Source: Dehalococcoidia bacterium
Lineage (GTDB): Bacteria; Chloroflexota; Dehalococcoidia; CAUJGQ01
Length of the DNA stretch: 64,000 nt
Direction of reading: 5' to 3'
Assembly (NCBI GenBank): GCA_035310145.1
Contig: DATGEL010000043.1
Coordinates: forward strand, 1 to 64,000
Positions 1-64,000 of the stretch are shown here, piece by piece; the stretch's first letter is position 1, and every line of letters begins with the position of its first letter. Under the pieces are notes generated by a model. It was given only the letters and a program-made list of their open reading frames with translations. It ran no database searches and had not been told where the DNA came from. The position numbers and the translations under genes are program-made.

Positions 1-208
1 GGTCGTGCTGCCGCTCAGTCTGCCGCAACGGCGACGGCGGCGCACGCCGATTCCGCTGTTCGCGGCGCCGCCTGCCGTGCCGCGGGTGCTATGGTGACCG
101 CGAGAACGGGGGAGCGAGGCGGGACGCCTGGCAGCGCACGCTGGCGCTCTTCCGGCAGCGGCTCGCTTAGCCTGGCGCGGCGGCCAACTCAGCAGAGAGG
201 AGCGCGAC

Positions 209-1351
209 GTGGAATTCAGCTTCACGCCCGAGCAGCAGGCGTTCCGCCGCGAGGTGCGCGACTTCTTCGCCGAGCTGGGGCCGATGCCCGGCTTCGGCGG
301 CTTCGACCAGGGCGAAGACACGGCCCGCGCCCGCGCCGTCGAGCGGCAACTGGCCCGGCGCGGCTGGCTGACGATGGCCTGGCCCAAAGCCTACGGCGGC
401 CAGGACGCCGGCCAGGTGCAACAGCTGATCTTCCGCGAGGAGGCGGCGATCGCCGGGGCGCCGCTGGGGCAGGGCGCGAGCGTGATCGCGCCGGCGATCA
501 TGCTGCACGGCACGGAGGAACAGAAGCGCCGCTTCCTGCCGCCGATCGCCCGCGCCGAGATCGCCTGGTGCCAGGGCTTCTCCGAGCCGGGAGCTGGTTC
601 GGATCTCGCCTCCTTGCAGACGCGGGCCGTGCGCGACGGCGACGACTACCTGATCAACGGCCAGAAGATCTGGACCACGGGCGCCTTCCGCTCGGACTGG
701 ATCCACCTGCTGGCTCGCACCGACCCCGATGCGCCCAAGCATCGCGGCATCTCGTATTTCCTCTTTGATATGAAGACGCCCGGCGTCTCCGTGCGGCGGC
801 TGACGCACCTGACGGGCCGGGCCGACCTGTGCGAGACGTTCTTCGACAACGTGCGTGTGCCCGCCGGCCAGATGCTGGGGCCGGAGAACCGCGGCTGGTA
901 CGTGGCCCTGACCACGCTCGACTTCGAGCGCTCGGGCATCGACCGCGTCGTCTCCGGCCAGCGCGTGCTCGACGCGATCGTTGAATACGCGCAGGAGCAG
1001 GGCGCGGACGACGGCGTGCGGGCGCAGCTCGCCGATCTGCAGATCGCGCTGCACGTGGGGCGGCTGCTCTGCTACCGCGTGGCCTGGATGCAGGCGCGCG
1101 GGCTGGTGCCGAACCACGAGGCCTCGATGTCCAAGGTCTTCGGCTCGGAGCTGAACCAGCGCATCGCCAACGCGGGCACGCGCATCATGGGGCTGTACGG
1201 CCAGCTCTACGAGGGCGAGCCGCGGGCGCCGGCCGCGGGCTTCATCGCCTTCGCCCACCTGCACGCGGTGCAGGCGACGATCCTCGCCGGCACCAGCGAG
1301 ATCCAGCGCACCGTGATCGCCACGCGCGGCCTCGGCCTGCCGCGCGGCTGA
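209..1351 (+). CDS. Acyl-CoA dehydrogenase family protein
   Basis: A 380-residue flavoprotein of normal family length, predicted to catalyse FAD-dependent alpha,beta-dehydrogenation of an acyl-CoA in the cytoplasm. The flavin-contact stretch CQGFSEPGAGSDLASL lies at residues 121-136, and the C-terminal family signature AGTSEIQRTVIATRG is present. The GTG start is preceded by GAGAGGAG about nine bases upstream. The gene stands alone, convergent with the methyltransferase that follows. The acyl substrate cannot be read from the sequence. Many relatives in environmental bacteria act on branched, cyclic or steroid side-chain CoA esters. Confidence 0.93.
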   Translation: MEFSFTPEQQAFRREVRDFFAELGPMPGFGGFDQGEDTARARAVERQLARRGWLTMAWPKAYGGQDAGQVQQLIFREEAAIAGAPLGQGASVIAPAIMLHGTEEQKRRFLPPIARAEIAWCQGFSEPGAGSDLASLQTRAVRDGDDYLINGQKIWTTGAFRSDWIHLLARTDPDAPKHRGISYFLFDMKTPGVSVRRLTHLTGRADLCETFFDNVRVPAGQMLGPENRGWYVALTTLDFERSGIDRVVSGQRVLDAIVEYAQEQGADDGVRAQLADLQIALHVGRLLCYRVAWMQARGLVPNHEASMSKVFGSELNQRIANAGTRIMGLYGQLYEGEPRAPAAGFIAFAHLHAVQATILAGTSEIQRTVIATRGLGLPRG

Positions 1352-1385
1352 TCGGCCTCCGGCGCGGCGAAGGCGAGGCGCCGGC

Positions 1386-2117
1386 TCAGCGGCCGTAGAC
1401 GGAGACGTGGGCCGCGCTGGCGGCGGTGAACGGCTCGCGGCTCCAGCCGCCCCAGCGCTCCCGCAGGCGCAGCCCGGCGATCCGCGCCATCAGGTCCAGC
1501 TCGCTCGGCCAGGCGTAGCGCGTGACGATCGGGCTGAGACGCACGCCCGCGGCGGACAGCGACACGTGGCTCTCCTCCAGCCGCTGCGCCACCGGGTCGT
1601 GCCGCCCCACGTCGAGCCGCACCTCCGCGACGCCCACCGCTTCAGCGTCCACGTACTGGTCCTGGCGCAGGCGGTAGAGAAATGCCGGCACGAACGCCTC
1701 CACCACGAACACGCCGCCCGGCGTCAGGTGGGCGGCCACGTTCTCGAAGCAGCGCACCTGGGCGTCCTGCGTCAGCAGGTTGAACAGCGTGTTGAACACC
1801 AGGTAGATCAGGCGGTAGCGGCCGGGCACCGGCACGGCGGCGAAGTCGCCCAGGGTCACCGCGATCGCGGCGCCGCCCGGCTTGGCCCGCAGCCGGGCGA
1901 CCATGGCGGGGGAGAAGTCGACGCCGTCGACGCGCAGGCCGCGGGCGGCCAGCGGCAGGGCGAGGCGGCCGCTGCCGATCGCCAGTTCCAGCGCCGGGCC
2001 GTCGCCGGCACGCTCGGCCAGGAAGGCGACCGCCGCGGCTTCGTCGCCGCGCGGGACGGCGTCGTACGTCGCGGCGGCGTCCTCGCCGAAGCTCATGCTG
2101 GGCTCGTAGTTCTGCAC
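1386..2117 (-). CDS. Class I SAM-dependent methyltransferase
   Basis: About 243 residues. A Rossmann methyltransferase core is visible: motif I ALELAIGSGRLALPLA near residue 42, followed by the acidic loop VDGVDFSPAM that would bind the SAM ribose, and motifs matching the methyltransferase_11/25 type (LIYLVFNTLFNLL). The open frame extends further upstream, but a GTG at 2117 has GGAG six bases before it, so that start is preferred; an ATG 21 bases further in is the alternative. The methyl acceptor is unknown. The gene is convergent with the acyl-CoA dehydrogenase. Confidence 0.85.
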   Translation of the reverse strand: MQNYEPSMSFGEDAAATYDAVPRGDEAAAVAFLAERAGDGPALELAIGSGRLALPLAARGLRVDGVDFSPAMVARLRAKPGGAAIAVTLGDFAAVPVPGRYRLIYLVFNTLFNLLTQDAQVRCFENVAAHLTPGGVFVVEAFVPAFLYRLRQDQYVDAEAVGVAEVRLDVGRHDPVAQRLEESHVSLSAAGVRLSPIVTRYAWPSELDLMARIAGLRLRERWGGWSREPFTAASAAHVSVYGR

Positions 2118-2215
2118 CGCGTGCTCCGTCTCCGAATCTCCGTCACTCCGCGACCCCGGCACGATCGATGACGGCGCTGGAGCGCGTGCGTGACCGCATG
2201 CGGCCGGGCGCGGCG

Positions 2216-3763
2216 TCAGCCGGCGGCATGCAGCAGCGCGCGGCCCTGCCGCGCCGAGTTCCAGACGAACCAGACCACGCCCAGCAGCACCCACACCGCA
2301 ACCATCACCAGCGCCTTCAGTCCGTTGCGCGACGAATCGCCGCGGTCGCTGAAGGCGACGTAGAACACCGCCAGCATCATGAAGATGTTGAGCACGGCGC
2401 CGGCAAACGGCACGATCGTATGCCGCACCACATGGCGATCGCGCAGGCTCCAGAACGCCACCAGAGTGACGAGGCAGGTGAGGCCGTAGAGCGCGAACGT
2501 GCCGACGTTGGAGGCGAGCGTGATCTGCGTCAGGTTGTTGATCCCCAGCACGCCGTAGGCGCCAAGGAGCGCCGAGACGACCACCATCAGCAACACGCCG
2601 TAGTGGGGCGTGGCGTACTTGCCGTGCAGGAAGCCGAAGAGCCCCGGCATCTCCTTGTCGCGGCCCATCGCCGACGTAATGCGCACGCCGGTGTTCATCG
2701 CCGAGAGGATGCTGCCCACCAGCGCCAGCACCACCGTGACCGCCACGATCGTGGCGAAGGCGATGCCGAGGTTGCTGAACCAGTGGTCGCCCATGTACGT
2801 GAGGAAGTCGCCCAGCGGCGCCCTGGAGGCCGCGGCCGAGGCATAGCCCGTTAGCTCAGTATTCAGATCTGTTCCCGTGCCCACGATCTGGTTGCCGATG
2901 AAGTAGTTGGCGGCGAAGTACTCGAACAGGTAGGCGAAGATGCCCTGGATGGCCAGCGAGAGCAGGATCGCCTGGCGGATGTGGCGCTTCGGGTTCTTCG
3001 CCTCGGCGCCCAGCGCCGTCACCGACTCGAAGCCGGCGACGAGCAGGATCGCGATCGTGCCCTGATAAACGACGTTCGTCGGGCTGTGCGGCGTGATCAC
3101 GTCCAGGGCGCTGCTGTGCTCGTAGACGACCTTGCCGTGCGTGGCGCGGAAGACGATCGCCAGCACCGAGACGATCAGCAGCATGGCGAACTGGATCACG
3201 CTGACCGCCAGCGCCGCCTTCGTCGAGCCGATCAGGCCGCGGAAGGCGATGTAACCGATCAGCGCAGCGGAGGCGACGGCGATCAGCACCTGCACGCCGC
3301 TGTTCACCGTCGTGCTCGGGCTGAAAATGCCGACGACATAGACGACCAGCGTGGCGATGTAGGCGACAAGCACACCCGGATAGACCCAGTAATAGAGGTG
3401 CGAGATCCAGCCGGCGGACATCTTCGCCATGCGCGCCCACTTGCGGTGCTGCGCCTTCTCCTTGTCGAGGAAGGCGGCCTCGGCGAAGGCGTACGAGGAG
3501 CCGGCGCCGGCCTGGTGGTAGAGATTCGCCAGCTCGGAGTAACAGAGCGCCGTGAGGCAGGCGATGACCAGCACGGCGAAGAGCGAGAAGAACATGTCGG
3601 ACGCCGTGGTCTTCGTGCCCTTGGTCAGCGCCGCCTGCGTCTGGAACGTCGTCCAGAGGAAGGCGCCGGGCGCAATCAGCGCCATGGCATGGACGGTGAG
3701 GCCGGCGAGGCCCAGGGCGGGTCGCTGACCCGCTGCCGGCTCTGAGGGAGGATTTGCCGCCAT
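2216..3763 (-). CDS. APC superfamily amino acid permease
   Basis: 515 residues with about 12 hydrophobic segments, the length and layout of amino acid-polyamine-organocation permeases. The first helix carries the APGAF motif, where the family normally contacts the amino acid backbone, and an acidic site sits in CYSELANLYHQAGAGSSYAF. Later helices include GFESVTALGAEAKNPKRHI, the conserved loop that follows TM6. An inner-membrane proton or sodium symporter or exchanger is expected; the substrate cannot be assigned. The next gene downstream on the same strand (methyltransferase) is about 100 bases away. Confidence 0.9.
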   Translation of the reverse strand: MAANPPSEPAAGQRPALGLAGLTVHAMALIAPGAFLWTTFQTQAALTKGTKTTASDMFFSLFAVLVIACLTALCYSELANLYHQAGAGSSYAFAEAAFLDKEKAQHRKWARMAKMSAGWISHLYYWVYPGVLVAYIATLVVYVVGIFSPSTTVNSGVQVLIAVASAALIGYIAFRGLIGSTKAALAVSVIQFAMLLIVSVLAIVFRATHGKVVYEHSSALDVITPHSPTNVVYQGTIAILLVAGFESVTALGAEAKNPKRHIRQAILLSLAIQGIFAYLFEYFAANYFIGNQIVGTGTDLNTELTGYASAAASRAPLGDFLTYMGDHWFSNLGIAFATIVAVTVVLALVGSILSAMNTGVRITSAMGRDKEMPGLFGFLHGKYATPHYGVLLMVVVSALLGAYGVLGINNLTQITLASNVGTFALYGLTCLVTLVAFWSLRDRHVVRHTIVPFAGAVLNIFMMLAVFYVAFSDRGDSSRNGLKALVMVAVWVLLGVVWFVWNSARQGRALLHAAG

Positions 3764-4131
3764 TCGCGCCTCCTGCTCACGGGGTTTCGCGGCGACTCAC
3801 TCGCAACCAACCCTTCGAGAAGTGGAACACGAGACCCGGAAACGGGCACCAGGGCACGGAAGCGGTCTTTCTGCCAGCGGCGCGCCCGCCGGCCGCACCC
3901 GGCTGCGTCTCGCCCTGCCGCCGCTATTGTAACCACGCCCGAGGCGCAGGCACGCGGCGCGCCGGCCGGCACAGCGGGGTCTTGCCCACGACCGGTTGCC
4001 ATGGGTCGAATCGCGCGGCGGGCGGCAGACGGCGCCCGGTTCCGCGGGAAGAATCACAGCCCGTCCCACGCTCAACCTCTCGTCGGCGATCGGGGGCGGC
4101 GAGTTGCGCCAGGGAGCCGTGCCGGCGGCCG
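3764..4131. other. Intergenic region, promoter side of the permease
   Basis: A 368-base gap between two minus-strand genes. No open frame with convincing codon use, no repeat and no RNA gene was recognised. On the minus strand a TACAAT-like hexamer near 3926 could be the -10 box of the permease promoter, with no clear -35 box. Otherwise nothing is seen here. Confidence 0.3.
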
Positions 4132-4581
4132 TCAGCTCGTGAACAGCAGCGCGCTCAACAGGCGGGCCAACGCCAGGCTGAACACCATCTCGTCGAGGTG
4201 GCCCAGCAGCCAGGTGTACTCGCCGTCGCCGCTCATCTCCGCGGCCGCGTGCGCCGCGCAGTTGACCGCTTCGTTCAGCGCCGCGGCCAGGCGCCGGGGC
4301 TCGGCCGGCAGGCCGGCGCCGGCGGCAAGCGCGGACGGCATGATTGCCGCCGCGCCGGCGGCCGGCGGCTCATGCCGCGCCGCGTGCTCGGCGAGCAGCG
4401 CCCGCATCTCGCGCAGACAGCACAAGGCGTCGTCAAGGTTGCGCACCAGCACGACCAACTCGGCGTCGCGCTCGGCCGCCCGCGCGGCGAGATAGGCGCA
4501 GCCCCGGCCCGCCATGAAGCGGTTGACGATCAGCGAGTAGACCTCCGGCGCCAGCTCCGCTGCCACCTCGCTCCAGCGCAC
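4132..4581 (-). CDS. Hypothetical protein, helical and alanine-rich
   Basis: About 149 residues, not recognised. It appears mostly alpha-helical, with regular acidic/hydrophobic patterning (AELAPEVYSLIVNRFMAG; NLDDALCCLREMRALLAEHA) and no signal peptide or membrane segment. The GTG start at 4581 is chosen because CGGAGG lies nine bases upstream; earlier ATG codons at 4611 and 4635 lack a ribosome-binding site. Codon use and a clean stop support a real gene, but no family or function is proposed. Confidence 0.5.
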   Translation of the reverse strand: MRWSEVAAELAPEVYSLIVNRFMAGRGCAYLAARAAERDAELVVLVRNLDDALCCLREMRALLAEHAARHEPPAAGAAAIMPSALAAGAGLPAEPRRLAAALNEAVNCAAHAAAEMSGDGEYTWLLGHLDEMVFSLALARLLSALLFTS

Positions 4582-4897
4582 GCGCACGTTCCTCCGCACC
4601 CTGCCTCGCATGAGAGATGGACCGGGGCCGGGCATGCACCGGCGATCCAGGCAGAGCTGGGAGCGTGCCGCCCGGTTTTGGACCCACCTGTAAGCTTGCG
4701 GAGACGGCCGCGATCATCGCCATCCTTACCGCGGTTGCGATCGTGTCCGCCGCGCGTCCGCGCGGCGTAGGGGCGATGCTCCGTCCGGGCCATGCGCCGT
4801 CTACACCTCGCGGGCGCCCGGCGCGGCGACGTGCTGCTCGCCCCACCCTATACTGACCCTGGACCGTCCCTGCCGGTCATATGCAGCGAGGTGCGCG

Positions 4898-5149
4898 ATG
4901 CCAGAGCACGACCCGGGGCACGACGCCACACCGCCGCCGCCCGTCCGCCGCGCCTGGAACCTGCTGGAGATCGCGCCCGGCACCCGCGTGCGCCTCTCCG
5001 GCGACGCGATCGGCGAGGTCGTACGCAACCCGCGCGACGGCGCCTGGCTGCTGGTGCGTTACCTCAGCGCTCCCGAAGATCCGTCGCTGGAGGGCAGCGA
5101 AGAGCTGGTGTTCGCCGACGACGTGGTCGGGCCGGAGGAGCGGCCATGA
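4898..5149 (+). CDS. Small hypothetical protein overlapping a flavoprotein gene
   Basis: 83 residues. After a proline- and histidine-rich start comes a compact beta-rich stretch (LEIAPGTRVRLSGDAIGEVV, then WLLVRYLSAPE) resembling small SH3/KOW-like barrels, with an acidic tail. GAGG precedes the ATG. Its stop overlaps the next start as ATGA at 5146-5149, so the two genes are translationally coupled. This suggests a protein made together with the flavin enzyme. It is not recognised as a named family. Confidence 0.65.
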   Translation: MPEHDPGHDATPPPPVRRAWNLLEIAPGTRVRLSGDAIGEVVRNPRDGAWLLVRYLSAPEDPSLEGSEELVFADDVVGPEERP

Positions 5150-6351
5150 CGGCGCCCGCGGACGCCGCGCTGCCGGGTTCGCGCGCCGAGCTGGTCGCCG
5201 CGGCGCGGGCGCTGGCGCCCCAGACCCAGGCGCGGCGCGTGGAGATCGAGCGCGGGCGGCGCGTGCCATTGCCGTTGATCGAGGCGATGAAGGCGGCGGG
5301 GCTGTTCCGCATCCTGCTGCCGCGGGCGCTGGGCGGCATCGACGGCCACCCGCTCACGGCGATCCGCGTGATCGAGGAGGTTTCGCGCGCGGACGGCGCC
5401 GTGGGCTGGAACCTGATGATCGGCATGGAGCAGGCGATGTTCGCCGGCTTCGTGCGCGAGGACGTGGCCCGCGCCATCTGGGGGCTGGACCCGGATGCGA
5501 TCACCGCCGGCAGCGGCCAGCCGCGCGGCCGCGCCGTGGCCGTGCCCGGCGGCTACCGCGTCAGCGGACAGTGGCCGTTCAACAGCGGCTGCCACCACGC
5601 GAGCTGGCTGTGGGGCAACTGCCGCCTCTACGACGACGAGACGGCGCCGCGCACACGGCCGGACGGCACACCCGTCTTCCGCTTCGTGCTCTTTCCCGCC
5701 GAGCAGGCGGAGATCGTGGAGACCTGGCATACGGGCGGCCTGCGCGGCACCGGCAGCGACGACTTCGCCGTGCGCGGGCAGTTCGTGCCGGAGGAGCACA
5801 CCTTCACCCGCCTGACGGCCGATCCCACCGAGCGCCCCTGGCCCGACGATCCGCTCTTCTGCTTCCCCTACATGAGCATCGCCGCCGTCACGGTCTGCGC
5901 CGTGCCGCTGGGCATCGCCCGCGCCGCGATCGAGGCGCTGCTGGCGCTGGCGCAGGCGAAGGCGCCGACCGGCCAGACGAGCCTGCTGTGCGAGCGCGCC
6001 GCCGTGCAGGCCGGCGTGGCCCGCGCCGAGGCGCTGCTGCGCTCAGCCGACGCCTTCTTGCGCGAGACGGTGGAAGAAACCTGGGCGTGCGCCCTGCGCG
6101 GCGAGCCGGCCACACTGGACCAGCGGGCGCAGCTGCGGCTGGCGGCCACGCACGCCGGCATCACCGCGGCACAGGCGGTGGACCTGATGTACAACGCCGG
6201 CGGCGCCAGCAGCATCTACGAGGCGAATCCACTGGAACGCTGCTTCCGCGACGTGCACACGGCCACGGCGCACGCGCAGATCTGGCCGGCGAATTTCGAG
6301 ACGGTCGGCCAGGTGCTGCTCGGCCTGCCGCCGAGCGGGGCGTATCTGTAG
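5146..6351 (+). CDS. Acyl-CoA dehydrogenase-like flavin monooxygenase (DszC/HsaA type)
   Basis: 401 residues matching the acyl-CoA dehydrogenase C-terminal type 2 group, which includes the FMNH2-dependent hydroxylases DszC and HsaA. Seen: RVIEEVSRADGAVGWNLM near the start, the hydroxylase-like GLRGTGSDDFAV motif, and the helical C-terminal end VDLMYNAGGASSIYEANPL. Such enzymes hydroxylate aromatic or heterocyclic substrates with reduced flavin from a separate reductase; no reductase lies next to it. The start is fixed by the ATGA overlap with the 83-residue gene. It is a paralogue of the protein at 19147-20316. Confidence 0.85.
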   Translation: MTAPADAALPGSRAELVAAARALAPQTQARRVEIERGRRVPLPLIEAMKAAGLFRILLPRALGGIDGHPLTAIRVIEEVSRADGAVGWNLMIGMEQAMFAGFVREDVARAIWGLDPDAITAGSGQPRGRAVAVPGGYRVSGQWPFNSGCHHASWLWGNCRLYDDETAPRTRPDGTPVFRFVLFPAEQAEIVETWHTGGLRGTGSDDFAVRGQFVPEEHTFTRLTADPTERPWPDDPLFCFPYMSIAAVTVCAVPLGIARAAIEALLALAQAKAPTGQTSLLCERAAVQAGVARAEALLRSADAFLRETVEETWACALRGEPATLDQRAQLRLAATHAGITAAQAVDLMYNAGGASSIYEANPLERCFRDVHTATAHAQIWPANFETVGQVLLGLPPSGAYL

Positions 6352-6468
6352 GGCCGGCGTCGGCAACACGGCCGGCGTGCTTCTAGGCGCGCAGCCGACT
6401 AGAATGCAAGCCACAGCGCGAGCTGGCGCCGTGCCGGCGCGGCCAACCACCCCGCTTGAGAGGACAGC

Positions 6469-7704
<1,236 letters not shown>

Positions 7705-8114
7705 CCGGGCACGCCCCGGCGGCGAGGCCAACGCTGGTGCGCGACCAGGAAACGGCGAAGGCTTCGTACCGCAGAACGCGGGTTGAGCGGTTGCCGTCTC
7801 GCTTGAGCTCCGTTCGCGGCGCCCCTGCTCGCCTGGTCTGACCGCAACAGTTGCCCTGAGGGTTCGTGCCGCTGACGCCGGCGAATCCGTGCATTCGACG
7901 CCGCCTCCTCCACGTACCCACGGCACGTATTCTCGTCGTCTGCCGCCGTCTACACCGCGCTCTCTGGCCGAATCTACCACGGCAGCGCGTTGATCCTCAT
8001 AGGCAGGCTAGGGGCAGGCTGCGCCGGCCGGCGCCACTGTGCGTCGAGCCTGCCGGGCGCATCGGGAGGGGTCGGGCGGCCATCCCCGGGGCGCAAGAGC
8101 ACAGGAGCACGACG
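7705..8114. other. Intergenic region before the Asp-box protein
   Basis: A 410-base gap between fabF and the Asp-box gene. Apart from the GC hairpin just after the fabF stop, no coding sequence, repeat or RNA could be supported. Open frames here are continuations or shadows of neighbouring genes. Confidence 0.3.
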
Positions 8115-9749
8115 ATGGCGGAGCCGGGTTCACCATCCGGGCCTCATCACCCCCTACCTCGACCAGGATCCGGCGGTGGCGGCGATGCCGGCGGCGACTG
8201 TGACCAGTTGCGCCGCGATGAGGCGGCGGTTTCACGGACGCTGGGCTTGTTGCCGGCCAGCCTCGCGCATGCAACCGACCCTTCTCAGCGGCACGACCTG
8301 GAACGTGGGATTCAGATCGCATCGGACGAGTTGGCGGCCATCCGTGCCAGCCTGGGAGAGCAGGGCTGCATGGAACGCCCACTGCCTCACTGGGTGTTTG
8401 GGCCGGTCGGCGCCAACGTCCAGGTGAGCCACAGCGCCACTCCCTTGAACGCGCGCAGCGAGTCCGCTCTCGCCATCAACCCGCACAATGCCCTTGCGCT
8501 GGTCGGCGCCTCCAAGCGATTCATCGACCCTACCCACTACGGCTTCACCCTCGCCGCCTATTACAGCACCGACAGCGGCCAGACGTGGCAAGAGTCACCG
8601 CCCCTGCAACTGCTTACCGATCCGGACCCGGACAAGACCTGGGCAGGCGTCTCCGACCCGGTCGTGGCCTGGGACGACGCCGGCAACGTCTACCTCGTCG
8701 CCCTGCCCTTTCCAAGCGAGAACGGGCCGTACTTCACGCTGGGTATCGCGGTCTACCGCTCCAGCGACGGCGGCATGAGCTGGAGCGCTCCCAACTTCAT
8801 CCATCCCCATCCGGCTCCGACAAGCGACGCCGACGACAAGCAGGCGGTGGCGGGTGATACGACTCCGGCCAGTCCGTATGTCGGGCGCGTCTATGCAGCC
8901 TGGGACACCGATCACCGCCTCTCTTTCGCCCGCACCACCGACCACGGTGCAACCTGGCGAGGGGTCGGGGCGCGGCCGGTGGGGGAGGGGCTCGACACGG
9001 TGGTTCACGATTCCTTCGCCCCCGAGATCGCGATCGCACCTGACGGGACGGTGCATATCATCTGGATCGCCGGCGACGTAATTAAGCGCGTCAGTTCCAC
9101 TGATGGCGGCGAGAGTTTTTCGGCGCCCAGCATCGTGGCCAGCGGCATCAGCCCGCTGACCTCGCCGCCGCTGCCGCAAACGGACGAGTGGACGCAACTC
9201 CCGGGCGGGCACTTCCGCGTCGTGACGTTTCCCGTCATCTGTGCAGGGTTGGCCAACGAACTGGTGGTGGCCTGGGCCGACTACCGCGAAGGGGTCTCGC
9301 GCGTTTACTACCGCCGCTCCGCAAACGGCGGTGCGACCTGGGAGGGCACGGCGGCGGGCGAGCCGCTGCTCACGGGAGCGGTCGCATCCCCGGCAGGGCA
9401 ACACGACTTCCATCCCCAGCTCGCCTCAATGCCGGATGGGGCGATCGGCTGTGCCTTCTACGAGTTCGGTGCCAAAGGCAGCCCGCCGGCCGGTCTCCCA
9501 CGGATCGACGTGGTGCTGGCGGCGACGACCGGCAGCGGCACGCCGTTCAGCCGGCGAGCACTGGTGACCGACCAACCGTGGGACCCGACGGTAGATGCGC
9601 CGCTGTCGCACGGCGACCCGTGGGTGACGTTCATCGGCGACTACTTCGGGCTTGCGGCGAGCAACCTGGGCTTCTTCCCGTTTTGGACCGACACGCGCAC
9701 CGGCATCCAGGAGATCTTCACCGCCCGCGTGGCGCGGCATCGCGCGTAG
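8115..9749 (+). CDS. Asp-box (BNR) repeat beta-propeller protein, sialidase-like
   Basis: 544 residues. At least five Asp-box signatures (S/T-x-D-x-G-x-T-W) are spread along the chain: YYSTDSGQTW, YRSSDGGMSW, RTTDHGATW, SSTDGGESF and RRSANGGATW. They predict a six-bladed beta-propeller as in sialidases and BNR proteins. The first 30 residues are glycine- and proline-rich and no signal peptide is obvious. The sialidase arginine triad could not be confirmed, so glycosidase activity is only a possibility; a binding propeller is equally likely. The ATG is preceded by AGGAG. The frame stays open upstream, but the start at 8115 has the best ribosome site. Confidence 0.8.
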   Translation: MAEPGSPSGPHHPLPRPGSGGGGDAGGDCDQLRRDEAAVSRTLGLLPASLAHATDPSQRHDLERGIQIASDELAAIRASLGEQGCMERPLPHWVFGPVGANVQVSHSATPLNARSESALAINPHNALALVGASKRFIDPTHYGFTLAAYYSTDSGQTWQESPPLQLLTDPDPDKTWAGVSDPVVAWDDAGNVYLVALPFPSENGPYFTLGIAVYRSSDGGMSWSAPNFIHPHPAPTSDADDKQAVAGDTTPASPYVGRVYAAWDTDHRLSFARTTDHGATWRGVGARPVGEGLDTVVHDSFAPEIAIAPDGTVHIIWIAGDVIKRVSSTDGGESFSAPSIVASGISPLTSPPLPQTDEWTQLPGGHFRVVTFPVICAGLANELVVAWADYREGVSRVYYRRSANGGATWEGTAAGEPLLTGAVASPAGQHDFHPQLASMPDGAIGCAFYEFGAKGSPPAGLPRIDVVLAATTGSGTPFSRRALVTDQPWDPTVDAPLSHGDPWVTFIGDYFGLAASNLGFFPFWTDTRTGIQEIFTARVARHRA

Positions 9750-9835
9750 ATGGGACTGTCGCCGGCTTCCGAGCGCCGTGCAGCATCATTGCTCAAAGCC
9801 GGTCCGGCAGGGCACGAGTGGAAAGCGGCGACCGC

Positions 9836-10627
9836 TCAGCCCACGCTGAAGCGCGGCGGGCGCCGCTCGCGCAGCGCGTCCAGCGCCTCGCGCGGGTTGG
9901 GCGTGTCGTATGCGTGGGCGAAGATCTCGATGCCGCGCTCGATCGCGCGGTCGATCGCCTCGCCCGCCCAGGCGCGGATCAGTTGCTTCTGCAGGCGCAG
10001 CGCCGGACCGCTGAAGCCGGCGATCTGCTCCGCCAGCCGCGCACTCTCCGCGGCCAGCGCCTCCGCCGGCACCACGCGCGTGACCAGGCCGTAGCGCTGC
10101 GCCGCGGCCGCATCCCACTCGTCGCCGCTGAGCACGAAGTCGGCGGCGCGACCCAGGCCGACGAGCGGTACGAACAGCGCCGCCTCGATCACCGAGGGCA
10201 GCCCGACCTTGATCTCCGGCATGCCGAAGCGGGCCGAGCCGGCGGCGATCCGGATGTCGCAGGCCGCGGCCAGCTCGGCCGCGCCGCCGAAGCAGTAGCC
10301 GTGCACGGCGGCGATCACGATCTGCGGCAGAGCGCGGATCGCCGCCATCAGCTCGTGCAGGTGCGTGATGAAGGCGCGGCCCGTGGCGCCGTCCAGCTCG
10401 CGCAACTGGTTCACGTCGGCGCCGGCGCTGAAGCAGCGCCCGTTGCCGGAGAGCACGATCGCCGCCACGCTGCGGTCGCCGGCAAAGCCGGCGAACGCCT
10501 CCGCGAGCGCGGCCGTCAGCTCGCGGCTGAGCGCGTTCAGCTTCTCCGGCCGGTTCAGCCGCACCCGGGCGATGCGCCCTTCGCGCTCGATTTCGACCAG
10601 GCCGCTCGCCAGCTCTTGCTCGCTCAT
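9836..10627 (-). CDS. Enoyl-CoA hydratase/isomerase family protein
   Basis: 263 residues of the crotonase fold. The substrate/oxyanion segments are visible: VRLNRPEKLNALS near the start, GNGRCFSAGADVNQL for the first oxyanion loop, and HGYCFGGAAELAAACD. A Glu in FGMPEIKVGLPS lies where the crotonase acid-base residue is found, consistent with hydration of trans-2-enoyl-CoA. The start is the internal ATG at 10627 (MSEQEL); longer starts lack a ribosome site. It forms a near-divergent arrangement with the small DUF5522-like gene. Confidence 0.88.
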   Translation of the reverse strand: MSEQELASGLVEIEREGRIARVRLNRPEKLNALSRELTAALAEAFAGFAGDRSVAAIVLSGNGRCFSAGADVNQLRELDGATGRAFITHLHELMAAIRALPQIVIAAVHGYCFGGAAELAAACDIRIAAGSARFGMPEIKVGLPSVIEAALFVPLVGLGRAADFVLSGDEWDAAAAQRYGLVTRVVPAEALAAESARLAEQIAGFSGPALRLQKQLIRAWAGEAIDRAIERGIEIFAHAYDTPNPREALDALRERRPPRFSVG

Positions 10628-10763
10628 CCCCGCATCACCCACTCGGCCGCCGCGTTCGCTCGCCGCCGCTCTGCCTGCTACGCTAGCCCGCGGGGGCCAT
10701 ACGGTCACGCGGGCGGGCCAGAAAGCGGCACGCTACGCTGAAGGCACGGCCGGATGCGAGGCG

Positions 10764-10940
10764 ATGCCCGACTTTGAGCTGAACGAAGACGGTCTGATGG
10801 TGGCGACGCGCGATTTTCTGCTGCGCCGCGGCTTCTGCTGCGGCTGCGGCTGCCGCAACTGCCCCTACCGCGGCACAGCGCAGGACCGTCGCCCGCCCGC
10901 GTTGCGGCGCGATCTCGAACGGCCGGCTTCGCCGAGCTGA
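10764..10940 (+). CDS. Small cysteine-rich protein, DUF5522-like
   Basis: 58 residues. The core GFCCGCGCRNCPY matches the Cys-rich CCG-x-GC-x-x-CPY signature of the small DUF5522 family, proteins of unknown function that probably bind a metal through their cysteines. It begins at MPDFELNEDG and has no ribosome site stronger than a GCGAGGCG run. It lies between two enoyl-CoA hydratase genes that read in the opposite direction. Confidence 0.72.
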   Translation: MPDFELNEDGLMVATRDFLLRRGFCCGCGCRNCPYRGTAQDRRPPALRRDLERPASPS

Positions 10941-10947
10941 ACCGGTA

Positions 10948-11757
10948 TCAGCGGCCGCGGAAGGCCGGCGCCCGGCGCTCGACGAAGGCGCGCATGCCCT
11001 CGGCCACGTCCTCCGTATTGTTGAGCACGCTCATGTAGTAGCCGATCGCGTCGAAGTGGCCGCGCAGCGGCAGCCCCAGCCCTTCGCGGATCGCCCGCTT
11101 CGCCATCGCCAGCGCGATCGGCGGGCCGGCGGCGATGCGTTCCGCCAGCTCGCGCGCGGCCGTGGCCAGCTCCGCGTCGGGCAGGCAGCGGTTGACCAGC
11201 CCGATGCGCTCCGCCTCCGGCCCCGGCACGAAATCGCCGGTGAAGATCAGCTCGTACGCCTTCGCCAGCCCCACCAGCCGCGGCAGGAACCAGGCGCCGC
11301 CTTCATCGGGCACGAGGCCGCGCTTGATGTAGAGCATGGCGAAGCGGGCGCTCTCGGCGCAGAGGCGCAGGTCGCAGGCGAGGGCGATATCCATGCCCAT
11401 GCCCACCGCCGCGCCGTTCACCGCCGCGATCACCGGCTTCTCCAGCTCGTGCAGACCGAGCGGCATGGCGTGGCGCTGCTCATTCTGGCGCCAGCGATCG
11501 ACGGCCGACGGCTCGCCGCCCTCGCGCAGGCGCGCGTCCCAGGCGTTCACGTCGGCGCCGGAGCAGAAGGCGCGGCCGGCGCCGGTGAGCACCACGGCGC
11601 GCACGGCGGCATCGGCGCGCACCTCGGCGATCGCGGCGCGCAGGTCGTCTTCCATTTTCGGCGTGAAGGCGTTGAGCCGCTCGGGCCGGTGCAGAGTGAT
11701 CGTGGCCACGGCGCCGTCGCGGCTGAGCAGCGCCTCGGTGTAGGCCGTCATCGTCAT
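10948..11757 (-). CDS. Enoyl-CoA hydratase/isomerase family protein
   Basis: About 269 residues, a second crotonase-fold protein with LHRPERLNAFTPKM near the start, GAGRAFCSGADVNAWD at the first oxyanion loop and NGAAVGMGMDIALACDLRL at the second. The usual catalytic Glu pair is not evident around YIKRGLVPDEGGAWFLPRL, a form often seen in enoyl-CoA isomerase/PaaG-like members, so isomerisation is as likely as hydration. The ATG at 11757 follows GGAGGAGG with eight bases between; a second ATG lies two codons further in. Confidence 0.88.
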   Translation of the reverse strand: MTMTAYTEALLSRDGAVATITLHRPERLNAFTPKMEDDLRAAIAEVRADAAVRAVVLTGAGRAFCSGADVNAWDARLREGGEPSAVDRWRQNEQRHAMPLGLHELEKPVIAAVNGAAVGMGMDIALACDLRLCAESARFAMLYIKRGLVPDEGGAWFLPRLVGLAKAYELIFTGDFVPGPEAERIGLVNRCLPDAELATAARELAERIAAGPPIALAMAKRAIREGLGLPLRGHFDAIGYYMSVLNNTEDVAEGMRAFVERRAPAFRGR

Positions 11758-12045
11758 CGTCGTTGCCTCCTCCCCGCTCCGGGACACGGCGCTGTCACAG
11801 TAGCACGGATGGCGGCCGCCGCGACCCGGCCACTTCGCTCAGCCGGATGGCCGGCCAGCTGGTGCTTCAGCGCCACCTCCCGGACCGCGTCTGCCGGGTG
11901 CTCCTGCGCGGCGTCGCTGCGGCGCCCGGCCAGTAACGTCCTAACCGCAGACTGCAGGGTCTTTCGGAACGCCCTGTTGCTGTGTCAAGCTCAGGCATTG
12001 GCATCGACAAACCGAGCCGGCCCAGCTTGAAGGAGCGTGAGCGCC

Positions 12046-12801
12046 ATGGCGTTCTACGAACGTGGACCCGTCCGCATCCACTACGCAGAGGTTGGTTCGG
12101 GCTTCCCCCTGCTGCTGATTCCGGGCGGCGGACTGAACTCGGCGCTCTCCTCCTGGCAGACCGCCTCGCCCTTCAACCCCATGGACCGGTACAAAGACGA
12201 CTTCCGCTGCATCTGCGCCGACCTGCGCAACGCCAATCCCGGCCAGTCCAGCGGCCCGCTGGAGATCGACCGCCCCTGGGACGCTTACACCGACGATCAG
12301 CTCGGGCTGATGGACGAATTGGGTATCCGCGAGTTCCTGGTGATGGGCTTCTGCATCGGCGGGCCGATGATCCACAACCTGATCAAGCGGGCGCCGGAGC
12401 GCATCGTCGCGGCGGCGATGATGCAGCCGAGCGGCTTCCGGCCGGAGCTGCCGGACCTCTTCTACCAGAACAACATCAAGGGCTGGGGGCCGGGGCTGTG
12501 CGCGAAGCGCCCCGAGATCACGATGGAGATGGTCCACGACTTCCTCACCAGCATGTACACCAACCACGCCGACTTCGTCTTCACCGTGCCGCGCGACTTC
12601 GTCCGCACGATCCAGACGCCGCTGCTGATCGCGCCAGACGACGTGCCCGCGCACCCGTACGCCGTCGCGATGGAGGTGGCCGGCCTCGCTCCGCACGCCG
12701 AGGTGACGATCTATCCCTGGAAGGATTCGCCGGAGCACATCGACGCGGCCGTGGAGCACGCGCGCCGCTTCCTCAAGGCGCACGCACCCGTCCGAGCGTA
12801 G
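12046..12801 (+). CDS. Alpha/beta hydrolase with a Cys at the nucleophile elbow
   Basis: 251 residues with an alpha/beta-hydrolase core: the LIPGGG oxyanion strand near residue 25, an RNANPGQSSG loop, the nucleophile elbow MGFCIGGPMIH around residue 103, and a C-terminal His in DSPEHIDAAVEH. The elbow has Cys103 where serine hydrolases have Ser, as in dienelactone hydrolase and some NDR-like proteins. Either a thiol-based hydrolase or a non-classical activity is possible. GAAGGAG lies ten bases before the ATG at 12046; a GTG nine bases upstream is too close to it. Confidence 0.85.
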   Translation: MAFYERGPVRIHYAEVGSGFPLLLIPGGGLNSALSSWQTASPFNPMDRYKDDFRCICADLRNANPGQSSGPLEIDRPWDAYTDDQLGLMDELGIREFLVMGFCIGGPMIHNLIKRAPERIVAAAMMQPSGFRPELPDLFYQNNIKGWGPGLCAKRPEITMEMVHDFLTSMYTNHADFVFTVPRDFVRTIQTPLLIAPDDVPAHPYAVAMEVAGLAPHAEVTIYPWKDSPEHIDAAVEHARRFLKAHAPVRA

Positions 12802-12977
12802 CGCCCCGGTCCAGCGCGTTCAGCCCCCTCGCGCGGTGGCGATTCGATGTGCAGCCGGCGCTGCTCGCGGCGCACTTCACAGCTGCATGGTGGCGACGCC
12901 GGAGGCAGGCGAGTCAGCGCGGTCGTTCGCCAGGCCGAGCCTCGTGTGCAGCACCGAGCCCTTCGTGCCTGTTGAAC

Positions 12978-13505
12978 CTACAGGGTGCCGTAGATGCGCT
13001 CCAGGCCGTAGCCGCCGAGGGCGAGGGAGAGCTCGCCGCCGTGGTGGATCTCATGTTCGAGCACGTGCCAGATGATCCACTGGCGCGTGCGTTCGCCGAT
13101 GGCGCGCCGCTCTTCCTCGCGCATCTGCGGCGGCGGCGCAAAACGCTGGCTCAGATCGGCGGGCGTCCAGCGGGCGAGGACGTCGGCAACCAGTTGCCAG
13201 GTAGCTTTGAAGCCCGTGACCAGCTCCGCGGACGAGCGCGGGGGCACCTCCACCGGGTCCGCGGGGTCCCAGTGGGCGATGGGGGCCAGATCGGGGCTGC
13301 CCTCGCCCATCCACACGTGAAACCACCAGACGCGGTTGGCAATGACGTGCTGCGTCACCATTCCGATCGAGTAGTGGCGCGATGACGCGGGCAGAACGAG
13401 CTGTTCGGGCGAAAGCGGCGCGATGATCTCGGCCAGGTTGCGCTGGTACATCTCCCAGCCGCCGTAGAACGTGCTCAGAGGAAGTGCCGCTGCCGTCGTC
13501 GTCAT
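12978..13505 (-). CDS. DinB family protein
   Basis: 175 residues of the DinB/YfiT four-helix fold. Candidate metal ligands are visible in the usual order: an early His in HYSIGMVTQHVIANRVWW and a late His cluster in WHVLEHEIHHGGEL. Family members include metal-dependent thiol transferases (bacillithiol, mycothiol) and many uncharacterised enzymes. The chosen ATG begins MTTTAAALPL, after a run of GAGCGCAGACGG; a longer frame lacks support. It is the first of two DinB-like genes in this region (see 15490). Confidence 0.82.
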   Translation of the reverse strand: MTTTAAALPLSTFYGGWEMYQRNLAEIIAPLSPEQLVLPASSRHYSIGMVTQHVIANRVWWFHVWMGEGSPDLAPIAHWDPADPVEVPPRSSAELVTGFKATWQLVADVLARWTPADLSQRFAPPPQMREEERRAIGERTRQWIIWHVLEHEIHHGGELSLALGGYGLERIYGTL

Positions 13506-13619
13506 CCGTCTGCGCTCCTTGCTTCTTCCAAGATGCCACCAAACGGCAGGCGCAGCCAGCAAGGGCGGACATAAGCGCCGCGGCAGCGCCCGCACATGGC
13601 CGCATCCGGCTGGCGTGCT

Positions 13620-14198
13620 TTATCTCCCGTCGGGCGCATCGGGGCACTGATAGCGGAGAAGGACAACGCCGCTGCCGAAGCTGCGGGTCTCGGCGAGCCG
13701 GAGCGTAAAGGCGGCGTCTGAGGGTTGGAACAGGGGATTGCCCCGGCCGATGACGACCGGGTGGACGTAGAGCCGGTACTCGTCGATCAGGCCGTGGCGC
13801 CGGAAGGCCGCGGCGAGGCTGGCTCCGCCGAGCGCCAGGTCGCCCCCCGGCTGCGCCTTCAGCGCCCTGACCGCTTCAGGCACGACCTCGCGCACGATCG
13901 TGGTGTTCCAGCCGGCCCGCGCCAGGGTCCGGGAGTAGACGAACTTCGGCATCTCCCGCCAGATGACCGCGAACTCCTTCTCGGGCTCGCCGCTCGCGGG
14001 GTCCGCGTCGGCGGTCGGCCAGTAGCCGGCCATCAGTTCGTAGGTGACGCGGCCGTCGAGGAAGGCGCCCATCGCGCCGAGTTGCTGGTTGAAGTGGCGG
14101 TGCAGCTCGTCGTCGACCAGTTGCCAGTCGAGCTCGTGGTGCGGCCCCTCAAAGAAGCCGTCGAGCGACACCGACATGAACACGATGATCTTGCGCAT
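13620..14198 (-). CDS. Dihydrofolate reductase/RibD C-terminal family protein
   Basis: 192 residues beginning MRKIIVFMSVSLDGFFEGP, the standard opening of the RibD-C/DHFR-like family (COG0262). The conserved VYSRTL strand and GGASLAAAFRRHGLIDEYRL segment that binds NADPH in homologues follow. It is a predicted cytoplasmic NADPH-dependent reductase of unknown substrate; true folate reduction is not implied. The start is set by the conserved N-terminus at 14198, although the frame is open further upstream. Confidence 0.88.
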   Translation of the reverse strand: MRKIIVFMSVSLDGFFEGPHHELDWQLVDDELHRHFNQQLGAMGAFLDGRVTYELMAGYWPTADADPASGEPEKEFAVIWREMPKFVYSRTLARAGWNTTIVREVVPEAVRALKAQPGGDLALGGASLAAAFRRHGLIDEYRLYVHPVVIGRGNPLFQPSDAAFTLRLAETRSFGSGVVLLRYQCPDAPDGR

Positions 14199-14535
14199 CG
14201 CGAATCCTTGGCCTTGCGTTGGCCGCGCGGCTGCAGCCCTCACTCGTCCATGGTACCAACGCCGAAGACCAGCGGCCTGGCGATTCCGTCGTTCACGTCC
14301 GGCCAGTCGTGCAGGACGGCGCTGGTCGATTCGGCGTAGCGCGGCGATCGCTGCTACCCTGCAAATGGCGCCCGGCATGGCCGATCCCGCGCTGGCAAAG
14401 CCCGGTTTCGCCCGGAGCCGGTCCGGGGCTCAATGCGGGCCGCAAGCGCGTCGCTGCAGCCCCGGCGCATGCGTGCAGCGCAGCGGTCGGGCACCGGCAC
14501 GGTGCGGCGTCGCGATGGAAGCCAAGGAAGCCCGG

Positions 14536-15342
14536 ATGGAAGACGCTGACCGCCAGACCGGCTACGCCCCGGTGAACGGGCTGAAGATGTACTACGAGAT
14601 CCACGGCACGGGGCAGCCGCTCGTGGTGCTGCACGGCTCCTTCATGACGATCGAGCTGATGGGCAAGCTGGTGCCGGAGCTGGCCAGGAGCCGCCAGGTC
14701 ATCGCCGTCGAGTTTCAGGGGCATGGGCACACCGCCGACATCGACCGCCCGATCACCTACGAAAACCTGGCGGACGACACGGCAGCCCTCCTGCGTCACG
14801 TCGGGGTCGAGAGCGCCGACGTCTACGGCTACAGCCTGGGCGGCGGCGTCGCCCTGCAGATCGCCCTGCGCCACCCGCAAGTGGTCCGCAAGCTGATCGT
14901 GGCCTCGGCTTCCTATACGAGCGAGGGCATGTACCCTGAGGTGCTGGCCGGCATCGAGCAGATCAAGCCGGAGCTGTTCGACGGTACCCCCTGGCGCGGG
15001 GCATACGACCGCACGGCGCCCCACCCCGGGGCCTTCGCCGCGCTGGTCGCGAAGTTGCGGCAGCTTGACATGACCCCCTATACCTGGCCGGCCGAGGCAG
15101 TGCGGGCGATCGGCGCGCCCACCCTGATCGTGCTCGGCGACGCCGACGGGATCCGTCCCGAGCACGCGGTCGAGCTGTTTCGGCTGCGCGGCGGGGGCGT
15201 CTTCGGCGACCTGGCGGGGCTCCCGGCCGCCCAGCTCGCCGTGCTGCCGGGGACGACGCACCTGGGCATGCTCGACCGCGCCGACTGGCTGGTTGCGATC
15301 GTCTCGCCGTTCCTCGACGCGCCGCTTCACCCGTCCGCATGA
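14536..15342 (+). CDS. Alpha/beta hydrolase
   Basis: 268 residues with a complete serine-hydrolase layout: oxyanion strand LVVLHGSFMT, nucleophile elbow DVYGYSLGGGVALQ with Ser100, a predicted acid in LIVLGDADGIRPEH and a C-terminal His in PGTTHLGMLDR. The arrangement resembles haloalkane dehalogenase/epoxide hydrolase/esterase relatives, but the substrate is not predictable. The ATG at 14536 has CAAGGAAG upstream; an in-frame ATG at 14515 is the alternative. Confidence 0.88.
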   Translation: MEDADRQTGYAPVNGLKMYYEIHGTGQPLVVLHGSFMTIELMGKLVPELARSRQVIAVEFQGHGHTADIDRPITYENLADDTAALLRHVGVESADVYGYSLGGGVALQIALRHPQVVRKLIVASASYTSEGMYPEVLAGIEQIKPELFDGTPWRGAYDRTAPHPGAFAALVAKLRQLDMTPYTWPAEAVRAIGAPTLIVLGDADGIRPEHAVELFRLRGGGVFGDLAGLPAAQLAVLPGTTHLGMLDRADWLVAIVSPFLDAPLHPSA

Positions 15343-15489
15343 TCGCCGGCCGCCGCCCGGCCCGGCGCCCGTGACGAGGGCAATGCGGGCTGTGCGCTCA
15401 GCCGTGAAGCGCTGAAACGCCCGCGGCACTGAAGGGCGCAGCGGCACGTTCGAACCCGCCAGACGCGGTGCGATGGCCGCGCGGGCATC

Positions 15490-16041
15490 TCAGTACGGCA
15501 AGCCCTTCAGGCCGAGCAGGCTGCGCGCCAGGCAGGCGCGGCCGAGATGGCCGTTGCCGTGGCCGATCAGGCCGTGGCCGATCGCCTCCATATGCGGGAT
15601 CTCACCCCAGGGGCGGATGAACTGCACGGTGGCCAGGTACGCCGCGTCCATCGCCGCGATGCGCGGCACCACTGCCTCTTCGACCGCGCGGATGTAGCGC
15701 TTGAACTCCTCCGGCTCGGGGTACTTCTGCGCGTAGGCTTCGCCGGGATTCATGCCCGTGCCCTGATCGACCTTCGGCAACCCCCAGCGTTCGTGGAAGC
15801 CGCCCGTCAGCCAAACCGGCTGCTCGCGCTCGAAGACGAAGTGGATAATGTTGTCCGTCGTGCGCACCACGTGCCAGACGTCGAAGCCGATCGCGTTGGC
15901 GCGGCCGCCGTGCGTGTCGCTCAACTGATCGACCGTCAGCCCATCGACCGCCAGCGTGCTGTACAGCAGCAGGCGCCCGACCAGGTGGCTGTACTGCGCC
16001 GCCAGCGTCGGCTCGACGCCCATTTTCGAGAAGTCCGCCAT
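15490..16041 (-). CDS. DinB-like protein
   Basis: 183 residues, another DinB-type helical protein with an early His in AIGFDVWHVVRTTDNIIHF and a late pair in EAIGHGLIGHGNGHLGRA that could complete a three-His metal site. Sequence similarity to the 12978-13505 protein is low, so it is a distant relative rather than a recent copy. The gene lies head to head with the hydrolase that starts at 16286. The enzymatic role is unknown. Confidence 0.8.
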   Translation of the reverse strand: MADFSKMGVEPTLAAQYSHLVGRLLLYSTLAVDGLTVDQLSDTHGGRANAIGFDVWHVVRTTDNIIHFVFEREQPVWLTGGFHERWGLPKVDQGTGMNPGEAYAQKYPEPEEFKRYIRAVEEAVVPRIAAMDAAYLATVQFIRPWGEIPHMEAIGHGLIGHGNGHLGRACLARSLLGLKGLPY

Positions 16042-16051
16042 CGCCTTGCCC

Positions 16052-16207
16052 TCACCCTTCCTCGCGCCGCTCGATGTACACGCCGCCGAACGCGGCCGGA
16101 TCGGTGCTCTGCGCCAGCACCAGCGTGTCCGGCGAGCCGTCGATCGTCAACTCCACTTCTTCGTCGCCGCGGCGGCCAGATGAACGGTGCGCGGGGCGTC
16201 GTATCAT
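16052..16207 (-). CDS. Possible small protein or gene remnant
   Basis: A 51-residue frame ends 11 bases before the DinB-like start. Its second half (EVELTIDGSPDTLVLAQST, then AAFGGVYIERREEG) has protein-like composition, unlike the shadows around it. The first part is Arg-rich and less convincing. It may be the tail of a lost gene or a small coupled ORF; no family is recognised. Confidence 0.28.
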   Translation of the reverse strand: MIRRPAHRSSGRRGDEEVELTIDGSPDTLVLAQSTDPAAFGGVYIERREEG

Positions 16208-16285
16208 GCCGGCAGAGCGCCGGCCGCGTGCAGACGCGCGAACGACAACCCGCCGCTGAGCAGCGGGGAGAAGGCGGTGTGCCGC

Positions 16286-17290
16286 ATGTCCTACTTCAAC
16301 AGCTTTGCGCAGGGGCTTGAGCCGCTCGATATGACCAAATCTGACGAGTTCGCCAGCCTGGTGGCGAGCGCTCACGACCTGGGCCTGCGCGCGCCGCACG
16401 GCGTCCGCTACGTCTCGCGCAACACGGTGGTCAACGGCCTGCGCTTCCACTTCCTGGAGTGGGGCGACCCGGCGGCGCCCGCGCTGCTTTTCCTGCACGG
16501 CGGCAATCAGACGGCGCACAGCTGGGACCTCGTCAGCCTGGAGCTGGCCGATCGCTACCACATCATCGCCCTCGACCAGCGCGGCCACGGCGACACCGAA
16601 TGGCCCCGCGACGGCGCGGCCGACCGCCACGCCAAGGCGGACGACGCGCACAGGCTGCTCGAAACGCTGGGCATCGACCATCCAGTGGTGGCCGGACACT
16701 CGATGGGCGGCATCGTGGCGATGACGCTGCTAGTCGCCTACCCGGAGCTGGCGCGCAAGGCGGTGATCGTGGACGTGGGACCGGAGGTGGGGGCCGCGGG
16801 GGCGAAGTACATCGGCAACTTCGTCAGCAGCGTGCACGAAGTGAACTCGCTGGACGAGTTCGTCGACCGCGTGGCGGCGTACGACCCGTTCCGCACGCGG
16901 GAGCACATCAACCGCACGGTGCGCTACAACCTGATGCAGCGGGCCGACGGCAAGTTCGTGAGCAAGCACGACCACCGCGACCGGCTGGAGTGGCGGCCGC
17001 GACAGACGCAGGTGGTGGAGCTGGACGACCCGGAGCCGCCGGCGACGACCGCCGCCGAGAATGCGGCGCGCATCGACCGGCCAGGCTACGAAGAGGTGGC
17101 GCGCATTCCCTGCCCGGTCTTAATCGTGCGCGGGGCGCAGAGCAACGTGCTGCTGCCGGAGATGGCGGAGCGCTTCGCCAGGACGCTGGCCCGCGGCCGG
17201 CTTGTGGAAGTGGCAAAGAGCGGCCACAACGTCCACTCGCAGAACACGGCCGGCTTCCTGGCCGTGCTGGAGCCGTTCCTGCAGCAGTAG
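16286..17290 (+). CDS. Alpha/beta hydrolase
   Basis: 334 residues with the full hydrolase set: ALLFLHGGNQTAHSWD, the nucleophile elbow VVAGHSMGGIVAMTL, an acid candidate in LIVRGAQSNVLLPE and a terminal His in KSGHNVHSQNTAGF. About 50 extra N-terminal residues precede the core. An ATG at 16286 is chosen; a GTG nine bases upstream is closer to GAGAAGG and is a fair alternative. The stop codon is followed at once by an AG-rich repeat-like stretch (GAGGAAGTAGGAAATGG). Confidence 0.87.
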   Translation: MSYFNSFAQGLEPLDMTKSDEFASLVASAHDLGLRAPHGVRYVSRNTVVNGLRFHFLEWGDPAAPALLFLHGGNQTAHSWDLVSLELADRYHIIALDQRGHGDTEWPRDGAADRHAKADDAHRLLETLGIDHPVVAGHSMGGIVAMTLLVAYPELARKAVIVDVGPEVGAAGAKYIGNFVSSVHEVNSLDEFVDRVAAYDPFRTREHINRTVRYNLMQRADGKFVSKHDHRDRLEWRPRQTQVVELDDPEPPATTAAENAARIDRPGYEEVARIPCPVLIVRGAQSNVLLPEMAERFARTLARGRLVEVAKSGHNVHSQNTAGFLAVLEPFLQQ

Positions 17291-17367
17291 CGACGAGGAA
17301 GTAGGAAATGGAGTGTGGAGAAGAGCCTTGTTCCGATTTCCTCGTTCCGACGCCGATCGGCGAGGCG

Positions 17368-17560
17368 ATGACGATGGCGGAACGGTCCGCCTACGGAGCA
17401 GTAGCGATCGTCACCGGCGGCGCCTCCGGCATTGGCCGGGCGATCGCCTGCCGGCTGGCGCGCGACCGGGTGGGCGTCGCCGTGCTCGATCTGCACGGCG
17501 CGGGCGCCGCGGAGACGGTGCGGCTGATCGCGGCGGCGGGCGGCAAGGGGCTGCCACGAT
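17368..17560 (+). pseudogene. Truncated short-chain dehydrogenase (SDR) remnant
   Basis: Only the first quarter of an SDR is present: AIVTGGASGIGRAIACRLA is the TGxxxGIG cofactor motif, followed by VGVAVLDLHG and a helix ending AAAGGKGL. After about residue 64 similarity stops, and the frame runs into unrelated sequence without the NNAG, Ser or YxxxK motifs. A 3' deletion is inferred. The remnant lies just after the hydrolase gene and may once have been its operon partner. Confidence 0.7.
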
Positions 17561-17927
17561 CAGCGCATGAAGGCACGGCAGATCGAGTGCGCCGTTGCGC
17601 CGGGTGGCCATCGCCCGGAAGATCGAAGCGGCCGTCGGCGTCGAGCAGGCGGTGCAGCAAGGCACGTTCCGCGTCATCGCCGTCGACCAGCAGCATGCTC
17701 CGGCAGCTTCACGCTGGCCGGGTCCGGCGCCGGGGGTCCAGCGTGCGCACGGGCACACGCGGCGTTGTGCGCGTGCGCGACCAGACATACGAACCGACAC
17801 TGCCTCCGTTATGGTGAGCTCGCGCACTCACACACTGAAAAATGAATGACAGCGCTCGCCGCAGCCGGGGAACCCGGCGCCGGCCCGCGAAGGGCGCCGA
17901 ACGCACCAGGCGAGCAGGTCTTTGCCC

Positions 17928-18941
17928 ATGCACATCGTCCCGTTCTCCGACGACCATCTTGGCCCGGCCGCGGCGTTGCTGGCGCTGCGCGGCAAGGCCG
18001 CGTACGAGCGCGAGCCCTCGCTGCCTGCACTGCTTGCAGACCCGTCGGCCGCCCGAAGCGCGATCGAGCGGGCGTTAGCGGCGCCGCGCGCCGAAGGCTT
18101 CGCCGCACTGCATGAAGGGCGGCTGGCGGGTTATCTGATCGGCGCGATCGAGCTGCCGAACCCCGTCAGCTTCCGCGCCCTGCTCGACCCGCCGCGCGCC
18201 GGCTGGATCACCAGCCACGCCGCGCAGCCGGCACTCGCCGGCGAGTGTTACCGTGCCCTGTACGCGAAACTGGCCGAACGCTGGGTGGCAGCCGGCTCCT
18301 TCGCGCACCACATCGGCCTTCACGCCGGCGACCGCGACGCGCTCGATGCCTGGTTCGCGCTCGGCTTCGGCCAGCTCGCCGTTCATGGCCTGCGCGACAC
18401 ACGGCCGGTGGCCGGAGCAGCGCTGCCCGCCGGCATCACCCTCCGCGCAGCCACGCTGGACAACCTCGACGCTGTATTGCGCTTCAGCGATGCTGTCAAC
18501 CGGCATCAGGCGGCGAGCCCGATGTTCGCGCCCTACCTGCCCGAAACGCTGCCCGACCTGCGCCGCGAGCTGACCGCACTGCTTTCTGACCCGGCGGGCG
18601 GCGCGCTGCTGGCCGAACGCGACGGTCAACTCCTGGGCGGCTTCAGCTTCGGCCCGCCGCCGGAGGACATGGTCGCGCCCGAGCGCTGCGTCTACATCTT
18701 CGACGCCTGGACGGCGCCGGAGGAGCGCGGCAGCGGCCTCGGCTCGGCGCTGTTTGACGCGACGCTGGCGCGGGCGCGCGAGCACGGCGCGGCCTGGTGC
18801 CAGCTCAACTTCCTCAGCGCCAACCTGCCCGGCGCCCGCTTCTGGCTGGGGAGCGGCTTCCGCCCGCTCACCCTCTTCCTGCAGCGCCGGCTGGACGAGC
18901 GCATCGCCTGGGCCACGGAAAAGGGGCGGGGGATCGGGTGA
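17928..18941 (+). CDS. GNAT family N-acetyltransferase, tandem domains
   Basis: 337 residues, about twice the length of a single GNAT domain. The C-terminal half holds the acetyl-CoA pyrophosphate loop region AWTAPEERGSGLGSALFDAT and the closing segment ARFWLGSGFRPLTLFLQRRL. The N-terminal half begins MHIVPFSDDH and looks like a degenerate GNAT copy with ALHEGRLAGYLIGAIE. The acceptor is unknown. The ATG at 17928 is preferred over a TTG six bases earlier. Confidence 0.85.
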   Translation: MHIVPFSDDHLGPAAALLALRGKAAYEREPSLPALLADPSAARSAIERALAAPRAEGFAALHEGRLAGYLIGAIELPNPVSFRALLDPPRAGWITSHAAQPALAGECYRALYAKLAERWVAAGSFAHHIGLHAGDRDALDAWFALGFGQLAVHGLRDTRPVAGAALPAGITLRAATLDNLDAVLRFSDAVNRHQAASPMFAPYLPETLPDLRRELTALLSDPAGGALLAERDGQLLGGFSFGPPPEDMVAPERCVYIFDAWTAPEERGSGLGSALFDATLARAREHGAAWCQLNFLSANLPGARFWLGSGFRPLTLFLQRRLDERIAWATEKGRGIG

Positions 18942-19146
18942 GCGCCGCGATCGCCGGCGCCGGCTTGCAGGTACGCAACGATCGCAGGCGCAAGCGCCGT
19001 GCAACGACCGGTCCGCGGCCGTATCCTCTGGAGAGTGTCGCGCGCATTGTCACAAGACCATGCCCTGAATCGTCCAGATCGTCGGAGCCGCGGCTCGACG
19101 ACGCGCGATCGTTCGCGTCCACCGGGGCAGGCGAAGGAGCTTCACG

Positions 19147-20316
19147 ATGACGACCACCACCGCGACGGACCTGCTGCGGGCGGCGCGAGAGCTGGCGCCG
19201 CGCGTGCGCGAACTGGCGGAGGCGAGCGAACAGGAACGCGACATGACGCCGGCGCTCGTGGAGGCGCTGCGCGCCCCCGGCCTCTGGGACGCGACAAAGC
19301 CGGCGGCGCTCGGCGGCCCCGAGCTGGAACTGCCCGACTTCTTGCGCATCATCGAGGAGCTGTCGCGGGCCGACGGCTCGACCGGCTGGACCTACATGAT
19401 CGGCGCCACGACGGGCTATCTGTCGGCGTTCTTCCCCGAACAGACCACCCGTGACCTCTACGCGCGCTATCCCGATCTCATCGCGGGCGGCTCGATCGTG
19501 CCGCGCGGCAAGGCCGTGCGCGTCGAGGGCGGCTACCGCATCTCCGGGCGCTTCCCGTTCGGCAGCGGCATCCGTCACACACAGCTGATGGGCTGCGGCT
19601 GCGTGGTGTTCGACGGCGAGGCGCCGCGTCTCGGTCCGCTCGGCCTGCCCGAGGCGATCATGGCGCTGCTGCCCACCGCGGACTACCAGATCCTCGACAC
19701 CTGGCACGTCTCCGGCCTGCGCGGCACCGGCAGCACGGACTTCGCGATCGCCGACGCCTTTGTGCCGGAGGAGTACTGCATGCAGGCCTTCGTCGGGCGG
19801 CCACAGCGGCCCGAAGCGCTCTACCAGTATCCCTTGATCTCGTTCCTCGCCGCCGAGGTCGCACCGGTGGGCCTCGGCATTGCCCGCCATGCGATCGAGG
19901 CGCTCGGCGAGCTCGCCCAGGCGAAAACGCCGACCGGGCAAACGAGCCTGCTGCGCGAACGCGCCGCCGTGCAGGCCGATCTGGCCCGTGCCGAAGCGCT
20001 CGTGCGCTCGGCCCGCGCCTTTCTCTATGAGACGGCGGAGGAGACCTGGGCTATGACCTGTGCGGGCGAGATGCTGGACGAGCGGGTCCGCGCCCTGGTG
20101 CGGCTGGCGGCCACGACGGCCGTACTGCAATCGGCGCAGGCCGTCGATCTGCTGTATAACGCCGGCGGCGCCACCAGCATCTACGAAAGCAGCCCGCTGG
20201 AGCGCTGCTTCCGCGACGTGCACGCGCTGACACAGCATGTCATCGTGCAGCAGCCGACGCTGGAGACCGTGGGCAAAGTGCTGCTCGGCGTGGAGCTCGG
20301 CCCGGCGCTGCTGTAG
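19147..20316 (+). CDS. Acyl-CoA dehydrogenase-like flavin monooxygenase (DszC/HsaA type)
   Basis: 389 residues, clearly homologous along its whole length to the 5146-6351 protein. Shared segments include LSRADGSTGWTYMIG, HVSGLRGTGSTDFAI, IEALGELAQAKTPTGQTSLL and LLYNAGGATSIYESSPLERC. It is predicted to use reduced flavin to hydroxylate an aromatic or heterocyclic substrate. GAAGGAG precedes the ATG by about eight bases. No flavin reductase lies nearby, so the reductant must come from elsewhere in the genome. Confidence 0.86.
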   Translation: MTTTTATDLLRAARELAPRVRELAEASEQERDMTPALVEALRAPGLWDATKPAALGGPELELPDFLRIIEELSRADGSTGWTYMIGATTGYLSAFFPEQTTRDLYARYPDLIAGGSIVPRGKAVRVEGGYRISGRFPFGSGIRHTQLMGCGCVVFDGEAPRLGPLGLPEAIMALLPTADYQILDTWHVSGLRGTGSTDFAIADAFVPEEYCMQAFVGRPQRPEALYQYPLISFLAAEVAPVGLGIARHAIEALGELAQAKTPTGQTSLLRERAAVQADLARAEALVRSARAFLYETAEETWAMTCAGEMLDERVRALVRLAATTAVLQSAQAVDLLYNAGGATSIYESSPLERCFRDVHALTQHVIVQQPTLETVGKVLLGVELGPALL

Positions 20317-20806
20317 CCGCCACCGCAACGCCGCCGGCGGCGCGCCCTGGCCGTGGCGTCACGCTGTCCCGGCACGCCCACACCCGTGCCGCCGCGCGGG
20401 ATCTGTGCCGCCGCGGGCGTGGGGGCGCCGTGCGCGCCGCGGACTGCCTCGATCGGGGCTGGGACCGCAGCTTGACAGCCGGCGTACCGTTCCCGGCGGC
20501 GGGCGAATCGCCACGGTCGTGATCCGCAACCACCGGCTGCACCCGCTGCAGGATCCGAACCCGTACAACCACGATGCGCTGGTGGCGACATTGCAGGCGG
20601 CGTTCGGACTCGGCTGCGAGTTCAACGGCGCGCCGCTGGGCTTCACCTGCGATAGGGCGAACGGTGTGAACTGATGACGCCGCTCTTCGACCTGCACGGA
20701 GTCTTCGCGCTGCAACCCGGCGCACGGGAAGGTCTCGGCCCCTGCCGCGGGCCTTCCTGCCGCCCGTAGCGTCTGCATCAGGGACGCGGGCTGGGAAGCG
20801 CGCGGT
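20317..20806. other. Intergenic region with a possible coding remnant
   Basis: A 490-base gap. From about 20519 to 20674 on the plus strand one frame reads like real protein (NHRLHPLQDPNPYNHDAL, then AFGLGCEFNGAPLGF) but has no good start and no recognised family. It may be the end of a lost gene. The rest holds nothing recognisable. Confidence 0.3.
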
Positions 20807-21658
20807 CTATCCGGCCTGCTCGCCGTCCCTGCGCGGCTCGGCCGTTGCAGCGGCCGGAGACCGAGCGACTCCAGCGTGTTGCGGCGCCGGCAGCGCGATC
20901 CGGCGCAGGGCCGTCATGTCCATGACGAGCGCGGGAAGCTGGTGTTCTGCCGCTCGTCGCAGCGGCGTGATGGCGGTGCCGATCGCCTGCAGATCCACGA
21001 TCAGGCTGTTCGTGCCGGCACGGTGTATACGCTTCTCCAGCGCCAGACCGACTATGCCCGCGGCGCCGGCCTGCTGCGCTTCCGCCTCGATGCCGGCCAG
21101 CGCCAGACGGCGCGCCTGCTGCAGCGCCTCGGCCATCCAGCTCAGCTCGATGTTGCGGTTGATTGACCGGGCGCTCTGACCGCGCATCTGCCGGCGCGCC
21201 GCCCAGCGGTCGCCGTTCGCGAAGATCGAGCCGTAGCCTACAACGATCGCTAGCGGCAGGTATCCCGTCCGCCGCAGCGCCCAGATCTCCGATGCCGAGA
21301 GGGCGGCGGTCCAGAGCACCGATCCCGCGGGCGCCGCGCGATCGCGCACCGCCGTGCCGGCGGCGCGGCACTCGATCAGGCGCATGACCTGCGAGCCGGG
21401 CGCCACCTGCACGCGCAGCTCGATCGCCACGTCGGCGATGCCATCTGCCCCGAAGCTCTGCGCCTGCTCGCTCATGCGTTGCAGGGCCAGGCGCAGGGCG
21501 TCGAGGTGCGCCTGCGCGTTGCGCCGCTGCTCGCCGACCACGTTGATGCCGCCCGCGGCCGAGACGCGGTTCACCACGCCGTAGACCAGACCCAGCGGCT
21601 CCAGCCCCGCCTGTCGCGCCAGCGCCAGCTCGCTCCCGCTCATGCCGGCGACGAACAT
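20807..21658 (-). CDS. Double YbjQ-like (heavy-metal-binding DUF74) protein
   Basis: 283 residues made of two copies of a YbjQ/DUF74-like unit. Each has an opening LS-x-x-E/D-x-x-x-x-R-x-x-G-x-x-P-L-x-x-V-x-G motif (ELALARQAGLEPLGLVYGVV; EIWALRRTGYLPLAIVVGYG), a long helix, a G-A-x-G-I-x-x-V/L strand (FGADGIADVAIELRV; AGAAGIVGLALEKRI), and an ending with an AxGTAI-type strand. Single YbjQ domains form pentameric beta-barrels of unknown role. It is related to the proteins at 25848 and 26746. The ATG follows AGGAGG. Confidence 0.78.
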   Translation of the reverse strand: MFVAGMSGSELALARQAGLEPLGLVYGVVNRVSAAGGINVVGEQRRNAQAHLDALRLALQRMSEQAQSFGADGIADVAIELRVQVAPGSQVMRLIECRAAGTAVRDRAAPAGSVLWTAALSASEIWALRRTGYLPLAIVVGYGSIFANGDRWAARRQMRGQSARSINRNIELSWMAEALQQARRLALAGIEAEAQQAGAAGIVGLALEKRIHRAGTNSLIVDLQAIGTAITPLRRAAEHQLPALVMDMTALRRIALPAPQHAGVARSPAAATAEPRRDGEQAG

Positions 21659-21712
21659 GGCGACTGCGCCTCCTGCACCGCGACGGGACCTTCTCGCAAC
21701 CGGCCGATGACT

Positions 21713-24295
21713 TTACGGTTCCTCGGCGGCAGACCTGCGGCTGGCCGGCGGGAAGCCGGCGAGCGTGTCCGCCACAGAGAGCGCCAGCACGGTGGCGCCC
21801 GGCTGACTCAGCAGCGCCCCCGCGGCGCCGGTGGCGGCATACGCCGTCTCTCCCAGCACCGCCCGTGCCGCTGTCGCCGCCCGTTCCGTGAGCAGACGGC
21901 GGCCGACGACCCCCGGATCGCCGGCCTGCCGGCGCAGCGCCCCGGCCGCGGCAAGCAGGCGCACGCCGTGTTCCGCCTCGCCGCAGAGCACGCCGGCACA
22001 GCCCAGTCCTTCGAGCGCGTGGAAGCCCCAGCGCCCCAACCCGCCGGCGGCGCGCAGCGCGGCGGCGATCCGCGCCTGCCGCTCGGCCGCATCCTCCGGC
22101 AACGGCTGCTCGTCCAGACCCAGCGTCGTGCGCAGGCTGTCACTGTACCACGCGGACGCCCGCCCGCCGTCGCCCTCCAGCAGCGCCACGGCGCCCAGGT
22201 TCGCGAGCCCGGTCGCGATGTCCCGTCGGTGGCCTCCCTGCCGCGCGATCGCCAGCGCCTCGGCGAAGCCTGCGCGGGCACGGGCGGGCTCTCCCTCCAG
22301 CAGCTCAAGCCTCCCGAGATCGCCAAGCGCGTTGGCGAGCAGGAACGGTTCGCCGACGCGCCGGGCGATCGGCAGCGCCTCCTCAAAGCATGCTCGTGCC
22401 CTCGAAGGCTGCGGCCCCATGGTGATGCGGAAGCCCTGCCACAGCAGCGCGACGCCCAGGCACCAGTCGTCGCCCGCCTGCCGGGCGAGCGCCGCGGCCT
22501 CCTGCAGCGTCTCCTGCTGGTCGCTCAAGATACCCAGCCAGGTGTGCGCCCGCGCCAGCCCCCGCCCGTCGCCGGCCTCGCGCCACAGCGTAACGCTCCG
22601 CGCGATCGCTGCCCGCGCCTTCTGGTAGTCGGTATCCCACATCGCCAACGCACCGGCGGCGAAGAGGGCCGCCGCGCGGGTGACGAGCGGCACATCCGCT
22701 GCGGGAAGCGCCAGGGCACGCTCCGTCCACAGCCGCCCCTCGCGCAGGCGGCCGCGCTGGAACCAGAGCCAAAGCGCGGCCACGAGACGCTGCGCCGTTT
22801 CCACATCACCGCGCTCGTCCGCGCGAAGCAGGGCGGTGCGGAGGTTGTCCTGCTCGGCGTCCAGGCGCCGCGTCCATGGCAGCCAGTTACCGCCGCACAG
22901 CGGTTCGGCGGCGGCCTCGGCCAGCGCGAGGAAAACCGCGGCGTGCCGCCCGGCGGCGTCCTCGGCTTCGCCACAGGCGCTCAACTGCTCGTGCGCGAAC
23001 TCGCGCACGGTCTCCAGCATGCGGAAGCGCGGCTCACCCTCGCCTTGTGCTTCCGCGAGCAGCAGGCTTTGCCACGTCAGCGAGGCGAGGGCGACGAGCG
23101 TCGATGCCTCATCCCCAGGGCCCTCCGCGGCGCGGAGGGCAGCCGCGGCGCCGGATGTGCAGCCGCCGGCGCAGACGCCCAGGCGGCGGAAGAGCGCTTG
23201 CTCGGCCGGCGCCAGCAGGTCGTAGCTCCAGGCGATCGCGCGCCGCAGCGTCTGGTGACGATCCGGCGCATCGCGGGCGCCTTCCGCCAGCATCGGCAGC
23301 CGCTGGTCGAGCCGCGCCAGTAACGCCGCGGGCGAAAGCACCCGGCCGCGGGCGGCGGCCAGCTCGATCGCCAGCGGCAGTCCGTCCAGGCGCCGGCAAA
23401 TCTGCGCCACGAGCGGCGCCGTTTCTCCGGTCAGGGCAAAGCCGGGTTGGATCGCTTGCAGGCGCTGCACGAACAGCTTGATGGCCGGCGCCTGCGCCAG
23501 CGCCTCCGGCGGGCGCGGATCGGCGCGCGCCGGCAGCTCCAGCGGCGGCACGGCGAACTCCTGCTCACCGCGCAGCCCCAGGGCGCTGCGGCTGGTGATG
23601 AGCAGCTTGAGCCGCGGACAGGCCGCCAGCAACGGCGGCAGCGCCGGCGCCGCCCCGAGCAGGTGCTCGAAGTTGTCGAGCAGAATCAGCAGCTCCCGCC
23701 CATGCAACTGCGCGGCCAGCACATCCGCCACCACGCCGGAGCCTTCATCCCGCAGGCCGAGCGCCCGAGCGATCGCCGGCAGCAGCTCGGCCGGCTCGCG
23801 CAGCGAGGCCAGACCGACGCTCATGGCGCCGCCGGCCAGGTCGTCGGCCAGCTCGAGGGCGACCTGCGGGGCGAGCCACGTCTTGCCCACGCCACCCGGC
23901 CCGGTGAGCGTGAGCAGGCGCACGTCCGCGCGCCGCAGCAGGCGGGTCACCGCCGCCTGATCGCGCTCGCGGCCCACCAGCAGCGACGTCAGCGGCGGCG
24001 TCAGGTCGCCACGCAGCACGCCGCTCGCCCGCGGGGCAGCGGGCCGGCGGTGGCGGTCGACCGCCGCTTCGAGACCGGCGCGTTCCTCGGCGCTCAGCGC
24101 AAGCGCCTCGGTGAGCAGCCGCACCGTGTCGCCGTACGGTGCGCGATGAATGCCGCGCTCCAGGTCGCTGATCGCGCGGGCGCTGAGACCGGCCCGCTCG
24201 GCCAGCGCCTCCTGCGACAGCGCGGCCCGCAGGCGGAAGCGCCGCAGCAACTCACCGAAGGCGGCGGCCGCATCGCCGGCGATCGGACGTTGCAT
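21713..24295 (-). CDS. XRE-type HTH / NB-ARC ATPase / TPR transcriptional regulator
   Basis: 860 residues. Residues 12-65 form an XRE helix-turn-helix ([32 protein letters not shown]). The NB-ARC ATPase follows: P-loop [10 protein letters not shown] at 130-139, Walker [13 protein letters not shown], and the [16 protein letters not shown] motif typical of AfsR/LuxR-like STAND proteins. The rest is TPR-like helical repeats. The family senses an unknown ligand through the TPR part and switches transcription. The residues after the P-loop read TWLAPQV where relatives have TRLALQV, a minor departure. It is divergent from the membrane protein gene at 24438. Confidence 0.88.
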
Positions 24296-24437
24296 CGCCC
24301 GTTGGTCTTCCCTTCGGCACGCCGATGCGGCGACGGCTCCCGAGACCGTCAAACATTGAGGTACCCGAGCTGCCCGCGTTGCCCCTCGTCCGGCAGCAGG
24401 CAACCCACGGGCTGGACGCTGCAGAGGAGTTGAGCCA

Positions 24438-25142
24438 ATGAACGAGCGACTTGTAGCCCGCCTGACCGGGCTGGCGGCGCTGATCGCGGTGCCCCTCTAC
24501 GTGATCGCCATGCTGTTGCAGGGCAATCCGCCCGGCGGCACGGCCGGCGGTGCGCAGGTGATCGCCTACGCCACCGCCCACCACGACGCCCTGCTGATCG
24601 CGATCTATCTCACCGGCCTCGCGCTGGCGCTGGCGCTGTGCGTCAGCGTCGGGCTGGCGGCGCTGCTGCGCGGCGATGGCGAGGGCACAGGCGTGATCGC
24701 CGTCGTTGGCCTGGTAGGCGGCGTAGGGTGGGTGGCCACCGTGCTCGTGGGGCTGCTCTTCCCGCTGGGGTTGGTCTACCGCACCCCCGGCGGCGATCCG
24801 GCGGTCGCGCGCCTGCTGCTGGACCTCTCGGCCTTGAGTTTCACGCTCAGCGGCTTCCCGACCGCGGTGAACGTCGGCGCCTTCTCGCTGCTGATGCTGC
24901 GCTCGCGGCTCTTCCCCAACTGGCTGGCCTGGCTCGGCCTGCTGACCGGCGCCGCGCACCTGGTCGCCGGCGCGGCCTTCGCCCACGACGGGCTGTTCGC
25001 GCCGGAGGTTGCCGCGGGCCAGATTGCTCCCGCGCTGTACATCCTCTGGGGGCTGTGCATCGGCATGGTGCTGCTGCGGCGGGCCGGCAGCATCGCGCCG
25101 GCGCGGATCGGCGCCGTCCGGCCGGCCGCCGGCGCCCTCTAG
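24438..25142 (+). CDS. Hypothetical integral membrane protein (DUF4386-like layout)
   Basis: 234 residues with about six membrane segments. It opens with [20 protein letters not shown] and ends with [20 protein letters not shown]. The layout, with a polar loop after the first helix and a long loop before the fourth, resembles DUF4386-type membrane proteins, but this is not certain. GCAGAGGAG lies 11 bases before the ATG. The gene shares a promoter region with the NB-ARC regulator, which could control it. Confidence 0.75.
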
Positions 25143-25150
25143 ACACGCTC

Positions 25151-25543
25151 TCAGCCGATGCGGGTCAGCAGGCGCGTGTCGCGGTCGAAGTGAATCTGGC
25201 GGAAGCCGTCCAAGAACTGGAGGCCGAGCATGCCGGCGAAACCGAGCAAAGCCGGCCCTCGGCTTGCCCGGGCGATCAGCGGCGGCGCCTGCTGGCCATC
25301 CATCTGTACGCCCCGCAGCTGGTACAGTTCCGATGAAATCTCGTCAAGATAGCCAAAAGCGGTGAGTCGGTCACGTAGTTCACGACTGATGACCGACAGC
25401 GGCCGGCCGGTGTTCAGCATGAGCTCGAACCGGTACGGCAGTACGTTCCCGATGAGCGTAATATCGGCCCTGCACGGTTTGAGCAGAAAGCCGTTCCGGT
25501 GGCGATTCCGGTGGATGGCAAGGCTATTTCCTCCTGATGCCAC
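25151..25543 (-). pseudogene. Degenerate clan AA (retropepsin-like) aspartic protease
   Basis: A 130-residue frame resembling bacterial retropepsin-like proteases: LTLIGNVLPYRFELMLNTG is the active-site strand, followed by RPLSVISREL, and GLQFLDGFRQIHFDRDTRLL is the C-terminal strand. The catalytic Asp of the DTG triad is replaced by Asn (NTG). The only strong ribosome site (AGGAGG at 25530-25535) is eight bases before a TTG at 25521 in a different frame, so the N-terminus also looks shifted. Two defects in one small gene suggest decay. It is paired with the upstream small gene, a common arrangement for this family. Confidence 0.6.
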
Positions 25544-25573
25544 GGCGGGCGCCCCGAAGGATTGTCGCTTCGA

Positions 25574-25818
25574 TCATGGCGACCCCCTCGGGTCCGGGCG
25601 GAAGGTATAGTACCCTGACTGTGGAGGTTCGGCTCTCTGAGCGCCTTCATCGTGGCCTCCTGGATGTCCGCTTCCTTCCGGCCAATGGCAAGGACAATGC
25701 CGGCAACCGGCGCGTCCCGCGCGTCGCATTCGGTCACGTCCATCAGGATCCATTTGTTCGTGTAACGCTCGCCGACTTCATCGATCGTCATCGGCTCGGG
25801 TACAGACTGCTCGACCAC
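25574..25818 (-). pseudogene. Small hypothetical protein, probable one-base frameshift
   Basis: From a GTG at 25818 (AGGAG seven bases upstream) the frame reads MTIDEVGERYTNKWILMDVT and ATMKALREPNLHSQG, matching the small proteins that often precede clan AA aspartic protease genes. The present frame then runs into unlikely sequence across the next gene. Adding one base at the G run (CCC on the plus strand at 25613-25615) would give YYTFRPDPRGSP and a stop at 25574, a natural ending of about 81 residues. The frameshift is inferred, not proved. Confidence 0.55.
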
Positions 25819-25847
25819 GGCAGTTCTCCTCATGGTTCGCACGGCGG

Positions 25848-26669
25848 CTACGTGTTCACGCTGAGCACCATCTGCGGCGTCTGGATCTGGTGTTCGGCAG
25901 ACGTTGCGGTGACGGCGGTGCCAACGGCGAAGAACTCGATCACGTGGCTGCCCCAGCCGTGGCTGTTCTCCGTGATTTGCGTGCCGACGATCCCCTCCGC
26001 CTGCACCTCCAGCGCCTCGGCCTGCATGCGCTCCATCGCCAGCTCACGCGCGTCGTAGAGGCCCTGCGTGTAGTTGGTCATCTCGCGGTTCTGGCCCATC
26101 TGCTTGATCGCCTGCATCACCCCCTGGTGTGCGACGTGATAGACGCAGTTGCCCATCACCAGCGCCAGCGGACGGTAGCCGGCGCGCAACAGCGTCCAGA
26201 AATCCTGGCCGGAGAGATCGGAGGTGAACGGCTTGTTCTGCGCGGTACGGTGGCTCTGGCCGTTCTGCGCGATCACCGCCGTGCCGATCGCCATGAACTC
26301 GGCCAGGTGCTCCCCCCAGGCATGGCGCGCCACCTCCAGCCGCACGCCAATCACGCCGTCGGCGCCCAGCGCGTCGGCCTCTTCCTCCATGCGCGCCATC
26401 GCCAGCTCGCGCGCCTCGTACATCGCCTGGGTCAACTTCTCCAGCTCCATGTTGGTGGACCAGCGCCCGAACTGGTAGCCGATGTGGTAGATCGAGCTGC
26501 CCATCACCAGTCCGACCGGGTCGAAGCCGGCTTCTTTGACCAGCAAAAACTCGTTGACCGAGAGATCGCTGGTGAAGAAGCGGCGGCCCTGAACGGCGCG
26601 CGCCGCGTCCAGCCGCTGGCGGGCGGCGTCCGGAATCTGGGGCATACCGGGTTCGTTGCTGGTGGTCAT
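25848..26669 (-). CDS. Double YbjQ-like (DUF74) protein
   Basis: 273 residues with two tandem YbjQ-like units. Unit 1, residues about 35-135, has FFTSDLSVNEFLLVKEAGF, DPVGLVMGSSIYHIGYQ and GADGVIGVRLEV. Unit 2, residues about 148-262, has PFTSDLSGQDFWTLLRAGY, RPLALVMGNCVYHVAHQ and EIAGT-like strands. Both end with an F-x-A-I/V-GTAV strand. The aromatic-His segment YHIGYQ/YHVAHQ is shared with the neighbour at 26746 but not with the 20807 copy. It is probably the last gene of a three-gene unit. No catalytic site is known for the family. Confidence 0.82.
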   Translation of the reverse strand: MTTSNEPGMPQIPDAARQRLDAARAVQGRRFFTSDLSVNEFLLVKEAGFDPVGLVMGSSIYHIGYQFGRWSTNMELEKLTQAMYEARELAMARMEEEADALGADGVIGVRLEVARHAWGEHLAEFMAIGTAVIAQNGQSHRTAQNKPFTSDLSGQDFWTLLRAGYRPLALVMGNCVYHVAHQGVMQAIKQMGQNREMTNYTQGLYDARELAMERMQAEALEVQAEGIVGTQITENSHGWGSHVIEFFAVGTAVTATSAEHQIQTPQMVLSVNT

Positions 26670-26745
26670 GCGTTCCTCCAGGGCGGAGCTGCGGCGGCCG
26701 TTGCCTGCATCGCCAGTTCGTCCTACGCGATGATCGCGGGTGCAA

Positions 26746-27684
26746 TCACTTCGTCTGCAACTCTTCGGCTTCGGTGGCCGAGCGGCGCGCCAGGCCGATC
26801 ATGTCGAGCACGGGGCGCGGCCGGCCGGAAGCGAACGCCTGACGCGCCGGCGCGATCGCCGTGCCCATGGCGAAGAAATCGACGACCAGCGCCAGGTAGT
26901 GCGTGTTGTTGCTCTCGCGCTCGTGCAGGTGCTTCTGCACGTCGATCCTGACGCCGGCCACGCCCGTGGCGCCGGCACGATGCACGTCTGCTTCCAGCCG
27001 CTGCATCGCCAGGCGGCGGGCGTCGTAGAGCGTGCGCGTCCACTCGGGCAGCTCCTGGTTGCCGTAGCGCCAGATGCCGCCGGCGACGTAGGGGTATTGA
27101 TACGGGAAGTTGTAGTAGGCGCAGAAACCCATCGCCAGGCCGAGCGGCAGAAAGCCCGCCTGCATCAGCGTCCAGAAGTCGTCGCCGGAGAGGTCGCTGA
27201 CGAAGGGCCGCGGCGGGGCCGGCGCCCCACGCAGGCGCACGGCGGTGCCGATCGCCTTGAAGTCGAGCAGGCCGCTCTCGCCCTCATAGCCCTCGGCCGT
27301 GAGCCGCACGCCGACCACGCCGTGGGCGCCGAGCGCCGCTGCCTCCTGCTCCATGCGGCCCATCGCCAGCTCGCGGGCGTGCATGTGCGCCTGCGTGACG
27401 GTCTGCAGCTCCTGCGCGCCGCCGTACCAGCTCCAGCCGTAGGTCTGCCAGCCGACGTGGTAGACGCTGCTGCCCATCACCACGCCCAGCGGCTCGTAGC
27501 CCTCGGCCTCGATCAGCAGCAGCTCGGCGACGGAAAGGTCCGTGGCGAAGAAGCGCCGGCCGCCCGTCTCCTGCTGCAGGCGCCCGCGCGCGGCCATGGG
27601 CAACTGCCCGGCGGCCAGCTCTTGCGCGCTCTCCTGCGAGGCGGCCGCGTCTTCCGGCCGCTCGGCGTCGTTCGGCTCTGCCAT
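26746..27684 (-). CDS. Double YbjQ-like (DUF74) protein, extended form
   Basis: 312 residues, paralogue of the 25848 protein. Unit 1 carries FFATDLSVAELLLIEAEGYE and VVMGSSVYHVGWQTYGWSW. Unit 2 carries PFVSDLSGDDFWTLMQAGFL and LAMGFCAYYNFPYQYPYV. Loops here are richer in Trp and Tyr than in the sister protein. The C-terminal extension is about 25 residues. The first 40 residues are acidic and Ala/Gln-rich, likely disordered. It lies 76 bases upstream of the 25848 gene and 30 bases downstream of the 27715 gene, so the three are probably one transcript. Confidence 0.82.
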   Translation of the reverse strand: MAEPNDAERPEDAAASQESAQELAAGQLPMAARGRLQQETGGRRFFATDLSVAELLLIEAEGYEPLGVVMGSSVYHVGWQTYGWSWYGGAQELQTVTQAHMHARELAMGRMEQEAAALGAHGVVGVRLTAEGYEGESGLLDFKAIGTAVRLRGAPAPPRPFVSDLSGDDFWTLMQAGFLPLGLAMGFCAYYNFPYQYPYVAGGIWRYGNQELPEWTRTLYDARRLAMQRLEADVHRAGATGVAGVRIDVQKHLHERESNNTHYLALVVDFFAMGTAIAPARQAFASGRPRPVLDMIGLARRSATEAEELQTK

Positions 27685-27714
27685 GCGCGTGCCTGCTCCG
27701 ATCTCGCGGCGGCG

Positions 27715-28134
27715 TCAGGCCTCCGGCGGGCGGCCGAGCAGCAGCCGCTCCAGCGCCTCACGCCCGCGCCCGCTGCGTTGCGCCATGCCGGCCAGGTCGC
27801 CGGCAAGGCTCTGCAGCCATTCATCGACGCCGAGCTGCTCGGTCTTCAGCGCGATATTGCGCACGACGTTGGTGCGCTCGGCGCGCAGCCGCCCGTGCCC
27901 TTCGTCGGCGATGCCGTAGCGCCGCTCGCCCAGGTCCAGGGCGATGCGCTTCACAGAGTGGTCGCGCGAGAAGAGGCCGCCGTGCCGCTCGACCTCGACC
28001 TGGCCGGGCAGGGCGCCGTCGAGCCGCACGGCCAGCGCTTGCAAGAAGGCGTGCGTGTCCGCCATGTCCGCCCGCAGCGAGGCGAGCAGCAGGTCGATGT
28101 CGCGGTTCTCGTCCGGCGAAAGCTCCTGGGTCAT
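27715..28134 (-). CDS. Hypothetical protein, first gene of the YbjQ-like unit
   Basis: 139 residues, not recognised. It begins MTQELSPDENRDIDLLLASL and looks alpha/beta: a helical start, a strand-rich middle (GQVEVERHGGLFSRDHSVKR, RRYGIADEGHGRLRAERTNV) and a helical tail ending in LERLLLGRPPEA. No signal peptide or membrane span. The start is the ATG at 28134; the frame upstream has no conserved features. Close spacing to two double-YbjQ genes suggests a shared function. Confidence 0.65.
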   Translation of the reverse strand: MTQELSPDENRDIDLLLASLRADMADTHAFLQALAVRLDGALPGQVEVERHGGLFSRDHSVKRIALDLGERRYGIADEGHGRLRAERTNVVRNIALKTEQLGVDEWLQSLAGDLAGMAQRSGRGREALERLLLGRPPEA

Positions 28135-28300
28135 GGGCGGCCGCGCTCCACTGCAGCGGTTGCATCGCTGTGAAGAGCATACCGCAGTGCACGGGCGCAC
28201 GCCCCGCCACGTAGCCGGCACGGCTGCTACCGCGCCAGACTGGACACGCTCGGGCGATGCTTCCTATCCGAGAACTGGAAGCCGTTGCGGCGAAGCGGTG

Positions 28301-29659
28301 TTACGCCGCGGACAGGCCGGCAGCGATCCAGCTCCCAATCCCGCCATCGAGGTTCAGCAACGGACCGGCGAACCCCGCCCGTTCCAGCAGCGACACCGCG
28401 GTGGCCGCACGTTCGCCGTGGCCGCAGTAGACCACCAGCGGCCGGTCTCGCGGCAATCGGGAGAGCTCGCCGGCGAGTCTGCCGAGCGGCACGTGCAGCG
28501 CCTCGGGCAGGTGGCCGGCCGCATACTCGCCCGGCTCCCGCACGTCGAGCGCCAGCGCACCGGCGAGGAGCTGCGCACGAGCGGCAGCGGCCTGCACGAG
28601 CGGCGAGCGCCGCAGCGGCAGCCCGGCAGCGGCCCAGGCCGCCATGCCGCCGTCCAGCCAGCCAGCGAAGCGTTCGTAGCCCACCAGCAACGACTCGTCC
28701 ACCACCCGCTCCAGCGGCACACCGTCCGTCACGAACCGGAGCGGCGTCTCCGCCGGTGTCAACCAGCCCAGCCAGGTGGCGTAGGCATCGCGGAAGGGAA
28801 TGCTCAGGGCGCCGGGGATGTGGCCGACGTGATATGCCTCTTTGGGGCGCACGTCGACCACCAGCGCGTCACCGCTCGCCGCCGCGAACGTCTCGGGCGA
28901 AAGGGGGCGAGGCAGGGGGATCTCTCGCCGCAGGCGCGGACCGGCCTGGTTCACCGCGCGCAGGCGAAAGAAGTACTCCGGCGCCGCCGGGAAGGTCCGC
29001 GGAAAGTCGCGCACAAACATCTCGACGTCGGGCACGGCCAGCAGCAGATTCGAGGCTCGCTCCCGGCCCAGCGTCGACGTGCGCTCGGCGCCGGCGCCCG
29101 CCGAGCAGAACGAGCCGCCGCCATGCGTCGGCAGGAGCAGCGTCTCGTCCGGGAGCGCCGCAAAGGCGGTCGTGATCGTCGCGTACTGGGCGCGCGTGAG
29201 CGCCTCCGTCTGCTCGGGAGCGATCAGGTCGGTGCGGGCCGCGCCGCCGGCCAGCAGCGAGCCGCCGCTGAACAGCAGCGGCGGTCCGGCCGGCCGTCTC
29301 AGCAGATGGCTCAGGTGCTCGGGCGTGTGGCCCGGCGAGGCGATCGCCTCGACCTCGACCCCCGCGAGCCGAACGCGCTGGCCCGCTGCCAGCGGCTGGT
29401 GCGGGAAGCGGGCCTCGGCGCCATGCGGCACGTATGCCGTGGCGTCCGAGCCCGCCGCCAGCGCCGTCGCTCCGGAGACGAAGTCGGCGTGCAGGTGCGT
29501 TTCGAACGCGGCGACGATGCGCCGGCCGCGGGCTTCGGCAGCAGCGACGTAGCGGGCGATGGCACGATCGGGGTCGATCACCATCGCCTCACCGTCGCCT
29601 ACCTCAACCAGGTAGGAACTATTGCCCAGGCCTTCGTGCACGAAGGGTGTGACATTCAT
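28301..29659 (-). CDS. CstB-like persulfide dioxygenase: metallo-beta-lactamase / pseudorhodanese / rhodanese
   Basis: 452 residues in three parts. The metallo-beta-lactamase part (1-245) has FETHLHADFVSGA with His55, His57 and Asp59, and the second-shell SPGHTPEHLSH. The Phe after Asp59, instead of His, is a form seen in this MBL-rhodanese class. Rhodanese 1 (about 265-360) lacks the catalytic Cys (its loop reads FVTDG). Rhodanese 2 has VVYCGHGERAATA with an active Cys. The same order (dioxygenase, pseudorhodanese, rhodanese) is known in Staphylococcus CstB, which turns persulfides into sulfite and thiosulfate. Its start overlaps the transporter stop as ATGA. Confidence 0.87.
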   Translation of the reverse strand: MNVTPFVHEGLGNSSYLVEVGDGEAMVIDPDRAIARYVAAAEARGRRIVAAFETHLHADFVSGATALAAGSDATAYVPHGAEARFPHQPLAAGQRVRLAGVEVEAIASPGHTPEHLSHLLRRPAGPPLLFSGGSLLAGGAARTDLIAPEQTEALTRAQYATITTAFAALPDETLLLPTHGGGSFCSAGAGAERTSTLGRERASNLLLAVPDVEMFVRDFPRTFPAAPEYFFRLRAVNQAGPRLRREIPLPRPLSPETFAAASGDALVVDVRPKEAYHVGHIPGALSIPFRDAYATWLGWLTPAETPLRFVTDGVPLERVVDESLLVGYERFAGWLDGGMAAWAAAGLPLRRSPLVQAAAARAQLLAGALALDVREPGEYAAGHLPEALHVPLGRLAGELSRLPRDRPLVVYCGHGERAATAVSLLERAGFAGPLLNLDGGIGSWIAAGLSAA

Positions 29660-30945
29660 GTGGAGACCTCCATCTGAGCGACGCTGACACGTCGCGACGG
29701 TTGCTCGAGGGCGCCGGCGCTGACCAGGCCAGAGAACACGGTCAAGAGCGCGATGACGTAAATCGCGGGCGTGAAGCCGAAGGCATCGACCAGGGCGCCG
29801 GCGAGCACCGCACCCGCCAGCGCTCCGGCATCCCGCCAGAAGCGATAGACGCCGAGCGAGGTCGCGCGGGCGTGCGGGTGAACGGCGTCGCCGATCGCCG
29901 CCAGCAGGGTCGGGTACACCATCGCCGTTCCAACGCCGAGCAGGACAACGCCGGCCAGCCAGCCGGCAAAGTCCGCGCTGAGACCCACGAGCGCGATCGC
30001 GACCCCTTGCAGCAGCATCCCGCCGACAATGAGCGGCTTGCGACCCACCAGGTCGCTCGCCCAGCCGGTGCCCAGCTGCAGCCCGCCCCACAGCAGGGGA
30101 TAGGCCGCTGCGAGCACGGCGATCCCCTCGATCGACAGCCCGTGGCTGGCGAAGAAGAGCGGGAAGATGCCCCAGGCGAGCCCGTCGTTGAGGTTGTTGA
30201 CGAAGCCGGCCTGGCTGACGCCGAACAAGTGGCGCCGGCGCCAGGTCGTCTCCGCGAAACACTGCCGCAGCGACGGCGCCGGCCCACGCTCGGCGTGCCC
30301 GGCAGCCTCGGCCACGACAAACGGCGTCGTGTCTCGCACGCACAGCACACTGAGGGCGAGACCGCCGGCAGCAAAGGCGATGCCGAGATAGAACGGCGCG
30401 GGGCGCAGGCCGGCGTGCTCGGCGATCACACCGCTCAGGAAGGCGGCGCCGGCCACGGCAAGATAGCCGGCCGCCTCGTTGAAGCCCAGCGCCAGCCCAC
30501 GCCGGCGTGGGCCCACGAGGTCGATCTTCATGTTGACCGTCATCGACCAGGCGAGGCCCTGGTTGAGGCCGAGCAGGACGTTGGCCGCGATCACCCACGA
30601 CCAGCTCGGCGCCCAGATGATGACGAACGGCACCGGCAAGCCGCAGAGCCAGCCGGCGATCAGCAGGCTCCGCCGGCTGAAGCGGGCCGAGAGCCGGCCG
30701 GCGAAAAGGTTCGCCAGGGCCTTGGCCAGCGCAAAGGCGGCGATGAAGGAGACGGCGACGGTACTGGAGCCGACGCCGAAGTCGTGCCTGGCCAGCGCCG
30801 GCAGGATCGTGCGTTCCAGCCCAACCATGCCGCCGACGAAGGTGTTGATCGCCACGAGTAGGGCGAACTGCCGCCAGTTGGCCCGCAGGCCCAACACCGG
30901 AGCGGATCCGCGAGCGTGGCGGAGGACGGGAACGGTGCAATCCAT
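29656..30945 (-). CDS. MFS transporter of the persulfide module
   Basis: 429 residues with about 12 membrane segments and major facilitator features: GRLSARFSRRSLLIAG after TM2, MKIDLVGPRRRGLALGFNEA between TM4 and TM5, and a DLVGRKPLIVGG loop in the second half. The start at 30945 has AAGGG six bases upstream. It is overlapped by the CstB-like gene and faces an ArsR-rhodanese regulator across a short promoter region. Export of sulfite, thiosulfate or another sulfur oxyanion is a reasonable inference, but the substrate is not known. Confidence 0.82.
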   Translation of the reverse strand: MDCTVPVLRHARGSAPVLGLRANWRQFALLVAINTFVGGMVGLERTILPALARHDFGVGSSTVAVSFIAAFALAKALANLFAGRLSARFSRRSLLIAGWLCGLPVPFVIIWAPSWSWVIAANVLLGLNQGLAWSMTVNMKIDLVGPRRRGLALGFNEAAGYLAVAGAAFLSGVIAEHAGLRPAPFYLGIAFAAGGLALSVLCVRDTTPFVVAEAAGHAERGPAPSLRQCFAETTWRRRHLFGVSQAGFVNNLNDGLAWGIFPLFFASHGLSIEGIAVLAAAYPLLWGGLQLGTGWASDLVGRKPLIVGGMLLQGVAIALVGLSADFAGWLAGVVLLGVGTAMVYPTLLAAIGDAVHPHARATSLGVYRFWRDAGALAGAVLAGALVDAFGFTPAIYVIALLTVFSGLVSAGALEQPSRRVSVAQMEVST

Positions 30946-30998
30946 ACTCGACCCTTGCCTGCAACAGGTTCGCTCTGGGGTCGAGCATCGCATAAGCA

Positions 30999-31034
30999 AT
31001 TCAAGTAGTCCAGTCATTAATTGAATACTGGAGT
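30999..31034. promoter_or_regulatory. Divergent operator region for the ArsR-rhodanese regulator
   Basis: Two interleaved dyads lie between the MFS and regulator genes. ATTCAA (30999-31004) pairs with TTGAAT (31021-31026). AGTCCAGT (31007-31014) pairs with ACTGGAGT (31027-31034) with one mismatch. The AT-rich centre ATTAATTGAAT stands out in this GC-rich DNA and could hold a promoter. Dyads of this size between divergent genes are typical ArsR-family operators. Confidence 0.55.
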
Positions 31035-31064
31035 AAAGCGCGCCCCGGAGCGTATGCTGGGGCC

Positions 31065-31724
31065 ATGAACCACCGCCCCTTTAAGAACCGCCTCTATCCC
31101 CAGTTCGCCCGCGTGGGCGGCGCCCTGGCCAGCGAGAAGCGGCTGGAGCTGCTGGACTTACTCGCCCAGGCTCCGCGGCACGTCGAAGCGCTCGCCGCCG
31201 AGACCGAGATGTCGGTTGCGAACGTCTCGCAGCACCTGCAGGTGCTGCGCAACGCCCGCCTCGTCGAGGCCGAGCGGGACGGCAACCGGGTGCTCTACCG
31301 CCTCGCCAGCGAGGATGTCTTGCGTCTCTGGCTGATGCTGCGGACCGTGGCGGAGCGACAGTTCGCCGAGGTTCAAGCCATCGCACACGAGTACGCCGTG
31401 GATGGCGCCGACGCCCAGCCGTACGCCCGTGACAGGGTGGAACAGCTCGCCGCACAGGGCGAGGTGTTGCTGCTCGATGTGCGCCCGCCCGTCGAATATG
31501 CGCACGGCCACCTGCCGGGCGCGCTCTCCGTTCCCATCGATGACCTGCCGCGGCGACTGCAGGAGTTGCCGCGGGACCGGCCCATCGTGGCCTACTGCCG
31601 GGGCGCGTACTGCCTGTTTGCCGACGAAGCCGTGGCGCTGCTGCGGCGCCACGGCTACGAGGCCTTCCGCCTTGAGGGCGGCTGGCCGGAGTGGCAGGCG
31701 GAGCAGCGTCCGGTCGCCCGCTAG
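31065..31724 (+). CDS. ArsR-family regulator fused to a rhodanese domain
   Basis: 219 residues. Residues about 10-95 form an ArsR winged helix-turn-helix (ALASEKRLELLDLLAQAP, EMSVANVSQHLQVLRNARLV). Residues about 115-215 form a rhodanese with the active loop VAYCRGAYCLFADEAV. The two cysteines in the loop could react with persulfide and change DNA binding, as proposed for sulfur-sensing ArsR relatives. It is divergent from the MFS-CstB pair and probably controls it through the dyads at 30999-31034. Confidence 0.88.
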   Translation: MNHRPFKNRLYPQFARVGGALASEKRLELLDLLAQAPRHVEALAAETEMSVANVSQHLQVLRNARLVEAERDGNRVLYRLASEDVLRLWLMLRTVAERQFAEVQAIAHEYAVDGADAQPYARDRVEQLAAQGEVLLLDVRPPVEYAHGHLPGALSVPIDDLPRRLQELPRDRPIVAYCRGAYCLFADEAVALLRRHGYEAFRLEGGWPEWQAEQRPVAR

Positions 31725-31894
31725 TTCAAGCCGCGGCCGGTGACTGCATTACGAATACGCCAGCACGCGCTGAAGACTCACCGTGCCTGCGCACAGGTCG
31801 CGCGGGCCGAGCAGGTCGTCCGGGCTGGCCAGACTCAAGGGATTGCAGAATGGATAGTATCGCCAGCAGTCCATCGCCCCTCGGCTGAGGCCGG

Positions 31895-33736
31895 TTACAC
31901 TGCCACGCCGGCGAGTTTGCGCTTTGTCGCCGGCTCGCCCAGAAACTGGCGGCGGTAGAGGTCCGCGTACACGCCGTCCTGCGCCAGCAGCTCGTGGTGA
32001 CTGCCGCGCTCAACGATCCGGCCGTGGTCGAAGACGAGGATGAGATCGGCCGCGAGCACCGTGGAGAGCCGGTGGGCGATCACAAACGCCGTTCTCCCGG
32101 CGAAGAGCGGCCGCAGCGCCGCCTGGATAAGCTGCTCCGATACCGTATCCAGGTTCGAGGTCGCCTCATCGAGGATGACCAGCCGTGGGTTCTTGAGGAT
32201 CACCCGCGCAATCGCCAGCCGCTGTTTCTCGCCGCCGCTGAGGCGAAGCCCCCGTTCGCCCACGAGCGTGTCGTAGCCCTCCGGCAGCGACGCGATGAAG
32301 TCGTGGATCTGGGCGGCACGCGTCGCCGCTTCCAGCTCAGCCTGGGCGGCGTCGGGGCGGGCGTAGAGCAGGTTATCGCGCACGCTGGCGTGGAACAGGA
32401 ACGTATCCTGAAAGACGATGCCAAGCTGCCGGCTCAGCGATTCCACCGTCATGGCGCGCAGGTCCACGCCATCGAGCAGGATGCGGCCATGCTGCGGGTC
32501 GTAGAAGCGGGCGAGCAGGTACGTGGCCGTCGTTTTGCCGGCGCCGCTCGGGCCGACGAGCGCAACGAGCTGACCCGATTCCACCTGGAAAGACACGCCG
32601 GCGACGGCCGGTTGCACAGTTCCGGGGTAGGCAAAGGTTACACCCTCGAAGGTCACCCGACCCTGCACGTGCGCCACGGTTCGGGCCTCCGGCTGGTCGC
32701 TGACCTCGGGCGGCAGGTCGAGCACGGCAAACAGACGTTGAAAAAGCGCCAGCGAGCCGGTGATGTTGACGTACGTGTTGCCGAGTGACCCCGCCGCACC
32801 GGCCAGCCGGCCGGCGAGGATCGTGATCACGCTGACCACGGTGCCGACGCTGGCCTGGCCGTGCAGCACCAGGTAGCCGCCGAACAGGAGCAAGAGCCCC
32901 GGCCCCAGGGTGATAAGCACGGTGCCCATCAGCTGAAACCAGCGCCCAATCATCGTTTGCCGCACTTCGAGCCGCCGCAGCTCGGCGTTGAGCACGCGGA
33001 AGCGGGCGTGCTCGGCGCGTTCTTTGGTGAAGGCCTTGACCAGCAGCATGCCCGAGATGCCGAGCACCTCCTGCAGGTAGGCGCTCATCTCGCCGAGCTG
33101 CTCCTGGGTGCGCCGGCGAGCCCGGTACGTCGCCTGGCCCACATAGCGGCTTGGGATCAGGATGAGCGGCATGAGTACGAAGGCCGCCAGCGTCAGCTGC
33201 CAGCTCAAGATCAACATCAAGACGAGCGTGGTCACGACGGTCGCGACGTTGCTGACCAGGCCGAAGACCGTCTCGGCGACGGCGTCCTGGATGCCGCCCA
33301 CGTCGTTGTTCATGCGCGACAACAGGTCGCCGGAGCGGGTACTGGTGTAAAAGCCGACCGACTGGCCGAGCAGGTGACTGAAGAGTTGCTCGCGCAGGTC
33401 GAACATGATGCCCTGGCTGATCGTCGCCGTCAGGTACTCCTGCAGCACGCCCACCAGGCCGCCGAGCAGCGTTGCCCCGACCCCGGCGCCGACCAGCAGC
33501 GCCAGCGGCCGCAGGCCCGCGTCCGGATGGGCCAGATAGTCAATCAGACCCTTGGTGACCAGTGCGGGCGCCAACCCCAGCCCGGCCCCGGCGCCGATGC
33601 AGCCGAACACGATGAGGGCGCGCCGCCAGTACGGGCGGAAGTAGGCAAAGACGCGCCGGAGCAGGCACAGGCTGAGCGGCGCCTGCTCGCCCCAGTCCGT
33701 CGCCATGCTCGGTCCGACACAGAAACGCGGCGGCAT
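31895..33736 (-). CDS. ABC transporter, fused permease and ATPase (exporter type)
   Basis: 613 residues. The N-terminal half is a six-helix exporter permease (FLEX type: RVFAYFRPYWRRALIVFG, GDLLSRMNNDVGGIQD). The ATPase half has Walker A VGPSGAGKTTATYLLARF, signature LRLSGGEKQRLAIAR and Walker B PRLVILDEATSNLDT. It would function as a homodimer or heterodimer; no partner gene lies next to it. AAGGAG is six bases before the ATG. Lipid, peptide or drug export are all possible. Confidence 0.92.
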   Translation of the reverse strand: MPPRFCVGPSMATDWGEQAPLSLCLLRRVFAYFRPYWRRALIVFGCIGAGAGLGLAPALVTKGLIDYLAHPDAGLRPLALLVGAGVGATLLGGLVGVLQEYLTATISQGIMFDLREQLFSHLLGQSVGFYTSTRSGDLLSRMNNDVGGIQDAVAETVFGLVSNVATVVTTLVLMLILSWQLTLAAFVLMPLILIPSRYVGQATYRARRRTQEQLGEMSAYLQEVLGISGMLLVKAFTKERAEHARFRVLNAELRRLEVRQTMIGRWFQLMGTVLITLGPGLLLLFGGYLVLHGQASVGTVVSVITILAGRLAGAAGSLGNTYVNITGSLALFQRLFAVLDLPPEVSDQPEARTVAHVQGRVTFEGVTFAYPGTVQPAVAGVSFQVESGQLVALVGPSGAGKTTATYLLARFYDPQHGRILLDGVDLRAMTVESLSRQLGIVFQDTFLFHASVRDNLLYARPDAAQAELEAATRAAQIHDFIASLPEGYDTLVGERGLRLSGGEKQRLAIARVILKNPRLVILDEATSNLDTVSEQLIQAALRPLFAGRTAFVIAHRLSTVLAADLILVFDHGRIVERGSHHELLAQDGVYADLYRRQFLGEPATKRKLAGVAV

Positions 33737-34012
33737 GCGCGGCTCCTTGCGTCAGGCGCGTGTGTACGTCGCTGTACTCACGACGGCAATGGCCACCTCG
33801 ATTGTAGCGCCCTGCCTGGGACGCTTGCCCGGTGCGAACCCGCCAGGAGCGGACACAACCCGCGCGTTCGCACGCTGCCCTCCCTCTTTCTTCGCAAGAT
33901 ATTCGATGTCGTTCACCTCATCACATCCGTGTATGAGGGTGTATGATGCTCCGACCGACGAGCGTTGCCGAAACGCGATCGTAACCGGGCAGCGGCAGGA
34001 AGGAGCAGCCTC

Positions 34013-34561
34013 ATGCGGTACCGGCTCATGGTCCTGGCAGTCGTTCTAGCGCTCGGTGGCGCCCTCGCCCGCGCGCCCGTTCGGGCAGACAGTGGGGCAG
34101 CGACTTATCACTACCTGCTCGGAGCGGGGCTCATCTGTGCCCTTGGCCCCAGCGTCTGTCCCGATGTCGCCATGGCATCCAATGGCGACACTATTGCTCT
34201 GAGCGGTCAGGGCACGCTCAGTATTCATCCCAAGACGGCCTCCGGCGGCGGCACCTTCGTCCATATGCACGGCAGCACCGTGCTCGGCAAAGGCACCTGG
34301 ACGGCGACTGACCTCCTCAGCTTCGACGCGACCGGCTCCGACCCCAGTCTCGGCCTGCCGCCGAGCTTCAGCGGCGGGCAGGCTATTCTCCGTGTCCACC
34401 TTGTTGGGGCGTCAGGCGAGCAGTTCGATGGCATCCTGACTCAGGACTGCGATCTCGGCACCAACCCACCCGGTCACGCGGAGGGAGTTCGGTTAGTCGT
34501 CCAGGGGGCGCTCAACTTCAATGACAAGGTCAGCGGCGGGACGCTCTTCATTAAGCAGTAA
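34013..34561 (+). CDS. Secreted hypothetical protein
   Basis: 182 residues. A signal peptide is clear: MRYRLMVLAVVLALGGALA followed by a cleavage site near APVRADSG. The mature part is beta-rich with glycine turns (DTIALSGQGTLSIHPKTASG, GSTVLGKGTWTATDLLSF) and two Cys in LICALGPSVCPD. The layout is like small exported beta-sandwich proteins of unknown role. The ATG at 34013 has AGGAAGGAG upstream. The stop codon TAA lies inside a heptad repeat. A CTCATAC/GTGTATGA-rich AT patch sits 60-80 bases upstream. Confidence 0.72.
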   Translation: MRYRLMVLAVVLALGGALARAPVRADSGAATYHYLLGAGLICALGPSVCPDVAMASNGDTIALSGQGTLSIHPKTASGGGTFVHMHGSTVLGKGTWTATDLLSFDATGSDPSLGLPPSFSGGQAILRVHLVGASGEQFDGILTQDCDLGTNPPGHAEGVRLVVQGALNFNDKVSGGTLFIKQ

Positions 34562-34584
34562 GCAGTAAGCAGCAAGCAGTAAGC
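34552..34584 (+). repeat. Tandem heptad TAAGCAG repeat over a stop codon
   Basis: Four copies of TAAGCAG (third-to-fourth junction changed to CAAGCAG) plus a partial copy. The stop TAA at 34559-34561 is part of the second copy, so the last residues Lys-Gln are repeat-encoded. Confidence 0.85.
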
Positions 34585-34608
34585 CGTGAGCGCATCCCTG
34601 TGCAGCGC

Positions 34609-34658
34609 GCGACGGCAGCCAGCGGCAGAGCTGGAAGTAGTTCCAGCCCTGCCGTCGC
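34609..34658. terminator. Large hairpin between convergent genes
   Basis: GCGACGGCAG (34609-34618) pairs with CTGCCGTCGC (34649-34658), and inside it GCTGGAA (34630-34636) pairs with TTCCAGC (34641-34647) around a GTAG loop. It lies between the converging secreted-protein and MerB-like genes, ending three bases before the latter's stop, and could end transcription from both sides. No T run is present. Confidence 0.5.
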
Positions 34659-34660
34659 TC

Positions 34661-35323
34661 TCATGACATCACGAGGCCGTCCGGGTCTTCGAAGACGCGC
34701 CGGCCAAACGCTACGGCGTCGTCCAGCGCGAGGATCTGGCCATCCAGCTCCGGATGAGCCCGTAGGTACTCGTCTGCCGCCTCCGCCGAGCGGAAGAAGT
34801 TGATGAACGGGCAGCGGCATGCGGCCGCCGTGCCCTCACCGCCGCTGCTGCCGGCAAAGACGATCACGCTCGGCGGGTCCGCGGCCGCGCGCCCGGTCAC
34901 TGGATCGATCTGGACCTGCAACGGCTCGTTCGTGGCCGCGTCGCGCGACGTAATCGCCGCCGCCCGCTGCACCATGTATGGGATGCCGAGGGCGTCGATG
35001 GCGCACATCGCGAAGACGGTCGCCCGGCCCAGGATCGCCACCCGGTGTTCAGTCGGCACAGCGGAAAATGGGTAGGCGCCGAGGATCGCTCCGTCGGCGG
35101 CAGCGGTCACCAGCATGTCATGCCGGACCAGTTCGGCCAGCGCCGTATCCAGGCCCACGCCAGCCGCGTCGGCTACGCTGCGCAGCTCGGCCGGCGCCGG
35201 CGGCTGTCCGCGCTCGAGAAACCCGTGCAGGATTGCGCGCAGTACGCCCAGTTCACCGTCGCCGAGGCCCGCGCCTTTGACTCTCCACCAGCGGTTCGGT
35301 ATGTTTTTGGACTCCAGCGTCAT
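34661..35323 (-). CDS. merB: Organomercurial lyase (MerB) homologue, second copy
   Basis: 220 residues with the MerB layout: a helical winged N-domain and a catalytic half. The catalytic residues of MerB have counterparts: Cys107 and Asp110 in FAMCAIDALGIPYM, and a later Cys (169 or 171) in AAACRCPFINFF. In MerB these split carbon-mercury bonds and deliver Hg(II) to MerA. It is more divergent than the 36912 copy and may act on a different organometal. It lies at the far end of the mer cluster, beyond a P450 gene. GGGAGAG precedes the ATG. Confidence 0.75.
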   Translation of the reverse strand: MTLESKNIPNRWWRVKGAGLGDGELGVLRAILHGFLERGQPPAPAELRSVADAAGVGLDTALAELVRHDMLVTAAADGAILGAYPFSAVPTEHRVAILGRATVFAMCAIDALGIPYMVQRAAAITSRDAATNEPLQVQIDPVTGRAAADPPSVIVFAGSSGGEGTAAACRCPFINFFRSAEAADEYLRAHPELDGQILALDDAVAFGRRVFEDPDGLVMS

Positions 35324-35493
35324 GGTCTCTCCCTGACCCACAGCGTGCTGCCGCATCCTGGGTATTCCTCGCCCGATGTTGCTATCCGCCGACGCAGCAT
35401 TGTGCCGGCGCGATCCCCGGCCAGCGCCAGGCGCTGGCCGGGGAGATGGTCGCTGGCCTGCCGATCAGATGACAACCGGCAGCTCGGATCGCC

Positions 35494-36822
<1,329 letters not shown>

Positions 36823-36911
36823 GGTAGCTCCTCAAGCCAGGTAGATAGCGTCACCTGTGGCTACTCTTGGGGCTCGCGGCGGGACTCGCCGCGGCGCCGG
36901 ATGTCGGCCGG

Positions 36912-37527
36912 TCAGCGGCGCAGCCAGCCGAGCTCTGTCAGCACCCGCTGGCGCAGCTCGAAGTCTTCCTCCACGGAGTTGAGCTGCCCCTCGGGGTGTT
37001 CAGCGAGCCAGCCCGCGGCGACCTCGCGCGAGCTGACGAAGCTGCCGAGGCTGCAGATCTCGGCCCGCACGTCGGCGACCCGCTGCTCGGGGCGCACCTC
37101 GGACACCACCGCGGGGCGGATCGACCCGCCGGACCGACTCCGGCGTCAGCTCGGCACGGATGGGTCGCCCTGTGACCGGGCAGGTCGACTCGGCCACACC
37201 GTCGGTGCTCAGCAGCGCTGAGAAGGTCAGGATATCTGAGGCGCACCAGCCGTAGACGGTGCGGCCGTCGAACATGAAGCGATGCGGCGTCGGCCGCAAC
37301 GTGAGCCCGAACCCCACGATCCTGCCCGCGCCGTCCCACTCGACGCTCGGCTGCCGTGCGAGCTGCGCTCGCACTTCGCCGACCGTCCAGCCGCCGGCTT
37401 CGGCAAGCTGCTCGACGGTCACCGGCTCGCCGGCTGCCAGCAGACGCACCAGCGGCGGTATCAGCTTGAACTCGTCGTACTGACCGATCACGGCTACGCC
37501 GCGCCGCACCTGTTCCTCTAGCTTCAT
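36912..37527 (-). pseudogene. merB: Alkylmercury lyase MerB, one-base frameshift
   Basis: The first 134 residues align with classical MerB: LIPPLVRLLAAGEPVT, GFGLTLRPTPHRFMFDGRTV, and WCASD with the catalytic Cys95 and Asp98. At the CCCC run (GGGG on the plus strand, 37113-37116) the frame breaks. In the next frame the protein goes on as VSEVRPEQRVADVRAEICSL, including the third catalytic Cys, to a normal end at ELGWLRR. Removing one base restores about 204 residues. It could be a real mutation or a consensus error. It lies after the MerR gene with a MerR-type operator between. Confidence 0.82.
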
Positions 37528-37596
37528 GACCTCGACCTCCTCCCGTGCACCGTTGAACTGCCTGCCAGCGATGAAGCTGGTTTGTGCACGGTCTGA

Positions 37597-37627
37597 GTGT
37601 CGAGCCTCCCCCTTGGGGGAGAGTCAA
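37597..37627 (-). promoter_or_regulatory. MerR-type operator/promoter upstream of merB
   Basis: On the minus strand TTGACT (37627-37622) overlaps the merR stop codon and is followed by the palindrome CTCCCCC-AA-GGGGGAG (37621-37606). A weak -10 (CGACAC or GACACT) lies after a 19-20 base spacer. A long spacer filled by a GC-rich dyad is the hallmark of promoters twisted open by MerR-family activators. Confidence 0.65.
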
Positions 37628-38007
37628 GCGGTGTACTGCCGGATGGTCGCATCGACGCTCGCCATGCTCTGCCGCAGGCGGGCGCGCTTGGCCTCAAGCT
37701 GCGCGGCCTGCTCGTCGAGGCGCGCCATCGCCCGGGCCAACGCCTGCGGGAGCAACTCGGAAAGGTTCGCACTGCTGCACTGAGCGCTGGCGATCGCTTG
37801 CATCTCGCGCAGCGTCAGCCCGGCCGCCTGCATGGCGCGAATGCACTGGACGCAGGCCACGGCCTCATGCGGAAAGAGCCGGTAGTTTGCCTCGCTGCGG
37901 CCGGCGACAAGGAGCAACCTGCGCTCGTCGTACAGTCGCAGGGCCTTGACCGAGACACCGGTTTGCCGCGCCAGGTCCCCGATGTGCAGCCGTGCTCGTC
38001 GCGACAT
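37624..38007 (-). CDS. MerR-family transcriptional regulator
   Basis: 127 residues: MerR winged helix-turn-helix at the start (LHIGDLARQTGVSVKALRLY, then RSEANYRLFPHEAV), followed by a dimerisation coiled coil (ARLDEQAAQLEAKRARLRQS). Cysteines are at 52, 55 and 77, in ACVQCIRAM and ASAQCSSAN. These positions are unlike the Cys82/117/126 set of classical MerR, so mercury sensing is plausible but unproved. Start and previous stop overlap as TGATG. It probably acts at the palindrome just downstream of its own stop. Confidence 0.85.
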   Translation of the reverse strand: MSRRARLHIGDLARQTGVSVKALRLYDERRLLLVAGRSEANYRLFPHEAVACVQCIRAMQAAGLTLREMQAIASAQCSSANLSELLPQALARAMARLDEQAAQLEAKRARLRQSMASVDATIRQYTA

Positions 38008-38519
38008 CACCGAACTCCCCGTCCCGCTTCGTGCGCTCCATCGCGGTCAGCCAGCGCGCTGGGCAAGCGGCGTTCGAAGTCGAGCACGCCCACCCAGGTG
38101 GGGTGGATGGTGATGCGCGTCATGCCCAGGCCCATCCCGCGCACCTGCTCGACCCAGCCGGTGCCCTGCTCCGCGCCGAGGTAGCGCTGCGCCGCCGCCG
38201 CATATTCGGGCGTCACCTCGTCGAGGTGCTCGACCGCCGCCGTCCCCCGGACGGAGAGGACCTTGTAGGGCGGCTCGGCGCTGTCGATCGTCAGCGCCAC
38301 CCGCGGGTGCTGCGCCAGCGCCTTGAGCTTCGGCGCCCGGGGCGGCGTGCCGAGCACAAACACCGAGCCCGTCCAGTGGAACCAGATCGGCACCACCCGC
38401 GGCGTGCCGTCCAACGCCGCATAGGCCAGGCGGGCCGGGATCGTGGACCGGAGCAACGACTGGGCGACTGGATCCTGCAGCAGGGCGAGGTCTCCCTGGG
38501 GGATGGGTATGGTATCCAT
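38007..38519 (-). CDS. Pyridoxamine 5'-phosphate oxidase (PPOX) family protein
   Basis: 170 residues of the split-barrel flavin fold: PARLAYAALDGTPRVVPIWF and FVLGTPPRAPKLKALAQHPR match the flavin-binding strands of the PPOX/F420-binding family, and VLSVRGTAAVEHLDEVTPEY follows. The true pyridoxine pathway is unlikely; most such small proteins bind FMN, F420 or heme with other roles. Its stop is coupled to the MerR gene. It sits inside the mer cluster, a position not usual for this family. Confidence 0.8.
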   Translation of the reverse strand: MDTIPIPQGDLALLQDPVAQSLLRSTIPARLAYAALDGTPRVVPIWFHWTGSVFVLGTPPRAPKLKALAQHPRVALTIDSAEPPYKVLSVRGTAAVEHLDEVTPEYAAAAQRYLGAEQGTGWVEQVRGMGLGMTRITIHPTWVGVLDFERRLPSALADRDGAHEAGRGVR

Positions 38520-38529
38520 CGAAGCCTCT

Positions 38530-38787
38530 CTACGGGGTGCATTCTGCGGCGGCCGCCCGTGATGCGAGCAGCTCGGCCAGGCGCTTCGGCTGAAACCCCG
38601 CGACCGGTGTGCCGGCGATGACCGTCAGCGGCGTCGTCAGGTAGCCATAGGTCAGAAACTCGGCCATCGCCGCCGGGTCCGTGTCGATCTCTCTGGGGGT
38701 GAAGGCGACGCCGTGCTCGCGCAGGTAGCGTTCCACGGGGGCGCAGGCGGCGCAGTGGCGTTGGCGGTAGAGCAGTACGGCCGTCAT
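38530..38787 (-). CDS. Glutaredoxin-like protein with a CAAC motif
   Basis: 85 residues. The opening TAVLLYRQRHCAACAPVERY has a CxxC redox site (Cys-Ala-Ala-Cys), followed by EIDTDPAAMAEFLTYGY and a TTPLTVIAGTPVAGF stretch holding the cis-Pro/Val-Ile strand of thioredoxin-fold glutaredoxins. It is predicted as a cytoplasmic dithiol carrier. It lies 18 bases after CcdA and 10 bases before the PPOX gene, so it is in the same operon, where it could reduce MerA- or MerB-bound thiols. Confidence 0.8.
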   Translation of the reverse strand: MTAVLLYRQRHCAACAPVERYLREHGVAFTPREIDTDPAAMAEFLTYGYLTTPLTVIAGTPVAGFQPKRLAELLASRAAAAECTP

Positions 38788-38805
38788 CGGAACCTCTGCA
38801 ATCGC

Positions 38806-39549
38806 TCAGGCGAGCACGCGCCCGAGGCTGAACCAGACGTACAGGAGATAGACCCCGGCGGCGACCAGCAGCGCCGCCCCGGTCTGCTCCACGTACGGCA
38901 GGGCGTGTCGCAGCCGGTTGGTGACGGCGCCTTGCGCAAGCGCCGCACCCACACTGACGACCATGAGCACCAGCCCCATGCCAAGCGCATAGTTGAGGAA
39001 CTGGACGAGCGCATTGATGAAGCTGTGAGCGCTGACGGCAGTACCCACGACGATGATGAAGACGGGCAGCGTGCAGCCCAGCGAGGCGACCGCGTAGGCG
39101 ATGCCGAAGCGGAACACGCCGCGCGGGCTGCGGGATCGTGTCAGCCGCACCCGTTCGGCCAGGCCGAGCGACACCCGCCGCCGGGTCAGCAACAGGCTCA
39201 CCCCCAGGACAATGAGCAACGCGCCGATGACGAGGCTGGCGTAGGGGAAGAGCCGCACGAGCGCATGGCCGTCGAGCGAGATCACCAGGCCGAGCGGACC
39301 GAAGACGGCAAGGAAGCCGATGGTTGCGATCAGGCCCAGCTGCACCGCCCGCAGGCTGCGGGCCGCAGCCGTCGTGCGCTGTGCGGCGTCCTCGGTGCTG
39401 ACGTAGTAGGTCGCGTAGGCCGGCAGCATCAGAAAGCCGCAGGGGTTGACCGAGGCGAGCATGCCGGCGCCAAAGGCGTAGGCCAGCGGCAATCCGACGA
39501 GCCAGCCGCTGACGGCGCTTTGATAGGCCGCGGGGTCGAGCGGGTTCAC
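38806..39549 (-). CDS. ccdA: CcdA-type thiol-disulfide transmembrane carrier
   Basis: 247 residues with six membrane segments and the two conserved intramembrane Cys: GMLASVNPCGFLMLPAYATY near residue 37 and VASLGCTLPVFIIVVG near 165, exactly the CcdA/DsbD pattern. It carries electrons from cytoplasmic thioredoxin across the membrane. ATGA overlap with the TlpA-like gene upstream fixes the start and shows that the two proteins work as a pair. Confidence 0.9.
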   Translation of the reverse strand: MNPLDPAAYQSAVSGWLVGLPLAYAFGAGMLASVNPCGFLMLPAYATYYVSTEDAAQRTTAAARSLRAVQLGLIATIGFLAVFGPLGLVISLDGHALVRLFPYASLVIGALLIVLGVSLLLTRRRVSLGLAERVRLTRSRSPRGVFRFGIAYAVASLGCTLPVFIIVVGTAVSAHSFINALVQFLNYALGMGLVLMVVSVGAALAQGAVTNRLRHALPYVEQTGAALLVAAGVYLLYVWFSLGRVLA

Positions 39550-40166
39550 CGCGGCACCCCGGCCGCCGCGAGCGTCTCTTTGAGCTGGCTCAGCGAACGT
39601 GAGCCGATCGTGCGCGAGACCTCCTTGCCGCCGGCGATGACGATCGTCGTGTCGAGGCTGTTCACGTGGTAGGCCGAGGATACCTGGCTGCCCTGGTCGA
39701 GCGCCCAGAGATTGGCGGGGCTGAACGCCGCTTTCCAGAAGTGTTCCAGGCCGATCAGGTTGTCGCCGAGGTCAATATCCAGGATGACGAAGTTGACCTG
39801 CTGCCCCATCTCGCCCTGGAGCTGGGCGATCGCGCGGGCCTCGGGCACGCAGCTCACGCACCAGGAGGCCATGAAGAACACCACGGTCGGCTTCTCGGTG
39901 TGCTGCGAGAGCACGAAGCGCTGCCCGCCCACAAACGGCGCCGCGGACACGGCGAAGTCGGGCACGCTCAGCGCCGGGCCGCTCGCACGTCCTGGCGGCG
40001 AGCCGGCTGCTGCGCTTACCGCATGGCTGGAGCGCCCGCCCCGGTTGGTGGCGTAGCCCAGGACCAGCACGCCGAGCACCACCAGGATTCCCACGGCGGT
40101 GAGGCCGAGAGTGAGCCTGCGCCGTGACGCGCGGATAGTTGGAGGTCGATGGGAGATGGACGACAT
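39546..40166 (-). CDS. TlpA-like membrane-anchored thioredoxin
   Basis: 206 residues: one N-terminal membrane anchor (LTLGLTAVGILVVLGVLVLG), a Ser/Gly-rich linker, then a thioredoxin domain with active site FFMASWCVSCVPEA (Cys103, Cys106) and HVNSLDTTIVIAGGKEV, where the cis-Pro is replaced by a Thr pair. It faces the outside of the membrane and would take electrons from the coupled CcdA. In the mer cluster it may keep cell-surface thiols reduced or deliver Hg(II), replacing the absent MerP. This is an inference. Confidence 0.86.
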   Translation of the reverse strand: MSSISHRPPTIRASRRRLTLGLTAVGILVVLGVLVLGYATNRGGRSSHAVSAAAGSPPGRASGPALSVPDFAVSAAPFVGGQRFVLSQHTEKPTVVFFMASWCVSCVPEARAIAQLQGEMGQQVNFVILDIDLGDNLIGLEHFWKAAFSPANLWALDQGSQVSSAYHVNSLDTTIVIAGGKEVSRTIGSRSLSQLKETLAAAGVPR

Positions 40167-40211
40167 GGCCTGCTCCAGCGGGATGCAACCGCGGTGCCGC
40201 GCGTGAACCGG

Positions 40212-41663
40212 CTACTCGGCGCAGCAAGAGAGCCGCGCGGGGTCTTTGTAGCGCGAGATGGCGACGATCTTGAGCGCCTCGGCCATCGTCGGGTAGACAT
40301 GCACGAGGTCGATGAAGTCGTCGAGCGAAGCGTGGAAGCGCAGGGCCATCGCCGCTTCGTGGATAACCTCGCCGGCAGCGACGCCGACCATCGAGACGCC
40401 TAAAACCTCGTAGGTGTCGGCGTCGGCGACCATCTTGATCAGGCCGCGCGTGTCGCGGATGGCGCCGGCGCGGGGGACAAGCTCCATGGGTACCGTGTTG
40501 CACCAGCAGGGATGGCCGGCCGCGATCGCCTGCGCCTCGGTCAGGCCGACGCTGGCGATCGGCGGGTCGGTGAAGATCGCGCGGGGGATCACGCGGTGAT
40601 CGACGCGCCGGCGTTGACCAGCGCCGGCGAAGGCGTTGTGCGCGGCGATGCCGCCGTCGTGGGCGCCGACCGGCGTCGCCATCTGACTGCCGGTCTCCCG
40701 GCCGACCACGTCGCCGGCAGCGAAGATCTGCGGCACGCTCGTTTGCAGGTACTCGTCGACGCGGACGGCGCCGTGCTCGTCGAGGGCAACCCCCGCCTGC
40801 TCCAGGCCGATGTTGTCGGTATTCGGTTGCCGGCCGGCGGCGAGCAAGAGGCGCTCGGCGTGCAGCACGCGTTCTCGCCCATAGACCTGGACGTGCACCG
40901 AGACGCCGCCCTCCGTTGGCTCGGTCGCCTGGACCCGCGCGTTGGTGAGCACCGTCAGCCCTTCGTCGCGCAGAATGTCGGTGATAGCCGGGCCGACCTC
41001 GGGCTCGTAGCCGTGCGCGAGCAGTTGCCTGCTGCGTTCGACGATGGTGACCGCCGTGCCGAAGCGGGCAAACATCTGCCCGAGCTCCAGCGCGATGTAG
41101 CCGCCGCCGATGATCACCAGCGATGCGGGCAGCTCGGTGAGTTCCATGCCCTCGTCGCTGGTCAGGAGGTCGCTGGTCAGGAAGGGCGTCTGAGCCAGGC
41201 CCGGAATATCCGGGGTGACCGGATGCGAGCCGGTGGCGATCACGAAGCGCTCCCCGCTGAGCACCCGGTCTGCGACGGCCACGGTGCGGTCAGAAATGAA
41301 GCGGGCTTCACCGGCGACAATCTCAATGCGTTTCTCGGGGCCGATGATGCTTTCGTACTTCTTGCCCCGGTAGTCGTGGATGATCTGGTCTTTCTGGGCG
41401 ATCAGGGCGCGAAAGTCGAGGGGCAGGCGCGCGCCGGCGAGGCCCGGGTAGCGTGGATTGGCGGCATCGTACACGAGCCTGGACGCCTCGATCAGGTTCT
41501 TCGACGGCAGGCAGCCGCGGTTGACGCAGGTGCCGCCGATCGTGCGCTGCTCGGTCATCACCACGCTCTTGCCCCGCTCGGCCGCGCGCAGCGCCGCGGC
41601 GAAGGCGGTCGAGCCGGAGCCAAGGATCACCAGGTCGAAGTGGCTGTGTTGAGTCGCTGTCAT
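40212..41663 (-). CDS. merA: Mercuric reductase MerA, core form without NmerA domain
   Basis: 483 residues, a flavin disulfide oxidoreductase that reduces Hg(II) to Hg(0) with NADPH. The FAD site [20 protein letters not shown], redox pair GGTCVNRGCLPSKNL (Cys46, Cys51), NAD(P)H site LVIIGGGYIALELGQMFARF and C-terminal vicinal cysteines in RLSCCAE are all present; the last are specific to MerA within this family. The N-terminal metal-binding domain is missing. The start is fixed by ATGA overlap with the small membrane protein gene. Confidence 0.95.
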   Translation of the reverse strand: MTATQHSHFDLVILGSGSTAFAAALRAAERGKSVVMTEQRTIGGTCVNRGCLPSKNLIEASRLVYDAANPRYPGLAGARLPLDFRALIAQKDQIIHDYRGKKYESIIGPEKRIEIVAGEARFISDRTVAVADRVLSGERFVIATGSHPVTPDIPGLAQTPFLTSDLLTSDEGMELTELPASLVIIGGGYIALELGQMFARFGTAVTIVERSRQLLAHGYEPEVGPAITDILRDEGLTVLTNARVQATEPTEGGVSVHVQVYGRERVLHAERLLLAAGRQPNTDNIGLEQAGVALDEHGAVRVDEYLQTSVPQIFAAGDVVGRETGSQMATPVGAHDGGIAAHNAFAGAGQRRRVDHRVIPRAIFTDPPIASVGLTEAQAIAAGHPCWCNTVPMELVPRAGAIRDTRGLIKMVADADTYEVLGVSMVGVAAGEVIHEAAMALRFHASLDDFIDLVHVYPTMAEALKIVAISRYKDPARLSCCAE

Positions 41664-41971
41664 CGGGCCACTTCGCTGACGGGCTCTTCGGCTGGCTCCT
41701 GCGGCCCGGTCATCGACGGCAAAGCAGCGATCGGCAAGCAGCAGGCAGCGTTGCGGCGTGCGCGGCTCCGAAGGAACAGATACACGCTCACGCTCAGGCC
41801 GCCACCCATGAGCAGGATGGCGCCGGCGACGAGCACACCGCCCAGAACTCCCCCGGTCGCCGAGGCGAGCACTGCTCCCAGGGCGATGAAGGCCGGCAGC
41901 AGCAGACAAGGGATACAGGCCAAAGCCGGCAACGCCCAAAACCACCAGCCCGTGCTGCGGGTACGGCGCAT
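41660..41971 (-). CDS. Small two-helix membrane protein, putative mercury transporter
   Basis: 103 residues from an ATG with GAAGGA eight bases upstream. Helix 1 (WWFWALPALACIPCLLLPAF) contains Cys19 and Cys22 as CIPC. Helix 2 follows (VLVAGAILLMGGGLSVSVYL). Right after it comes a vicinal CysCys (77-78) in RNAACCLP. MerT, MerF and MerE proteins use a Cys pair in the first helix and a second pair on the cytoplasmic side to pass Hg(II) inward. This protein has the same logic with a CxxC variant. It is coupled to merA by ATGA. Confidence 0.72.
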   Translation of the reverse strand: MRRTRSTGWWFWALPALACIPCLLLPAFIALGAVLASATGGVLGGVLVAGAILLMGGGLSVSVYLFLRSRARRNAACCLPIAALPSMTGPQEPAEEPVSEVAR

Positions 41972-42013
41972 GCCGGTCTTCCTTCGCCGTGCGTGCTCAG
42001 TCGGCTTTGCATC

Positions 42014-42063
42014 ACTCATATCTATTTATGAGTATACGATACGCACAACGGAGCGTCTGTCAA
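42014..42063 (-). promoter_or_regulatory. mer operon promoter with ArsR-type operator
   Basis: On the minus strand TTGACA (42063-42058) is followed by TATCGT after 16 bases (42041-42036) or TATACT after 21 (42036-42031). Downstream the perfect dyad ACTCATA-N6-TATGAGT (42014-42020 and 42027-42033) overlaps the start of transcription. A repressor bound here would block the operon starting at 41971. Confidence 0.65.
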
Positions 42064-42094
42064 GCGCTCGCTGGCCGGGCCCGCGTGATCGCGC

Positions 42095-42448
42095 TTACAG
42101 CGCGTCCTCGTTACTGAGGCGGAAGCAGCTCGCGACCTCGCCGGCGTGGTCGGCCAGCAGCGCCTGTGCCAGCTTCGTCAGCTCGCGCACGCGCGGGTCG
42201 TCGATGCGGTAGTACACGTACTTACCCTCGCGCCGGGTGGTGACGAAGCCGCACCAGCGCAGGCAGCCCAGGTGCGTGGAAACACGCCCCTGCTGCAGTC
42301 CGAGGAGCTGCACCAGCTCGCTGACGTTCTTCTCGCCGTCGAGGATCAGCTCCACGATGCGCAGGCGGGTCGGATCGGCCAGCACCTGGAAGAGGCGGCT
42401 GGTCAGCTCCGTGCGCAGCATGGGCCCGGCTGGTGTCGTGACGGCCAC
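42095..42448 (-). CDS. CmtR-like ArsR-family metal sensor
   Basis: 117 residues: ArsR/SmtB winged helix (RLFQVLADPTRLRIVELIL, LLGLQQGRVSTHLGCLRWCG, YYRIDDPRVREL). Three cysteines are at 62, 66 and 108. The spacing closely matches Cys57, Cys61 and Cys102 of the mycobacterial Cd/Pb sensor CmtR: a four-residue step in the DNA-reading helix and a C-terminal Cys about 41 residues on. It is likely the mercury or soft-metal repressor of the mer operon, as ArsR-type regulators serve in actinobacterial mer operons. The GTG start has GAGGA upstream. Confidence 0.86.
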   Translation of the reverse strand: MAVTTPAGPMLRTELTSRLFQVLADPTRLRIVELILDGEKNVSELVQLLGLQQGRVSTHLGCLRWCGFVTTRREGKYVYYRIDDPRVRELTKLAQALLADHAGEVASCFRLSNEDAL

Positions 42449-42557
42449 GGGTGTTTTTCCTCAATTCGCTCAGATCGCGCTCAGCGCCATACCCATCATG
42501 GCACACGATTGCACGCGCAGCACGCAGGCCGCGCCGCGAACAGCGGCGCACGCGGGC

Positions 42558-43259
42558 TCAGACCGGCCAGCCGGCCTGCCTGTAGGCCGCGTCCCAGAAC
42601 ATGAACTCGTAGCGCGAGCTGTGCAGAAAGTGCCGCGCCATGCGGCCGCGCTCCGCCGCGCCGGCCTCTGCGCCCAGCCGGTCCACCAGCGCCCGCAGCC
42701 ACTCCGCCAGCGCCCCGAACTCCGGCGAGGCGTAGGCCGCGATCCATTCGCCGTACGGCTCGTGGCGCGGTTGCGGCGCGGTACGATCGAGCGCCTGGCC
42801 GATCTCCGCGTAGCCCCATTGGCAGGGCAGGAGCGCCGCGGCCAGTTCGCCCAGCGTGCCGGCCTGCGCCGCGTGCAGCAGGTGGCGCGTGTAGGCGTGC
42901 GTCGTGGCCGAGGGCTCGGCCGCCTCCAGTTCGGCCTCGCCGATGCCGAACTTCGCCGCGTAGGCGCGGTGCAGCGCCATCTCCGTGTGCAGCGTCTCGT
43001 GCAGCAGGCCGGCGAAGCGGCCCATCGTCTCCAGTTCGTGCGACTTGGCCGCGCCCAGCGCCAGCACGCGGCAGAACTCCACCAAAAAGAGGTAGTCCTG
43101 CACCATGTAGTAGCGGAATGCCACCAGCGGCAGGCTGCCGTCCGCCATGCCCTGCACGAAGGGATGCGCGTGCACCCGCTGCCAGAGCGGCGCCGCCTGC
43201 GCCCGCAGCTCGTCTGAAAAGCGCGAATTGCGCTCACCCTCACTCGCGTCCTCTGCCAT
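42558..43259 (-). CDS. tenA: TenA/thiaminase II family protein
   Basis: 233 residues, all-helical TenA type. Conserved features: FRYYMVQDYLFLVEFCRVLA with the pyrimidine-binding Asp and Tyr, the active-site Cys in LLPCQWGYAEIGQAL, and the C-terminal Glu in SSRYEFMFWDAAY. TenA hydrolyses aminopyrimidine precursors in thiamine salvage or degrades thiamine. The ATG at 43259 has GGAGAGG seven bases before it. It is not linked to other thiamine genes here. Confidence 0.88.
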   Translation of the reverse strand: MAEDASEGERNSRFSDELRAQAAPLWQRVHAHPFVQGMADGSLPLVAFRYYMVQDYLFLVEFCRVLALGAAKSHELETMGRFAGLLHETLHTEMALHRAYAAKFGIGEAELEAAEPSATTHAYTRHLLHAAQAGTLGELAAALLPCQWGYAEIGQALDRTAPQPRHEPYGEWIAAYASPEFGALAEWLRALVDRLGAEAGAAERGRMARHFLHSSRYEFMFWDAAYRQAGWPV

Positions 43260-43378
43260 CGCCACGCCTCTCCTGCACCGCGCCCGATCGTAGCAGCCGT
43301 CACGTGCGCGGGCACGCGCCTCGTGTCGGCAATCTGCCACAATGCGGGCGCTGCACGCAGCCTCAGAAAGGCGTTGCC

Positions 43379-44254
43379 ATGCCAGACGAACAGCCCGTCC
43401 TCTACGAAGAGCGCGACACGCTCGCGTTCATCACCCTCAACCGGCCGGAGAAGCTGAACACGCTGAACGAGGCGGTGATCCAGGGCCTTGCCGATGCGAT
43501 CGACGCCGCGACGGCCTCGCGCGAGGTGCGGGCGATCGTGCTGCGCGGCGCCGGGCGGGCCTTCACCGCCGGCTACGACCTCAACCCGCGCGAGCGCATC
43601 CCGCGCCGGCCGCTCTACGACGCGCCCTCGCCGGAGGCACGGCCGGGCGCCTGGGACCCGGTGCGCGACTTGCAGTTCATGGGCCACAACATGCGCCGCT
43701 TCATGAAGCTATGGGAGTGTCCCAAGCCGGTGATCGCCCAACTCCACGGCTACGCGCTGGGCGGCGGCACCGACCTGGTGCTTTGCGCCGACCAGATCTT
43801 CATGGCGGAAGACGCCTTCATCGGCTACCCGCCCTCGCGCGTCTACGGCACGCCCACGTCGATGCTCTGGGTCTACCGGCTGGGACTGGAGCACGCCAAG
43901 CAGTTCTTACTCTCCGGCGACGCAATCGACGCGGCCACGGCCTACCGCATCGGCCTCGTCTCGCGCGTCCTGCCGCTGGAGCGGCTGGCCGAGGAGACGG
44001 AGCGCCACGCCCGCCGCTTCCAGCACATTCCCGCCAATCAGCTCGCCTTGAACAAGCTCCTGATCAACCAGGCGTTCGAGAACATGGGCCTGCGCACCAC
44101 GCAACTGCTCGGCACCTTCTTCGACGGCGTCACCCGCCACACGGAAGAGGCGCTGCGCTGGCGCGAGAGCTTTGGCGAGATCGGCTTCCGCGAGACGATC
44201 CGCCGCCGCGACGCGCCCTTCGCCGACTACGGCGAGCGAGGGAACAGGGAATAG
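43379..44254 (+). CDS. Enoyl-CoA hydratase/isomerase family protein
   Basis: 291 residues with the crotonase fold: LNRPEKLNTLNEAVIQGL, GAGRAFTAGYDLNPRE and LHGYALGGGTDLVLCADQI. A long insert (residues about 68-95) separates the first two. The usual catalytic Glu segment reads FIGYPPSRVYGTPTSM and lacks the acid pair of true hydratases. The last residues Gly-Asn-Arg-Glu and the stop TAG are encoded by an AG-rich heptad repeat. AAAGG precedes the ATG. Confidence 0.87.
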   Translation: MPDEQPVLYEERDTLAFITLNRPEKLNTLNEAVIQGLADAIDAATASREVRAIVLRGAGRAFTAGYDLNPRERIPRRPLYDAPSPEARPGAWDPVRDLQFMGHNMRRFMKLWECPKPVIAQLHGYALGGGTDLVLCADQIFMAEDAFIGYPPSRVYGTPTSMLWVYRLGLEHAKQFLLSGDAIDAATAYRIGLVSRVLPLERLAEETERHARRFQHIPANQLALNKLLINQAFENMGLRTTQLLGTFFDGVTRHTEEALRWRESFGEIGFRETIRRRDAPFADYGERGNRE

Positions 44255-44380
44255 GGAATAGAGGGCGTAGGATCGCGCGGCGCGCACGTTTCGCGGCGCG
44301 GCCGCAAGCCATGGCCTGGGAACGCTCGCCTCCCGTTCCCTATTTCCTATTTCCTCGTTCCTATCTCCTTCTTCCTCGCT
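44237..44380. repeat. AG-rich heptad repeat and its inverted partner
   Basis: GAGGGAACAGGGAATAGGG (from 44238) is followed about 95 bases later by its imperfect complement CCGTTCCCTATTTCCTATTT (from 44333). Together they could form a hairpin with arms of about 25 bases. The left arm contains the stop codon of the preceding gene. Confidence 0.65.
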
Positions 44381-44552
44381 CAGAGCACCGGGAGGAGTGC
44401 GCGAATTGTCGCGGCCGCGACGTTGATCGACATGGGCGAGGGTCGCTGGGCGCGGGGTGCGCCGGTGCTCGCCGGTTGGACAGATGCCGATCGAATGCGG
44501 GGACTCTGTCGCGGGCGTATACTGCGCTGCACGCGGTGTGGCGTGGTCCGAT

Positions 44553-47525
44553 ATGCCTGGACCCCGGCGGCAGGCGCCGTTTGTCGGGCGGCAGCAGGAG
44601 CTGGCGGCGCTGCGTGCCTGTCTGGCCGAGGCGCATGCCGGCCGCGGAGGCGTTACGCTGCTGGCCGGCGAGCCCGGCATTGGCAAGACGCGCCTGCTCA
44701 CGGAACTTGCCGGCCATGCGCGTGCCGCCGGCACGGTAGTTCTCACCGGCCACGCCTACGACGGCGAAGGGCTGCCGCCCTATCTGCCCTTCATCGAGGC
44801 GCTGCGCGGTTATGTACGCGCCTGCGACCCCGGCGCCGTGCCCGCGTTGCCGCGCGAGGGGCTGGCGCAACTGGCACTGCTGCTGCCGGAGCTGCACGAT
44901 CGCTCCCCCGACTTACCCGCCGGCCGCATGGAGTCGCCGGAGCTGGACCGCTACCGCCTGTTCGAGGCGGTGGCGGACCTGCTGGCGGCGGCGGCGCGGG
45001 CGGCGGCGGGCGGGCTGCTGCTCCTGCTCGAGGATGTGCACTGGGCCGACGCCGCCTCGCTCGCCTTGCTGCAACACGTCGTGCGTCGCCTGCCGGAGCT
45101 GCCGCTGCTGCTGGCGGCGAGTTACCGCACCGTGGCGCCGCGGCCGGGCCAGCCGCTGCAGGGCGTGCTGGCCGACCTGGCCCGCCAGCCGAACGTGGAG
45201 CGGCTGCACCTGCGCCCGTTGCCGCCGGCGGCGACGGGCGAGCTGATCGCGGCGCTCATCGGTACGCCGGCCGCGGCGCCGGTGGCCGGCCGCGTCCACG
45301 CTGAGACCGAGGGCAACCCCTTCTTCGTCACCGAGATGATCCGCAACCTGCAAGAAGAGGGGATCGACCTCGCCGCCGCGGATGCAGCGGCGGCCGGCTG
45401 GGCCGTGCCGGAGGGGGTGCGCCAGGTGATCGGCAGCCGCCTCGCGCGCCTGGGGGAGGCGGGCAACGCGCTGTTGCAGGCGGCGGCGATCCTGGGCGAC
45501 GTCTTCCCCTTCGATCTGCTGGCCGCGGTGCGCGACGCGACGCCCGCGGAATTGGCGGGCGCTTTGGAGGACACGGTGGCCGCCGGGCTGCTGCGCGAGC
45601 AGCCCGAACCGGATAGGGGCTACGCGTTCGCGCACGCGTTGATCCGGCAGACCGTGCTTGCGGAGACCGCCCTGCCGCGGCGGCAGCAACTCCACCTGCG
45701 CGCGGCTGAGACGATTGAACGGCGCTATCCCGAGGCGGCTGCGCAGCGCGCGGCGGAGCTGGCGCGGCACTATCATCTCGCCGGAAGGGGCGCCGACGCC
45801 GGTAGAACGGCGAGTTATGCACGGTTGGCCGCGGCGGCCGCGACCCGCACCTTCGCCTGGGCCGCCGCCGCCGAGCAGTGGCAGATCGTGCTTGAGCTGC
45901 TTCCGCCCGAAGCGATCGAGCAACGCGCCCGGTTGCTGCTGGCGCTGGGGGAGGCGCAGGCGCGAGCGGGCGCATTGCAGGCCTCATGGGAGACCCTTCA
46001 ACAAGCGGCGGAGCTGGCGCTGGCGGCGGAGTTGCCGGAGGTGGTGGCGGAAGCGGCCCTGAGCCGCGCCCGCTATCCCGGCACAGGCATGGTCGGCCAT
46101 GAGCTGCTGGAGACGGCGCTGCGCCTCTTGCCGGCACACGACAGCAGCCTGCGTGTCAGGCTGCTCAGCCGGGTCGCGCAATCGCTGCAAACCACGATCT
46201 CGCGGCAGGAGCGCCGGCGGGCGCTGCTGGACGAGGCGCTGGCGATGGCGCGGCGCCTCGGCGATCCGGCAACGATGCTGGCGGCGTCGCTGGCCTGGAT
46301 CGTGCCGCAGCCCTCGTCACCGCGATGGCGTACCACGGTGATGGAGCTGCTGGAGTTGAACGAGGCGGCCGGCGAGCGCCAGTGGACGGCCCTCGGCTTC
46401 CTCTGGAAGCAGCAACTGTTGGTGCGGTTGGGTGATCGCGTCGAGGCGCGGCGAGCGCTGGCCTTCGACCAGACGCAGGCGGAGCAGCTGCGCGAGCCGA
46501 TCTATCAGTACAACGTGGCGCTGGTCACGGCGATGTGGGCGATGCTGGAAGGGCACTTCAGCGATGCGTACGGCCTGCTCGCGGAGGCCCTCGCCCTGGG
46601 AGAGCGGGCGCGGCAGCCGCTGGCGTGGTTCTGGCACGACCTGCAACGCGCGGCGCTGCTCTGCGATCAGGAGCGCGAGGCGGAGCTGCTGGCGCAGACC
46701 GAGGCGGAGCTGATCGCCCGCGCCCGGCGAGATCCATGGGCGTCGCACTGGCGCGCCCGGCTGGCCTGGCTGTACGCCAGGGCGGGGCGGCTGTCCGACG
46801 CGCACCGCGAGCTGGACGGCCTGGCGGTCAACGACTTCGGCGAGATTCCCGGCCCCGCCGGCTGGAACTGGCTGCTCTGCCTGGCGCTGTTGCCGGAAGT
46901 CTGCGTGGCCCTGGGCGATACCCGCCGCGCCCTGCCGCTTTACCACTATCTTGAAACCTACGCCGGCCACTGCATCGTCATCGGTCCGAATACTTGTATC
47001 TGCTTCGGCGCGGCGGACCGTTATCGGGGCATGCTCGCCGCCCTGCTCGGCAGGAAGGACGATGCGCTGGCGCACTACGCCGCCGCCGTGGCGCTGAATC
47101 GCGGTCTCGGCGCCCGTGTGCAGCTCGCCCACAGCCTGCGCGAATACGCCGTGCTGCTGCGCGCCGCCGGCGGCGAGGATGCGTCGAGCGGGGCCCGTGC
47201 CGAACTGGAAGAAGCGCTGGCGCTGTACGAAGCGCTGGGCCTCGCACGGGCTGCGACGGCGACGCGGGCGCTGCTGGCGGCGGAGCCGGGGGCCGCGCGC
47301 GGCCGCGCCGCCTACCCCGGCGGTCTCTCCGCGCGCGAAGTCGAGGTGCTGCGCCTGATCGCCTCCGGCAGCACCAACCGGGAGATCGTCGGGGCGCTGA
47401 CCATCGCCGAGGGCACGGTCGAGCGGCACATCAGCAACCTCTACGCCAAGATCGGCGCCCGCAACCGCGCCGAGGCCACGAGCTACGCGCACGCCCACGG
47501 CCTCGCGGCTCTGCCGCCTCGGTAA
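44553..47525 (+). CDS. Large LuxR-family ATPase regulator (MalT/LAL type)
   Basis: 990 residues. The AAA/STAND ATPase begins with the family signature PFVGRQQELAALRACLAEA and P-loop LLAGEPGIGKTRLL (residues 37-50), then Walker B LLLLLEDVHWADAASLALLQ. The centre is TPR-like. The end is a LuxR helix-turn-helix: GLSAREVEVLRLIASGSTNR and IAEGTVERHISNLYAKIGAR. LAL regulators switch catabolic or secondary-metabolism genes on binding ATP and a ligand. The start is uncertain: the frame is open upstream and no strong ribosome site was found. Confidence 0.87.
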   Translation: MPGPRRQAPFVGRQQELAALRACLAEAHAGRGGVTLLAGEPGIGKTRLLTELAGHARAAGTVVLTGHAYDGEGLPPYLPFIEALRGYVRACDPGAVPALPREGLAQLALLLPELHDRSPDLPAGRMESPELDRYRLFEAVADLLAAAARAAAGGLLLLLEDVHWADAASLALLQHVVRRLPELPLLLAASYRTVAPRPGQPLQGVLADLARQPNVERLHLRPLPPAATGELIAALIGTPAAAPVAGRVHAETEGNPFFVTEMIRNLQEEGIDLAAADAAAAGWAVPEGVRQVIGSRLARLGEAGNALLQAAAILGDVFPFDLLAAVRDATPAELAGALEDTVAAGLLREQPEPDRGYAFAHALIRQTVLAETALPRRQQLHLRAAETIERRYPEAAAQRAAELARHYHLAGRGADAGRTASYARLAAAAATRTFAWAAAAEQWQIVLELLPPEAIEQRARLLLALGEAQARAGALQASWETLQQAAELALAAELPEVVAEAALSRARYPGTGMVGHELLETALRLLPAHDSSLRVRLLSRVAQSLQTTISRQERRRALLDEALAMARRLGDPATMLAASLAWIVPQPSSPRWRTTVMELLELNEAAGERQWTALGFLWKQQLLVRLGDRVEARRALAFDQTQAEQLREPIYQYNVALVTAMWAMLEGHFSDAYGLLAEALALGERARQPLAWFWHDLQRAALLCDQEREAELLAQTEAELIARARRDPWASHWRARLAWLYARAGRLSDAHRELDGLAVNDFGEIPGPAGWNWLLCLALLPEVCVALGDTRRALPLYHYLETYAGHCIVIGPNTCICFGAADRYRGMLAALLGRKDDALAHYAAAVALNRGLGARVQLAHSLREYAVLLRAAGGEDASSGARAELEEALALYEALGLARAATATRALLAAEPGAARGRAAYPGGLSAREVEVLRLIASGSTNREIVGALTIAEGTVERHISNLYAKIGARNRAEATSYAHAHGLAALPPR

Positions 47526-47690
47526 CCACTGCAGGTTCTCCGGTATTCGCTTCCTCCGACACCGCCGCCGCTCGTGCGCGGAAATACAGGGCTTCCGTGA
47601 TGGCAGCTCGGGCGCCGCGCGGCACGATGCCGGCATGACGCCGGTACGCCCGCCCCCGCGGCGGCCGGCATGCATGAAAGGAAGCCTGTC

Positions 47691-48188
47691 ATGACCTCGC
47701 AGTATCCGCGCCGCCGCCTATTGCTGCTCAGCCTGGCGCTAGCCACCGCCCTGGGCCCCGGCGTCGCCGGCTCGGCGCGGGCCGACCAACCCACGGCCGC
47801 CGGCACGTGGAGCCTGCTCTTTCGCACACGGACGCTGATCGGAACAGCCGACGGCAACCAGTTCTTCGACGTGGTCGAGTCGCCGGCCTACGTCGGCGGC
47901 CTGACCGGCATCGCTGTCGATACCTACAGGCTGGTCGTGCATGCCGACGGCTCATTGAACGCGCAGGGCATCGAAACCTGCGCCGGCTGCACGATCGGCG
48001 GCCGCACGGGCGACTACACGGCGACCTTTTCGTTCTCCGCCGCGGGCAGCCGCCTGAACTCGCGCCTGACGTTCCAGAGCGGCAGCGGCGGGCTGGCCGG
48101 TTTGCACGGCGGCGGCAGCTTCCAGGTGACGCACACGACGCCGGTCGTCGGCGGCACCTACGCCTACGACGACCACTTCGCGTCGTAA
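47691..48188 (+). CDS. Secreted hypothetical protein
   Basis: 165 residues. Signal peptide: two Arg-rich residues runs, then LLLLSLALATALGPGVAGSA with cleavage near SARAD. The mature domain is beta-rich (GTWSLLFRTRTLIGTADGNQ, AFVG-like turns) with a Cys pair in IETCAGCTIGG and a closing VVGGTYAYDDHF strand. It resembles small exported beta-barrel proteins such as the DUF3224/AOC-like group, but the match is weak. AAAGGAAG lies seven bases before the ATG. Confidence 0.68.
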   Translation: MTSQYPRRRLLLLSLALATALGPGVAGSARADQPTAAGTWSLLFRTRTLIGTADGNQFFDVVESPAYVGGLTGIAVDTYRLVVHADGSLNAQGIETCAGCTIGGRTGDYTATFSFSAAGSRLNSRLTFQSGSGGLAGLHGGGSFQVTHTTPVVGGTYAYDDHFAS

Positions 48189-48277
48189 GCCGGCCGGGCA
48201 GCCGGCACACGGATCGCACAAGCTGCCAGATGCGGAGATACCCCGCCGGCTCCGCATCTGGCAGCGCCGGCCACGCC

Positions 48278-49336
48278 TCAGTAGCCCCGCTCCCACTCGA
48301 TCGCGTTGACCAGCGGACGGCCGGCCAGGTAGGCGCGCAGGTTGTCGCAGAAGAGGTCGACGGGACGCGACTGCGGAGCATCGCTGCCCCCGGAGATGTG
48401 CGGCGTGATCAAGACCCGCGGGTCGTCCCACAGGCGCCGGTCCGGCGGCCCGCTGAACTCGCCGACGTAGACGTCGAGCGCCGCGCCGCGGAGCTTCCCC
48501 TCAGCGAGTGCGGCGATCAGCGCCTCCTCGTCGATGATCTCCCCGCGCGCCACGTTGACGAGGATCGCGCCGGGCTTCATGGCCGCAAACGCGGCCGCGC
48601 CGATCAGGTTGGTCGTCTCCTGCGTCCACTGGCAGCACACCACCACCGCGTCGCTCTCCGCGAGCAACTCCAGCAGGCGGCCAGCCGGCTCCAACCGGCT
48701 GAATCCCGCCGGCAGCGCTTCGCCCGGCGTCACGCTGCGCCGCGTGCCCACCACCCGCATGCCGGCAGCCGCGCACAGCCGCCCCACCGCCTGGCCAATC
48801 CCGCCTGCGCCCACGATGCAGACCGTTTTGTCCTGGAGCAGCAGCGGCGCGTAGCTGCGGGGCGCGAACTCGTGCCGCACCTGGTCGAGATGGGCCTGCG
48901 CAAGGCCCCGGGCGAAGTGCAGCAGGCTGCCGAGCGCGTACTCCGCGTAGGGCTGGCGCGTGTCGGCCTGGCCGCGGGAGGTGGTCACGACCACGTCGCT
49001 GCCCCAGAGGTCGGTGCGCAGCAGGTTGCTCGCCCCTGCCGGCGTCTGGTGCACCCAGCGCAGCCGCGGCGAGCGCGCCCGCAGATCCAGCGGCACGGGG
49101 AAGCTCACAAGGATGACCTCCGCCGTGGCGAGCAGCCGGTCGCGCGCGTCTCGGGAGTTGGCCGGATGCTCAGCGCGGCCATGCCCGCGGTCGTGCCAGG
49201 CCGGCGAGCCCGCGCGCGCCTCGCCGTCGAACCAGCCGCGCGCATCGATCGCGGCGACGTCCGCAGCCACCCCGGCGATCTGGTTCAACGCCGCGTCCGA
49301 GACCGCGGCGATCACGACAACATTGGTCGGCGCCAT
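48278..49336 (-). CDS. D-isomer-specific 2-hydroxyacid dehydrogenase family protein
   Basis: About 352 residues. NAD-binding domain: VCIVGAGGIGQAVGRLCAAA. The catalytic set follows family order: the Arg in VNVARGEIIDEEALI, the acid in LDVYVGEFSGPPD (Glu), and the His in VLITPHISGGSD. It would interconvert a 2-keto acid and a D-2-hydroxy acid with NADH or NADPH. GGGAGG lies five bases before the ATG at 49336; a GTG two codons earlier is less likely. Confidence 0.92.
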   Translation of the reverse strand: MAPTNVVVIAAVSDAALNQIAGVAADVAAIDARGWFDGEARAGSPAWHDRGHGRAEHPANSRDARDRLLATAEVILVSFPVPLDLRARSPRLRWVHQTPAGASNLLRTDLWGSDVVVTTSRGQADTRQPYAEYALGSLLHFARGLAQAHLDQVRHEFAPRSYAPLLLQDKTVCIVGAGGIGQAVGRLCAAAGMRVVGTRRSVTPGEALPAGFSRLEPAGRLLELLAESDAVVVCCQWTQETTNLIGAAAFAAMKPGAILVNVARGEIIDEEALIAALAEGKLRGAALDVYVGEFSGPPDRRLWDDPRVLITPHISGGSDAPQSRPVDLFCDNLRAYLAGRPLVNAIEWERGY

Positions 49337-49490
49337 CCTCACCTCCCGGCTCTGCCCGCCGCACTCGCGTGGCGCCCGGCCGCGCGGCGGTCACGCGGGC
49401 CGGCCGCGGCCGCCTCAGTATACGAGGGCAAACACGGGAGGAAGCAGGACCGCGCCCGCCGCCGATCTGCCGGGGCGGCATGCAGCCGGC

Positions 49491-49796
49491 GCCGCCGGCG
49501 AAGAGGTCGCCGCCCGCTTCCACCGAGAAGCGCGCGAACGATCGCAGCTCGCGCGCGGCGAGGTCGATCGCCAGCCCCTTGGCCACGGCGCCGAGGTCGA
49601 GCAGCAGCGGCCGGCGCAGCCTGATCGTGCCGGCTGCCGCGTTCAACTCCACGTCGCGGTAGCTCGCGCGGGGCATCGTCTTCCGCTTCCCCGGGCACCG
49701 TGACGCTGCCGGAGATGGATTCGCGGTTGAAGCCGCGGGCTTCTTGCCGCCGGCCGATCGTCGGGTCGAAGGCGCCGCGCGTCTGTCGAGCGACGC
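49491..49796 (-). pseudogene. Remnant of an ApbE-type FAD:protein FMN transferase
   Basis: Only the middle of the protein remains. GAFDPTIG (conserved in ApbE) is followed in the same frame by GFNRESISGSVTVPGEAEDD. After a one-base shift at the CCCC run (plus-strand GGGG at 49670-49673) comes ASYRDVELNAAAGTIRL, LDLGAVAKGLAIDLAAREL and SVEAGGDLFAGG. The first and last thirds are absent. It lies back to back with a response regulator that is also damaged. Confidence 0.7.
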
Positions 49797-49866
49797 GCCC
49801 GGGCCTTCATCTCGTTTTCATGCTCCCCCCTGTATCCTGTTGTCGGTTGCCGTGAGAGGCTGCGCC

Positions 49867-50378
49867 ATGCGTGCGCTCGTGGTGGAAGATCATCGGCGGA
49901 TCGCCCGCTTTCTGGAGCGGGGGTTGGCCGAAGAGGGGTTCGCCGTCGATGTCGCCTACGATGGCGAGGAAGGGCTGGCGTTCGCGGAGGGGGGAAGCTA
50001 CGACGTGATCGTGCTCGACGTCGTGCTGCCGGGGCACGACGGCCTGGCGCCCTGCTGCGCCGCGCCGGCGACCGGCCGACGAACGAGCTGCGCGTGCGTG
50101 ACCTCGTGCTCGACCCGGTGCGTCACGAGGTGCGCCGCGGCGGTGTACCGGCGCCGCTCTCGCTGAAAGAGTTCGCCATCCTCGAATTCCTGATGCAGCA
50201 GCCGGGCCGCGTCGCCTGCCGCGCGCCGATCGCCGAGCACGTCCGGGGCTACGACTTCGCCAGCGAATCCAACGTGATCGACGTGCACATCCGCTCGTTG
50301 CGGCAGAAGCTCGGCGACACGCGCGAGCAGCCGCTGATCGAGACGATTCGCGGCGTCGGCTACAAGGTCGCGGGATGA
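49867..50378 (+). pseudogene. OmpR-type response regulator with internal deletion
   Basis: Residues 1-60 are a normal receiver start (ALVVEDHRRIARFLERGLAE; phospho-acceptor Asp51 in VIVLDVVLPGHDGL). The second half of the receiver, with the switch Thr/Ser and Lys, is missing. The frame then changes, and a complete winged-helix DNA-binding domain follows: NELRVRDLVLDPVRHEVRRG and SNVIDVHIRSLRQKLGDTRE. About 55-65 codons seem lost near 50045-50060. The end overlaps the kinase start as ATGA, so the operon structure is intact. Confidence 0.8.
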
Positions 50379-51442
50379 TGCGGCTGCGCGGGCTGCTGCC
50401 GCCGTGGCGTCCGCCGCCTGCCGGCGCCGACCGGCCGCTGTTCCGCCGGGCGCGCCTGCAGCCCACCGCCTGGTACGTGCTCACGCTGATGCTGGTCGTG
50501 GTGGGCTTCAGCGCGGTAGTCTACGGCATCCTGGCGGCGCGGCTGCCCGGCCATCACCACGAGCGGCACGAGCCGGCGAGCAAACGCGCCACCGAGCGCG
50601 AGACGGCGAACTTCGTCCTGGGCGAGCTGCGCATCTATCTGCTTCTGGGCAACGCCGGCCTGCTGGTGCTCGGGTCGGCCGGCGCCTATCTGCTGGCCGG
50701 CCGAACGCTGCGCCTGATCTCCGACGCGATGGCGCGTCAGCGCCGCTTCACCGCCGACGCCTCGCACGAGCTGCGCACGCCGCTCACCGTGATGCGCGGC
50801 AGCATCGACGTGGCGCTCTCGCGTGAGCGCCCGGCCGCCGACTACCGCGCCGTGCTGGAGGAGGTTGGCGAAGAGGTCGACGGCATGACCGTGCTGATCG
50901 AGCACCTTCTGCAACTGGCGCGGGGGGCGCCCCCGTCCGCACCGCAACCGATCGACCTGCGCGAGGTGCTGGCCGACGTTGAACGGGCGATGCAGCCGAT
51001 CGCCGCGGAACGCCGCAGCGCACTGCTGATCGGGAGCGGCGCGCGCTCGCCCGTCCGCGCGGACCGCGCGGCGCTGCGTGCGGTCCTGATCAATCTCGTG
51101 AGCAACGCGCTGCAGCACTCACCGCCAGGCACGACCGTCCGCGTCCGCGCCGCGGACGACGAGCGCGGCATGGCGGTTCAGGTGGTTGATGACGGCCTCA
51201 GCATTCCGCCGGAGGAACGGGAACGCGTGTTCCTGCCGTTCTACCGGCTCAACACTGCCGGCGCCGACGGCCATGGCCTTGGTCTCGCCCTCACACGCGA
51301 GCTGGTGACCGCGGCCGGCGGCACGATCGCGATCGGCGAGACGCCAGGCGGCGGCGCCACCGTGCACATCTGGCTGCCGCGCGCCGCCGCAGCGGCCGCG
51401 CTCGCGGCGCCGAACCCCTATTCCCTGACCCCTAACCCCTAA
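50375..51442 (+). CDS. Sensor histidine kinase
   Basis: 355 residues. Two membrane segments (YVLTLMLVVVGFSAVVYGIL and LRIYLLLGNAGLLVLGSAGA) flank a short His-rich external loop (GHHHERHEP), which could bind a metal. No HAMP domain is clear. The HisKA site is FTADASHELRTPLTVMRG with His131. The ATPase has LINLVSNALQHSPPGT (N box) and GADGHGLGLALTRELV (G box). Its partner response regulator is damaged. The last nine residues come from a CCCCTAA repeat. Confidence 0.9.
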   Translation: MMRLRGLLPPWRPPPAGADRPLFRRARLQPTAWYVLTLMLVVVGFSAVVYGILAARLPGHHHERHEPASKRATERETANFVLGELRIYLLLGNAGLLVLGSAGAYLLAGRTLRLISDAMARQRRFTADASHELRTPLTVMRGSIDVALSRERPAADYRAVLEEVGEEVDGMTVLIEHLLQLARGAPPSAPQPIDLREVLADVERAMQPIAAERRSALLIGSGARSPVRADRAALRAVLINLVSNALQHSPPGTTVRVRAADDERGMAVQVVDDGLSIPPEERERVFLPFYRLNTAGADGHGLGLALTRELVTAAGGTIAIGETPGGGATVHIWLPRAAAAAALAAPNPYSLTPNP

Positions 51443-51466
51443 CCCCTAATCCCTGATCCCTCAGAT
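51414..51466 (+). repeat. CCCCTAA-type heptad repeat over the kinase stop codon
   Basis: Consecutive units such as CCCCTAT, TCCCTGA, CCCCTAA (twice or more) and TCCCTGA run from the last codons of the kinase into the spacer. The kinase stop TAA (51440-51442) belongs to one unit. Confidence 0.8.
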
Positions 51467-51496
51467 GCTACACTGGCCTCCCGCGGAGGTGCGCGC

Positions 51497-52549
51497 GTGA
51501 CGCAAGGCGAGGCGCCGGCCGTGCTGTCGATCGGCGAGCTGACGGAGCTGATCTACGCGGCGGGCTGGACGGACGGGCTGCCCGTGGTGCCGCCGGCGCG
51601 GGCGCTGGTCGATCGCTTCGTCGCGGCCAGCGGCCGGGCGGCGGACGAGCTGGTGCTGATCGTGCCGCCGCTGGGCGGGCGCGGCACCGTGGAGAAGATC
51701 GCCGCCAACGCCGTGATGGCCGGCTGCTTGCCCGAGCACATGCCCGCCGTACTGGCGGCGCTGGAGGCGATGCAGGACGACCGCTTCAACCTGCGCGGCA
51801 TGCAGTGCTCGACGCACCTGAGCACGCCGCTGCTGATCTTCCACGGCCCCATCCGCCGCGAGCTTGGCATCAACTGCGGGGCGAACGCCTTCGGCCAGGG
51901 CTGGCGGGCGAACGCCACGATCGGCCGCGCCGTGAAGCTGGCGCTGGTCAACCTCGGCGGCGCCGTGCCCGGCGATGCCGACAAGGCGACCTTCGGCCAT
52001 CCCGGCAAGTACACGTACTGCATCGGCGAGAACGAGGAAGAAAGCCCCTGGGAGCCACTGCACGTCGAGCGCGGCTTTGCGGCGGATCAGAGCGCCGTCA
52101 CCGTCTACGGCGCCGAAGCGCCGCACAATATCAACAACCAGACGGCGGACAACCCGCATGACCTGCTGCGCACGATCGCCTCGATGATGGCTAACCTCGG
52201 CTCAAACCACCCCTACCTGATGAGCGAGAGCATGGTCGTGCTCTCGCCGGAGCACGCGCGCGTCTGCGCGGAAGCAGGCTGGCGCAAGCGCGACGTACGC
52301 GACTTCCTCTTCGACACGGCCCGTGTGCGCCTGGGCGACCTGAAGCGGGGCGGCCTGCACGGCGCCCGCACGCAGATGAACCCGTGGCCGCGCTGGCTCG
52401 ACCAGGCGAACGACGAGACGCGCGTGCCCGTCGCCCGCCGCCCCGACGACCTGATCGTGATCGTCGCCGGCGGCCCCGGCCGGCATTCGCTCTACATTCC
52501 CGGCTGGGGCACCCGCTCCGTGACGCGAGGGGCAGGAAACAGGAAATAG
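51497..52549 (+). CDS. Hypothetical protein paired with the UGSC selenoprotein
   Basis: 350 residues, no standard enzyme family recognised. Conserved-looking segments: AAGWTDGLPVVPPARALVDR near the start, a Cys-containing MAGCLPEHMPAVLAALEAMQ, a second in GMQCSTHLSTPLLIFHGP, GINCGANAFGQGWRAN, and GKYTYCIGENEEESPWEPLH. Soluble, no signal peptide. The GTG start has GGAGG upstream. It lies directly before the selenoprotein gene on the same strand, and proteins with a WTDGLPVVPP motif are expected next to or fused with that family. The last residues (Gly-Asn-Arg-Lys) come from a repeat. Confidence 0.8.
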   Translation: MTQGEAPAVLSIGELTELIYAAGWTDGLPVVPPARALVDRFVAASGRAADELVLIVPPLGGRGTVEKIAANAVMAGCLPEHMPAVLAALEAMQDDRFNLRGMQCSTHLSTPLLIFHGPIRRELGINCGANAFGQGWRANATIGRAVKLALVNLGGAVPGDADKATFGHPGKYTYCIGENEEESPWEPLHVERGFAADQSAVTVYGAEAPHNINNQTADNPHDLLRTIASMMANLGSNHPYLMSESMVVLSPEHARVCAEAGWRKRDVRDFLFDTARVRLGDLKRGGLHGARTQMNPWPRWLDQANDETRVPVARRPDDLIVIVAGGPGRHSLYIPGWGTRSVTRGAGNRK

Positions 52550-52573
52550 AGGGCGGAGGACACAGGGTTGACG

Positions 52574-53194
52574 GTGCAGCCTGAACTCAACAAAACCCTC
52601 CCACAGCTTCCCCCTCTCCAGTTTCTGGAGAGGGGGCCAGGGGGTGAGGCCGCCGAGCGCCTGCTGGCGCTCGGCCTGGTGGACCCGACCGACCGGCCGA
52701 AGCCGCGTGAGCACCGCGCGGCACCGCGGCTGAGCACACTCAACGGCAAGCGCGCCGGCTTCTTGGACAACCACAAGGCGAACGCCGACGTGCTGCTGGA
52801 AGAGGTGCGGGCGCTCTTGGCCGAGCGTTTCGATCTATCCGGCGAGAGCTGGGTACACAAGTTCATCTACTCGCGCGAGGCCACACCCGCCGAGATCGAG
52901 CACCTGACCGAGCGCTGCGACTTCGTCGTCACCGCCGTGGGCGATTGAGGCTCCTGCGTGTCGTGCAGTATGCACGACGTGGTGGAACTGGAAGACCGCG
53001 GCGTGCCCGCGGTGGCGCTGCACACGCACACCTTCATGAACTCGGCCGTCACCCACGCCCGCGCCTATGGCCGCCCCGATCTGCGCTCGCTCTCCGTGCC
53101 CGCGCCGATCGCCAACGCCGGCCGTGAAGCCGTGCGCCACAAGGCTGAGGGCGTGCTCGATGCGATCGTGGCCGCGCTCACCGGAACGGCGTAG
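52574..53194 (+). CDS. UGSC-family selenoprotein, in-frame TGA read as selenocysteine
   Basis: Read through the TGA at 52946-52948, one frame of about 206 residues results: DPTDRPKPREHR, GKRAGFLDNHKANADVLLEE, then FVVTAVGD-U-GSCVSCSMHD and ELEDRGVPAVALHTHTF to a normal end. The sequence U-G-S-C is the motif that defines the UGSC (seleno)protein family, in which U may be Sec or Cys. Homology-like sequence continues on both sides of the TGA in the same frame, and a SECIS-like hairpin follows. The GTG at 52574 (AGGG upstream) is a tentative start; Sec would be residue 125. Residues 13-21 or so are encoded by a palindromic repeat. Confidence 0.85.
52610..52636. repeat. Perfect palindromic repeat inside the selenoprotein N-terminus
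   Basis: CCCCCTCTCCAG (52610-52621) pairs perfectly with CTGGAGAGGGGG (52625-52636) around TTT. It is translated as Pro-Pro-Leu-Gln-Phe-Leu-Glu-Arg. Its GGGGG/CCCCC ends and the neighbouring CCAGGGGGTGAGG are like the intergenic elements at 57221 and 57401. Confidence 0.85.
52946..52981 (+). promoter_or_regulatory. Bacterial SECIS element after the UGA codon
   Basis: After TGA and eight unpaired bases, CGTGTCGTGC (52957-52966) pairs with GCACGACGTG (52972-52981) in a ten-base-pair stem with two G-U pairs. The loop is AGTAT. The loop begins 18 bases after the UGA and has G as its second base, as known bacterial SECIS elements require (loop 16-37 bases away, G in the first two positions). Confidence 0.75.
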
Positions 53195-53244
53195 CGCCGG
53201 AGCGCCGCCACAACCAACCGTGGCGCCCGCATCGGGTATCGCGG

Positions 53245-53390
53245 CCGTATGTCGGGGCTTTCCCGGGAAGGGCGCCTGCGGTGCGCCGCCACGGGTAGCA
53301 ACGTCGCCCCGTTCCCCTCGCACACCGTTTGGACCGCTCCAGGAGTCCCTTCCCGTGTCGGAAAGGGACAGGTTTCGCGTGCGAAACCAG
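53245..53390. repeat. Cluster of short palindromes in the spacer
   Basis: Includes GTCCCTTCC (53345-53353) with GGAAAGGGAC (53360-53369), one bulge; GGTTTCGC (53371-53378) with GCGAAACC (53381-53388), perfect; and CTTTCCCGGGAAGG near 53258. It lies between convergent genes and could act as a bidirectional terminator or be a repeat element. No gene is supported in 53195-53471. Confidence 0.55.
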
Positions 53391-53471
53391 GGCTGGATGC
53401 CCCGGAGCGGGCGCCGCGTCGGCGAGTGCGCGGCAGCCCCAACCACGCATCACAGGCGGGCGCCGCGCCGC

Positions 53472-54584
53472 TCAGTCCGCGGCGCCGGCGGCCACGGGCG
53501 GCGCGGGCTCAAGGTCCTTGAACTGCGGCAGCACTTCCTCAGCCAGGAGCCGCATCGACTTGAACCACGGCTCGGGGTGGTCGGCGTAGTCGAAGACGAA
53601 GAGCAGCAGCGTGCCGAAGCCGCCCAGGTCCTTGTACATCTGCTCCAGCTTCTCCGACACGGTCTTCACCGAGCCCACGAGCCAGCCGTGGTTCCAGAGA
53701 TACTCCGGTGTCACCTGCGCGTCGGGGAGGTTCGGGTCGTCCTTCAGGTACTTGATGAAGTCGAAGTCCTGGAAGAGCGGCAGCAGGTACTCGCGCATCA
53801 TGCGGCCCATGTCGCCGTGCACGCACTGCTCGTAGGCCTGCTCGTCGGTGTCGGCGACGAAGATCTCGCGCACGATGCGCCACTCGCGCCGGTCGGGCAC
53901 GCGGCCGGTGCGCTTGCCGCCCTCCACCACGGAATCCCAGTGCGAGGCGACGTAGCCGGGGCTGAGGTTGAGGCTGAGTGGGATGAAGCCGCGCTCGCCC
54001 GCCAGCTTGAGCGTGTCCGAGCCGGGGCTGAAGCCGGCGACGCCGATCGGCGGGTGCGGCTTCTGGTACGGCTTGATGTGGTGCTTCAGCGTGCGCAGCA
54101 TCGGCTCCGGCACGTTCACGTGCCAGAACTGGCCCTCGTAGTCCAGCCCGCCGTCCGTCTCCCACATCTTGAGCATGATGTCGAGCGCTTCGCGGGTCAT
54201 GTCGCGGTTCTTGCCGCCGGCGCCGTCCACGGCAAAGAGCTGCCAATCGCTGGGCAGGCCGCTGGCGCCGACGCCGAGCATGTAGCGGCCGCGCGCCAGG
54301 TGATCCATGAAGGCGACGCGGCAGGCCAGCTCGGCCGGGTGGTGGTAGGGCAGGAGATGAGCGCCGGGCGCGAGCTTGATCTGCTTCGTCTGCAGCAGCG
54401 CCTGGGCGATCAGCACGTCGGGCGAGGGGTTCGGCTCCCAGGGCGAGGTGAAGTGCTCGCCGATCCAGGCCTCGTTGTAGCCCAGCTCGTCCGCGGTGCG
54501 CAGCACGCGCAGGTCGTACTCCTGGCCTTCTTTGAAGTCGCGTTCCGGCGGGTGCGAGGGCATCAGGAACATGCCGAGCTTCAT
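53472..54584 (-). CDS. LLM-class flavin-dependent oxidoreductase
   Basis: 370 residues of the bacterial-luciferase TIM-barrel family: MKLGMFLMPSHPPERDF at the start, YNEAWIGEHFTSPWEPNPSP, QIKLAPGAHLLPYHHPAELA with the conserved His pair, GRYMLGVGASGLPSDW and KPYQKPHPPIGVAGFSPGSD. It uses FMNH2 or F420H2 to oxidise an unknown substrate. It is the upstream-like paralogue of the 60855 protein (similar HxxP and KPHP segments). The start is the ATG at 54584 with a short AGAACTCC stretch upstream. Confidence 0.9.
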   Translation of the reverse strand: MKLGMFLMPSHPPERDFKEGQEYDLRVLRTADELGYNEAWIGEHFTSPWEPNPSPDVLIAQALLQTKQIKLAPGAHLLPYHHPAELACRVAFMDHLARGRYMLGVGASGLPSDWQLFAVDGAGGKNRDMTREALDIMLKMWETDGGLDYEGQFWHVNVPEPMLRTLKHHIKPYQKPHPPIGVAGFSPGSDTLKLAGERGFIPLSLNLSPGYVASHWDSVVEGGKRTGRVPDRREWRIVREIFVADTDEQAYEQCVHGDMGRMMREYLLPLFQDFDFIKYLKDDPNLPDAQVTPEYLWNHGWLVGSVKTVSEKLEQMYKDLGGFGTLLLFVFDYADHPEPWFKSMRLLAEEVLPQFKDLEPAPPVAAGAAD

Positions 54585-54708
54585 CTGAGAACTCCGTTGA
54601 CAACTCCGTGTACCGCGGCCGTGGCGCGGCCATGCCTGCGGGATGCGCGGGCATCATAGCCGCGCATGGCGGATTTCACAACGCGCCGAAGCGCTAACCC
54701 CGCCGCGC

Positions 54709-55449
54709 CTACACCACCACGAGCAGCTCGCCGCGACGCTGCACGCGTGGGGCCACGGCGTAGCGGTCGATCTCCGCACAGAAGCGCAGGTCCGCGCCGA
54801 GGCCCAGCGCGGCGAGCGCACGGCCGTGCTCGGCCGCGGCGAAGGCGGCTTCGGCATCGCGGCCGAAGGAGTCGTAGAGGCGCAGCGCCATCTGCGCGGC
54901 GTCATCCAGTCGGGGCGCATCGGGCAGCGATTCGCGCGCGGCCGCGATCAGTGCGCCGGCGCAAAACGTGTCTTCCAGGCTGAAGGCCGTGCCCAGCTCG
55001 GTGCCCGAGCAAACCAGCGCCAGGTCGAGGCCGCCCGCACGCGCCTCGGCCAGCGCCGCCTGCAGCACGGCCGAGACGTTCAGCAGGCTGCCGGCGAAAA
55101 CCGCGGGCGCCGCCGCCACGCGCACCAGCGCCTTCGTGCCGTTGCTCGTGAAGAGCACGGCGCGCCGCCCGGCAAGTTCCAGCCGTGCGAACTCCTCCGG
55201 CGAGTTGCCGTGGTCGAAGCCTTGCGGCGGCAGACCGCCCACCTCGCCGCAGAGCAGGCGCGGCAGCTCGCAAACCGCAGCGCGCAGGGCAAAGGCCTGC
55301 TCGATCTCCGCCACGACCGCGACCTCGCTCGCGCCGCGTGCGATCAGCGTGGCCAGCGTCGAGGTCGCGCGCAGCACGTCGATCACGACACAGACGTGTC
55401 GCTCCGGCTGCTGGAGCAGCGCGGGCAGCAGAGAGGTGTGGATGCGCAT
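54709..55449 (-). CDS. comB: 2-phosphosulfolactate phosphatase-like protein (ComB family)
   Basis: 246 residues. Conserved ComB segments: CVVIDVLRATSTLATLIARG, DHGNSPEEFARLELAGRR, VLFTSNGTKALVRVA and VCSGTELGTAFSLEDTFCAG. The first and last carry the Asp and Glu residues that bind Mg and phosphate in this fold. In archaea ComB makes sulfolactate in coenzyme M synthesis. Bacterial copies occur widely without that pathway, so the true substrate here is uncertain. It is divergent from murI. Confidence 0.88.
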   Translation of the reverse strand: MRIHTSLLPALLQQPERHVCVVIDVLRATSTLATLIARGASEVAVVAEIEQAFALRAAVCELPRLLCGEVGGLPPQGFDHGNSPEEFARLELAGRRAVLFTSNGTKALVRVAAAPAVFAGSLLNVSAVLQAALAEARAGGLDLALVCSGTELGTAFSLEDTFCAGALIAAARESLPDAPRLDDAAQMALRLYDSFGRDAEAAFAAAEHGRALAALGLGADLRFCAEIDRYAVAPRVQRRGELLVVV

Positions 55450-55567
55450 ACGCCAGTTCTAGCGGAAGCCGCGCCCGCGGTCCATCGCCGGCACGCCCCT
55501 ACATAAGCGCACAGCCGGCGACGCCCGCCGTCCCGCCGCCGCAGCAGCCCATGCTATCGTAGAAGGC

Positions 55568-56347
55568 GTGAGCAACGACGGCCCCATCGGCGTGTTCGAC
55601 TCCGGCGTGGGCGGGCTGGCCGTGCTCTGGGCGTTGCGGGCGCTGCTGCCGCGCGAGGATCTGCGCTACTTCGCCGACCAGGCAAACTTTCCCTACGGCC
55701 CGCGTCCCGCGGACGAGGTGCGCGAACTGGCGCTGGCTGCCGGCGAGCGCCTGGTCGCGGAAGGCGCAAAGCTGCTGGTCGTCGCCTGCAACACGGCATC
55801 GAGCGCGGCCCTGCCGGCCCTGCGCATGCGGCTGCCCGTGCCCGTGGTCGGCATCGAGCCGGCGATCAAGCCGGCCTGCGCCGCCAGCCGCAACGGCCGC
55901 GTGGGCGTGCTGGCGACCGACGGCACCGTGCAGGGTGAGGCGCTGGCGGCGCTCGTCGGCCGTGTGGCCGGCTGCGTCGAGGTGATTTGTGTGCCCGCGC
56001 CGGGCCTGGTCGAGCTGGTGGAGCGCGGCGAGTTGGACTCGGCAGCGGCGCGGACGCGCGTGCTGGCGGCTGTGCGGCCGCTGCGCGAGGCAGGCGTCGA
56101 TGTCGTGGCGCTGGGCTGCACCCACTTCGCCTTTCTGCGGCCGCTGGTGCGGGAGTGCCTCGGGCCGGACGTGCGCGTGCTGGAGCCAGCGTTGGCGGTG
56201 GCCCGGCAGGCGGCGCGGGTGCTGTGCGAGCGGGAACTGGCAAGCGATCGCGAACCACCAGGCGATACTGTCTACTCCAGCAGCGCGGACGCCACGCGCC
56301 TGCTGCGGCGGGTCAAACTCTTGAGCGGAGGGGCGACGTGCCGTTGA
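55568..56347 (+). CDS. murI: Glutamate racemase
   Basis: 259 residues making D-glutamate for peptidoglycan. The catalytic cysteines are Cys74 in VVACNTASSAALPAL and the one in VVALGCTHFAFLRPLV; the acid and Gly loop are in IGVFDSGVGGLAVL, near the GTG start. Length and motif order are normal. Its last ten bases overlap the pyrF start, so the two are co-translated. Confidence 0.95.
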   Translation: MSNDGPIGVFDSGVGGLAVLWALRALLPREDLRYFADQANFPYGPRPADEVRELALAAGERLVAEGAKLLVVACNTASSAALPALRMRLPVPVVGIEPAIKPACAASRNGRVGVLATDGTVQGEALAALVGRVAGCVEVICVPAPGLVELVERGELDSAAARTRVLAAVRPLREAGVDVVALGCTHFAFLRPLVRECLGPDVRVLEPALAVARQAARVLCERELASDREPPGDTVYSSSADATRLLRRVKLLSGGATCR

Positions 56348-57213
56348 CCTTCCTGGAAAAGCTGGGCGCCGCGGCGCAGCGCAACCGCAGCCGCCTCTGC
56401 GTCGGCCTCGACCCCGACCCGGCGCGCATCGCCGGCGACGTCGGCGCCTTCAACCGCGCGATCATCGCTGCCACGGCCGACCTGGTCTGTTGCTACAAGC
56501 CGAACATCGCCTTCTACGAGGCGCTGGGCCGCGCCGGTTTCGAGGCGCTGAAGGCGACGATCGCCGCCGTGCCGGACGGTATCCCCGTGCTGCTCGACGC
56601 CAAGCGCGGCGACGTGCCCAACACCGCCGAGGCCTACGCCCGCGCCCTGTTCGACGAATGGGGCGCCGACGCGGTGACGGTCAACCCCTACCTGGGGGAA
56701 GACTCGCTGGCGCCGTTCTTCCGCCGGGCCGAGCGCGGCGTGTTCGTCGTCTGCCGCACCTCCAATCCCGGCGCCCGCGACCTGCAAGACCTGCGCGTGC
56801 GCGGCGCGGATGGCGGCGAGGAGCCGCTCTACCTGCACGTGGCCGCGCGGGTGAACGGCTGGAACAGCAGCGGCAACGCCGGCCTCGTCATCGGCGCGAC
56901 CTACCCGGCCGAGCTGGCGCTGGTGCGCGAGCGCTGCCCGGAGCTGCCGATCCTCGTGCCGGGGGTCGGCGCCCAGCAGGGCGAACTGGCCGCCAGTGTC
57001 CGCGCCGCCGACAACGGCCGGCCATGGGGCTTCCTCGTCAACGCCTCGCGCGGCGTGCTCTACGCGGCGCAGGCGGGCGAAGATCCCGCCACGTCCGCCC
57101 GCGCCGCCGCCCTGGCGCTGCGCGACGCGATCAACGCCGAGCTGGCCGCGTTCAACGACAACATCGTCGGCGGCATCGAGCTCATCGCCGAGTTCAAAGA
57201 GCGGCCCTCATAA
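56338..57213 (+). CDS. pyrF: Orotidine 5'-phosphate decarboxylase, type 2
   Basis: 291 residues, the longer class-2 form. RSRLCVGLDPDPARI binds the substrate, the Lys/Asp catalytic set is in LLDAKRGDVPNTAEAYARAL, and GVFVVCRTSNPGARDLQ and LPILVPGVGAQQGEL follow. It converts OMP to UMP. GTG start with GGAGG nine bases upstream. The murI-pyrF overlap links cell-wall and pyrimidine supply. The stop is followed within a few bases by inverted-repeat element A. Confidence 0.95.
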   Translation: MPLTFLEKLGAAAQRNRSRLCVGLDPDPARIAGDVGAFNRAIIAATADLVCCYKPNIAFYEALGRAGFEALKATIAAVPDGIPVLLDAKRGDVPNTAEAYARALFDEWGADAVTVNPYLGEDSLAPFFRRAERGVFVVCRTSNPGARDLQDLRVRGADGGEEPLYLHVAARVNGWNSSGNAGLVIGATYPAELALVRERCPELPILVPGVGAQQGELAASVRAADNGRPWGFLVNASRGVLYAAQAGEDPATSARAAALALRDAINAELAAFNDNIVGGIELIAEFKERPS

Positions 57214-57289
57214 CTCCCAACCCCTTCTCTCCCATACCCAGGCAGTTGGGAGATCCGCAGCGTTCGACGAGCGTATGGGAGAGAAGGGG
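57214..57289. repeat. Inverted-repeat element A
   Basis: CCCCTTCTCTCCCATAC (57221-57237) pairs perfectly with GTATGGGAGAGAAGGGG (57273-57289). A smaller pair CTCCCAAC/GTTGGGAG (57214-57221, 57245-57252) lies inside and around it. Located just after pyrF; it may also end its transcript. Confidence 0.85.
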
Positions 57290-57400
57290 CGACCATGGGG
57301 AGGAAGCTCCGCGGGCAGCCGGTTCGCGATCGGGTGCAGGGGCGCAATCAGCAGCGCGCCGGAATGCCGCACATCGAGCGAATCGCCCGATGCAGGATCT

Positions 57401-57466
57401 CCCCTCTCTCCCATACGCTCTTGAACAGCCGCGTCTCTCCCATCGCCCGTGTATGGGAGAGAGGGG
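57401..57466. repeat. Inverted-repeat element B
   Basis: CCCCTCTCTCCCATAC (57401-57416) pairs perfectly with GTATGGGAGAGAGGGG (57451-57466). The arms match element A except for one base, so it is a second copy about 110 bases on. A partial arm TCTCTCCCAT is in the loop (57434-57443). Confidence 0.85.
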
Positions 57467-57514
57467 ATGGGGAGTAAGGGCTGCCGCGCCTGCGAAAGGT
57501 TCCGAGGAGGTTCG

Positions 57515-59362
57515 ATGGCCGGCGCGTTCTCCGGCTGGCGGGCGCGGATCGATCCACCCTGCCCGGCCGCGTACTTCCTCGGCTGGCTGCTGCACGCCGC
57601 CGGCGCCTCCGTATCGGATGCCGCGGGCGAGACGCTCGGTGCGGCCGCCCTGGCGCTGCGCCTGGCCGGCGGCGAACAGGCGAGCGCCCGCGGTGAGCTG
57701 GCGCTCGCCGGGCCGCGGGGCGAACGCTTCGCGGCCCACTTCATCGCCGTCGACGAGCCCGGCTTTGAGGACGGCGACGACGCGGCGGCCTGGGCCTGGG
57801 GCGGCCTCGCCGGCATAACGGGCGAGCCGGACGGGCCGCCGCTGGCGCCGGGCGCACCGCTGGCCGGCATGTGCGGCGCGCTGCACGCCGCGCTCGCCTT
57901 CGCGGCGGCTCGCTGGCGCGGCAGCTCCGGCCTCGCGATCACGGTGCCGCTGGCCGATGTGGTCGCCTCGCTGATCGAGGTCGCCGGGCTGCGCTACGCG
58001 GCGGACGGCAACGTGCGCGGGCGCGGCGGCGACTGGTGGGGTCTGGCCGGCTGGGGGCTCTATCCCTGCATGGACGGCAAGCTGGCCCTCTCGCTGCGCG
58101 ATCTCGGCCAGTTGCAACGGCTGGCCGCGCTGCTGGGCCTGCCGGAAATCCACGACGCGCGCTTCGACGACTTCGCCTGGGGCATCGCCGCCGCGGGCGA
58201 GGAGCTGCACGCGCTGCTGCTCGCGGGCTTCGGCGCACAGCCGCTGGCACGGCTGCTACCGGCATTGCGCCGCGAGCGCATCGCGGCCGCGCCGGTGCGT
58301 CCGCTCGACAGGCTGCTGGCCGACCCGCATCTGCATGCCCGTGACGCCTTCGAGCAGGACGCCGGGCTCTGGCTGCCGCGCTTCCCCGCCCGCATTACTC
58401 CCTCTCCCCAGCACGCCGCCATCGCGCACGGCGCGAACATGCATCACTCAGTGGCAGGCGAGCGGGCACGGCCGTTACGCGGTGTGCGCGTGCTCGATAT
58501 CAGCTCGATCTGGGCGGGGCCGCTGGCGGCGCGGCTGCTCGCCGATCTTGGGGCAGAGGTGACGAAGCTGGAGCGGGCGGGCCAGCGCGCCGGCAGCTTC
58601 AGCACCGGCGCTGCCTGGGACCGCGGCTTCTACGCCGTGCTCAACGACCGCAACAAGCGGCCCTTCGCCTGGGATCTGACGGCGCCCGCCGACCGCGCCG
58701 CCTTCGAGACGCTGCTGCGCGATGCGGACGTGCTGATCGACAACTTCACGCCGGGCAGCCTCGATCGCGCCGGCCTCGGCCGGGCGGCGCTGCAGGCGAT
58801 CAACCCACGGCTGGTCAGCGTCTCCTTGCCGGCGCAGGGGCTTTCCGGCCCAGACGCGGGCGCCGTCGGCTACGGCAGCACGATCGAGCAGGCGGCGGGG
58901 CTTGGCTGGCTGTACGCCGATGCGGCGGGCGAGCCGCACCGCTCCGGCGTCAACTTCTCCGACCCGATCGCCGGCCTGTACGGCGCGCTGGGCGCGGTGC
59001 TGGCCCTCTGTGGCGCACGCGACCACACCTCCGTCGAGCTGAGCCAGCAGGAGGCGGCGCTGAGCCTGATGCTGCCGGCGCTGGCGCGGTTCCAGCAAAC
59101 GGGCGAGGTTCCCCGCGCCCGCGAGGCGCTGCCCGGCGACGGCGGCTGGCGCTTCGACGGCGTGCGCGTGCGGGACGTTGCCGAGGTGGCCGGCCGGCCG
59201 GGCGCGCCGGGCAGCCGCGCCGTGCGCTGGCTGCGCCACCCGGATGGCCGCTCGTATCCGCTGGTCGTCTTGCCCTGGCGAGGCGCCTTCAGCCGTGGCG
59301 TGGCGCCGCGGCCGGTACAGATGCCAGCGCCGATCGCTACGGCCGTGCAAGCGTACGACTGA
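57515..59362 (+). CDS. CoA-transferase family III (CaiB/BaiF), tandem-domain protein
   Basis: 615 residues, about one and a half to two class III units. The C-terminal half opens like a standard CaiB: RPLRGVRVLDISSIWAGPLA, RLLADLGAEVTKLER, and DVLIDNFTPGSLDRAGLG; the catalytic Asp region may be NFSDPIAGLYGALGAVLAL. The N-terminal half (1-300) carries the later part of a CaiB fold (PLADVVASLIEVAGLRYA, RIAAAPVRPLDRLLADPHLH) and lacks the start. So the order of the two half-domains seems swapped or fused. AGGAGG fixes the ATG at 57515. Confidence 0.85.
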   Translation: MAGAFSGWRARIDPPCPAAYFLGWLLHAAGASVSDAAGETLGAAALALRLAGGEQASARGELALAGPRGERFAAHFIAVDEPGFEDGDDAAAWAWGGLAGITGEPDGPPLAPGAPLAGMCGALHAALAFAAARWRGSSGLAITVPLADVVASLIEVAGLRYAADGNVRGRGGDWWGLAGWGLYPCMDGKLALSLRDLGQLQRLAALLGLPEIHDARFDDFAWGIAAAGEELHALLLAGFGAQPLARLLPALRRERIAAAPVRPLDRLLADPHLHARDAFEQDAGLWLPRFPARITPSPQHAAIAHGANMHHSVAGERARPLRGVRVLDISSIWAGPLAARLLADLGAEVTKLERAGQRAGSFSTGAAWDRGFYAVLNDRNKRPFAWDLTAPADRAAFETLLRDADVLIDNFTPGSLDRAGLGRAALQAINPRLVSVSLPAQGLSGPDAGAVGYGSTIEQAAGLGWLYADAAGEPHRSGVNFSDPIAGLYGALGAVLALCGARDHTSVELSQQEAALSLMLPALARFQQTGEVPRAREALPGDGGWRFDGVRVRDVAEVAGRPGAPGSRAVRWLRHPDGRSYPLVVLPWRGAFSRGVAPRPVQMPAPIATAVQAYD

Positions 59363-59575
59363 CCGGCGGTAATTCGGCCCCTGCAGAGGTTCGCCACGGG
59401 CGACCGCGCGTGCTCAACCGCCGGTAACGGCGCTGCATCGCGCCTGCGGCGTCGGGGCTATGCCGCCGCGCCAAGCGGCCGATACTCAGCATAGGCAGGG
59501 TATAGCAGGCGCCGGCGGGGCGCCGTTCCCCGTTGGCCGGCCGGAAACCGCACGGAGCTGGAGGCGCAGCCACTC

Positions 59576-60832
59576 ATGAGCGCGGCAGAACAGCCAGTCG
59601 TCGTTATCCTCGACGCCGATCCCGTGGCCCGCGAAGCGATGGAAGGCAGCGCGTTGGCCTGCGGCCTGAACGTGGGCGCGATGGGCACGTTCGGCGTCGA
59701 GAGCGAGCTGCTGATCCGCGACGGCTGGCCCGACGCCGTGCTGCTCGGCCTGGAGCCGCCGGTGGAGCGCGGCCTGCAGACGCTGCGCGCCCTGGCCGCG
59801 GCGCAGCCCGAGATCCCGGTCATCGTCTACTCCAGCCAGACCGACGGCGCCGCCGTGCGCCGCGCGATGATCGCCGGGGCGCGCGACGTGGTGGCGGCGC
59901 CCGCCGCCGGCCAGCCGCTCTACAACGCCGTGGCCGGGGCGCTGCGGCGCACGAGCACGACGCGCACACGCGACGAAGCGGGGGACGAGGGGAATGCGAT
60001 CTCCGCGCAGCCCGGCGGCAAAGTGATCGCAGTCTTCGGTCCCAAGGGCGGCTGCGGCAAGACGACGCTCGCCACCAACCTGGCCGTAGACCTGGCGATG
60101 GTCTCCCACGCGCGCGTGGCGTTGGTCGATCTCAGCGCCCGCTTCGGCGATGTCGCGCTCACGCTCGACGTGCCGGCGCAGCACACGGTGGCCGATGTGG
60201 TGCGCGAGATCGGCAGCATCACCTACGCGACGATCGCCCGCTACCTGACGCCGCATCCCTCCGGTCTGCTGGTGCTGCCCTCCTCGCGCGATGCAAGCGA
60301 GTGGGACGCGACCACGCCCGAGACGACGCGCCGGGTGATCGGCCTGCTCGCGCAGTCGTTCGATTATGTCGTGCTCGATGCGCCGCAGGCGTTCACCTAC
60401 ACCGTGGCGGCCGCCGTCGATCTGGCAACAGTGGCGTTGGGCGTCACCTCGCTGGATCTGACCAGCGTTAAGGACATGACCGCGGTGGTGAGCATGCTGC
60501 GCGATCTCAACTTCCCACTGGCGAAGCTGAAGCTGGTGATGAACCATCGCGGCGCCGTGAAGGGCGCCACGGCAGAAGAGTTGAGCCGCGCCATTGGCAT
60601 ACCCGTCGCCTTCAGCATTCCCCACGACAAGGCGCTGCAATACGGCCTGCAGACGGGCGTTCCCGCGGTGAAGCAGGCGCCGAACGCGCCGGCCTCGCGT
60701 GCGATCCGCGAGATCGTGCGATCGCTCATTCCGGACAGCGATCCCCTGCCGGAGCGGCGCCGCGGCCTCTTCGGCCGCCTCGCCGGCTTTCGCCAGGTGC
60801 GCTCGCCTGAGCCGCTGCGCCGTTCGGCGTAG
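59576..60832 (+). CDS. CpaE/TadZ-like ATPase with degenerate receiver domain
   Basis: 418 residues. Residues 8-125 are a receiver-like domain (VVVILDADPVAREAMEGSAL) whose phospho-acceptor site reads AVLLGLEPP, with Gly instead of Asp, as in CpaE/TadZ pseudo-receivers. Residues 150-390 are a MinD/ParA ATPase: deviant Walker A VIAVFGPKGGCGKTTLATNL, switch region DLSARFGDVALTLDVP and DYVVLDAPQAFTYTVA. Such proteins place type IV/Flp pilus machines at the cell pole. No other tad/cpa gene is in the window. Confidence 0.9.
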   Translation: MSAAEQPVVVILDADPVAREAMEGSALACGLNVGAMGTFGVESELLIRDGWPDAVLLGLEPPVERGLQTLRALAAAQPEIPVIVYSSQTDGAAVRRAMIAGARDVVAAPAAGQPLYNAVAGALRRTSTTRTRDEAGDEGNAISAQPGGKVIAVFGPKGGCGKTTLATNLAVDLAMVSHARVALVDLSARFGDVALTLDVPAQHTVADVVREIGSITYATIARYLTPHPSGLLVLPSSRDASEWDATTPETTRRVIGLLAQSFDYVVLDAPQAFTYTVAAAVDLATVALGVTSLDLTSVKDMTAVVSMLRDLNFPLAKLKLVMNHRGAVKGATAEELSRAIGIPVAFSIPHDKALQYGLQTGVPAVKQAPNAPASRAIREIVRSLIPDSDPLPERRRGLFGRLAGFRQVRSPEPLRRSA

Positions 60833-60854
60833 CACCGGCTGCCCCTGGCGCCGC

Positions 60855-62039
60855 TCAGCCCCGCGTGGCCGGCAGCCGCTTCAGCGCGGGAATCACGTGC
60901 TTGCCGAACAACTCGATCGACGAGAGCACCTGCTCGTGCGGCACCGTTTCCGTCGCCATCAGGAACTGCAGCTCGTCCACGCCCGCGGCTTCGTGGATGG
61001 CGATGCTCTTCAGGCAGCTCTCCGGGTCGCCGGCCACCAGCACGCCGCGCTCGACCAGCGTGTCGGCGTCGATCTGGTTCCAGAGCGCCGCGGCGATCTG
61101 GCCGGAGCCGCCGGAGAGATCGACCGCGGGCGCGCTCGCGGCCCTGTCCTGCCCGTCCTGCTTCTCCTCCTGCTTGATGTAGCGGGCGAAGTTCGCCTGC
61201 AGGTGATCCGGCACGCCGCCCCAGGACTCGACGAGCTGCGCGTAGAGATGCATCTGGTCCTTGAGATAGGGCCGGTCCGGCCCGAAGAAGGTGCGCAGCG
61301 AGCGCGCCGCCAGCTCGCGCGCCGCCGCATCGTCTTCGCCGCAGAAGCCCATCGTCGCGCTCAGCCACTGGTCGTTGATGAACTTGCCCACCGGCTGCGC
61401 CCGGCGCACGTTCGTCTTGTACTCCCTGATGTAGGGCTCAAGATAGGACGGCGCGGCCACGCTCAGCGCCATCACGCCGATGCCCAGCTCCGCCGCCAGC
61501 CGGTAGGTCGAAGGCTGCAGCGCCGCCACCCAGATGCGCGGGTGCGGCTTCTGGTACGGCTTGGGCCGCACGTCGCGCGGGGGCACGTTCCAGAACTGGC
61601 CTTCCCAGGAGAACGGCCCGTCCTCCCAGATCTTCGGAATCATGCGCAGCGACTCTTCCCACATGGCGCGGGTGTTGCGCGGGTCGATGCCCATGCCGAT
61701 CTGCTCGTACGGCGCCGAGCGGCCGGTGCCGAACTCGACGCGGCCGCCGGAGAGATGATCGACCATCGCCACGCGCTCGGCCACGCGCACCGGGTGGTGG
61801 TAGGGCAGGATCACCACGCCGAAGCCGAGGCGAATGCGCCTGGTCAGGCGGCTGAGGGCGCCGAAGATCACCTCAGGGCAGGGCGACATCGAGAAGCTGG
61901 TGAGAAAGTGGTGCTCCACGAACCAGACACTGTCGAAGCCCATCTCGTCGGCGAGCACGACCTGCTCGATCGTCTCCTCGATCACGGCATGGTCGTCCAC
62001 CAGCGGCCGCTGCATCTCGTAGGCCAGGCTCAAGCGCAT
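60855..62039 (-). CDS. LLM-class flavin-dependent oxidoreductase
   Basis: 394 residues. MRLSLAYEMQRPLVDDHAVI start, GFDSVWFVEHHFLTSFSMSP, LGFGVVILPYHHPVRVAERV, GRVEFGTGRSAPYEQIGMGI and KPYQKPHPRIWVAALQPSTY are family segments. Related to the 53472 protein but longer in the middle. It uses reduced flavin or F420. AAGGAG is seven bases before the ATG at 62039. It ends 22 bases from the convergent CpaE-like gene. Confidence 0.9.
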   Translation of the reverse strand: MRLSLAYEMQRPLVDDHAVIEETIEQVVLADEMGFDSVWFVEHHFLTSFSMSPCPEVIFGALSRLTRRIRLGFGVVILPYHHPVRVAERVAMVDHLSGGRVEFGTGRSAPYEQIGMGIDPRNTRAMWEESLRMIPKIWEDGPFSWEGQFWNVPPRDVRPKPYQKPHPRIWVAALQPSTYRLAAELGIGVMALSVAAPSYLEPYIREYKTNVRRAQPVGKFINDQWLSATMGFCGEDDAAARELAARSLRTFFGPDRPYLKDQMHLYAQLVESWGGVPDHLQANFARYIKQEEKQDGQDRAASAPAVDLSGGSGQIAAALWNQIDADTLVERGVLVAGDPESCLKSIAIHEAAGVDELQFLMATETVPHEQVLSSIELFGKHVIPALKRLPATRG

Positions 62040-62377
62040 CGCTCGTCTCCTTAAAAATGACAAGAGCCAAGGGCCCCGGCAGAGACCCGCGGGGACGCCG
62101 CGAGTGTAGCAGTCGCGGACCAGGCACGCGCGCCTAACCCCGCCGCGCCTGAAGGCGCGTCTCCCTTCCTGATACGGGAAGGGTGGAGTTCGAGGAGATC
62201 CGGTCGTCCTCAAACCAACCCTTCCCACGTCGGGCCAGAGCGCAGCGCAACTGTCGGAGACCTGCAATGCGCAGCCGAGCCCGAGCGAGGCAGAGAGGCG
62301 CCGGGCGCGCGACAGTGCCCGGCCGCTACGCTACGATAGCCCTGGCCCGGTCCGGCCGCCGCGAAGGGTGTGACGCC
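62040..62377. other. Intergenic region with inverted repeats
   Basis: A 338-base gap between divergent genes. It holds a CCCTTCC/GGAAGGG hairpin (62163-62169 and 62177-62183) and a second CCCTTCCC at about 62219. A 16-base string TAACCCCGCCGCGCCT near 62135 recurs near 54695. Promoters for both flanking genes must lie here, but none is clear. Confidence 0.5.
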
Positions 62378-62776
62378 ATGCCCAAAACCCAGACCGAACA
62401 CGTCCTGCACCTGTTCATCATCAGCACACGCACGGGCGACACCACCGTGTTCTTGCTGGAGCGCGAGCCGGGCGTGGTCGAGTTTCCGCAGATCTGCGCC
62501 ACGGATAAGGAACTGGACGACGAGCCGGAGCTGGTGCGCCGCATTCAGAGCGCCACCGGCATTGACGTGGCGATCAGCGGCTTCCTCGATCCGCCCTCAG
62601 GCACGGAGATCCAGCCGCCCAACAGCAAGTTCCTGATCGGCCGCGCCGTCTCCGGCACGCCGCACCCGGGTGTGCCGCACGTCGGCTGGGAGTGGCGCTC
62701 GGGCAACAACCTGCTCTCCTTGCAGTTCCTGCCGCGGCTGATGGTGGACGAGCTGCGCGTCTTCATGAACAGCTAG
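62378..62776 (+). CDS. Hypothetical protein, NUDIX-like layout
   Basis: 132 residues, soluble. TEHVLHLFIISTRTGDTTVF and REPGVVEFPQICATDKELDD suggest the first strands and loop of a NUDIX-type fold, and VRRIQSATGIDVAISGFLD the helix that would follow. The GX5EX7REUXEEXGU signature is not intact, so hydrolase activity is doubtful. GAAGGG precedes the ATG. No family is claimed with certainty. Confidence 0.6.
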   Translation: MPKTQTEHVLHLFIISTRTGDTTVFLLEREPGVVEFPQICATDKELDDEPELVRRIQSATGIDVAISGFLDPPSGTEIQPPNSKFLIGRAVSGTPHPGVPHVGWEWRSGNNLLSLQFLPRLMVDELRVFMNS

Positions 62777-62858
62777 CCGGGGGCGCGGGGCAGATCCACG
62801 CCCTGCCGGGCGCCGTACTCGCAGCGCAAGCCGCGCATCTCGCGCCGGAGCCGCCGCC

Positions 62859-64000
62859 GTGCCGCTTTCCCTCGCCGTCTGCATGAAGCAGGTTCCCAAC
62901 GTCGCCCGCATCCGCTTCGACCCGGAAACCAGGCGCGTGGTGCGCGAGGGCGTGGCCGGGCTGATGGATTCGTTTGAAAACCGTGCCCTGGGCTTCGCCG
63001 CGGCCCACCGCGCGGCGTACGGGGGCAGCCTCGCCGCGATCACGATGGGGCCGCCGCAGGCGCGCGAGATCCTCGAGCAGGCGCTGGCGCTCGGCGCCGA
63101 CCGCGCCCTGCATCTCAACGACCGCGCCTTCGCCGGTGCCGACACGCTGGCCACGGCGCGGGCGCTGGCCGCGGCGCTGCAGCCCGGCGCCTACGACCTG
63201 ATCCTCTGCGGCCGCCACTCCACCGACTCGGAGACGGGCCAGGTGGGGCCGGAGGTGGCCGAGCTGCTCGGCATTCCGCACCTGAGCGGCGTGCGCGCCC
63301 TGCAGATCGACGAGGCGGCGCGCACGCTCACCGCCGAGCGCGAGACGGACGACGGCATCGACCTGGTGCAGTGCCCGTTGCCGGCGCTCGTCACCGTCTC
63401 CGAGGCGATCGGCGAGGAGGTCTGGCCGCGGCAGGAGCAGCTCGACGCGATCGACCAGGACGCGATCGTCACGCTCAGCGCCGCGGACCTCGGTCCGCCG
63501 GAGCGCTTCGGCGCGGCCGGCTCACCGACCTGGGTGGGCGAGGTCTACGAGGAGCGGCCACAGCGGCTGGGCGAGGTGCTTTCTGGCGACGATCCGGCCG
63601 CCCTGGCGGAGGAGCTGGTCGAGAGGCTGCTTGAGCGCGGCGCCTTCGCGCGCACCGCCGGCGAAGCGCGGCCGCGCGCCCGCCAGCGCCCGCCCGAGCG
63701 CGGCCAGGCGGTGTTGGTCTGGATCGAGCTGCACGCGGGCCGGCCGCGCCCCTCCGCCTTCGAGCTGCTCGGGGCTGCGGGCGAGATCGCCGACGCGATC
63801 GAGGGTCACACCGTCGCGGCCGTTCCCGGCGGCGATGAACGGGTCTACGAGCGGCTGGCGGCCCACGGCGCCGACCTGGTGCAGCGCGTCGGCGGTGACG
63901 GCGCATTTGACCTGGATGGCCTGGAGCAGCACGCGGGCCGCCTGGAGTTGACGATTCGGCAGACACGCCCCTTCGCCGTACTGCTGCCCGCCAGCGCGGC
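62859..64000 (+). CDS. etfB: Electron transfer flavoprotein, fused beta and alpha subunits (partial)
   Basis: At least 380 residues, cut by the window end. Residues 1-250 are EtfB: LAVCMKQVPNVARIRFDPET, ITMGPPQAREILEQALALGA, DLILCGRHSTDSETGQVGPE and PALVTVSEAIGEEVWPRQEQ. After a linker a new Rossmann-like domain begins, QAVLVWIELHAGRPRPSAFE and GEIADAIEGHTVAAVPGGDE, which is the start of EtfA. ETF passes electrons from acyl-CoA dehydrogenases to the quinone pool. GTG start with GGAG eight bases upstream. EtfA would bind the FAD in its missing C-terminal part. Confidence 0.88.
   Translation, partial: MPLSLAVCMKQVPNVARIRFDPETRRVVREGVAGLMDSFENRALGFAAAHRAAYGGSLAAITMGPPQAREILEQALALGADRALHLNDRAFAGADTLATARALAAALQPGAYDLILCGRHSTDSETGQVGPEVAELLGIPHLSGVRALQIDEAARTLTAERETDDGIDLVQCPLPALVTVSEAIGEEVWPRQEQLDAIDQDAIVTLSAADLGPPERFGAAGSPTWVGEVYEERPQRLGEVLSGDDPAALAEELVERLLERGAFARTAGEARPRARQRPPERGQAVLVWIELHAGRPRPSAFELLGAAGEIADAIEGHTVAAVPGGDERVYERLAAHGADLVQRVGGDGAFDLDGLEQHAGRLELTIRQTRPFAVLLPASA

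What the first reader, a model, noticed from the sequence alone, without database searches (positions are those of the whole stretch)
52574..53194. UGSC-family selenoprotein hidden as two ORFs
Two plus-strand frames, before and after a TGA at 52946-52948, are in the same register. Protein-like sequence runs across the TGA as GD-U-GSC-VSC. The motif U-G-S-C is the hallmark of a family known to contain selenocysteine. A ten-pair hairpin with loop AGTAT begins eight bases after the TGA, and the loop starts 18 bases away with G in the second position, as bacterial SECIS elements require. An automatic gene caller would end the gene at TGA and lose the redox centre. The function of the family is unknown; the U-x-x-C arrangement suggests a thiol/selenol redox role.
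Basis: partly seen in the sequence, partly recalled or inferred. Interest (0 to 1): 0.88.

Follow-up and report, generated by a model that had tools for sequence, protein, structure and literature searches.

The report
UGSC selenoprotein with conserved partner enzyme
The broken-looking gene really encodes a selenium-containing protein that works with the gene just upstream, and one relative of this bacterium carries at least 170 such genes, more than twice the largest total number of selenoprotein genes reported so far for any bacterium.

Summary
An in-frame TGA (52946-52948) lies inside a UGSC-family selenoprotein (PF24696, 165.5 bits; NF041046, 135.8 against a cut-off of 125). A SECIS hairpin follows, and its stem covaries across 96 related Sec sites. 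The genome has selA, selB, selD and tRNA-Sec, and four diverged UGSC copies, each with exactly one in-frame TGA.

(1) The gene is half of a module. The upstream gene (51497-52549), in no Pfam or NCBIfam family, has homologues within 200 nt of UGSC genes in 78 of 80 loci outside this class and 21 of 26 loci of related genomes, and is often fused to it. (2) The predicted fold is Rossmann/flavodoxin-like, not thioredoxin-like as published. Profile comparison links it to the selenol domain of glycine reductase GrdB (P = 1e-8). With thioredoxin-like and thioredoxin-reductase genes nearby, this favours a selenol enzyme acting on small molecules. (3) A same-class genome (G027) holds at least 170 distinct UGSC genes with an in-frame TGA, mostly fused to or beside the partner and arrayed with SBP_bac_5 binding proteins. 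The largest published bacterial selenoproteome is 63.

Membership is near certain. The GrdB-like mechanism is inferred; the substrate is unknown.

The parts
51497..52549 (+). Partner gene ('WTDGLP' protein, 350 aa), no Pfam or NCBIfam family; immediately upstream of the UGSC gene
   Evidence: Homologues within 200 nt, same strand, of UGSC genes in 78/80 loci outside this class and 21/26 loci of related genomes; fused in one frame in L035, L116, L118 and 92 of 142 G027 copies; AF2 pLDDT 89.8
52574..53194 (+). UGSC-family selenoprotein gene, Sec at residue 125 (start uncertain: TTG 52568, GTG 52574 or GTG 52679)
   Evidence: PF24696 165.5 bits, NF041046 135.8 bits, cut-off 125
52946..52948 (+). 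TGA codon read as selenocysteine
   Evidence: Aligned with U/C of the family motif; the genome's three other copies have TGA at the same column
52946..52957 (+). U-G-S-C active-site motif
   Evidence: Sec/Cys, G and second Cys invariant in the 59-row alignment A2
52957..52981 (+). SECIS hairpin, conserved core stem 52962-52966/52972-52976, loop AGTAT 52967-52971
   Evidence: core pairs 89-98% paired with up to 25 compensatory cells in 96 sequences
52610..52636 (.). Perfect 12-bp inverted repeat near or before the true start

Best explanation
The locus encodes two proteins that act together: the upstream partner (51497-52549) and a UGSC-family selenoprotein made by reading TGA 52946 as selenocysteine through a SECIS hairpin. 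Shown by sequence: family membership, SECIS, Sec machinery, near-obligatory pairing with the partner. Inferred: UGSC is a short relative of the catalytic domain of GrdB (glycine/sarcosine/betaine reductase protein B). Its selenolate, at a helix N-terminus after strand 3, attacks a carbon of a small imported substrate held at the interface with the partner; the U-x-x-C pair is then re-reduced by a thioredoxin-like protein. Multiplied copies with their own binding proteins would serve different substrates, as substrate-specific protein B subunits do in glycine-reductase organisms.
For: Family. Sec machinery: selA 519.6 bits, selB 325.2, selD 365.5 with its own TGA, tRNA-Sec 74.4 bits with anticodon TCA. 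Four copies, the others 31-38% identical to the window copy, each with one TGA. SECIS covariation. GrdB link: hhalign probability 95.6, P = 1.2e-8, against GrdB C-terminal domains, aligning U, GIP and HPxG; unrelated neighbour families all below 2%; a GrdB of the same phylum carries a literal UGSC motif. Partner. Redox coupling: in this genome a partner copy carries an N-terminal CPTC redoxin-like domain (AhpC-TSA E = 2.7e-5, just under the gathering score), and a thioredoxin-reductase-like gene lies beside another UGSC copy. Substrate import: an SBP_bac_5 gene on the same strand within 2.5 kb of 105 of 142 G027 copies and in 19 of the 80 other loci; SBP_bac_5 and permease near this genome's C110 copy. 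Precedent: GrdB-like FarB proposed to cleave C-F in monofluoroacetate (PMC10838667).
Against: The partner is not related to GrdE, the pyruvoyl subunit (hhalign probability 0.26), and UGSC lacks the PF07355 region of GrdB, so the chemistry may differ. The GrdB similarity is remote, weaker against PrdB-like proteins (77.6), and no solved GrdB relative was found to check the fold. The window copy has no SBP_bac_5 or thioredoxin gene beside it. One of the four copies in this genome (C110) has no partner next to it. No substrate or activity is known.
Confidence: 0.6

Rival explanations
1. UGSC is a general thiol/selenol oxidoreductase (thioredoxin-like antioxidant or repair enzyme), as suggested in the literature, with no specific carbon substrate.
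For: The U-x-x-C motif is typical of Trx-fold selenoproteins; PMC2398784 states a likely Trx-like fold.
Against: AF2 gives an alternating alpha/beta order with Sec after strand 3 (pLDDT 89.9), and no thioredoxin appears among the 50 PDB fold matches listed. Near-obligatory pairing with a partner, catabolic neighbours and expansion with binding proteins do not fit a housekeeping role.
Confidence: 0.15
2. UGSC uses its selenolate as a non-redox nucleophile (transferase, hydrolase or lyase) with the partner as the substrate-activating subunit.
For: The partner has no detectable relation to any redox family; its weak fold matches are hydratases and cyclic amide hydrolases (TM at most 0.31). Neighbours include dehydratases and amidohydrolases.
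Against: The second Cys of U-G-S-C is invariant; a Trx-like fusion and TrxR neighbours point to reduction cycles.
Confidence: 0.22
3. The TGA is a real stop or an assembly error; the gene is a decayed Cys homologue.
For: Only that one codon separates it from a Cys form, and Cys forms exist in Actinomycetota.
Against: Four diverged copies each with one TGA; every match listed in the class scan has one in-frame TGA; SECIS covariation; full Sec machinery.
Confidence: 0.02

Closest known systems
UGSC-containing protein family (PF24696, NF041046; Zhang and Gladyshev, PMC2398784)
   Same: Family score, UGSC motif, SECIS; known since metagenome surveys; 33 genes in 26 organisms among more than 5,200 bacterial genomes in 2016 (PMC5029168)
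   Different: The partner gene, the GrdB relation and the mass expansion with binding proteins were not found in the passages read from the papers that name the family. The 2008 paper mentions a fusion to a domain 'Unknown_1', which may be this partner but could not be checked.
GrdB (glycine/sarcosine/betaine reductase protein B) and PrdB
   Same: Homologous C-terminal domain around U-G-[ST]-C; paired with a second subunit; paralogues with different substrates
   Different: UGSC is about half the length, lacks the PF07355 region, and its partner is unrelated to GrdE
FarB/FarE, GrdB-like monofluoroacetate dehalogenase of Cloacibacillus (PMC10838667)
   Same: Precedent for GrdB-type selenoproteins proposed to attack a bond other than C-N (C-F), with a subunit partner and a transporter in the operon
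   Different: Full-length GrdB and GrdE homologues; anaerobic respiration

Membership tests
UGSC family | Score above curated cut-offs | tested here: met
   PF24696 165.5 bits (cut-off 25), NF041046 135.8 (cut-off 125)
UGSC family | U-G-S-C at the redox site with Sec encoded by TGA | tested here: met
UGSC family | SECIS downstream of the TGA | tested here: met
UGSC family | Host has selA, selB, selC, selD | tested here: met
   tRNA-Sec anticodon TCA
UGSC family | Selenium actually incorporated | not testable with these tools
   needs 75Se labelling or mass spectrometry
GrdB / PrdB | Homologous selenol domain | tested here: met
   hhalign probability 95.6 against GrdB, 77.6 against PrdB-like proteins
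GrdB / PrdB | PF07355 region | tested here: not met
   no PF07355 match in the protein
GrdB / PrdB | GrdE/PrdA-type pyruvoyl subunit as partner | tested here: not met
   partner against GrdE probability 0.26; PrdA itself not compared
Thioredoxin-fold oxidoreductases | Thioredoxin fold | tested here: not met
   AF2 topology and fold search; a prediction, not a solved structure

The most novel reading that the evidence does not exclude
UGSC plus partner is a new class of two-subunit (often fused) selenoenzyme that processes imported small molecules by GrdB-like chemistry. It has diversified in some members of this class into binding-protein/selenoenzyme arrays of 170 or more loci in one genome, the largest selenoproteome known.
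Probability: 0.5. Interest if true: 0.9.

Novelty: new variant of a known kind. Interest (0 to 1): 0.75.

Why it matters
UGSC proteins are among the commonest selenoproteins in aquatic metagenomes, yet their function is unknown. A conserved partner, a link to GrdB chemistry and a binding-protein context turn 'unknown function' into specific tests: co-purification, ligand screening of the binding proteins, and gene removal in Cys-form Actinomycetota. If correct, selenium chemistry on imported organic matter is far more extensive than thought, and the published upper bound for a bacterial selenoproteome (63 genes, PMC13188914) is exceeded by one family in one genome.

Tried and rejected
PDB sequence searches with UGSC, the partner and GrdB gave no relative. 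The partner's fold matches (fumarate hydratase, cyclic amide hydrolases) have TM at most 0.31 and are not used as evidence of function. An alignment of a fused protein with separate rows (A3) placed the UGSC rows under the partner and was discarded. The strict pattern D-U-G-S-C finds only 24 sites in G027 because most copies read U-G-[AGT]-C or lack the Asp, so it is not used for counting. A search of G027 for tRNA-Sec gave only a tRNA-Ser as best hit; selB is present there, so the gap is put down to the incomplete assembly, which is an assumption. General recoding of TGA in G027 was rejected: 1 of 143 partner domains has an internal TGA, and TGA ends many genes. The tree gives no clear order of Sec and Cys states (10 changes at fewest on the drawn tree, one not ruled out). 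Laying the whole genome in the Python box was not available.

Full report
OBSERVATION. The read-through ORF, the TGA at 52946-52948 and the U-G-S-C motif are as described. The hairpin is real: stem 52957-52967/52971-52981, loop AGTAT at 52967-52971, MFE -18.3 kcal/mol, z -1.97. Alone it is only mildly unusual (14 of 200 shuffles fold as well). The start codon is open: a perfect 12-bp inverted repeat (52610-52636) lies in the first third of the pre-TGA frame, and family similarity begins only near residue 35, so GTG 52679 is a good alternative start.

IS IT A SELENOPROTEIN? The read-through product matches PF24696 (165.5 bits) and NF041046 (135.8, cut-off 125) across the TGA. The host genome (G000, 5.32 Mb) has selB (325.2 bits), tRNA-Sec (74.4 bits, anticodon TCA), selA (519.6) and selD (365.5, itself with one in-frame TGA). 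It carries four UGSC genes; the other three are 31-38% identical to the window copy, and each of the four has exactly one TGA, at the same column. In 393 genomes of the class, 130 have the family and every listed match carries one in-frame TGA. Outside the class, 80 loci, nearly all Actinomycetota, have Cys here; that scan used a Cys pattern, so it could not have found Sec forms elsewhere.

SECIS. In 96 Sec sites from this genome and its relatives, the core pairs (positions 16-20 with 26-30 from the T of TGA) are 89-98% paired, with 25, 12, 11, 6 and 1 compensatory cells. Over the eight pairs tested, 80% of cells pair, against at most 69% in 1,000 shuffles and at most 47% in slid registers. 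In 137 G027 sites, 103 have a stem of five or more pairs at this place, against 71 of 685 control windows from the same genes.

THE PARTNER. The gene just upstream (51497-52549) has no Pfam or NCBIfam family; none of 56 homologues has a credible match. Homologues lie within 200 nt on the same strand of UGSC in 78 of 80 loci outside the class, 21 of 26 loci of related genomes and 3 of 4 copies in this genome. They are fused to UGSC in some genomes. Conserved residues include D26-G27-L28-P29, C77, T106, R144, E178 and W185. Its predicted structure is confident (pLDDT 89.8, pTM 0.90) but matches nothing convincingly (TM at most 0.31).

FOLD AND DISTANT KIN. AF2 predicts UGSC at pLDDT 89.9 as alternating strands and helices, with Sec125 between strand 117-123 and helix 126-141. 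This is Rossmann/flavodoxin-like; the PDB hits are remote (TM at most 0.46) and none of the 50 listed is a thioredoxin. Published accounts suggest a Trx-like fold; the model disagrees. Profile comparison with GrdB C-terminal domains gives probability 95.6, P = 1.2e-8, aligning U-G-x-C, the G-I-P segment and H-P-x-G; PrdB-like proteins 77.6; sixteen unrelated neighbour families at most 1.8 (the remaining cluster is the partner family, which contains fused UGSC, and is ignored). Partner against GrdE: 0.26. So UGSC is kin to the selenol domain of GrdB but is not a GrdB, and the partner is not a GrdE.

CONTEXT. In the 80 other loci the commonest neighbours are IclR regulators (37 loci), zinc alcohol dehydrogenases (32), ABC ATPases (26), short-chain dehydrogenases (25), SBP_bac_5 (19), aldehyde dehydrogenases (18) and amidohydrolases (15); gene calls there were made by a simple script. 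In this genome, one partner copy carries an N-terminal redoxin-like domain with CPTC, a thioredoxin-reductase-like gene lies by another UGSC copy, and a third copy sits by amidohydrolases, a LigB-type dioxygenase and an SBP_bac_5 transporter. This is a catabolic setting with a reductant supply, hence the proposed mechanism.

EXPANSION. In genome G027 (same class, 5.0 Mb, 96% complete, 7% contamination) the union of two searches and 849 kb of fetched sequence gives 175 distinct UGSC domains, 170 with an in-frame TGA. For the fetched domains the TGA was seen at the motif itself in 137 of 142; the 33 not fetched rest on the search's stop count. The nearest paralogue has median identity 69% and only 2 of 140 exceed 80%, so strain duplicates do not explain the count; single contigs hold 25 (C99) and 23 (C9). 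Of 142 fetched domains, 136 have a partner within 400 nt and 92 of those are fused; 105 have a same-strand SBP_bac_5 gene within 2.5 kb. TGA is a normal stop there: 20 of 112 binding-protein genes end with it, and 1 of 143 partner domains has one inside. selB is present; tRNA-Sec was not found in this assembly. Genome G028 (2.7 Mb, 95% complete, 1% contamination, tRNA-Sec present) has 46 copies. The largest bacterial selenoproteome in the held literature is 63 genes (PMC13188914).

TAXONOMY. That the class is Dehalococcoidia (Chloroflexota) is my inference from genome sizes in the class, not a result.

JUDGEMENT. UGSC selenoprotein: about 0.97. Two-protein enzyme with the partner: about 0.85. 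GrdB-like selenol chemistry on an imported small molecule: about 0.6. Substrate: unknown.

Noticed in passing
G027 (loci L159-L198, L203-L242): At least 170 UGSC genes with in-frame TGA, many in tandem arrays with SBP_bac_5 genes, e.g. contig C9 57-90 kb and 112-155 kb.
   Followed up: partly
L137, minus strand around 1501-1917 (G000:C39): A further predicted Sec protein of the GrdB/PrdB-like kind in the same genome (LTPTUPFCTHT).
   Followed up: partly
L134, L156, L158 (G103:C216): Three grdB-like selenoprotein genes on one 11.6-kb contig, one with a literal UGSC motif.
   Followed up: no
L177, minus strand 1629-2192: A G027 UGSC copy with two TGA codons in the motif (U-G-T-U).
   Followed up: no
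L081 and L092 (Microbacterium lacus SDZm4, Microbacterium sp. BR1): Closely similar Cys-form UGSC genes without the partner gene nearby, the only two such loci of 80.
   Followed up: no
L023 (G000:C119): selD of this genome is itself a selenoprotein gene (SCGGUASKV).
   Followed up: no
window 53472-54584, minus strand: Luciferase-like (LLM class) monooxygenase gene running towards the UGSC gene; another lies downstream of the C93 UGSC copy (L248:10040-11137).
   Followed up: no
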